Origin: an uncultured Bacteroidales bacterium
Lineage (GTDB): Bacteria; Bacteroidota; Bacteroidia; Bacteroidales; VadinHA17
Assembly (NCBI GenBank): GCA_937871625.1
Contig: CALMRD010000185.1
Span: 1-36,146 of the forward strand
DNA: 36,146 nt
Direction of reading: 5' to 3'
The notes under the pieces were generated by a model. The model did no database searches. It was given only the letters and a program-made list of their open reading frames with translations, and was not told the DNA's origin. Positions 1-36,146 of this stretch are shown in pieces. The translations under genes were made by a program, and so were the position numbers. Positions within the stretch are counted from its first letter, which is position 1. Each line of letters begins with the position of its first letter.

Positions 1-580
1 CCTCATTCTGATCCTGCTGTTGCTGATCTTCATTATTCCCGTCTTTCTTCTCATCATCCTTCTGATCCTGGTTTTGATCCTGGTTCTGCTGCTGCTGTTG
101 TTGCTGTTGTTGCTGCTGTTGTTGCTGTTGCTGTTGCAGCTGATCCTGTGCCCATGCGAGATTGTATTTGGCCTCCAGATTATCCGGATCGAGCTTCAGC
201 GAGTTGATATACGCCCTGATCCCCTCTTCATACTTCTGCTCCTTGATCAGCGAGTTGCCAAGGTTGTAGAGGCTATGTGCCTGCCTGACGGTGTCGGTCT
301 CACCTGCAACTGCTGATCTCACAAACTCATCGGAAGCCTCACCGTACCTGCCCTGTTTGTAAAGGGCATCCCCCAGGTTGAAACCTGCATCTTCAGTTGA
401 CCGCTCCTGGTCCTGTGCCCTCCGGTACATGCCTTCACTGCCGGCAAACTCACTCTTTTTGTACAGCCTGTTCCCCTTCCTGATGTATTCACGCTCTTCC
501 TGTGCTGAGAGTGAAGGAAGAAGAAGCAGGATACCCATCGCTGTCACAATGAACCTTGTTATGCCTGCCTTTATTCTCAT
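1..580 (-). CDS. batC: BatC-like tetratricopeptide repeat protein (3' end runs off window), with a polyglutamine tract
   Basis: Reading the minus strand from ATG at 580: MRIKAGITRFIVTAMGILLLLPSLSAQEEREYIRKGNRLYKKSEFAGSEGMYRRAQ...NLGDALYKQGRYGEASDEF...YNLGNSLIKEQKYEEGIRAYINSLKLDPDNLEAKYNLAWAQ: signal peptide plus TPR units, start overlapping the upstream VWA gene. Absent from the supplied ORF list because it is open at the window edge. Confidence 0.85.
   Translation of the reverse strand, partial: MRIKAGITRFIVTAMGILLLLPSLSAQEEREYIRKGNRLYKKSEFAGSEGMYRRAQDQERSTEDAGFNLGDALYKQGRYGEASDEFVRSAVAGETDTVRQAHSLYNLGNSLIKEQKYEEGIRAYINSLKLDPDNLEAKYNLAWAQDQLQQQQQQQQQQQQQQQQQNQDQNQDQKDDEKKDGNNEDQQQQDQNE
86..136 (-). 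repeat. CAG/CAA triplet tract encoding 17 consecutive Gln in BatC
   Basis: 17 in-frame ctg/ttg triplets on the + strand (CAG/CAA on the minus strand). Confidence 0.95.
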
Positions 581-1632
581 CTCTCACCCTTTTTAGAATC
601 TGATGCCACTATCCCAAGCCTCCTCAGAAGGTGACTCCTGCGGTCAGCAAGGAGAAGATCGGCAACAAGCAGCAGGAAGAGAAGCGCGGCCGGTACCAGG
701 AACTGATCATTGTATTCGGTATACATCACCGTATTCGTTTCGCTCTTCTTCATCCGGCCGATATCGTTGTAAATCTCATTCAGTCCGATGCTGCTGTTGC
801 TGGCCCTGACATAGTTACCACCCGTCACCGATGCTATCTCCCTGAGCGTTTTCTCATCGAGCTTTGAGATTACCGTATTGCCATCCCTGTCTTTCAGGTA
901 ATCGGTCCTGGCCCCTGTGATGACCGGTATAGGCGATCCCTCCGGTGAGCCAATGCCTATGGTGTGGACGGTAATGCCCTTCTCTGATGCCAGGCGGGCC
1001 TGCTCCACCGCATCATCCTCATGGTTTTCGCCATCTGTTATTATGATCAGCGCCCTGCTTTTGTCGCTCTCGGGAGTGAATGACCTCATCCCCAGCTCTA
1101 TCGCTGCGCCTATTGCCGTTCCCTGCTTTGAGACGGCATCAGGACCGGCGGAGGCGAGGAACATCTTGGCGGAGAGATAGTCATTGGTGACAGGTATCTG
1201 TGTATAGGCATCACCGGCGAAGAGTATCAGACCTATCCTGTCATTCCTGAGCTGATCAACCAGCTGGGATATGGCCTGCCTGGCCCGCTCAAGCCTTGAA
1301 GGATTAATGTCGGTAGCCAGCATTGAGTTACTGACATCCAGTGCTATAATAACCTCAACACCCTCACGCTTAACCTCCTCGAGCCTCGACCCGAACTGGG
1401 GCCTTGCCACTGTCAGGAGTGCAAGAATGAAAGCCATCAGCCTTAGGAAGAACTTTACGGTCATGCGTGCCGGCGAATAGTCTGGAGTAAGCCTTCTCAC
1501 AAGCTCAGCATCGCCGAAGCGTTCTCTGGCCAGCCTCCTTCTCCTGTTGCCTGCAGCCCATATAAGGATCATTACCGGCACCAGCAGGAGCAGGTAAAGG
1601 ATATCCGGATTGGCAAATCTGAACGTATCCAT
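577..1632 (-). CDS. batB: VWA domain-containing membrane protein (BatB-like)
   Basis: MIDAS motif ALDVSNSMLATD, IGLILFAGDAYTQIPVTND, IITDGENHE; N- and C-terminal TM segments; position in bat operon. Confidence 0.85.
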   Translation of the reverse strand: MDTFRFANPDILYLLLLVPVMILIWAAGNRRRRLARERFGDAELVRRLTPDYSPARMTVKFFLRLMAFILALLTVARPQFGSRLEEVKREGVEVIIALDVSNSMLATDINPSRLERARQAISQLVDQLRNDRIGLILFAGDAYTQIPVTNDYLSAKMFLASAGPDAVSKQGTAIGAAIELGMRSFTPESDKSRALIIITDGENHEDDAVEQARLASEKGITVHTIGIGSPEGSPIPVITGARTDYLKDRDGNTVISKLDEKTLREIASVTGGNYVRASNSSIGLNEIYNDIGRMKKSETNTVMYTEYNDQFLVPAALLFLLLVADLLLADRRSHLLRRLGIVASDSKKGER

Positions 1633-1638
1633 GGCTTG

Positions 1639-2631
1639 CTATGACATGTTTTTAAGGAAGAGATACCTGAACAGCAACTCCAGTGTGAGTATAATCGCCG
1701 CTGCAAGTGCCCACGGCATGAATACCTCCTCACGTCTGCTATGTTCCCGGGTCTCTATCTTCGATTTCTCAAGCTTGTCTATCTCGCCGTAAACCTGCTG
1801 AAGACTGGTGTTGTCAACAGCCCTGAAATACCTGCCGCCGGTAAGGTCAGCTATCTCTTTCAGCAACTCCTCATCTATCTCCACCTGCATCTTCTGGTAA
1901 CGCGTACCAAAGGGAGTTTGCACAGGGTAATCGGCGTAACCCCTGCTTCCTACGCCGATGGTATATACTCTTATGCCGAAGGTGTGTGCTATTTCGGCAG
2001 CCGTCATCGGGTCTATTGATCCCATATTGTTCACCCCGTCGGTGAGCAGGATGATGACCTTGCTGATTGCATCCGAGTCCTTGATCCGGTTGATGGCCGT
2101 CGCCAATCCTACACCTATGGCCGTACCGTCCTCTATCATGCCGCTTTTGATCTCCCTAAGAAGGTTTATCAGCACGGCATGATCAGTGGTCAGCGGGCAC
2201 TGGGTAAAGCTCTCACCGCTGAATACAGTAAGCCCTATACGGTCATAGGGCCTGCCACTGATAAACTCGGTGGCAACATTCTTGGAAGCCTCCAGCCTGT
2301 CAGGAGTGAAGTCGCGCGCCAGCATAGAGCCTGAGACGTCAAGAGCCATTACAATATCAATCCCTTCGGTGGTGGAACTCTGCCATTTATCGACATTCTG
2401 AGGCCTGGCAATGACGATGATCACCAGTGCGATGACCGCCAGTCGCATGGCAAACAGAATATGTCTGAGCCAGTGGCGGAAGGTGTTGCGTCTCCCGGTA
2501 AAAAAACCGGCGGAAGAGAGCTTCAATGCTGCATGTGACCTGTTATGGCGGTAGATATAATATGCCAGCAGCAGCGGTATGACAAGCAGAAACCAGAGGA
2601 ACCATCCGTTTTCAAAGACGATGTTACGCAT
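1639..2631 (-). CDS. batA: VWA domain-containing membrane protein (BatA-like)
   Basis: MIDAS motif ALDVSGSMLARD, LLTDGVNN; likely start MRNIVFENGW at 2631 overlapping the upstream stop (ORF track start 2694 is upstream). Confidence 0.85.
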   Translation of the reverse strand: MRNIVFENGWFLWFLLVIPLLLAYYIYRHNRSHAALKLSSAGFFTGRRNTFRHWLRHILFAMRLAVIALVIIVIARPQNVDKWQSSTTEGIDIVMALDVSGSMLARDFTPDRLEASKNVATEFISGRPYDRIGLTVFSGESFTQCPLTTDHAVLINLLREIKSGMIEDGTAIGVGLATAINRIKDSDAISKVIILLTDGVNNMGSIDPMTAAEIAHTFGIRVYTIGVGSRGYADYPVQTPFGTRYQKMQVEIDEELLKEIADLTGGRYFRAVDNTSLQQVYGEIDKLEKSKIETREHSRREEVFMPWALAAAIILTLELLFRYLFLKNMS

Positions 2632-3592
2632 GTCTGCCTCCTTCCCCTGCCGTCTCTCCGGCACTCTCTTCAGCCTCTTTTGTCTCTTCGACAAATTTCA
2701 GGGCATCTTCGTAACATCTCTCATGCAGGCTGCTCTCAGGAACATATTTGGCAAATTTCACCATATCTGAGAGAGAGAGTATCTCTTTTACGACTGACAT
2801 TTGCGGGCCGGTAGTCACTGCCGCTCTTTGCAGCATCCGTACGGTTTCGTCAGTGGTCAGTTCGGGGGAACTGATGCCATAACGGTTATCGATGTAACGG
2901 CGCAGGATATCGGACAACCGCGAATAGTATTCCTTTACCTCTCCCCTCTGCCAAAGTTCTTCGGATCTCAGAACCGACAGCTCCCGCAGTGCAATAATGT
3001 GGGCCGGCTCCGGAGGAGGGAGTGGCCTGACAAACCTCCTCAATGGATTTCTCGGCAGAAAGCGGGCCAGAAGCCAGAGCAGCCCTGCCGCCACCACGGC
3101 TATCACAAGCCATGGCACTATCTCCGCAAAGGTCACCGGAGCCCGGCGGGGAGGGATGATGTCGAATATGACATCGGTACTGTCAGGAGGGGTGACATCG
3201 GGACGCAGGACCCTGAGGGTTGAATTTTCCGAATAGTACCTGAGAAGGGTATCCCCGGAGGCTACCTCCGCATAGAACGGGGGTATATTGTATGTTCCCG
3301 AATCGAATGCCGTGATAAGATACCTGTCGGAGATAACGATTTTCCCGGCTGGCCCGGCTGTACTGTCCCTGGGGCTTCTGCGCAGGATAACGATCTTCCC
3401 GGCGAGGGTGTCTCCTGCTTCGCTCAGACCTGCCACCATGCCATCAGGAATCACCGCCGAGACGGTAAACCCGGTCTGGTCACCAATTAGAATCGCCGTA
3501 GTGTCAGGCGCAGAGGTTACCGTCACCTCCTGGGCAGATGCCGCAACAAGCAACAGAAATAAGGCTGATATGAGCGTTAAAATCCTTCTCAT
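2624..3592 (-). CDS. Membrane protein of the Bat operon (BatD/DUF4381-like), signal peptide plus one TM
   Basis: Signal peptide MRRILTLISALFLLLVAASAQ, central TM VPWLVIAVVAAGLLWLLARF, position between DUF58 and BatA. Confidence 0.65.
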   Translation of the reverse strand: MRRILTLISALFLLLVAASAQEVTVTSAPDTTAILIGDQTGFTVSAVIPDGMVAGLSEAGDTLAGKIVILRRSPRDSTAGPAGKIVISDRYLITAFDSGTYNIPPFYAEVASGDTLLRYYSENSTLRVLRPDVTPPDSTDVIFDIIPPRRAPVTFAEIVPWLVIAVVAAGLLWLLARFLPRNPLRRFVRPLPPPEPAHIIALRELSVLRSEELWQRGEVKEYYSRLSDILRRYIDNRYGISSPELTTDETVRMLQRAAVTTGPQMSVVKEILSLSDMVKFAKYVPESSLHERCYEDALKFVEETKEAEESAGETAGEGGRHA

Positions 3593-3595
3593 GCC

Positions 3596-4459
3596 TTACC
3601 TGTGTTTGAAGAGTGAAATCAGGGGCTTGATGTAGTCATCACCGGTAGTAACGGTGGCCACATCCACCCCGCAGTTTACAAACGCATTGCTGACCGTCTC
3701 GTCATGCCTCTTCCACCGTCCGGCATACTCACTTCTTATGCGGGCAGAAGAGGTGTCAATCCAATCCTCCCTTCCCGTCTCCGGGTCAGCAACCTTTACA
3801 AACCCGATGTCAGGCATCTCCCTCTCCCTCCTGTCACTGATACGCAGGGCCACAACATCATGCTTGCCCGATGCAATGCGCAGTGACTCGGTGAAGGGTG
3901 GTGCCATGAAGTCGGAGAGGATAAATGCCGTACATCGTTTCCTGATGACATTTGTAAGATACCTCAGGGGTTCTGAAAGGGATGTGCCTGGGCCGGCAGG
4001 TTCATAACTAAGCAACTCCCTGATAATGCGCAGCATGTGCGCCCTTCCTTTCTTGGGGGGTATGTACTTCTCAACACTGTCGGAGAAGAGCATCAGTCCC
4101 ACCTTGTCATTATTGGCAATTACCGAATATGCCAGCACTGCCGCTATCTCTGTCATCAGCTCTCTCTTCGTTGAAGCTGCTGTCCCGAAATCACCGGAGC
4201 GGCTGACATCTACGAGCAGCATGACGGTCAGCTCTCGTTCTTCTTCGAATATCTTTACGTAGGGATGGCCTAACCGGGCGGTAACGTTCCAGTCGATATT
4301 ACGGATGTCATCCCCGAACTGGTACTCGCGTACTTCGCTGAAAGCCATTCCCCTGCCGCGAAAGGCACTGTGATACTCACCGGCAAAAATCTGCCTGGTA
4401 AGACCCCTCGACCTTATCTCGATCTTTCTTACTTTCTTAAGCAGCTCTGTCGTTTCCAC
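3596..4459 (-). CDS. DUF58 domain-containing protein
   Basis: RSRGLTRQIFAGEYHSAFRGRGMAFSEVREYQFGDDIRNIDWNVTAR is the DUF58 signature. Likely GTG start (VETTELLKKVRKIEI) at 4459; the ORF track start 4513 is upstream. Confidence 0.9.
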   Translation of the reverse strand: METTELLKKVRKIEIRSRGLTRQIFAGEYHSAFRGRGMAFSEVREYQFGDDIRNIDWNVTARLGHPYVKIFEEERELTVMLLVDVSRSGDFGTAASTKRELMTEIAAVLAYSVIANNDKVGLMLFSDSVEKYIPPKKGRAHMLRIIRELLSYEPAGPGTSLSEPLRYLTNVIRKRCTAFILSDFMAPPFTESLRIASGKHDVVALRISDRREREMPDIGFVKVADPETGREDWIDTSSARIRSEYAGRWKRHDETVSNAFVNCGVDVATVTTGDDYIKPLISLFKHR

Positions 4460-4877
4460 TTTTCCCTCTCTTCCTTGCCCTCTCCCAGGTGACGGTAAAA
4501 AAGTAATCGTCACGTTTGAGACTGATATCTATCCTCTCGCTTTTCTTCGTGTAGCTCCACATGTTGAGTTCGCCGGGCTGATAGAGCTCATTCAGCTCCC
4601 TGATCCTGCTGTCGTAACGGCTGTTGGCACATGTTATCCTTGCCCCTTTACAAATCCCATTCTCATCAAGGAAAATAACCCAGGTCTCCTGATTGTCCTT
4701 CGACAGATACTTCAGATACCTTACACTGCTGTTTCTGATGTCACTCTGCAGCACCAGCCCCGGGTGTTCCATATTCATTACCTGCATGATATCACGCTCA
4801 TGCAGGCCTATGAATCCCTGTGATTTCAGGGACAGGAAGCAGAAAAACAGGAGTGTTAACAGCAGTATCCTTTTCAT
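4437..4877 (-). CDS. Secreted hypothetical protein (146 aa) in Bat operon
   Basis: Signal peptide MKRILLLTLLFFCFLSLKSQG, contiguous with moxR and DUF58 genes. Confidence 0.7.
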   Translation of the reverse strand: MKRILLLTLLFFCFLSLKSQGFIGLHERDIMQVMNMEHPGLVLQSDIRNSSVRYLKYLSKDNQETWVIFLDENGICKGARITCANSRYDSRIRELNELYQPGELNMWSYTKKSERIDISLKRDDYFFTVTWERARKRGKSGNDRAA

Positions 4878-4882
4878 TGTTT

Positions 4883-5878
4883 CTACGGCACTTCAACGGT
4901 ATTGAGGATCTCGGAAATTATATTGTCCTGTGTAATGTTCTCTGCCTCTGCCTCATAGGTTAGGCCTATGCGGTGTCTGAGCACATCTGCGCAAAGAAAT
5001 CTCACATCTTCAGGCACCACGAAGCCTCTTCTCCTGATGAAGGCGTAGGCCTTGGCAGCCATGGCAAGGTTGATGCCGGCCCTGGGGGATGCCCCGTATG
5101 AAATGAGGGGGGAGAACTTATCCAGTCCGAATTTCTCCGGGTTGCGCGTCGCAAAAACAATGTCGAGGATGTAGTTCTCGATCTTCTCATCCAGGTAGAC
5201 CTCCTTAACCACAGCGCGTGCTCTCAGAATATCATCAGGCTTCAGTATGGTATTGGCCGTGGGGAACTGACTGGCGAGGTTCTCGCGGATGATCATGCGC
5301 TCCTCCTCCTTGTCGGGATATGTAATAACTACCTTGAGCATGAATCTGTCGACCTGTGCCTCGGGCAGCGGGTAGGTTCCCTCCTGTTCTATGGGGTTCT
5401 GCGTAGCCAGCACCATGAAGGGCTCATCAAGCTTATAGGTATGCTCACCGATGGTTACCTGACGCTCCTGCATGGCCTCAAGCAGGGCGCTCTGCACCTT
5501 GGCAGGCGACCTGTTGATCTCATCGGCAAGAATGAAATTGGCAAAAATCGGTCTCTTGCGTACAATGAATTCCTCCTTCTTCTGGCTGTATATCATCGTC
5601 CCGATGAGGTCAGCAGGAAGCAGGTCGGGAGTGAACTGTATCCGGCTGAATTTCGTGTCGATGATCGATGCCAGAGTCTTGATGGCAAGCGTCTTTGCCA
5701 GTCCCGGCACACCCTCAAGCAGTATATGACCGTTTGATAACAGGCCAATAAGCAATGAGTCAGTCAGGTGACGCTGCCCGACAATCACCTTGTTAATCTC
5801 CTGCCTGACAAGGTCAACAAAGGCACTCTCCCTTTCAATCTTCTCATTCAGGAGCCTGATATCGGTTGTGTGTTCCAT
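4883..5878 (-). CDS. moxR: MoxR-family AAA+ ATPase
   Basis: GHILLEGVPGLAKTLAIKTLA (Walker A), FILADEINRSPAKVQSALLEAMQERQVTIG, ATQNPIEQEGTYPLPEAQVDRF. Confidence 0.95.
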   Translation of the reverse strand: MEHTTDIRLLNEKIERESAFVDLVRQEINKVIVGQRHLTDSLLIGLLSNGHILLEGVPGLAKTLAIKTLASIIDTKFSRIQFTPDLLPADLIGTMIYSQKKEEFIVRKRPIFANFILADEINRSPAKVQSALLEAMQERQVTIGEHTYKLDEPFMVLATQNPIEQEGTYPLPEAQVDRFMLKVVITYPDKEEERMIIRENLASQFPTANTILKPDDILRARAVVKEVYLDEKIENYILDIVFATRNPEKFGLDKFSPLISYGASPRAGINLAMAAKAYAFIRRRGFVVPEDVRFLCADVLRHRIGLTYEAEAENITQDNIISEILNTVEVP

Positions 5879-5968
5879 TTTGAATAGTGTTGTTTATCTC
5901 CGCGAAAAAATATCCGCAAAGATCATTTCTGATATTAAAAATCCTTGTTAAAGGTTGTTAAAGTAGTG

Positions 5969-7132
5969 TTAAAGCTTTTTCCCAAACCCGCAGTGACTGA
6001 AGAGTCTCACAGTTATTATCAGCACAATGGGTATTAATGCCGGATTGATCCCCTGGCCGGCGATGAGTGACACCGGAAGCCATGAGAGAGAGATGAAAAA
6101 AGCTATCCTGTTCAGCAGCAGTGCTTTCCTTCCGGTAAAGAGATACACGAACAGCACCGGGATCAGGATATTTATCCCAAGGAAAAGGAGGTTGAAATGG
6201 AGTGCGTCATGTTCGGAAAGGAGGTTGGTAAAAACCAGTAGCAGGGCAATGACAGCATAGATAAAATAGATCACAAAATCAGCCGCTTTCTCCAGCTTTG
6301 GCCTCCTGAGAACGAATGTCAACAAGAGAACGATGAGCAGCAGAAGCCAGAAAACAGTCTGCGGTACCCATGCTTTTGCTGTCGGCCTGTCAGATTCAGA
6401 GAAATCGGCAACAACCTCAGCGGGTCCTGTCAGAGCTTCTTCAACCCCATCATGGACAATGACTGTACTCAGCATGTTGTTCATCAGATGGTCCGGAAGG
6501 AACATTTCATCATAGGGTGTGGCCTTTCTGTCTGCCTGCAGCCCCAGCAGCATGTCAGCACCCAGGTCGAGCCACGGCAGAACCTTCTGTTTGGGATCTA
6601 CAAGTCTTCGAAAACTCTGCTGTCTCTTCCTCTCCTTCCCGGGAAATATGACGGTGTCCGTCGCGGCAGCTGCTAATATATCACGCACGCGTGTGGCACA
6701 GTTGTCGAAGAAGAAGTCATACCTGTACTTCACATTTTCAGGCTTCAGGTTCTCATTTATCAGTGCGAAGAGTCTCTCCTTCTCCGCTTCGGTCAGGTTC
6801 AGTTTCTGAGACCATACTGACCGTCCTTCGGAGACGTACTCCACCAGAAAATCCTCGTAGCCGTAAGCACCGAGCATGTAGTCAAGCCTTCCCTTGGCAA
6901 ACCGGTAGACGAAATTAGGGGTTGAGAAGTCAAAAATACCCCAGTTATAGACCCTGTCAATGGTGGTGCCCCGGACGGCAACACGCAGCGCCGTATGGCC
7001 GTATATCGAGTAGCTCTCCGTACCCGGAGCGCAGGTAATGATATATACATCCGTGCTGTCATAAACAGTTGCACCCGCTGGCCTGAACTGTAGCAGCAGA
7101 AGTGCGGCAACAACAAAAATGATCTTCTTCAT
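5969..7132 (-). CDS. DUF4105 domain-containing membrane protein
   Basis: VYIITCAPGTESYSIYGHTALRV...YNWGIFDFSTPNFVYRFAKGRLDYMLGAYGYEDFLVEY typical of DUF4105, followed by C-terminal TM helices. Confidence 0.85.
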   Translation of the reverse strand: MKKIIFVVAALLLLQFRPAGATVYDSTDVYIITCAPGTESYSIYGHTALRVAVRGTTIDRVYNWGIFDFSTPNFVYRFAKGRLDYMLGAYGYEDFLVEYVSEGRSVWSQKLNLTEAEKERLFALINENLKPENVKYRYDFFFDNCATRVRDILAAAATDTVIFPGKERKRQQSFRRLVDPKQKVLPWLDLGADMLLGLQADRKATPYDEMFLPDHLMNNMLSTVIVHDGVEEALTGPAEVVADFSESDRPTAKAWVPQTVFWLLLLIVLLLTFVLRRPKLEKAADFVIYFIYAVIALLLVFTNLLSEHDALHFNLLFLGINILIPVLFVYLFTGRKALLLNRIAFFISLSWLPVSLIAGQGINPALIPIVLIITVRLFSHCGFGKKL

Positions 7133-7242
7133 GCCTCTGATTTGAGGCGTAAACCTACTTAAAATTCCGGGATAAAAAAATGGTAAAATAATAGTAATCA
7201 GGAGGGCATCGCAATCTATCAGTAGCCTTTCTGCATCTGCAA

Positions 7243-8622
7243 CTATTTCTGCTGTCTGAGCTTTTCCAGAATCCGTTGTGCGTTTTTGTTTGCAGGATTG
7301 AGTGACAGTGACTTTTCATAGTTTGCAATCGCCAGCTCACTGTTGCCAGCCACCATGAAGCCTTCACCAAGGCTGTCATATGCCCTGTATGAAGATGGAA
7401 ACAGGTTGGCATTCAGCATGAAAAGCCTGAGAGCATTCTCAATGCCGTCATGGGTGCGCATGAAGGTGTACCCGTACTTGTTTATAGCTTTCTCACATAG
7501 ATCGTCGGCCTGTTCCCCCTGTTGCATCATCTCATCGGCAAGCCTCCTGAATTCAGTGGTATCATTTCTGGCCAGGGCAAGCCTGAGATTCTGATGTGGC
7601 GAGATCTTCTCCGGCAGCGAAGGCTCCTTTATCTTCATCCCCTCATCTGCCATTGAGTTGTAGATACTGATGAAGCTGAGAGGGCCGGCGCACATTGCTT
7701 CTACCAGAGCTTCCCGTCCCATCCTTTGATCAATGAGCCACGCCATATAACCTCCGGCAATGTAGAAGGATCTCTCTATGATCCCTGTTTGCCATGCCAC
7801 CTTCCTGGTGCTGTCAGAAGAGAGGTATTCTGCCTGTTCGAAGAGGTTATCCACTTTTTCAATGTTCCTCCTCACCTGCTCAGGGTCTTGCATCATCCTG
7901 TAGTCAGGCACGAAATCGTTTGGAAAAAAATCACGTGCTGAAAATGAGACATATGTAGCCATGCCTTCATTGAGGAGAAAGCTCAGAACGAAATCCAGTG
8001 ATTCATTTTCAAGCTCATATTCGGTTCGGTATGCAATTGTATTCGCAAAACCGCAGTGATATACCTCATGGGTAATGATATTCATTATTACTGAGGGATC
8101 ACCGTTAAAGCGAGGTGAGTTGACGTTCATCAAAATCCCTCCCGGATAGGCAAAAGCAGCAGGTTTTATATCAGAGATGAGGTAGACGGGTACTTTGACG
8201 GGGGGAGCATCTGCCGGAAGAAAAGAGCTGATATGCTGAATTCCTCTTTCCATCAGGACCGGTTTCAGTTCCGCGATGCCCCTGACCGTCCGCAGAGCCG
8301 GCTGTTCGTTTGCCTCCGACTCCGTAAGGGCAGCTATCTCTCCGGCCCTTGCTTTCCATTCTTCCATTTCCAGTGGAACGCGGTTGTTATTATGGTATTG
8401 GATGGTCAGCCGGTAGCCCTGGTTGCTGTTCCAGAATGAATCAACATCACGTAATACCTCATGCGGCTGATGATACAGTATCTCCACTGCTGAGACATCA
8501 AAGTTGATCTCGGTACCCTTGCAGAATTGCGACCTTTCGTCACCTTCGGAAGTCCGGATCTGAGAAGATGCTGGCTTTATCCCGAATGCCAGAAGGATGA
8601 ACAGAAGACACCGCGTTTTCAT
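7243..8622 (-). CDS. Putative Zn-dependent protease (DUF5700-like) with C-terminal TPR
   Basis: IITHEVYHCGF...LLNEGMATY gluzincin-type HExxH plus downstream Glu; C-terminal TPR-like SLGEGFMVAGNSELAIANYEKSLSLNPANKNA. Likely start MKTRCLLFILLAFG at 8622 (ORF track start 8757). Confidence 0.75.
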   Translation of the reverse strand: MKTRCLLFILLAFGIKPASSQIRTSEGDERSQFCKGTEINFDVSAVEILYHQPHEVLRDVDSFWNSNQGYRLTIQYHNNNRVPLEMEEWKARAGEIAALTESEANEQPALRTVRGIAELKPVLMERGIQHISSFLPADAPPVKVPVYLISDIKPAAFAYPGGILMNVNSPRFNGDPSVIMNIITHEVYHCGFANTIAYRTEYELENESLDFVLSFLLNEGMATYVSFSARDFFPNDFVPDYRMMQDPEQVRRNIEKVDNLFEQAEYLSSDSTRKVAWQTGIIERSFYIAGGYMAWLIDQRMGREALVEAMCAGPLSFISIYNSMADEGMKIKEPSLPEKISPHQNLRLALARNDTTEFRRLADEMMQQGEQADDLCEKAINKYGYTFMRTHDGIENALRLFMLNANLFPSSYRAYDSLGEGFMVAGNSELAIANYEKSLSLNPANKNAQRILEKLRQQK

Positions 8623-8772
8623 TTCTCTGTAATTTACTGAAAAGACACTGGATATGCCATATTCGCTGCATGACCGGAGGCCAATAAAAAGGTCAGATTC
8701 AGGATTTATCAACCTGTTTTCGAGAAAAATAGTCAGGGACACAGCTCCTTCCGGCAACTGCAGAGGAAATCG

Positions 8773-10278
8773 TCAGGAGTGATCATCTTCAGCCCATGCG
8801 GTAGCGGCCCTGACAGCACGGTGCCAGCCGTTCAGAAGAATGCCGGTCTCACCTGGTTTCATTAACGGTGAAAAAGTCCTGTCAACCTGCCATTGACTCT
8901 TAATATCGTCAATGCTTTTCCAGTAACCCGTGGCCAGTCCCGCCAGGTAAGCTGCACCCAGGGCAGTGGTCTCCGTTATTCTCGGACGCACAACGTCAGA
9001 CTGAAGGATATCAGCCTGGAACTGCAGTAAAAGATTATTGGCCGTTACGCCGCCGTCAACCCTTAACTCCCTTATTGTCAATTCAGAGTCATTCTGCATC
9101 GCAAGTAACACATCATGTGTCTGGTAAGCGATGCTCTCGAGTGCTGCGCGGGCAATATGTGCAGCGGTGGTGCCACGCGTGAGTCCGGTGATCGTTCCCC
9201 TGGCATCCTGGTTCCAATGCGGAGCACCAAGGCCGGCAAAGGCGGGGACGAAATATACACCCTCACTGCCATGAACACCGGAGGCTAACTCTTCCACCTC
9301 CCCGGAGCCTCTGATGATTCCCAGTCCGTCGCGAAGCCATTGCACGACGGCACCGGCAATAAAGATGCTGCCTTCAAGAGCATAATCAGTCCTGTCTCCG
9401 ATCTTCCATGCCACCGTGGTAAGAAGCCTGTTGCCGGATATTACCGGGGCAGGACCGGTATTCATCATCATAAAGCAGCCGGTGCCGTAGGTATTCTTGA
9501 CCATACCCTGCTCAATGCACATCTGACCGAAGAGAGCCGCCTGCTGGTCGCCCGCTGCTCCGGCGATGGGTACCGGTGAGGAGTATATCCCTTCGGTATG
9601 GCCCAGGATTTCACTGGAGGAGTGCACCTCAGGAAGCAGTGATACAGGAATATTGAAGATACGAAGCAGCTCATCGTCCCATTCCAGTGTATGTATGTTA
9701 AACAACATTGTGCGCGAAGCATTGGTGACATCAGTGACATGGAGCCTGCCGGCAGTAAGGTTCCATATAAGCCAGCTGTCAACGGTGCCAAAGGCCAGCT
9801 CTCCCCTGTCGGCCATACTCCGGGCTCCGGGAATATTGTCAAGTATCCATCTTAACTTCGTGGCAGAAAAATAGGAGTCGATGATGAGCCCGGTCCTGCT
9901 GGCGATTACTTCAGCAAGACCCTCCCTCCTAAGCTGATCACAGTACTCTGATGTACGCCTGTCCTGCCATACGATGGCGTTGCAGAGAGGCTTGCCGCTC
10001 TGCCTGCTCCAGACAATAGTGGTCTCGCGCTGGTTGGTAATGCCTATGGCCGCGATGTGTGAGCTGTCGATACCAGCCCTGGCAAGAGCCTCGGCAGCAA
10101 CACCTGCCTGCGATGACCATATCTCATCCGGATCATGCTCAACCCGCCCCGGATGCGGAAATATCTGTGTGAACTCTTTCCTGGCCGATGCTACCGGTAT
10201 GCCCATATGGTCGAAGACTATCGCCCGGGAACTTGTTGTGCCCTGATCCAGCGCAAGAATATATTTATCCATAGTCAC
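8773..10278 (-). CDS. glpK: Glycerol kinase
   Basis: [86 protein letters not shown]. Confidence 0.97.
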
Positions 10279-10421
10279 GGTATTTAAATAATCTCCAGAG
10301 ACTCCTGAATGATCTCCACAAAATAACTCTTTTTAATGGCTGATCCAAACAGGCAAGGGGAAAGTGTTTAGGCCGAATGTCAGAATAAAGAATTAATTTT
10401 ACATAAGAAAAGTACACTTAC

Positions 10422-11057
10422 ATGACAGGAAAATATATAATCACCATTGGACGGCAGCTGGGAAGCGGTGGAAGGGAGATAGGTCAGAAACTTGCTGCCA
10501 GCCTGGGCATCTCTTTTTACGACAAGGAGTTGATCAGGCTGGCCGCACAGGAGAGCGGTCTCCGGGAGGAGTTCTTCGAAAGAGTGGATGAACAGAAACA
10601 CTTCAGTCTTTTCCCCGGATTGTTTGGAATCCGGAATTCGATCACCGAGGATTTTTTTTCAAGCTATTACCTGAGCAATGAGACACTCTTCAAAATACAG
10701 AGCGATGTGATGCGCAGGCTTGCCGACGAACGTCCCTGCCTCTTCGTGGGGAGATGTGCCGACTATGTCATGAAGGAGAGATCTGACTGTCTGAATATTT
10801 TTGTCAGCGCGGACACTGATGACCGGATCGGCAGAATTGCCAGAACGCATAACCTCACAGAGGCTAAGGCCAAAGAACTGATTGAGAAGACTGACAAGGG
10901 CAGGTCATCGTATTATAACTATTTCACCGGCAAGAAATGGGGTGAAGCAACGTCATATCACCTGTGCATCAACTCGTCATTGCTGGGCATGGATGAAACT
11001 GTAAGGATGATCATCGGGGTTGCCCGGACAAGATTCAACATTCCTGGCGAGCTTTAG
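10422..11057 (+). CDS. Cytidylate kinase-like family protein
   Basis: ITIGRQLGSGGREIGQKLAASLGISFYDKELI P-loop-type N-terminus and FVGRCADYVMKE. Confidence 0.85.
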   Translation: MTGKYIITIGRQLGSGGREIGQKLAASLGISFYDKELIRLAAQESGLREEFFERVDEQKHFSLFPGLFGIRNSITEDFFSSYYLSNETLFKIQSDVMRRLADERPCLFVGRCADYVMKERSDCLNIFVSADTDDRIGRIARTHNLTEAKAKELIEKTDKGRSSYYNYFTGKKWGEATSYHLCINSSLLGMDETVRMIIGVARTRFNIPGEL

Positions 11058-11064
11058 CAGGATA

Positions 11065-12021
11065 CTAAAAAAGGGTCCCGGCAGGCAGCTTGTTGTTCCT
11101 GATGGTGTCTGACAGAGCTTCCGATGAGGAATAGCTGTAATTGTAGTTATACCTGCTTCTCAGTCGTGAGGGATCAATCAGCACGGGATAAAGGCTGTAA
11201 CTGAGGGAACATGGCTGCAGATTCAGTATACGGAGACTCCACAATACCCACAGCATCGGTTTGAGAGCCTGAACGGGAAAATCAAGATATCGCTTCCCGG
11301 GCAACATCTCTCCGACTACTGAACAGCTGTCTGCTGCCAGATTGTAGACCCCTTCTATCTCCGGGTCCTCTGTCACAATTCGCATAAGGTTTATGAAATC
11401 GGCTTCGTGAAGAAACTGCACCTTCTTGTCACGGAAGGATCCCGGAAGCAATGGCAATGTAAGTAGTATGGAGACTACTGACCTGGGCTTGCAGTATTCA
11501 GGTCCCACCACAGTGCAGATCCTTAGTGAAATTACATGCAGATCGGCCCTTTTCATGAAAGTGAAAAGATCGTGTTCAATGAGCTTCTTGTTGAGGCCGT
11601 ACCTGTATTTCCCGGGATTGACTCCGTCGGTCTCACTGAGCCAGGTGCCGTTACCTTTACTGGCGCCATAAATGGCGGCAGAACTGGAATAGACCAGTTT
11701 CTTAACCGAGAGGGTCTCATTGCATAACTCCAATACGTTCCTTGAGCCTGCAACATCGATCTCGTACTCTCTTTTCCTGTTCCTGACCTTATTGAAGCTG
11801 CAGGCAAAATGAATGACAACTGTCGGCCTTACCTCCTGAAATATCCTGCCAAGAGATCCCCTGTCAGTAATGCAGCAACGGAAGAAACGGAATTGGTCAC
11901 TCACTTTCATGTCCGGGTTCTCATTAATATCAACCCCGGCTACGCTCAGGCCGGCACAGATCAGATCTCCTGCAACGAGTCGGCCAAAATAGCCCGACGA
12001 TCCTGTTATCAGAATGCTCAT
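11065..12021 (-). CDS. NAD-dependent epimerase/dehydratase
   Basis: ILITGSSGYFGRLVAGDL (GxxGxxG Rossmann motif), VYSSSAAIYG, YRYGLNKKLIEHDLF (YxxxK). Confidence 0.85.
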   Translation of the reverse strand: MSILITGSSGYFGRLVAGDLICAGLSVAGVDINENPDMKVSDQFRFFRCCITDRGSLGRIFQEVRPTVVIHFACSFNKVRNRKREYEIDVAGSRNVLELCNETLSVKKLVYSSSAAIYGASKGNGTWLSETDGVNPGKYRYGLNKKLIEHDLFTFMKRADLHVISLRICTVVGPEYCKPRSVVSILLTLPLLPGSFRDKKVQFLHEADFINLMRIVTEDPEIEGVYNLAADSCSVVGEMLPGKRYLDFPVQALKPMLWVLWSLRILNLQPCSLSYSLYPVLIDPSRLRSRYNYNYSYSSSEALSDTIRNNKLPAGTLF

Positions 12022-12186
12022 TTCCGTAATTCTTAACGACCAGTGAATGACAACCGGCAGAAGTATTACCTCATAACCTCAACTTTATTTTATTAAATAA
12101 TATAACAAATATAAAATATATTTTCAATTATACTAATAATTTAGGAATATTTATTTAAATTTAGTGAATATAATCAGGAGGTCCAC

Positions 12187-12963
12187 ATGGAGAAGATATT
12201 GGCCGGATTACTCTGCTGCCCCGATTGCAGGAGGGATTTGATTTATGCCCGTAACGAAGAGGGCACAGGCACTTCCGGGATGACCTGTACCGGATGTGGC
12301 AGAATCTATGATCGGAGTGATGGTTACCTCAATTTTCTGAATGGATCAGGACTCATTTACCGTAGCCGTCGTGATAAATTCATAAGGTCAGTCTATGCCC
12401 GGACATATACCCCTGTAACCAATTTCATGTTTCTTTTCTGCGGCGGGGCGGGCAGTGCCAGAAATGAGGTCCTGAGCCGGCTAAAACTAAAATCCGGCGC
12501 ATATGTTCTGGAGACAGGTATGGGTTACGGGGAGAATTTTCTCTGGCTCAAACGGCATGTTGAAGAGATCAACCTGTTCGGTCTCGACATACAGGGGGAG
12601 ATGATGGTAAACTGTGGCAGGAACCTGAACAGGTGGGGTATCAGAGCAGGGATCGTAAGGGCTGATGCGGAGCAGATACCCTTCAGGGACAATGCCTTTG
12701 ACGTGGTTTTCCATCTCGGGGCCATAAACCTCTTCAAAGATAAAAAGAGAGCTATCGGCGAGATGATAAGAGTCGCGAAGCCTGGAACACATGTTGTGAT
12801 CGCCGATGAGACTGAGAAGGCAGGAAGGCTTTTCAATCTCTTTACCGGACCCTCTGAAAAAATAATACCTCCTGTCGATCTGGTCCCCGATAAAATGCAA
12901 AACATCACCGTTGAGACGATCTGGCGGGGGTATGGCTATGTGATCGAGTTTGACACCGTATAA
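12187..12963 (+). CDS. Class I SAM-dependent methyltransferase with N-terminal Trm112-like zinc ribbon
   Basis: CCPDCRRDL...MTCTGCGRIYDRSDGYLNFL; VLETGMGYGENFLWL; ADAEQIPFRDNAFDVVFHLGAINLF; aggagg RBS upstream. Confidence 0.85.
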   Translation: MEKILAGLLCCPDCRRDLIYARNEEGTGTSGMTCTGCGRIYDRSDGYLNFLNGSGLIYRSRRDKFIRSVYARTYTPVTNFMFLFCGGAGSARNEVLSRLKLKSGAYVLETGMGYGENFLWLKRHVEEINLFGLDIQGEMMVNCGRNLNRWGIRAGIVRADAEQIPFRDNAFDVVFHLGAINLFKDKKRAIGEMIRVAKPGTHVVIADETEKAGRLFNLFTGPSEKIIPPVDLVPDKMQNITVETIWRGYGYVIEFDTV

Positions 12964-13102
12964 CCTGTCTTCTGAGAATTTCACCCTGCATACAAGTGCT
13001 ATGAGACTACATAAAGTGTTTTTTGATCCTTAAACCATAAGCCTTATTGCCGGTTGTTCATCCCGGGAGGAGCTTTTCATTACTATTTATTTTATTTTTA
13101 TG

Positions 13103-13121
13103 CCATAACTCAGAGTTATGG
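13103..13121. repeat. Perfect 9-bp inverted repeat (1-nt centre) spanning the start codon of the sterol-reductase-like gene
   Basis: CCATAACTC-A-GAGTTATGG; the ATG at 13118-13120 lies in the right arm. Confidence 0.9.
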
Positions 13122-14197
13122 AAAAGATAATGGGGGTTCTGGCACCGGTCATCATAATGGCCACTATTTTTTTTCTCAATGCTTACCTTCCCGCCAGACG
13201 GGTTACAGGTTACATAACCAGACCCGGCTCATCGGAGAAGATGAAATACCGGATAAATGGAATTTCGGTTTTCATCTCCGTTGTGTCAGTATGGTTTATC
13301 CTGGGATTAACCGGAACCGTTGCCTTTGATTTCCTTTATGTTTATCGCTGGCACGGACTTGCGGGGGCATGCATCCTGGGACTACTTTTCACACTGGCAA
13401 TGGTTCTGCCACGCAAGCCAGTAAGGTCCTCAATTTTCGCAGACATCTTCCTGGGCAGGGCAGAAAACCTGCAGCTCCTGAATGGCAGAGTTGACCTCAA
13501 GATGTGGTTATATCTTGCCGGGGCAATCATGCTAGAGCTTAATGTATTGAGCTTCACCGCCTATCACCTCACTACCTACGGTGATACTGCATCACCGGGC
13601 ATAATGCTCTCAGCGTCACTTCTGACATATTTCGTAGTTGAATACCTCATATTCGAAGAGGTACACCTCTATACCTACGACCTGTTTGCAGAGCGAATTG
13701 GGTTCAAGCTGGGATGGGGATGCATGGTTTTCTATCCATACTTTTACCCGATAGCTTTATGGGCTACCGTCTCACTGCCTGATCCGCAAACACCTTCATG
13801 GCTTCTTGTGGTATTTACCCTTATTTTCTTTTCAGGATGGATCCTTGCCAGGGGTGCCAACATGCAAAAGTTTTTCTTCAAGCGTGATCCCCGGAGATCT
13901 TTCCTCGGGATCGTGCCCGAGAGCATTGCAGACGGCGACATGCGACTACTGGTGAACGGTTTCTGGGGTATAAGCAGGCATGTAAATTACATGGGGGAGA
14001 TACTGATGTCCACCGGCATCATACTTTGCACAGGATATCCAGGGCTGATATGGCCGTGGCTTTACCCCGTGTACTATATAATCCTCCTTTTTACGAGGCA
14101 GTATGATGATGACATACGATGTGCTTCCAAGTACGGCAGGCTCTGGGAGGAGTACAAAGAGAGAGTTCCGTGGAGAATTATCCCTTATATCTGGTGA
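13118..14197 (+). CDS. ERG4/ERG24 (DHCR7/delta-14 sterol reductase) family membrane protein
   Basis: Multiple TM helices; C-terminal LLVNGFWGISRHVNYMGEILMSTG and YDDDIRCASKYGRLWEEYKERVPWRIIPYIW match the conserved reductase C-terminal region of the sterol reductase family. Confidence 0.85.
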   Translation: MEKIMGVLAPVIIMATIFFLNAYLPARRVTGYITRPGSSEKMKYRINGISVFISVVSVWFILGLTGTVAFDFLYVYRWHGLAGACILGLLFTLAMVLPRKPVRSSIFADIFLGRAENLQLLNGRVDLKMWLYLAGAIMLELNVLSFTAYHLTTYGDTASPGIMLSASLLTYFVVEYLIFEEVHLYTYDLFAERIGFKLGWGCMVFYPYFYPIALWATVSLPDPQTPSWLLVVFTLIFFSGWILARGANMQKFFFKRDPRRSFLGIVPESIADGDMRLLVNGFWGISRHVNYMGEILMSTGIILCTGYPGLIWPWLYPVYYIILLFTRQYDDDIRCASKYGRLWEEYKERVPWRIIPYIW

Positions 14198-14222
14198 GAT
14201 GCCGGCACCGTGGCCGGTCAGG

Positions 14223-15023
14223 TTACCTGATACGGTAGATCTTCCGGGTGTTATCGCCCATTATCAGCACTGCCATCCTGCGGGTTAGCAGCCTCTGCAT
14301 TATGAATGATGCCACCCTGTTGCCTCTGCCGGTTATAAATGAAGGTACTCTGCCAATCCTTTTAAAACATTCACTGACAACTACCTCTGGTTTCTGCACT
14401 GCGGGTGCGAAGATCCCGGGCTTGGACGGTGATGACCTGATATAACCTGGTGTTGCAGTGGCTCCGGCACAACAGGCAATTATATCCACACCCCTATCCT
14501 TCCATTCGTACCACAGACTTTCAGCAAGTACCATGTTGAAGGCCTTGGTGGCAGCATATGTTGCCAGAAAACCGCTACCCTGCAACCCTGCCATGGATGA
14601 CATCAATATTACGGCTCCCCTCCCTTTATCGAGCATCTTTATTCCCAGTCTGTGGACCATCTTCATGGGGGTGATCATATTGACGACGGCAGCCTGGCAG
14701 TGATCTGCTGCCGGATGTTCAGTGAATGTCCCAATATGCGAAAGGGCGGCATTGTAGATCAGAATGCCAGGCTCGACTCCTTCAATAGCATCAAGCACCT
14801 GTTCAGCCGCACCCTCTTCTGAGAGATCACATGCCACACACTGTGCCATCGTATCGTACCTGTCACCAAGCTCGTCGGCCAGTCTCTGCAACGGCTCAAT
14901 CCTCCTTGCAACAAGGATCAGCCTGAATCCCTCCGCAGCAAGCGCAGAGGCATATGCAGCTCCAATGCCTTCAGATGCCCCGGCTATCAGTGCAGTATCT
15001 CCATATCTCGCTTTAAGCTCCAT
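14223..15023 (-). CDS. SDR family oxidoreductase
   Basis: ALIAGASEGIGAAYASALAAEG (TGxxxGxG variant), YNAAL, VILMSSMAGLQGSGFLATYAATKAF (S...YxxxK). ATG (MELKARY) at 15023; the ORF track begins at an upstream TTG (15029). Confidence 0.9.
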   Translation of the reverse strand: MELKARYGDTALIAGASEGIGAAYASALAAEGFRLILVARRIEPLQRLADELGDRYDTMAQCVACDLSEEGAAEQVLDAIEGVEPGILIYNAALSHIGTFTEHPAADHCQAAVVNMITPMKMVHRLGIKMLDKGRGAVILMSSMAGLQGSGFLATYAATKAFNMVLAESLWYEWKDRGVDIIACCAGATATPGYIRSSPSKPGIFAPAVQKPEVVVSECFKRIGRVPSFITGRGNRVASFIMQRLLTRRMAVLIMGDNTRKIYRIR

Positions 15024-15138
15024 ATTCAAATATATAGCTTACGTGCTTCACTTTTGCATGAGTGAGAAAAAATCTCAAGGAACCTTGCAGAGGCAGGTAA
15101 GGCTCCGGGTATGACAAACTGCCACTGCAGCAAAAAAA

Positions 15139-15163
15139 AGTCCCGGCATCTTATGCCGGGACT
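15139..15163 (-). terminator. Rho-independent terminator of the cold shock gene
   Basis: Minus strand AGTCCCGGCAT-AAG-ATGCCGGGACT followed by an 8-T run (A-run at 15132-15139 on +). Confidence 0.95.
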
Positions 15164-15193
15164 AAGGTCATTGGTAATGCACTCTGTTTTTAA

Positions 15194-15385
15194 CTATGCT
15201 AGCTTTACATTAACGGCATTTAAACCTTTTTTGCCTTCCTGAAGGTCAAAAGTAACCTCGTCATCCTCTTTGATCCTGTCAATCAGGCCTGTAGAATGCA
15301 CAAAATACTCCTTTTCAGAGTCAGCGTCCTTGATGAATCCAAAACCTTTGGATACGTTGAAAAACTTAACAATACCTTTATTCAT
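15194..15385 (-). CDS. Cold shock domain protein
   Basis: MNKGIVKFFNVSKGFGFIKDADSEKEYFVHSTGL: KGFGFI RNP1 motif and FVH RNP2. Confidence 0.95.
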   Translation of the reverse strand: MNKGIVKFFNVSKGFGFIKDADSEKEYFVHSTGLIDRIKEDDEVTFDLQEGKKGLNAVNVKLA

Positions 15386-15409
15386 TACTGATGATTTTTA
15401 TTTGGCTGC

Positions 15410-15417
15410 AAAGGTAA
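15410..15417 (-). promoter_or_regulatory. Bacteroidetes -7 element (TACCTTTG) for cold shock gene
   Basis: TAnnTTTG consensus ~25 bp upstream of the start codon. Confidence 0.65.
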
Positions 15418-15489
15418 GGGAGTTTTTCTATTTCTTAACCTTTTTCATGATTTTTATGATATTTATTGATACTTCCGGCTCCCGGCAGC

Positions 15490-16935
15490 CTAATTCTTCC
15501 AGAATGACCTGGTAAAAAGGGCTATAAAGGTGAATATCTCAAGGCGGCCAATTATCATAAGCAACATCATTGTGTACTTGGACACACCGTTGAAATGGGC
15601 GAAATTGCCCATATTGCCGGAGGCACCGAGGCCAGGCCCCACACATGAGATTGAGGCCGCAGAAGCCCCTGCAGCTTCATCTGCAGGAATACCGGTGATG
15701 ACCATAATCAGGGCACCCGCAATAAACAGAATGATATAGAGCTGTATGAATACTGACATCAGACTGTTGATGCTGTCAGGAACAACCTTGTGATTCAGCT
15801 TTACCGGTGTGACGGCATTGGGATGCTGCAGCCTGATTATGGTATTTCGCAGGTTTTTCGTGGTTATGAGATGTCTGGCCATCTTTATTCCACCGGTGGT
15901 CGACCCTGTAGAGCCTCCTGCAAAGATGAGCAGAAAGATCACCATATATGCACCCTGTGGCCACAGGGTGTAATCGTTGGTGGCATAACCCGTTGTTGAT
16001 ATGGTTGATACAACCTCGAAAATGGAGTGGCGAAACGCCAGCTCAAATGATCTGTCCGACCCTGTCAGGAGTATCATGGTCACGACAACCACGGAGGCAA
16101 TTGTGAAAAAAAGGTAGAACCAGAACTCCTCATTGCCGGTCACCCTGCTGAAGTTTTTTTTGACTACATAATAGAACACCACATAACTGGTAGCAGCCAG
16201 GAACATGAAAATGGTAATTACATACTGAATGTAGCCTGAGTAACCTGCTATGCTGTCGTTCTTTGTTGAAAAACCACCTGTAGCCACGGTGCCGAACGAG
16301 TGACAAATGCTGTCAAAGAGCTCCATACCTCCTGCAGTGAGCAGAATTATCTCAGCAACCGTCAGTGTTATGTAGATCATCAGCATCACCCCTGCCACTG
16401 ACTTTGTGCGGGGAAGGATCTTATGCTTGAGCGATGACTCCAGGGAAAAAAGGTTATAGCCTCCCACCTTCAGTGTGGGCAGGATGATGATGACGAGCAG
16501 TATGATGCCAATCCCCCCTATCCAGTGGGTCATACTCCTCCAGAGGAGAATTGACCTGGGCATACTCTCGATATCAGTGAGAATTGAAGCTCCGGTAGTT
16601 GTAAATCCCGATACGCTCTCAAACAAGCAGTTGGTAAACCCATCAATTGTATTACTGTACAGAAAAGGAAGTGATCCTGCCAGCACCAGCGCAATCCACC
16701 CCATGGTAACGCTAAGGTAACCTTCCCTGGTGGTGATTTTTTCTCTTATCGGGCTGGGTGTAAAGAAGTAGATGGTTGCTCCCGGCACCATCGCTGTAAC
16801 AAAGGCCAGGACAAATGGAAGTAATGGCTCGGAATATATAATTGCGACCGGGATGCAGAAGATAAAGAAAGCTGCAGTGATCATCAGGGTGAGCCCGATA
16901 ATCTTGAGTACCGATTTGAGATTGATGGTCTTCAT
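15490..16935 (-). CDS. trkH: Potassium uptake protein TrkH
   Basis: TTTGASILTDIESMPRSILLWRSMTHWIGGIGIILLVI; FAGGSTGSTTGGIKMAR; GFSTKNDSI pore-loop repeats. Likely start MKTINLKSVLK at 16935 (ORF track start 16968). Confidence 0.95.
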   Translation of the reverse strand: MKTINLKSVLKIIGLTLMITAAFFIFCIPVAIIYSEPLLPFVLAFVTAMVPGATIYFFTPSPIREKITTREGYLSVTMGWIALVLAGSLPFLYSNTIDGFTNCLFESVSGFTTTGASILTDIESMPRSILLWRSMTHWIGGIGIILLVIIILPTLKVGGYNLFSLESSLKHKILPRTKSVAGVMLMIYITLTVAEIILLTAGGMELFDSICHSFGTVATGGFSTKNDSIAGYSGYIQYVITIFMFLAATSYVVFYYVVKKNFSRVTGNEEFWFYLFFTIASVVVVTMILLTGSDRSFELAFRHSIFEVVSTISTTGYATNDYTLWPQGAYMVIFLLIFAGGSTGSTTGGIKMARHLITTKNLRNTIIRLQHPNAVTPVKLNHKVVPDSINSLMSVFIQLYIILFIAGALIMVITGIPADEAAGASAASISCVGPGLGASGNMGNFAHFNGVSKYTMMLLMIIGRLEIFTFIALFTRSFWKN

Positions 16936-16979
16936 CCACCTGCCGGGGTGCCTGCTGCACGCAAACACCTTGACCGTTG

Positions 16980-17053
16980 TGATTCCGGAGCGACTCGAAC
17001 GCTCGACCCACAGCTTAGAAGGCTGTTGCTCTATCCAACTGAGCTACGGAACC
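16980..17053 (-). tRNA. tRNA-Arg (anticodon TCT)
   Basis: GGTTCCGTAGCTCAGTTGGATAGAGCAACAGCCTTCTAAGCTGTGGGTCGAGCGTTCGAGTCGCTCCGGAATCA: cloverleaf with anticodon loop CTTCTAA and TTCGAGTC T-loop; CCA not encoded. Confidence 0.95.
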
Positions 17054-17078
17054 GTTGAGAGGTTTTTAAAAACCGCCG

Positions 17079-17086
17079 CAAATATA
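17079..17086 (-). promoter_or_regulatory. Bacteroidetes -7 element (TATATTTG) upstream of tRNA-Arg
   Basis: TAnnTTTG consensus 26 bp upstream of the tRNA 5' end. Confidence 0.6.
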
Positions 17087-17139
17087 ATCACATTTTTCCG
17101 TTTGCCAACCGCTGTTGCAGCAGCAGTATTGACTAACTG

Positions 17140-18915
17140 TCATACACTCCTGATCCAGTTGACAAGGCCTTTCTTCTCGATTATCTGCTTCAGCTCGGGA
17201 GGTAGCGGTTCAAACCTGAATTCCCTGTCTCCAATATTCATTTTGCCGCTGTCAAAGTCAATTTCAACAGTGTCTCCCGGTTTGTAGGCCTCAACAGCCT
17301 CACGGTGTACTATCAGCGGAAGCCCCTGGTTGATTGATGAGCGATAGAAAATGCGGTTCACTGACTTGATAATGACAGCCCTGATGCCCAGGTGAGCCAG
17401 TCCGACCGAGGGGTGCTCACGTGAGCTGCCGCAGCCGAAGTTGTCGCCCGCGATGATAATATCACCGGCCCGGGCATTCTTGCTGAACGAGGGGTCGAAG
17501 TCGCCGAACAGCAGAGGCATTATTCCATCCGCATCAGAGCTCATGACACTGTAGGTATGCTTGCCGGCAAACATCTGGTCGGTGTTGAGGTTGTCAACAT
17601 CAGAATAGTCCCATACATTGCCCTCTCTTCTGTTTTCACCCCCGCTGATTGTGTTGGTCTTGCTTTGTGGCGGATTAAAGGGGAATATCTCCTCTCCTCC
17701 TTTTGATCTCGGGTCACTGATGACACCGGTCAGGGCTGAGGCAGCCACTGTTGCCGGTGATGCCAGATATATTGAGGCCTCCTTGTTGCCCATCCTTCCC
17801 AGGAAATTGCGGTTGGCAGTGGAGATGACCGTATGGCCACTGGCAGGTATGCCTTGCCCGGTGCCGAGGCACGGTCCGCATGAGGGAGTGAGAATATTTG
17901 CACCTGCCTCAATGAGGTCAGTGATGATTCCTTCCCTTATGGCCTCGAGGTAGATATCCTTTGAAGCGGGGATGATGTGCAACTGGAACCCCGGCTTAAT
18001 CCTTCCTCCCCTGAGGATACCGGCAGCGATGCGCAGATCCTCTATCCTTCCGTTGGTGCAGGTACCGATAAGGCCTTCATGTACCACCGTCCCGGCCACG
18101 GAGGCTACCGATTTTATATTGTCAACGTGGTGGGGAGCAGCAACCAGCGGGAATACGCTGGAGAGATCTATTGAGATGCGACAGTTGTATTCGGCATCCT
18201 CATCAGCCCATACACCCTCTGTGTCTGAACCGATGAACTTCTTAAGTACGGCGTCGGCCGGAAAGACGGCATTCTTGGCACCCATTTCGGAGGCCAGGTT
18301 GGCAACCGTCATCCTATCACTTATGCCCAGTGTGGAGACTCCGTCGCCGTGAAACTCAATTGACATGTAGTTGGCTCCGTCAGAGCCAAGCATGCCTATT
18401 ATCCATAGCGACAGGTCTTTTGCACTGACGCCCGGTTTCAGTTTTCCTTTCAGGTCGATCCGTAACGACGGTGGCACAAGAAACCATGTCTCACCCCGTT
18501 TCCAGATACCTGCCGCCTCCGTCCGGTCAATACCGGCAGCCAGGGCGTTGAAGGCACCGGCAGTGCAGGTGTGACTGTCAGAACCGACGATTATCATGCC
18601 GGGCCTGGCGTGATAAGACATCATCTGGTGGCAGATACCCATCCCCGAATCATAAAAGCTGCCGATACCCTGCTCTGCGACAATATCCCGTATGGCCTGG
18701 TACTGCGTTGCCAGCTTGGCATCGGCAGGAGGTGCATTGTGGTCCAAAACTACCAGCATCTGTCGCGGGTCAGCTACCTTCTCCCCTCCCATCTTGCGGA
18801 AGGTCTGATGTATACTTGAAGTATTATCATGGGTAAGCACGATATCTGGCTTTCTGAATACTACGGCTCCCTCCGGCGCACCGAGGATCTTCTCTATAAA
18901 TGTTCGTGGTTTCAT
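17140..18915 (-). CDS. Fused LeuC-LeuD-type aconitase superfamily hydro-lyase (paralog 2)
   Basis: Large-subunit motifs LIGTCTNGRIEDLRIA and LTPSCGPCLGTGQGIP (Fe-S cysteines); C-terminal small-subunit domain LNTDQMFAGKHTY...GDNFGCGSSREHPSVGLAHLGIRAVI. Confidence 0.9.
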   Translation of the reverse strand: MKPRTFIEKILGAPEGAVVFRKPDIVLTHDNTSSIHQTFRKMGGEKVADPRQMLVVLDHNAPPADAKLATQYQAIRDIVAEQGIGSFYDSGMGICHQMMSYHARPGMIIVGSDSHTCTAGAFNALAAGIDRTEAAGIWKRGETWFLVPPSLRIDLKGKLKPGVSAKDLSLWIIGMLGSDGANYMSIEFHGDGVSTLGISDRMTVANLASEMGAKNAVFPADAVLKKFIGSDTEGVWADEDAEYNCRISIDLSSVFPLVAAPHHVDNIKSVASVAGTVVHEGLIGTCTNGRIEDLRIAAGILRGGRIKPGFQLHIIPASKDIYLEAIREGIITDLIEAGANILTPSCGPCLGTGQGIPASGHTVISTANRNFLGRMGNKEASIYLASPATVAASALTGVISDPRSKGGEEIFPFNPPQSKTNTISGGENRREGNVWDYSDVDNLNTDQMFAGKHTYSVMSSDADGIMPLLFGDFDPSFSKNARAGDIIIAGDNFGCGSSREHPSVGLAHLGIRAVIIKSVNRIFYRSSINQGLPLIVHREAVEAYKPGDTVEIDFDSGKMNIGDREFRFEPLPPELKQIIEKKGLVNWIRSV

Positions 18916-19049
18916 CAGTATATAATTTTGATTTTAATGGTCTTATTGCCTGTCCCGATTTATCAGGAGAACACACATGTCTGAAAAATATATACATCCA
19001 GGTTTGTGTATACAATGCATGTGGTTTTCATGTGCCATGTTATTTGTAT

Positions 19050-20867
19050 TTAAAGTTTACCCAACAGACCGCCCCTGACATATATCTCATACTGGGCATC
19101 ATAGAAAGGATTGATGTTGGTTGTCAGTCCGTTCCGCTCATTGATGACATCACCTGTAAGCAGATTCACCGTGATGATGTCATGCTCCCTGAGGTCAATC
19201 TCCTCCAGCGAGATGTATGTCAGAACAGGGAATGCGGCATTGATGGCATTGCGTTCATAAATGGCACCGAAAGAGCGTGCAATAACTGCCTGTGCACCCA
19301 GTGAGACGAAGCAGTCCACCGCCTGCTGGCGTGAGCTTCCGCTGCCGAAGTTCTTGCCGGTGACGATGATGTCACCAGGCTCTGCTCTCTTTGCAAAGTC
19401 CTTGAAGCCTTCCAGGTTGTCAAAGGCATACTGGCCCATCTCACGTATATCAGTAATAGCCAGGTACCGGTTATGGAAGATCATGTCAGTGTCAATATTG
19501 TCACGTTCTATCAGCCACACCCTTCCCCTTATCACTGTAGGTTTGTCTTCTCTCCTTTTACTTTGGCTGGCAGCACCGGGTTCCTTCCTGGAGGCTGTTT
19601 TTGAAAACTTCGCCGGTTGGTCAGGGACAGCATCAGGGGTTGTAATGTATCCCGCCACTGCCGATGCAGCCACCACTGCTGGGGAGGCCAGGAAGACACT
19701 TCCCTGGCCCTGTTTGCCGGGGAAGTTCCTGTTGCCCGTACTGACTGTCATCTCTCCTTTTCCGTTCTGCCCAACCTGTCCGGCCGCACATCCTGCGCAG
19801 CCGGCATTGGAAACCAGTGCTCCCGCCTGCTTGAAGATACTTAACAGACCTTCATCAAGACACTGCTTCCATACAGCATCCGTTGAGGGCACAATCTTCA
19901 GGACAACTCCCGGTGCCACCTTCCTGTTACGGAGCATAGCCGCCGCAATTCTCATATCTTCCATCCGGCCGTTGGTACAACTGCCGATGAAGGCAGAGTC
20001 TATCTTTGTCAGTGGCAACTCTCTTACCGGCACAGCGTCATGAGGCTCGCCCGGACGCGACACCATCGGCACGAATGTGGTCACGTCGATATCAGCAGTG
20101 ACCTCATAACCGGCATCAGCATCAGCATATACCGGTTCAAAGGATGACCTGGCACGTGTACGGCAATAGTTGATTATCTCCTCCGATGGCGGGAACAGGA
20201 TGATTATGGCGCCCATCTCCGTTCCCATTGAGGCAATGGTAATGCGCTCATCAAGGGTCATCGAATCAACAGCCTCGCCGTACAGCTCTATGCTGTATCC
20301 AAGCAGCGTATTGGCGCCGTATATGCCCAGGAGGTTGAGGATGACATCCTTGGCGGTAACATTGTCAGGCAGTTTACCAATCAGGTTAATCCTTGCCGAG
20401 GCCGGCACCTTAAACCATACCTTCCCGCTATTCCATGTGGCTGCGATATCCATGTCTCCCATACCCTGTCCGAAGGCACCCACGGCACCCAGTATGTTTG
20501 CATGAGAGTCGGTGGATACGGCTGTGGCACCCGGCCATACATATCCCTCTTCTATGAGCAGGTGCGTTCCGATACCGGCATCAATATCATACAGAGGAAT
20601 ATCATTATTACGCGCAAATTGCCTGCAGATATGCTGATTGACGGCATATTTCTGGTCTGACCCCGTGGGGTTGCAGTCGAATGTAAAGAGTGTTTTCTCC
20701 GGGTCAGCCACTGTCAGACCATATTCATTGAGATTCTTGACGACGTTGGCACCTCCGAAATCCCTGGCAGCACGCGCATCTATTGTTATGTCTATTATCT
20801 CTCCCGGTTTTACCCTATCATATTTGGAGTGTGATGCAATAATCTTCTCAGTGATGGTCATTCCCAT
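19050..20867 (-). CDS. Fused LeuC-LeuD-type aconitase superfamily hydro-lyase (paralog 1)
   Basis: FIGSCTNGRMEDMRIAAAMLRNRKVAPGV, SNAGCAGCAAGQVGQ, NRNFPGKQGQGSVFLASPAVVAASAVAGYI; C-terminal NIDTDMIFHNRYLAI...GKNFGSGSSRQQAVDCFVSLGAQAVIARSF. Confidence 0.9.
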   Translation of the reverse strand: MGMTITEKIIASHSKYDRVKPGEIIDITIDARAARDFGGANVVKNLNEYGLTVADPEKTLFTFDCNPTGSDQKYAVNQHICRQFARNNDIPLYDIDAGIGTHLLIEEGYVWPGATAVSTDSHANILGAVGAFGQGMGDMDIAATWNSGKVWFKVPASARINLIGKLPDNVTAKDVILNLLGIYGANTLLGYSIELYGEAVDSMTLDERITIASMGTEMGAIIILFPPSEEIINYCRTRARSSFEPVYADADAGYEVTADIDVTTFVPMVSRPGEPHDAVPVRELPLTKIDSAFIGSCTNGRMEDMRIAAAMLRNRKVAPGVVLKIVPSTDAVWKQCLDEGLLSIFKQAGALVSNAGCAGCAAGQVGQNGKGEMTVSTGNRNFPGKQGQGSVFLASPAVVAASAVAGYITTPDAVPDQPAKFSKTASRKEPGAASQSKRREDKPTVIRGRVWLIERDNIDTDMIFHNRYLAITDIREMGQYAFDNLEGFKDFAKRAEPGDIIVTGKNFGSGSSRQQAVDCFVSLGAQAVIARSFGAIYERNAINAAFPVLTYISLEEIDLREHDIITVNLLTGDVINERNGLTTNINPFYDAQYEIYVRGGLLGKL

Positions 20868-20886
20868 AATAAACCTCCTGTTTTTT

Positions 20887-20898
20887 AATTGTACAATT
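20887..20898. promoter_or_regulatory. 12-bp perfect palindrome AATTGTACAATT next to a TAAATTTG -7 element (20900-20907, minus)
   Basis: Direct reading; lies between the -7 element and the aggagg-like RBS of paralog 1. Confidence 0.5.
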
Positions 20899-20982
20899 GC
20901 AAATTTAGCATTAAGGAACCACTACCGGTATGAAAAAAGTCATCTGCGGAGTCAATCCAGGCAAGCAATCCGTATCAGGGTA

Positions 20983-21831
20983 TCAGCTTCTGTACTGCGC
21001 CCTGTAGTCGCGCGCTGACATGCCTGCATGTTTTCGGAACTGCTTATTGAAGTTTGACACGGTAGCGAAGCCGCATTCAAATACAATCTCGTTTATCTGA
21101 TGATCAGTCTCGCGAAGCAGATAACAGGCCTTGTTTGTACGTACCTGGTTGACATAATCAACGAATCCGCTGCCCGTGCTGCGCGAGAAAAAGCGACTGA
21201 AGGAATGAGGGCTCATCTTTGCTATTGCGGCAACCTCCTTGACAGGTATAGGTCTGAAAAAGTTATCCCTCACAAATGCACAGACGGCAGTGAGCCTGCT
21301 GTCGTTCATATCACGGGTACCGGCGGCAGCATCTCCGGCCAGAAACTTGTACCTCTCAGCCGAGGAGAGGATCTCAAAGAGCCGGAAGAGACTCACCATC
21401 TTCCTCATTCCGGTCTCGGAGAGAAGCCGCCTCATAGGTTCCTCGGCAGCCCTGCCGGTCTCGGCAGGAAAGGATATGCCTCTTCCCGCTTCGTCAAGCA
21501 GACGCCGCAGGTCGGTCATCTCAAACTGTGAAAGAAGAGCCTCTCCCAATGATTCCCTCCTGAAGTGACACATAATGGCATGCTTCTCCCTCTCATCCCC
21601 TCCGTTGCTGTAGAAATTCCAGAAGTGACGGAGGTCAGGACCGTAGATGACCAGGTCATAATGATCAAAAATCTCCACGGAGTCTCCGGCAACACGGGTG
21701 CCGTTTCCGGTGATATTTAAAACTATCTCATACTCGGGGTGAACATGCAGAAAACTGCTCTCATGGTCAATCCACTCGGCCCTGAAGCCTGAGCCGTCAT
21801 CGTGCCTGATGGTAATAATTTCAGGTATCAT
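20983..21831 (-). CDS. AraC family transcriptional regulator
   Basis: N-terminal cupin-like HVHPEYEIVLNITGNGTRVAGDS; C-terminal double HTH KEVAAIAKMSPHSFSRFFSRSTGSGFVDYVNQVRTNKACYLLRETDHQINEIVFECGFATVSNFNKQFRKHAGMSARDYR. Confidence 0.95.
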   Translation of the reverse strand: MIPEIITIRHDDGSGFRAEWIDHESSFLHVHPEYEIVLNITGNGTRVAGDSVEIFDHYDLVIYGPDLRHFWNFYSNGGDEREKHAIMCHFRRESLGEALLSQFEMTDLRRLLDEAGRGISFPAETGRAAEEPMRRLLSETGMRKMVSLFRLFEILSSAERYKFLAGDAAAGTRDMNDSRLTAVCAFVRDNFFRPIPVKEVAAIAKMSPHSFSRFFSRSTGSGFVDYVNQVRTNKACYLLRETDHQINEIVFECGFATVSNFNKQFRKHAGMSARDYRAQYRS

Positions 21832-21949
21832 AAAAATTGTCTGTTTGTTGCAGTGCCTTGTAATGATCCGATATCCCCAATAAAAATAAGCAAACTAAAT
21901 GAGATGGCAATCTGCCTCCACGGAGATACATTCACAAATAATTTAAAAA

Positions 21950-21981
21950 TTTGCATTGTGAAAAATAATATGTTATATTTG
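21950..21981 (+). promoter_or_regulatory. Bacteroidetes sigma-ABfr-type promoter (TTTG-N20-TATATTTG)
   Basis: -33 TTTG at 21950-21953 and -7 TATATTTG at 21974-21981; drives the structured RNA region. Confidence 0.75.
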
Positions 21982-21987
21982 TCAAAA

Positions 21988-22182
21988 GCTAATGCTTTAA
22001 AATAAAAAGAGGAGAGTAAGGGTTACCTGTGGGAATCAATAGGATTGTATTGCAGACATTGACTTTCACATGGACCTATAGGCTGACTACCATAGGTTAC
22101 TTCCTTTTATCAGACAGTAGATTCCGGGATTATCTCATAAGCCCGTTCCTTAAAGTACCACGGTAACCCTCTCCTCTTTTTT
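21988..22182 (+). ncRNA. Candidate structured RNA (6S-like RNA or long structured leader), ~190 nt
   Basis: Long-range closing helix: 22004-22015/22170-22181 (12 bp), 22020-22027/22162-22169 (8 bp), 22029-22032/22158-22161 (4 bp), 22033-22037/22120-22124 (5 bp). Internal hairpins at 22125-22145 and 22074-22097. U-rich 3' end TTTTTTCTTTT. Preceded by a near-consensus promoter. Confidence 0.7.
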
Positions 22183-22197
22183 CTTTTGCACCTGCCA

Positions 22198-22899
22198 ATG
22201 AAAACTTTCCTGAAAAGATTTGAGAATAACAGGGACCTGGTGATTCTCTTCGGGACGTGGGGTATAGATGAAAAAGCTTTCTCAAATCTTTGTACCGACA
22301 GGTTTGATTTCATACTCTTCTACAACTATTCAGCCGACGAGCCGCTTATTCTTCCCGAGATGAAAACCTACCGCAGGGTGACTGTCATAGGTTGGTCGCT
22401 CGGTGTCTGGGCAGCTGAGTACTACAGCCGTAAGATGGGAATCAGGCCTGACCTGACAATTGCAATCAACGGCACCCCTGTGGCCGCCGATGACAAGTAC
22501 GGCATCCCTCTCAGGATATTCGAAGCAACACTGGAGAACATATCGAATTACAGCATGGGCAAGTTCTATCTAAGGCTCTTTGGCACAAGAAGCCGTTTTG
22601 AGATGAACAGGCAAAATATCCCTTCCCGCTCTGAGAAGTCGCTCCATGATGAGCTCAGGTGGCTATACAACAGGATGATGGAACCGGTGGAGACAGGGTT
22701 TCTCTGGGACTATTCACTAATTGGATCTGAAGACAGGGTCTTCAGGGCGTCAAACCTTAAAAGCTACTGGTCCATGCACCCCGAAACAAGGCAGATCATA
22801 GTTGATGCACCTCATTATCTCTTTGACAACTGGAACTCACTGGAAGAGCTGATTCGGTATGTAAGGCGTTTCCGCCTCTCTCCCTTTCGCAACAGGTGA
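22198..22899 (+). CDS. BioG/DUF452-like pimeloyl-ACP methyl ester esterase family protein
   Basis: VILFGTWGIDEKAFSNL...FILFYNYSAD...VTVIGWSLGVWAAEYY (GWSLG nucleophile elbow)...INGTPVAADDKYGIP...VDAPHYLFDNW. Confidence 0.8.
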   Translation: MKTFLKRFENNRDLVILFGTWGIDEKAFSNLCTDRFDFILFYNYSADEPLILPEMKTYRRVTVIGWSLGVWAAEYYSRKMGIRPDLTIAINGTPVAADDKYGIPLRIFEATLENISNYSMGKFYLRLFGTRSRFEMNRQNIPSRSEKSLHDELRWLYNRMMEPVETGFLWDYSLIGSEDRVFRASNLKSYWSMHPETRQIIVDAPHYLFDNWNSLEELIRYVRRFRLSPFRNR

Positions 22900-22947
22900 C
22901 CTGCGGAATGTCCTGACCTCCTTTCTTATCAGCTGTCTCGCACGAAG

Positions 22948-23066
22948 GCAGCGACAATACTATTTTCACCACGGACTTCAGGTTAAAGCAGCGACTATAC
23001 TACTTTCAACAAGGGTTTCAGGTTAAAACAGCCACTATGTTTTTTCAACCACTGTTACCGGCTAGA
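22948..23066. repeat. Imperfect tandem repeat, 40-bp period, ~3 copies (third degenerate)
   Basis: GCAGCGACAATACTATTTTCACCACGGACTTCAGGTTAAA / GCAGCGACTATACTACTTTCAACAAGGGTTTCAGGTTAAA / ACAGCCACTATGTTTTTTCAACCACTGTTACCGGCTAG. Confidence 0.85.
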
Positions 23067-24396
23067 GGTCACGTAAGAGAACATTGTCTTCAGATGAAGC
23101 TATAAGTGTCTCGAACCTGGACAGGGCGGCATCTATCTTCCTGTAATCGGAGTTGTTGATGACGATCTTGTGCATTGAGCCTGAGGTCTCAAGCTTTTCC
23201 AGAAGGAATGAGAGTGTCATCTTGTTGATATCGGTACCGGGCTGGTAAACGTATCTCTCCTCTGCATCATCCCATACCTCGGTCACCATCCCTGAATCAC
23301 TCAGCAGGTCAAGACATTCATGCACCGTCCGCACCGGCAGGCTCAGCTGTTCCGAGATATCCTCGGGAGCCTTCGGCCTGGTTCCCCTGATGAAGTCGGC
23401 GACAAGTGCATGCATCACCAGGAGCGTAAGTCTCTTCTTCTGCCTCGGAGAGACATTCTGAACGTCAAACTCAAACTCAAAGCGGGTGATGTTCTGCATG
23501 TAGTATGAGAGCTGAGCACCCATCAGCAATACCACCCAGCTCATCTGCATCCATATCATCAGCAGCGGGATGGCCGCGAAGCTTCCGTAGAGTGTGCCGA
23601 GCTTTGTCAGACCAACCTGCGATTCAACATAGAGTATCTGTATGATCTGTAGCGCTATGCCCGCAATTATGCCTGAGAAGATGGCCGACCTGACCTTGAC
23701 CCTGGTGTTGGGCATTACAAGAAATGCTGCCGTCGATACCAGACAAAGCAGTATAAAGGGAAGGAGCTGCACCAGGAAGGAGACCACCGGCTTCAGTCCC
23801 TCAAGCATGTCAGACCTGCCAAGCAGTTCGTTAAGCCTGGTCGTTGCCAGCACAGTCACACTGCTGGAGGCAATAAAGATCACGGGCACAAGGAAGATGA
23901 TGGCAAGATAATCTGTCAGCTGACGGTACCATACCCTTGTCTCCTCAACCTTCCAGATGGAGTTGAAGGTGCTCTCCACATAGCTCAGAAGCTGTCCTAC
24001 CGTATAAAAGAGAAAGGCCACCCCGATACCGGCGAGCCAGCCGCCACTGGTCTGCTCAAGGGTGTTGTTTGCAAAATCAAGTATCCAGTTCATTACCTGC
24101 TCCTGGTTATGGAACTGCATGATGATCTGTGCCCTCATCTCATCATGCAGGCCGAAACCCTTTGCAATACCGAATGCAAGGGCAACAAGTGGTATAACCG
24201 ACAGGATGGAGAAAAAAGTGAGGGCGGAAGCCTTAATGTATATGTTGTCTCTTTTTATGCCCTTGTAAAGAAGATAGATGATCCTTCCCTGTCTTACCCA
24301 GTAAGGCTTCGATCTCCTTATACTGTCTGCCAGGAACCTGGTTCCCTGGCTGACTTTCTGCCGGATGGCCTGTATTATTTTATGGAACGAACTCAT
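23062..24396 (-). CDS. YihY/virulence factor BrkB family membrane protein
   Basis: IYIKASALTFFSILSVIPLVALAFGIAKGFG...GTLYGSFAAIPLLMIWMQMSWVVLLMGAQLSY; C-terminal winged-helix-like extension. Confidence 0.92.
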   Translation of the reverse strand: MSSFHKIIQAIRQKVSQGTRFLADSIRRSKPYWVRQGRIIYLLYKGIKRDNIYIKASALTFFSILSVIPLVALAFGIAKGFGLHDEMRAQIIMQFHNQEQVMNWILDFANNTLEQTSGGWLAGIGVAFLFYTVGQLLSYVESTFNSIWKVEETRVWYRQLTDYLAIIFLVPVIFIASSSVTVLATTRLNELLGRSDMLEGLKPVVSFLVQLLPFILLCLVSTAAFLVMPNTRVKVRSAIFSGIIAGIALQIIQILYVESQVGLTKLGTLYGSFAAIPLLMIWMQMSWVVLLMGAQLSYYMQNITRFEFEFDVQNVSPRQKKRLTLLVMHALVADFIRGTRPKAPEDISEQLSLPVRTVHECLDLLSDSGMVTEVWDDAEERYVYQPGTDINKMTLSFLLEKLETSGSMHKIVINNSDYRKIDAALSRFETLIASSEDNVLLRDL

Positions 24397-24482
24397 CAGT
24401 TTTCAATCGCTACTGCCGGAACGCAAATTTAAGAAATCATCTTCAAACAGTATTGTTATCTTCACACTTTGAACTTTATCAG

Positions 24483-25184
24483 ATGGAAATCACTATAAAA
24501 GAGTTCGTCAGGGGGGCTCAGGAGGCTCAGGGTGTGACAGTTATCATCGATGTCTTTCGCGCTTTTAGCACAGCATGCTATGCCTTTGACAACGGAATAA
24601 AACGACTTATTAACGTAGCTTCCCCTGAGGAAGCCTTTGCCCTAAGGGATAAACTTGGTGCCGAGGCAATTATTGCAGGAGAACAGAATGAAATGAAGCC
24701 TGAGGGATTTGACCTCGGTAACAGCCCTACTGAGATGCTCACCGGCCGGCTTGAAGGTAAGACAATGATTCACTGCACTACCGCCGGCACCAATGGCATT
24801 GTCAATGCCGCCGGAGCTGGCGGGGTGTTTGGGGCAGGACTGGTCAATGCAGGGGCCATGGCTTCCTATATCTCAATGCTGAACCCTGACAAGGTGACCC
24901 TGGTGGCCATGGGCTACAGGGCTGTCGATTCGGCAGAAGAAGACCTGCTGTGCGCCAGGTATATCAGAGACCTGCTCATGGGTCACGAGAGAGATGTCTC
25001 ATCTGAAATTGAAGCCCTGAGGAAGGGATCCGGAAGAAGATTCTTCGAACCAGCCAATATCACTTTCAGTCCGCCAACCGACTTCTTTCTCTGCACTGAC
25101 CTGAACCGGTTCAACTTTGTACTCAGGGCTGTAATGACAGCCCCCGGGCAGGCAGATATAATGCGGATAGACATCAATCACTGA
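24483..25184 (+). CDS. comB: ComB-family 2-phosphosulfolactate phosphatase
   Basis: VTVIIDVFRAFSTACYAFDNGIKRL, AGEQNEMKPEGFDLGNSPTEM, GKTMIHCTTAGTNGIVNA. Likely start at 24483 (ORF track 24453). Confidence 0.85.
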   Translation: MEITIKEFVRGAQEAQGVTVIIDVFRAFSTACYAFDNGIKRLINVASPEEAFALRDKLGAEAIIAGEQNEMKPEGFDLGNSPTEMLTGRLEGKTMIHCTTAGTNGIVNAAGAGGVFGAGLVNAGAMASYISMLNPDKVTLVAMGYRAVDSAEEDLLCARYIRDLLMGHERDVSSEIEALRKGSGRRFFEPANITFSPPTDFFLCTDLNRFNFVLRAVMTAPGQADIMRIDINH

Positions 25185-25200
25185 TCCCCCTCATCAACTT

Positions 25201-26673
25201 ATGGCAGGAAAATTGTACAGACGCAACAGATCAACCTACCGACAGATGAACTTCAGACACGCCGCAGTAGTATATATCATTGCTTTCTTCTCCCTCTCCG
25301 GACTCCTGAATGGCCAGCCTGGCCACTCCATCAGCGTCAGGGTCGACGGCGCTCCCCAGTCCACCGTCAGGCTTGCATACCATGTCGGAAACCAACAGTA
25401 CGTCAGAGACAGCCTTGTTACTGACAGTGGCGGTAGTTGCACCTTCAGAGGGGCGGAGAGACTCCCCTCCGGCGTCTACATGATCGTCCTTCCGGGAAAC
25501 ACCTTCTTTGAATTCCTTTTAGGAGACGACCAGCATATTGACATTAGCTGTGATGCGAAAAACCCGGGAGGAACACTTCTTTTCAGGGGCTCCGATGAAA
25601 ACCAGAGGTTTCTTGAATACCAGAAAAAATGGAAGGTGCTTCAGGAAGAGGCTGTAAGTCTCTCAGCCGGGCTCAGGGATTCGAGCCTCTCAAAGGAGGA
25701 GACTGCTCTCCGGAAGGATAAACTTGCTGCACAGGAGAAGAAGATGAAACAGTATCTTCTCCAAACCGCCGAAACCAACAGTGGAACTCTTCTTGGCGCA
25801 ATTGCCAGATCAATTATTCCTCCTGAGCCTTATGTTCCGATAGTTCCTGCCGGCACCTATAACCGCGACTCTGTCAGCAGGCTGCTCTCATACATCCATT
25901 ATAAGGATCATTTCTTTGACAACGTCGATCTCTCGCAACCCGGGCTGATACGCAGTCCGATTCTGGGCGGCAGGCTCGAACAGTTCTTCAGGCAGGTGGT
26001 CATCCAGATGCCGGACTCTATCATCAGGGAGGCCGACAGGCTTCTGCGGAAGAGCGCCGTGAATGATGATGTCTTTCAGTATGTGGCCGTCTGGATCATG
26101 AACAGGTACGCATCAAGTGAGATAATGGGTCATGATGCGGTGGTTGTCCATCTTGCAGACAAAGTGTACCTGGCAGGCAAGGCCCCGTGGGCAACGAAGG
26201 AGTACCTGGCAGAACTGGAAAAAAGAGTCAGCAGATTAAGGTCAAGCCTGATAGGACAAAAGGCACCGGAACTGCTTATGAACTCCTTTGCCGGCCACTA
26301 CGTCTCCCTCTATGATGTTGAGGCTGAATATACAATAGTCTATTTCTGGGAACCGGACTGCGGACATTGTAAGGTTGCCACACCCCTGCTCAGGGATTAC
26401 TACAATGACAACAGGGATAAGGGCATAGAGGTGTTCGCTGTATGTACACATCATGAAAGGGAGAAATGGGAGAAATACATAGTTGACAACGGGCTGAACT
26501 GGATAAACGGCTGGGATCCGGAACGACTGAGCCGGTTTGATCATTTTTACAATGTCGACTCCACTCCTCTTATCTATATTCTTGACAGGCAGAAGAAGAT
26601 CATTGCGAAACGGCTGGCTGCCGAAGATGTCTCATCATTCATTGAGGCCTACAGGAAGTACGCCGGCAAGTGA
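25201..26673 (+). CDS. TlpA-like thioredoxin-fold protein with N-terminal DUF4369-like domain
   Basis: Signal-anchor N-terminus; DUF4369-like GSCTFRGAERLPSGVYMIVLPG...FEFLLGDDQHIDISCD; C-terminal YFWEPDCGHCKVATPLLRDYY (CGHC active site). Confidence 0.88.
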   Translation: MAGKLYRRNRSTYRQMNFRHAAVVYIIAFFSLSGLLNGQPGHSISVRVDGAPQSTVRLAYHVGNQQYVRDSLVTDSGGSCTFRGAERLPSGVYMIVLPGNTFFEFLLGDDQHIDISCDAKNPGGTLLFRGSDENQRFLEYQKKWKVLQEEAVSLSAGLRDSSLSKEETALRKDKLAAQEKKMKQYLLQTAETNSGTLLGAIARSIIPPEPYVPIVPAGTYNRDSVSRLLSYIHYKDHFFDNVDLSQPGLIRSPILGGRLEQFFRQVVIQMPDSIIREADRLLRKSAVNDDVFQYVAVWIMNRYASSEIMGHDAVVVHLADKVYLAGKAPWATKEYLAELEKRVSRLRSSLIGQKAPELLMNSFAGHYVSLYDVEAEYTIVYFWEPDCGHCKVATPLLRDYYNDNRDKGIEVFAVCTHHEREKWEKYIVDNGLNWINGWDPERLSRFDHFYNVDSTPLIYILDRQKKIIAKRLAAEDVSSFIEAYRKYAGK

Positions 26674-26802
26674 GTCCGCTCTTCAGATCTATAAGGCTGG
26701 CAAATCAGCAGAAACAGGTGCATTTGCTCCCCGGGCTGGAGAGCCGTCAGGGATATTTATAGCTCTTCAGGCTGGTATATCATCTGATAATTGTTAAGTG
26801 CC

Positions 26803-27810
26803 TCACTCCTCAGGCAGATGAACCATCAGATCATATAATGTAGAATAAGATCTTGTTTGTGAGCCTTCTGCAATAGTCCAGCACCATCCTTCCTTCTCTC
26901 TCTTAACCGTAATCTTAACATCTGCCTTCTGATCGACGGTGTAGCCACATCTGCCCAGTGCCTTTTCTGTCAGGCTGAGGGCAGGAGCGTCACCTCCGAG
27001 AGCGATCCCCCTCCTTTTTCCTCTTACAAAGCTGAAGGTGCCTTCATGGCTGCTGAAGGAGAGCAGCGGGCTCTCAAAGGCATGTGCGATGGTACCTGAC
27101 AGTATCAGGTCCTCCGGTGCACCCTCGGTTATACCATCACCGTGCATAAGCCATATCCTGTCAGCCTCGTTGAGAGCTGTATCGAGGTCGTGGGTTGAAT
27201 AGAGAACGCATTTTCCCTTCTCCCTGGTAAGTTTTCTCAGCAGGCTTACGATGCCGTACCGCGAGGGAAGGTCGAGAAAGGCGGTAGGCTCATCCATGAC
27301 CAGCAATTCAGTATCCTGTGCCAGCGACCGTGCTATAAGCGTTCTCTGTCTCTCGCCGTCGGAAATGCTGTCTAGCCTGCGACCGGCAAGCTCCAGCATT
27401 CCGGTATCTTCAAGAGCAAGGTCAACGGCCTCCCTGTCGGCGGACGTCATGGCGCCAATCCAGTTGGTATAGGGGAATCGTCCCAGTGACACTGCCTCGC
27501 GTACCGTGATATTGCGCTCGGCAACCGGCTCGGTGGAGGTGTAGCTGACTATCCTGGGCAGCATGGTGCTGCCGATGGTGTGAAGGTCCCTTCCCTGAAG
27601 CCTCACGGTTCCCCCTATAGGAGGCTGGAGTGACACCAGGGTCCTCAGCAGTGTGCTCTTTCCGGCTCCGTTGCGGCCTATTAGCGCCACCAGTTCACCT
27701 GATCCGGCACTGACGGAGAGATGCTCCATGACCCTGACGCACCTGCGGCGCGATGAGTAGCCTATTGTGAGCTCCAGTGTCTCTGCAAGCGCAACTCCTC
27801 TTTCCCTCAT
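26803..27810 (-). CDS. btuD: ABC transporter ATP-binding protein (FecE/BtuD type) with C-terminal extension
   Basis: LIGRNGAGKSTLLRTL (Walker A), ISDGERQRTLIARSLAQDTELLVMDEPTAFLD. ATG at 27810 overlaps the upstream permease stop; the longer ORF track start (28278) is antisense-frame read-through. Confidence 0.88.
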   Translation of the reverse strand: MRERGVALAETLELTIGYSSRRRCVRVMEHLSVSAGSGELVALIGRNGAGKSTLLRTLVSLQPPIGGTVRLQGRDLHTIGSTMLPRIVSYTSTEPVAERNITVREAVSLGRFPYTNWIGAMTSADREAVDLALEDTGMLELAGRRLDSISDGERQRTLIARSLAQDTELLVMDEPTAFLDLPSRYGIVSLLRKLTREKGKCVLYSTHDLDTALNEADRIWLMHGDGITEGAPEDLILSGTIAHAFESPLLSFSSHEGTFSFVRGKRRGIALGGDAPALSLTEKALGRCGYTVDQKADVKITVKREKEGWCWTIAEGSQTRSYSTLYDLMVHLPEE

Positions 27811-28847
27811 CGCCTGCCTCCCATTGCGTTTTTGCCCAGTATTATCCAGAGTACGACAGGTATCCCTATCAGTGATGTGACAGTATTGACCGGAATAATG
27901 TGTCCGCCGCCGGGCACCGTGGATATAAGGTCGCTTGCCAGCAGTATTGCAGCTCCGCATAATGCCGTACCGGGCATGAGTGTGCGGTGATCGGTGGTTC
28001 TGAAGAGCAGACGTGCCACATGTGGTACTGCCACTCCGATGAAGGCCAGGGGACCGCAGAATGCTGTCACACTGCCTGCCAGTATGCTTGCTGCGGCAAG
28101 AAGCAACACTCTTGTGCTTTTCATGCGTACACCAACAGTGCGCGAGAAAGTATCTCCCATCAGCATTGCATTCAGCGGCTTGACCATGACAAAGGCCAGG
28201 ATCATACCCGCCAGCGCAGCAATTGTCAGGGCCCTGAGCTGCTGCCATGAGATGTTGCCAAGGTTGCCCATTGTCCATATCACGTATGTCCTTAGCATCG
28301 CCTCATTGCTGAAATACTGCATCAGGCTCACCACTGCTGAGATGGCACTGGCGAGCATCAGCCCTACTATCAGCACCGTCATTATGTCACGCATGCGCGA
28401 GGAGACCGCCATGATTATTACCATCACCATCCCGGCGCCGGCCCAGGCGGCAAGGATCATGCCCCATCCCTGCAAGGGGCTGTCAGCAGAGAAGGCAAAC
28501 AGCGGTGAGAGAGTGAGTACTGTAAGCGCCACGCCGAGGCCAGCGCCGGAGCTTATGCCCAGCACGTCGGGACCGGCAAGAGGGTTGCGGAAGAGAGTCT
28601 GCATAAGCAGTCCGCTGACTGACAGTGCTGCCCCGGCAATGAGTGCAGTGAGGGCCCTGGGAAGACGAAACTCCATCACGATTATCTCGCTCTCCGGGCT
28701 CCCCGCTCCAAGGAGAGCCTTCACAACATCCGCAGCCTCAACAGGGGTGCCTCCAAAAAGAATATCGGCACAGAAAAGCAGCAGCGTGACCAGCAACAGT
28801 CCGGTCATCGTCAGGGAAAGCTTCATGGATGGTAACCGATCTCTCAT
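27807..28847 (-). CDS. btuC: FecCD/BtuC family ABC permease
   Basis: FRLPRALTALIAGAALSVSGLLMQTLFRNPLAGPDVLGISSGAGLG; GPLAFIGVAVPHVARLL; IPVNTVTSLIGIPVVLWIIL. Confidence 0.95.
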   Translation of the reverse strand: MRDRLPSMKLSLTMTGLLLVTLLLFCADILFGGTPVEAADVVKALLGAGSPESEIIVMEFRLPRALTALIAGAALSVSGLLMQTLFRNPLAGPDVLGISSGAGLGVALTVLTLSPLFAFSADSPLQGWGMILAAWAGAGMVMVIIMAVSSRMRDIMTVLIVGLMLASAISAVVSLMQYFSNEAMLRTYVIWTMGNLGNISWQQLRALTIAALAGMILAFVMVKPLNAMLMGDTFSRTVGVRMKSTRVLLLAAASILAGSVTAFCGPLAFIGVAVPHVARLLFRTTDHRTLMPGTALCGAAILLASDLISTVPGGGHIIPVNTVTSLIGIPVVLWIILGKNAMGGRR

Positions 28848-29977
28848 TCCAGCCTCATGTAGAAATAGTGAGAGTAGTCGGGAAGCAGCTCGGGATGAAG
28901 AATAGCGACCAGATCCATAAGCAGGATATCAGGACGCACGACGGCTGTCTCCCAGTAGTCGTTCCCTCCGGCAGGATTTATCCTCTTCGTGTTGTTCCAT
29001 ACCATGCCCTCACGGCATACCGACAGCCGGCCCAGACGATGGTCAGCATCGTTGATTTCAGCAAGGCTCTTCGCCATACCCGGATTGATCCAGACATCAG
29101 CCTTAGAGGCACGCCTGAAGACAGCCTCAACCGAGTAGGGGACAGAATTGGCTTTGGTCAGGTCAGAGAAGAGATACTCACCGCCCGCATCTTCGATAAG
29201 TCTCCCGGTATATGAGTTGGCAGGTGAGACGTACCATACATCTTCCCACGGCGCGCCCAGAAGCACTGCAGGCCTTTCACCAACACTGCCCTTCACCCTG
29301 GCAGCGAGATCATTGTATCGTTCCGTCACTTCGGCAAAGAGACTGTCAGCCTTCTCCTTCCTGCCTGTAAGAAGGCCGAAGAGTCTTATCCAGGCAGCAC
29401 GGGAAAGCGGATGCTCCTCCAGGTAATCTGCATTGAAGATCACCCTTACACCTAGTGAGGAGAGCTTTCCCAGCTGACCCGAGGAGGGATCAGCAACACC
29501 GTAGGCCATCACCAGGTCCGGTTTGAGAGCCACTATCAGCTCATTGTTGAGGTTGCCCTCGTATCCGACATCGCGGACTGACTCACGGGCTAAAGCTTTA
29601 ATGATCAGAGTGTCATACAACAATCCGGGACCGGAAATACCTGCCAGCAGATCAGTGGCACCAAGCGCCGAAAGCATTGCGATATGGGTGGTTGACATGC
29701 AGATCATCCTCTCCACAGGTACATAGATCACCCTGCTCTCATCAAGAGTACCGGGGTTTGCCGCTCCGCGTGGAAGGAGAAAGTATTCGAGTTCGGTGCC
29801 GTGCGAATTCTGCCAGGGATCCCTGATCACTACCCTGTAATAATCCTCCCTCTCCTCAATAACCAGCCTGGTCGAGGCTTGAGGCAGACCGTCGTTATGC
29901 TTTACCTTATTCTCACTGCCACTGTTGCATGAACAGAGAATCAGGGTCAATGCTGTGATAAAATGCAGGACTTTCAT
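28844..29977 (-). CDS. btuF: ABC transporter substrate-binding lipoprotein (BtuF/FhuD-like)
   Basis: Lipobox LILCSCNS; MSTTHIAMLSALGATDLLAGISG; GYEGNLNNELIVALKPDLVMAYG; VYYVSPANSY-type region; operon context. Confidence 0.88.
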   Translation of the reverse strand: MKVLHFITALTLILCSCNSGSENKVKHNDGLPQASTRLVIEEREDYYRVVIRDPWQNSHGTELEYFLLPRGAANPGTLDESRVIYVPVERMICMSTTHIAMLSALGATDLLAGISGPGLLYDTLIIKALARESVRDVGYEGNLNNELIVALKPDLVMAYGVADPSSGQLGKLSSLGVRVIFNADYLEEHPLSRAAWIRLFGLLTGRKEKADSLFAEVTERYNDLAARVKGSVGERPAVLLGAPWEDVWYVSPANSYTGRLIEDAGGEYLFSDLTKANSVPYSVEAVFRRASKADVWINPGMAKSLAEINDADHRLGRLSVCREGMVWNNTKRINPAGGNDYWETAVVRPDILLMDLVAILHPELLPDYSHYFYMRLE

Positions 29978-32172
29978 TACCTGGAATCTGCCTTTATCAC
30001 TGTTCCGGTATAAAGAACGGAATCATTCCTGAGACTGTAGTGATAGATGCCGGCGGCAAGATAGGGAAGCTCAACGGGCAGAACCCCCGGAAAGACATTG
30101 CGATATTCTCCTGCGTAGACTATCCTTCCCGAGTTATCGCAGAGACTAAGTGAGGTCTCCGTCACTCCCCTGCCCTCCAGCTCGAAACAGAAGCCCGAGG
30201 TAAACGGATTAGGAAAGACTTTCAGTGGCGATGTCTCGCTTTCAGGATCTTCAATATTATTCAGGATTGTATTGTCAACCATCACAACACTGATATCCAG
30301 GGATACTGGCATCGGGAAGGTGGGATGCTGAGTGAAGGGCAGCCAGGATGTGCCGTTGTTGAACCAGGCGGTGTTACCGGAGTCGAGCGGCCAGGGATCT
30401 GAGTGTTTCACTGCGAACTGAGGCTGCGGCAGCATCATGTTGCTCCTGTAATAAACTTCATATCCGATGTAATAGGACCCCGTAACCTTTACAGTCCGTC
30501 CGAAATCGAACTGCAGCTCTGCATCGGCCTTTGCCTCTGTCAGCCGGATCATCCGTGAAGCAAGCACCAGTCCGGGGATGGCACCACCGCTCCAGACATA
30601 TAGCCGCAGCGAGTCAATGGAAGAGAGATAGGTGACTGCAGCCACCTTCATACGTACCCATGCTATCTCTCCTGTTCCGCTGAATTGAAAGTATTCGGCA
30701 TATCGCTTGAGTCCTTCAGAGTTATTGCCGGTTGAGTAGCCCCATCCCGGCGCTATGTAGGCATCTGAGGTGCCGGGATCAGACAGGGGCATGTTAGTGA
30801 GCGTATCAGAAAGCGACAGGTTATGGGCATACGGATCGCGTCCTCCGGCAATGGTGGCACCAGATGAGACAGGATCGAGCCAGGGTCTGAGATGGGTGGA
30901 GGTGATGGTGGTGATGTTGAACATGCGGCTGATCTTGGCGTAAAAATCATTTGTCGGTTCCGCACAGGTAGCACTTCCGCCGGTAAGAGTTCCCCGTACC
31001 CTGCCGTTCTGGTCAAATAGCGGCCCGCCGGATGAGCCGGGTTCTGTGGCTCCCAGCTCCCACCTGAGAATACGCCAGAAACTGTTGGTGGCATACCCGG
31101 AGACAGGATAAGAGGCAGTTATAGGGCTGTTATCGTCAATGGTTATCTTCATGACATCACCCTCCGGATGGTGAAGCGTAAAGGTGCTGGAGGGGACCGT
31201 TGCGGTGATGTCCCAACCGGCAAGCCAGGGTCGGTAAACCAGCGGCGGGAACTGCAGCAGCTCCACCAGCGTGAAGTCAACATCAGGATTTGTGGCGCGC
31301 AGTATCGAACCGGAAAGGGAGTGTACGCCTGTGATATCAGGACCGTCACACCAGGGGCTGATGTAGTTGAAAACAAATATCGTTTCATCTGCCAGGGCGG
31401 CTGTTTCAATACAGTGGTTGGCGGTTAGCACATAGGCCTTGTACTCGCTTCCTGTGTTGTTGACCATCACACCCGTACAGAGCTCGGCACCCCCGACAAG
31501 CAGTCGTACAACCGACCGGGAGGCAGTCAGGTAGTTCGCATTTGTGGAACAGTTGAGATCTGTCTCGCAGCTTCCTGACCGGCCGAAATAGATATCCTTG
31601 GTTTCTTCGAGCTCAAAGAAGCCCGCAAAGTCATGTGCCACCTGCTTTATTCCAATGGCACCGGCTGGAATAGAACCGCCGGGGAAATGACACTCCATAA
31701 CCATGCTGTCACCAGGAAGAGGCATCACCGGCATACTCAGCCTGCCCGCACCGCTCTCTGCCGTCAGCGCCCCCCTTACAACCCTTTGGTCACGGTCGTA
31801 GAGCCAGATATAGGCGCCCTCGGGAAGGTTAAAGGGTGATAGAATGAGATTGAGTGACAGTGCTCCCTTTGATGTGAGAGGCATAACCCAGACCGTCTCA
31901 TTGCCTCTCTGAACAACGAAACCCGCATTCTCCGGAGTCAGTTCCACAGGCACGGGAATGGCAAACCTGTAAGGCTGGTCCTTGGGCTGGTCAAGTGACC
32001 GGAGTAACTCCACCTCCAATGGATCGACAGCTATCTCATGCCAGTGATTTATGTCGGGAAAGAGAGCACTGCCAGCAGGGAATTCCATCTGGCCCTGCAG
32101 CGCCAGGTATGTGAACAGTAACAATGTTGCTATGAATACTCTTTCCTTCAACCTGTTATATTGTATCACCAA
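29977..32172 (-). CDS. Secreted trypsin-like serine protease with C-terminal T9SS-type sorting domain
   Basis: Catalytic triad-like TANHC (His), VDFTLVEL (Asp), EPGSSGGPLFDQNGRVRGTLTGG (Ser); C-terminus SPLKVFPNPFTSGFCFEL...AAGIYHYSLRNDSVLYTGTVIK. Non-ATG start (TTG 32172 or GTG 32169). Confidence 0.85.
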   Translation of the reverse strand: MVIQYNRLKERVFIATLLLFTYLALQGQMEFPAGSALFPDINHWHEIAVDPLEVELLRSLDQPKDQPYRFAIPVPVELTPENAGFVVQRGNETVWVMPLTSKGALSLNLILSPFNLPEGAYIWLYDRDQRVVRGALTAESGAGRLSMPVMPLPGDSMVMECHFPGGSIPAGAIGIKQVAHDFAGFFELEETKDIYFGRSGSCETDLNCSTNANYLTASRSVVRLLVGGAELCTGVMVNNTGSEYKAYVLTANHCIETAALADETIFVFNYISPWCDGPDITGVHSLSGSILRATNPDVDFTLVELLQFPPLVYRPWLAGWDITATVPSSTFTLHHPEGDVMKITIDDNSPITASYPVSGYATNSFWRILRWELGATEPGSSGGPLFDQNGRVRGTLTGGSATCAEPTNDFYAKISRMFNITTITSTHLRPWLDPVSSGATIAGGRDPYAHNLSLSDTLTNMPLSDPGTSDAYIAPGWGYSTGNNSEGLKRYAEYFQFSGTGEIAWVRMKVAAVTYLSSIDSLRLYVWSGGAIPGLVLASRMIRLTEAKADAELQFDFGRTVKVTGSYYIGYEVYYRSNMMLPQPQFAVKHSDPWPLDSGNTAWFNNGTSWLPFTQHPTFPMPVSLDISVVMVDNTILNNIEDPESETSPLKVFPNPFTSGFCFELEGRGVTETSLSLCDNSGRIVYAGEYRNVFPGVLPVELPYLAAGIYHYSLRNDSVLYTGTVIKADSR

Positions 32173-32186
32173 AAATAGTCAAAAAC

Positions 32187-33215
32187 TTACCACTCCTTCA
32201 TGAAGCAAATGAAACCAGGTATAATTCCGGCCTTCTCAATATCTTCAGGCTCCCCCCGGCTGTTGTATATCAGCAGGTCCCCCTTCTGCTGGTAATCAAT
32301 CGCATCTGTGACAAAAACCCGTCCGGCGGGCCCAGTGCCGAGATCATAAAAAAGCCTCTCCCCAGGCTCTATGAAAGCTTCAGAGGGAAGTGAGACCGAA
32401 CTGACCGCCATCCTCCTGATGCCCTCATGAAGAAAATAGAGAGTATCACCGGTACCGTTTATGACCAGGGATGAAGGATAGTCTGAAACAGAACCGAAAA
32501 TCATTTCACTCTCCTTTTCATAAGTAACGCTGTTTATCCTCACTAATTTTGGAAGATCCTGCATATATCCTCCGGTGCAGAGCACCCAGAGCTTGCCGTT
32601 TTTATCTAAGACCATGCTCTCGGGTTCAGTACCTGTCGTTACTGAGTTAATGATATCCCCGGTTTCGGGGTCCACTACCACGATCCGGTCACCGGATATC
32701 CAGTTTGAAACAAAGAGCTTTCCGTCAGAAATCAGTATTGCCTCGCTGGTGCAGCCGATATCAATATACCCGGATACCTCAAAAAGATCAAGATCAATAA
32801 CAGTCAGTTCATCCGAAGCGATAGAGGTGACATAGGCTCTTCGCCCGCTGATTGCCATCTGTCGTGGCGAGCTGAGTCCCGTGATCGTTCCGAGACTCTC
32901 CATGGTTATCATGTCAACCGCCTCAAGGGTGCCTGAATTATTCACGATGATATATCCTGTATTGCCATCAGTGGCAATGAAGGTGGGTACATCACCCAGT
33001 GGCCTGCTGTTCTTTGTTCTAAAGAGCTCGTTGTATATCTCTCCAGTCTCCAGGCTGTAAAAGGAAACTGATCCGTTGCCGGCCATAAAATTACCCTCAT
33101 TAAGAATAAAACATCCTTCACCCCGGGGAAAGAGAACAGGCTCAATGTTGTTTCCCTCACAGGAGAGTAATAGCAGCGGCGCGAGGAGGGCCAGCAACTT
33201 AATCTCGTTCTTCAT
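32187..33215 (-). CDS. btuG: BtuG-like beta-propeller surface lipoprotein (YncE/DUF5074 type)
   Basis: Lipobox LLLLSCEG; FILNEGNFMAGNGSVSFYSLETGEI; repeated blades VTSIASDELTVIDLDLFEVSGYIDIG / VSNWISGDRIVVVDPETGDIINSVTTGTEPESMV; adjacent to BtuB-like receptor. Confidence 0.8.
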   Translation of the reverse strand: MKNEIKLLALLAPLLLLSCEGNNIEPVLFPRGEGCFILNEGNFMAGNGSVSFYSLETGEIYNELFRTKNSRPLGDVPTFIATDGNTGYIIVNNSGTLEAVDMITMESLGTITGLSSPRQMAISGRRAYVTSIASDELTVIDLDLFEVSGYIDIGCTSEAILISDGKLFVSNWISGDRIVVVDPETGDIINSVTTGTEPESMVLDKNGKLWVLCTGGYMQDLPKLVRINSVTYEKESEMIFGSVSDYPSSLVINGTGDTLYFLHEGIRRMAVSSVSLPSEAFIEPGERLFYDLGTGPAGRVFVTDAIDYQQKGDLLIYNSRGEPEDIEKAGIIPGFICFMKEW

Positions 33216-35193
33216 TTTTCATTTTTTTATCAGTAAAACTTAATGTCAGCCTGAGGTAAAATGTCCTAAGCGGCATCGGGTAATTGCGTACGCTTTCCCA
33301 GGAGCCGTTGAAGATATTTCTTGCCCCAATCTCTATCCCGATTTTCGAGGTCCCGGCGGGCAGCACCGCTCCCAGCCTGGCATCAGAAAGAAACGATGGG
33401 GTAAGCCATTCGCTGTTATCCGATGTGGTATACCTCCTGCCCTGGTACAGGGCTGCCACTCCTGCCCTCAGCATCTTCCACCGCAGACCGATATTCAGGT
33501 TAAGCTGATTAACGGGAATATAGATCAGCTGGCTTCCCACCGCCCTGTCATTGGCTATCTCAGATGCGGCGACCACGGTATGTGTAAAGGCATAATTCAG
33601 GTAAGAAGAGATTACCAGGTCATTCAAAGGTACTTCTGAGCCCATTCTGCCCTCCATCCCGTATACATTGACACTGCGTACATTCTCTGCGCTCCATATG
33701 CCGGTCACTCCAGGGATCCATTGTATCAGGTCATTAACTCGCTTCCCGTGAAGTGCAAGATCAAGGCTGTATTTCAATCCTGACGAAGCCACACTTACAT
33801 AAGAGTATGATGCCTCTCCTCCTGTGGCATTTTCATGTCGCAGGCTGCTGTTGCCACCTGGCACCCAATAGAGGTCATTGAGGCAGGGCAGCCTGGCAGT
33901 GCGGCTTACGCTGGCTTTAAGCAGGTGTGCGCCGTCGGGAGAGAGCGTCACTGCAGCTCCGGCTGTAAACTCAGGCTTTATCGCCATGCCGGTGACGATC
34001 ATCTGCCGTACCTGCAGCAGCAGCCTCACCCTTGGACCCGGGTTGACCCTGGCTGAGAGGGATGTTGAAAAGAGATTCCTTCGCTCGGTTCCGGAGTAGC
34101 TCAGAGATCGGGCACTCTGGTACTCATTTCCGGCATTGATTCCCAGCTCAGTCATCCCGTTGGGGCGATATACAAGACGGGTTCTGATCATGAGGAGTGA
34201 TGAGCGGTTATCGCCATTGTATTCAGGATTTTCATGATAATAGAGGTTTACATCAGATGTACCGCCGGCGGTTACCCCTGCAGAGACCTTACCTCTCTCC
34301 ATGGAGTAGTTTATCACACTGCGCAGTGACCTGTCACTCTGCCGCTCACCAAAATCCTGCTGAACCGTCGTTACCGGTCCCGGAAGCTCACGCTCCGTGT
34401 TGTTGTACAATAGGTGAAAAGCAACGGCGGAACTGCCGTACTTGTAATTAAAATCGGCCGATGCCCCTCCCGATGCAAATGATGAATTGGTCCTTCTCTC
34501 CTCCGTTTCTCCTTCCGGGGCATTGACGTTAATGAAAAGATAATCATTCCCTGCCTCTTCTCCCCAGAGGCTCATCCTGGCCGAGAACGACTCACTGCCT
34601 GTTCCTGTCACTGCAGAGGCGGCATAATCACCGTAGCTGCCTCCGCTTACTGCAACTGAGCCGTAGAGTCCTCTCTGAAAGAGAGGGTCAGAGGAGATTT
34701 CCACCTTACCTCCTATGGATCCGGAGACATCGCTGAGGTCATAACCCCCAGGGGTGATCTTAACCGAGGGAGCTGCATGGATCGGGATGAGTGCGAAGTC
34801 AGTGTATCCGTTGCCTGAAGCATTTACAGGCAGGCCATGCCATGTCACCGTTGTATGACTGCCGGGCAATCCTCTCATCGATACGGAAGCGAGACCATGG
34901 TTTCCGTAACGCTTTACAGACAGCGGAGCAGCAAACATCAGCAGTGTTGCAAGATCACTCTCCGTATGGCCGGCCATAAGAGCAGAATCAATCACAAAAA
35001 CAGTGTGAGGTGTCTGCCGCTCCGCAGCAGTGGCAGTCACAGTCACTGCCGAGATGGTAATGGTATCTTCGATGAACATATCCTGAGCTCCGCACTGCGG
35101 TGCCACGGCAATGAACAGTAACAGCAGTAGAGCCTGCAGTCCGGCACGGCTCAATCTAAAAGGGATAATATAGGCAGATGACCTCTTGAACAT
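33199..35193 (-). CDS. btuB: TonB-dependent receptor, BtuB-like
   Basis: Plug-domain features (SVKRYGNHGLASVSMRGLPGSHTTVTWHGLPVNASGNGYTDFALIP) and long beta-barrel ending in LRTFYLRLTLSF; directly downstream of a cobalamin riboswitch. Likely start MFKRSSAYIIPF at 35193. Confidence 0.88.
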   Translation of the reverse strand: MFKRSSAYIIPFRLSRAGLQALLLLLFIAVAPQCGAQDMFIEDTITISAVTVTATAAERQTPHTVFVIDSALMAGHTESDLATLLMFAAPLSVKRYGNHGLASVSMRGLPGSHTTVTWHGLPVNASGNGYTDFALIPIHAAPSVKITPGGYDLSDVSGSIGGKVEISSDPLFQRGLYGSVAVSGGSYGDYAASAVTGTGSESFSARMSLWGEEAGNDYLFINVNAPEGETEERRTNSSFASGGASADFNYKYGSSAVAFHLLYNNTERELPGPVTTVQQDFGERQSDRSLRSVINYSMERGKVSAGVTAGGTSDVNLYYHENPEYNGDNRSSLLMIRTRLVYRPNGMTELGINAGNEYQSARSLSYSGTERRNLFSTSLSARVNPGPRVRLLLQVRQMIVTGMAIKPEFTAGAAVTLSPDGAHLLKASVSRTARLPCLNDLYWVPGGNSSLRHENATGGEASYSYVSVASSGLKYSLDLALHGKRVNDLIQWIPGVTGIWSAENVRSVNVYGMEGRMGSEVPLNDLVISSYLNYAFTHTVVAASEIANDRAVGSQLIYIPVNQLNLNIGLRWKMLRAGVAALYQGRRYTTSDNSEWLTPSFLSDARLGAVLPAGTSKIGIEIGARNIFNGSWESVRNYPMPLRTFYLRLTLSFTDKKMKNEERD

Positions 35194-35228
35194 AACTTTT
35201 ATTCCCGAAAGCTCCCTGTTACAGGACA

Positions 35229-35416
35229 CGTTCTGGCAGGTCTTCTGACTCATCCCTACTCACCGGGCCTTCCCGTCCGCCAGCTGGCAGACAGTGGCGG
35301 GAAATCCGGCTGTAATGATCCGCAAACGGCGGAACGGGCTTCACAGCAGCGGGTACTGTCCCTGGTTCAAACAGGGTTCCCTTTTCACTGCCGGAAAAAA
35401 CCGGCAGCACCAGAAT
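35229..35416 (-). promoter_or_regulatory. Cobalamin riboswitch
   Basis: Minus strand contains AAAAGGGAA, CGCTGCTGTGAAGCCC, CGCCACTGT, GGGAAGGCCCGGTGAGTAGGGATGAGTCAGAAGACCTGCC (B12 box), with P1 pairing TTCTGG/CCAGAA. Confidence 0.95.
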
Positions 35417-35420
35417 GATA

Positions 35421-35428
35421 CAAAGGTA
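35421..35428 (-). promoter_or_regulatory. Bacteroidetes -7 element (TACCTTTG) for the cobalamin riboswitch/operon
   Basis: TAnnTTTG match 5 bp upstream of riboswitch P1. Confidence 0.65.
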
Positions 35429-35483
35429 ATGAATTACCTGATCGGTTACCGAAGATAATTATCAACAAACAGTATAAGAGTGT

Positions 35484-36146
35484 TCATTTCATAATGAACT
35501 TCAATTCTCCTCCAGACATTATCTCCTCATAGGTGACATAGTTACGGTCAAGCTTTATTCCGTTCAGGAAGACGTCACTGACATTTCTTCTTTTCGCTGA
35601 ATTGTTCTCAGCGACGACTGTAAATATTTTTCCTTCGGGCAGTGATATTTCCGCCCGCTCCAGTGCGGGACTGCCGAGGATAAATCGGCCGTCAGCGGGA
35701 TTAACGGGGTAGAAGCCCATTGCAGAGAAGAGATACCATGAAGACATCTGTCCGCAGTCCTCATTACCACAGAGACCGTCCCTGCCATCGGTGTACATCT
35801 CATCCATTATCCTGCGAACCATTGTTTCTGTTTTCTCCGGTTCACCGGCCATTGAGAAGAGGTAAGCTATGTGGTGAGACGGTTCATTGCCGTGAGCATA
35901 CTGGCCTATCAGGCCACTGATATCGGGAGAGGCATTCTCTCCCTTCACCTTCTCATTCAAGTTGAAAAGAGTGTCCAGGCGTTCAAGGAACAACTCCCTG
36001 CTGCCGAAAAGAGATATCAGCCCCTCCACATCATGAGGCACCAGCCATGTGTACTGCCAGCCATTGCCCTCGGTAAAATCCGATCTTGTATGATGGGAAT
36101 AGAGTGGATCATACCCGGGGCGCCAGCTGCCGTCACTCATTCTTCC
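35484..36146 (-). CDS. GH92 family glycosidase (alpha-1,2-mannosidase-like), C-terminal part; 5' end beyond window
   Basis: TEGNGWQYTWLVPHDVEGLISLFG, YAHGNEPSHHIAYLFSMAG, GNEDCGQMSSWYLFSAMGFYPVNPADGRFILGSP. Confidence 0.95.
   Translation of the reverse strand, partial: GRMSDGSWRPGYDPLYSHHTRSDFTEGNGWQYTWLVPHDVEGLISLFGSRELFLERLDTLFNLNEKVKGENASPDISGLIGQYAHGNEPSHHIAYLFSMAGEPEKTETMVRRIMDEMYTDGRDGLCGNEDCGQMSSWYLFSAMGFYPVNPADGRFILGSPALERAEISLPEGKIFTVVAENNSAKRRNVSDVFLNGIKLDRNYVTYEEIMSGGELKFIMK

Follow-up and report, generated by a model that had tools for sequence, protein, structure and literature searches.

A lineage-restricted structured RNA gene next to bioG in Bacteroidales, probably stand-alone and trans-acting

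The 36,146-nt stretch of DNA analysed here (the window; contig CALMRD010000185.1 of an uncultured Bacteroidales bacterium) carries a structured RNA directly upstream of bioG, and we conclude that it is a real, hitherto undescribed and lineage-restricted RNA gene, probably stand-alone and acting in trans. It has its own promoter and terminator signals, a fold supported by covariation, and two central segments that are identical in every homologue compared.

Results

A conserved RNA with its own promoter and terminator signals

A sequence-only reading had proposed a promoter-driven structured RNA of ~190 nt at this place, and the promoter, the conservation and the covariation described below bear this out; the promoter, the U-run and the distance to bioG lie, on direct reading, where they had been put (Table 1). 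The transcript probably starts ~10-20 nt before position 22004. The minimum free energy fold of the region reaches -58.8 kcal/mol (z -3.0 against dinucleotide shuffles). Of 69 homologous loci, 64 have TAnnTTTG on the 5' side of the RNA, with 10.3 expected from shuffles.

Table 1. Features of the RNA gene and its neighbours in the window
Feature	Position	Strand	Basis or remark
RNA promoter: TTTG 21950-21953, 20-nt spacer, TATATTTG 21974-21981	21950..21981	+	Bacteroidetes -33/-7 type; direct reading
Structured RNA, conserved body	22004..22182	+	Covariance models R1/R3, 71 homologues
P1 5' strand AAAAAGAGGAGA	22004..22015	+	Closing helix; doubles as 5' half of terminator-like hairpin
P2 5' strand: GGGTTACC 22020-22027 and GTGG 22029-22032	22020..22032	+	Covariation
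P3 (alternative helix) 5' strand GTGGGAATCAA	22029..22039	+	Partner 22059-22069; overlaps P2
Invariant 30-nt segment AGGATTGTATTGCAGACATTGACTTTCACA	22041..22070	+	Same in all 72 sequences compared
Apical hairpin	22074..22097	+	Main helix: double changes at 7/7 modelled pairs
Invariant segment TTATCAGACAGTAGA	22107..22121	+	Same in all 72 sequences
Hairpin, 3' side of bubble	22125..22145	+	Double changes at 4/8 pairs
P2 3' strand: CCAC 22158-22161 and GGTAACCC 22162-22169	22158..22169	+	Covariation
P1 3' strand TCTCCTCTTTTT (22170-22181) and U-run	22170..22182	+	Intrinsic-terminator-like end; direct reading and covariation
bioG, pimeloyl-ACP methyl ester esterase, next gene downstream	22198..22899	+	Pfam PF04301, E=1.1e-31
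AraC-type regulator, divergent neighbour in most loci	20983..21831	-	PF12833

No Rfam 15 family matches the RNA: above the gathering threshold a scan of the window returned a cobalamin riboswitch and tRNA alone, and at E<=5 the RNA region drew only chance scores. The statement that it is no standard riboswitch class thus stands, the Rfam riboswitch models giving no match to it. The sole riboswitch of the window is the cobalamin element (RF00174, 91.5 bits), which occupies 35218-35429 on the minus strand. The core sequence of the RNA does not occur in the literature searched.

Covariation and competing helices

Among 61 distinct sequences, compensatory changes occur in 34 of the 38 base pairs, a count reached by none of 500 shuffles, and 87% of the pair cells are standard; the covariation score is 0.300 vs 0.132 for shuffled and <=0.131 for slid controls. 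An earlier alignment of 20 sequences had given 23 of 38. Fitting the alignment to the structure biases these counts, but the changes in P1 (double changes at 10 of 10 modelled pairs) and P2 (12 of 12) can be verified by eye. The closing helix (P1 and P2), the apical hairpin and the 3' hairpin, all proposed from the single sequence, are found at their proposed positions and backed by covariation. The exception is the GAATC/GATTC helix (22033-22037 / 22120-22124), which has to be given up: GACAC takes the place of GATTC in many relatives, and the GAATC strand has alternative partners in the P2 3' strand or in UUGACUUUCAC.

The latter pairing belongs to P3 (GUGAAAAUCAA with UUGACUUUCAC), which keeps at least 9 of its 11 pairs in 62 of 72 sequences, a level reached by 0.2% of background windows; its 3' side is invariant, so that no covariation test is possible for it. 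P3 shares bases with a P2 extension, a pairing that the window's genus has lost but that other genera hold strongly. P3 and this extension cannot form together, and each of them is widely kept.

The strongest feature is one that a single sequence could not reveal: AGGAUUGUAUUGCAGACAUUGACUUUCACA (30 nt) and UUAUCAGACAGUAGA (15 nt) do not vary at all among the 72 sequences, the window's being one of them; the pattern used for the scan predefines 13 and 10 bases of the two, the remainder being independent. A peptide-coding reading was rejected, since 30 bases in a row are invariant even at third positions and the helices covary.

Distribution

The RNA is single-copy in the window's genome and is found in 20 of 21 other genomes of the same genus, mostly at 95-99% identity with diverging upstream sequence; the copy in G008, a member of that genus, is 87% identical. 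Model R1 picked it up in further genera of the family, but among 393 genomes drawn from across the order only three, all family members, gave a match. With model R3 it was recovered from 63 of 98 family genomes, in 6 of 15 genera; 40 genomes from other families yielded no copy (best E 0.48). When the species genomes of GTDB were scanned with an exact pattern, 72 loci came up. Of these, 71 are genuine, and every one of the 71 carries a Bacteroidota/Bacteroidales MAG title, with Rikenella as the label in one case; the match in Nonlabens (L113) is due to chance. Across the genomes searched, then, the RNA does not go beyond a single family of Bacteroidales. A 23-mer of the RNA is absent from viral contigs; two 19-mer matches there consist of one shared identical stretch with the rest of the RNA missing, and look like chance. 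The RNA was not found in plasmids. In one MAG (G490, AA_UR_SE bin3) the RNA and bioG each occur in two copies (L108 and L137); the contigs are named 'pangenome', and the two copies may represent a mixture of strains or species.

Indirect evidence of transcription

BK014122.1 is an activated-sludge record of an ssRNA phage. Over its first 135 nt it matches the L137 RNA at 100% identity, after which, still upstream of the maturation gene, it switches abruptly to other sequence. The record begins 11 nt past the -7 box of the L137 RNA promoter. An ssRNA phage passes through no DNA stage, so this sequence was read from RNA. Most simply, the start of the record would be an assembly chimera with an abundant host RNA, and as such it is evidence that the RNA is transcribed, if only indirectly; instead of a metatranscriptome chimera, template switching or true recombination may have produced it. 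A genuine copy of the motif in an ssRNA phage was considered and rejected, the 30-nt match lying inside the 135-nt identical stretch, for which the chimera is the simplest account. The 5' end of this phage genome (SRR5467091_15; L228 1-135) is probably chimeric and therefore unreliable.

Relationship with bioG

Where the DNA reaches far enough (65 loci), bioG is the next same-strand gene in 63, and the RNA and bioG occur in the same six genera. This adjacency is partly block synteny, because most loci also keep the AraC-type gene on the upstream side and, beyond bioG, a YihY-type gene. Many related loci also keep, beside the AraC-RNA-bioG block, the two tandem aconitase-family-like genes found in the window at 17140-18915 and 19050-20867 on the minus strand.

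Such linkage would be expected of a cis-acting leader, in which P1/P2 terminates transcription and P3 weakens this terminator in response to a metabolite or a protein, and the mutual exclusion of P3 and the P2 extension fits this picture, as does the riboswitch-like look of the conserved junction sequences. The gap between RNA and bioG is only 12-16 nt in the window's genus and in L129. In that genus it leaves no room for a bioG promoter, and the sequence-only reading had seen no separate one in the window; read-through into bioG is likely, and bioG probably relies on it both there and in L129. However, this does not extend to most of the family. In 46 loci a long gap separates the RNA terminator from bioG, and 38 of these have a TAnnTTTR box, mostly TATCTTTG/A, 35-90 nt before the bioG ATG (4.6 expected, maximum 10 in 200 shuffles). 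With a box of its own after the RNA terminator, bioG probably forms a unit separate from the RNA in most of the family. Moreover, P1 serves as closing helix and terminator simultaneously, and none of the known riboswitch classes in Rfam is matched. Finally, G008 keeps the RNA and its promoter (L148) despite having lost bioG: no bioG lies between the RNA and the YihY gene, nor anywhere else in this 94% complete genome; this is the single clean case. In L112 the RNA adjoins another gene and bioG sits on a separate contig, but that contig ends ~230 nt upstream of bioG, so this second case is weak. A leader may still operate in the window's genus, but the promoters of most other genera speak against it; as an account of the RNA as a whole we consider it unlikely.

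Nor does the RNA seem to reach bioG by base pairing: no complementarity to the bioG start region was found (mean z +0.9, weaker than shuffled). A regulatory small RNA using the invariant segments as putative seeds against mRNAs would agree with the promoter, the terminator and the presence of two such segments, yet 30 consecutive invariant bases exceed what a seed requires, and with bioG not being complementary we regard this reading as quite improbable.

6S RNA and Bacteroidales-1

The 6S likeness put forward from the sequence alone does not hold as family membership. RF00013 and RF01685 have no match in the window's whole genome at E<=10, nor do 6S models match the RNA region at E<=5. Model R2, whose source sequences were of Bacteroidales-1 type and came from the family and the order, has one match in this genome, on another contig (G000:C397:9786-9985, L187; E=7.7e-23), which the Rfam models missed; it finds one copy each in 39 of 40 relatives and does not match the bioG-side RNA. 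The 6S slot of the genome is therefore probably already filled. At all the 6S-Flavo and Bacteroidales-1 loci tested, the same model gives a match in the same position, and RF01693 (Bacteroidales-1), strong in parts of the order, shares the AAACUCAACA motif with the 6S-Flavo matches. From these cross-matches we infer that Bacteroidales-1 is the 6S RNA. A 6S RNA with pRNAs has been reported in B. thetaiotaomicron (PMC7366714).

Bacteroidales-1 and 6S-Flavo (RF01685) resemble the bioG-side RNA in occurring in Bacteroidetes and in their rod, closing helix, U-run and 3'-side hairpin, and Bacteroidales-1 also in length; they differ from it in the AAACUCAACA motif, in their presence across the order and in the lack of any cross-match. 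As a homologue, Bacteroidales-1 was rejected: it is a different RNA that coexists in the same genome. With 6S RNA proper (RF00013) the likeness is one of general rod-and-bubble outline: the closing stem and the 3'-side hairpin are present, whereas the apical arm is a 24-nt hairpin that becomes longer only with non-covarying pairs. Some bacteria have two 6S RNAs, and a second, predicted RNA polymerase-binding paralogue would suit the rod with its closing helix, the internal bubble with a 3'-side hairpin and the ~180 nt, but the silent models, the short apical arm, the long invariant bubble strands and the restriction to one family make any 6S identity very improbable.

The 30-nt motif in a second scaffold

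Model R3 also matches elements of 70-107 nt in G496, G500, G513, G517 and G520 and in the same-genus G008. These have GC-rich closing stems and a T-run (AAGGCGACACU...AGUGUCGCCUUUU and others) around the 30-nt motif, so that the motif, occasionally with a few changes, sits in short terminator-like hairpins whose stems are unrelated. They are dispersed and their neighbours vary; an integron array was considered and rejected, no repeat array being found. They include L168 958-1040(-), L217, L218, L219, L220, L221, L222 and L223, and behind several of them comes another conserved hairpin (GAGGCGGUACUUC...GCAGCGAGAC...GUACCGC).

Discussion

We favour, with fair but not strong confidence, the view that this is a new autonomous non-coding RNA gene that acts in trans. 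The RNA very probably has a job of its own and is probably more than a leader of bioG. On this model it would be transcribed from its own housekeeping-type promoter and would fold into the long closing helix (P1/P2), the 3' half of which, with the U-run, would stop transcription. The central junction would present the two invariant segments, with the apical and the 3'-side hairpins flanking them, and the segments would most likely bind a conserved putative partner in trans, either an RNA-binding protein or another RNA. The data directly show the structure, the invariance, the promoter and terminator signals, the distribution and, in most genera, a bioG promoter apart from that of the RNA; they show transcription indirectly, and we infer both the action in trans and the existence of the partner. 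Within the genus of the window, RNA and bioG seem to have merged into one unit, bioG probably being expressed there through read-through.

Lineage-restricted stand-alone structured RNAs whose function is not known include OLE and the raiA RNA. Like them, the bioG-side RNA is a highly conserved non-coding gene in synteny with one gene, although the Rfam scan shows no sequence relation. The single model that matches both Bacteroidales-1 and 6S-Flavo suggests in turn that these two Rfam families may belong together, probably as one 6S-type family.

The dispersed hairpins lead to a further and tentative idea, to which we give a low probability: the 30-nt segment could be the recognition module of a conserved putative RNA-binding protein, with the bioG-side RNA and the short hairpins as its two scaffolds in an RNA-based regulatory network of Bacteroidales. 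The second scaffold makes this idea directly testable, and the two invariant segments can be used as bait for capturing the partner.

Taken together, these findings add a structured RNA family that is new to Rfam 15, from bacteria known only from metagenomes, and its conservation is of a level normally confined to housekeeping RNAs. If the idea of a shared protein is true, it would reveal a new RNA-based regulatory network.
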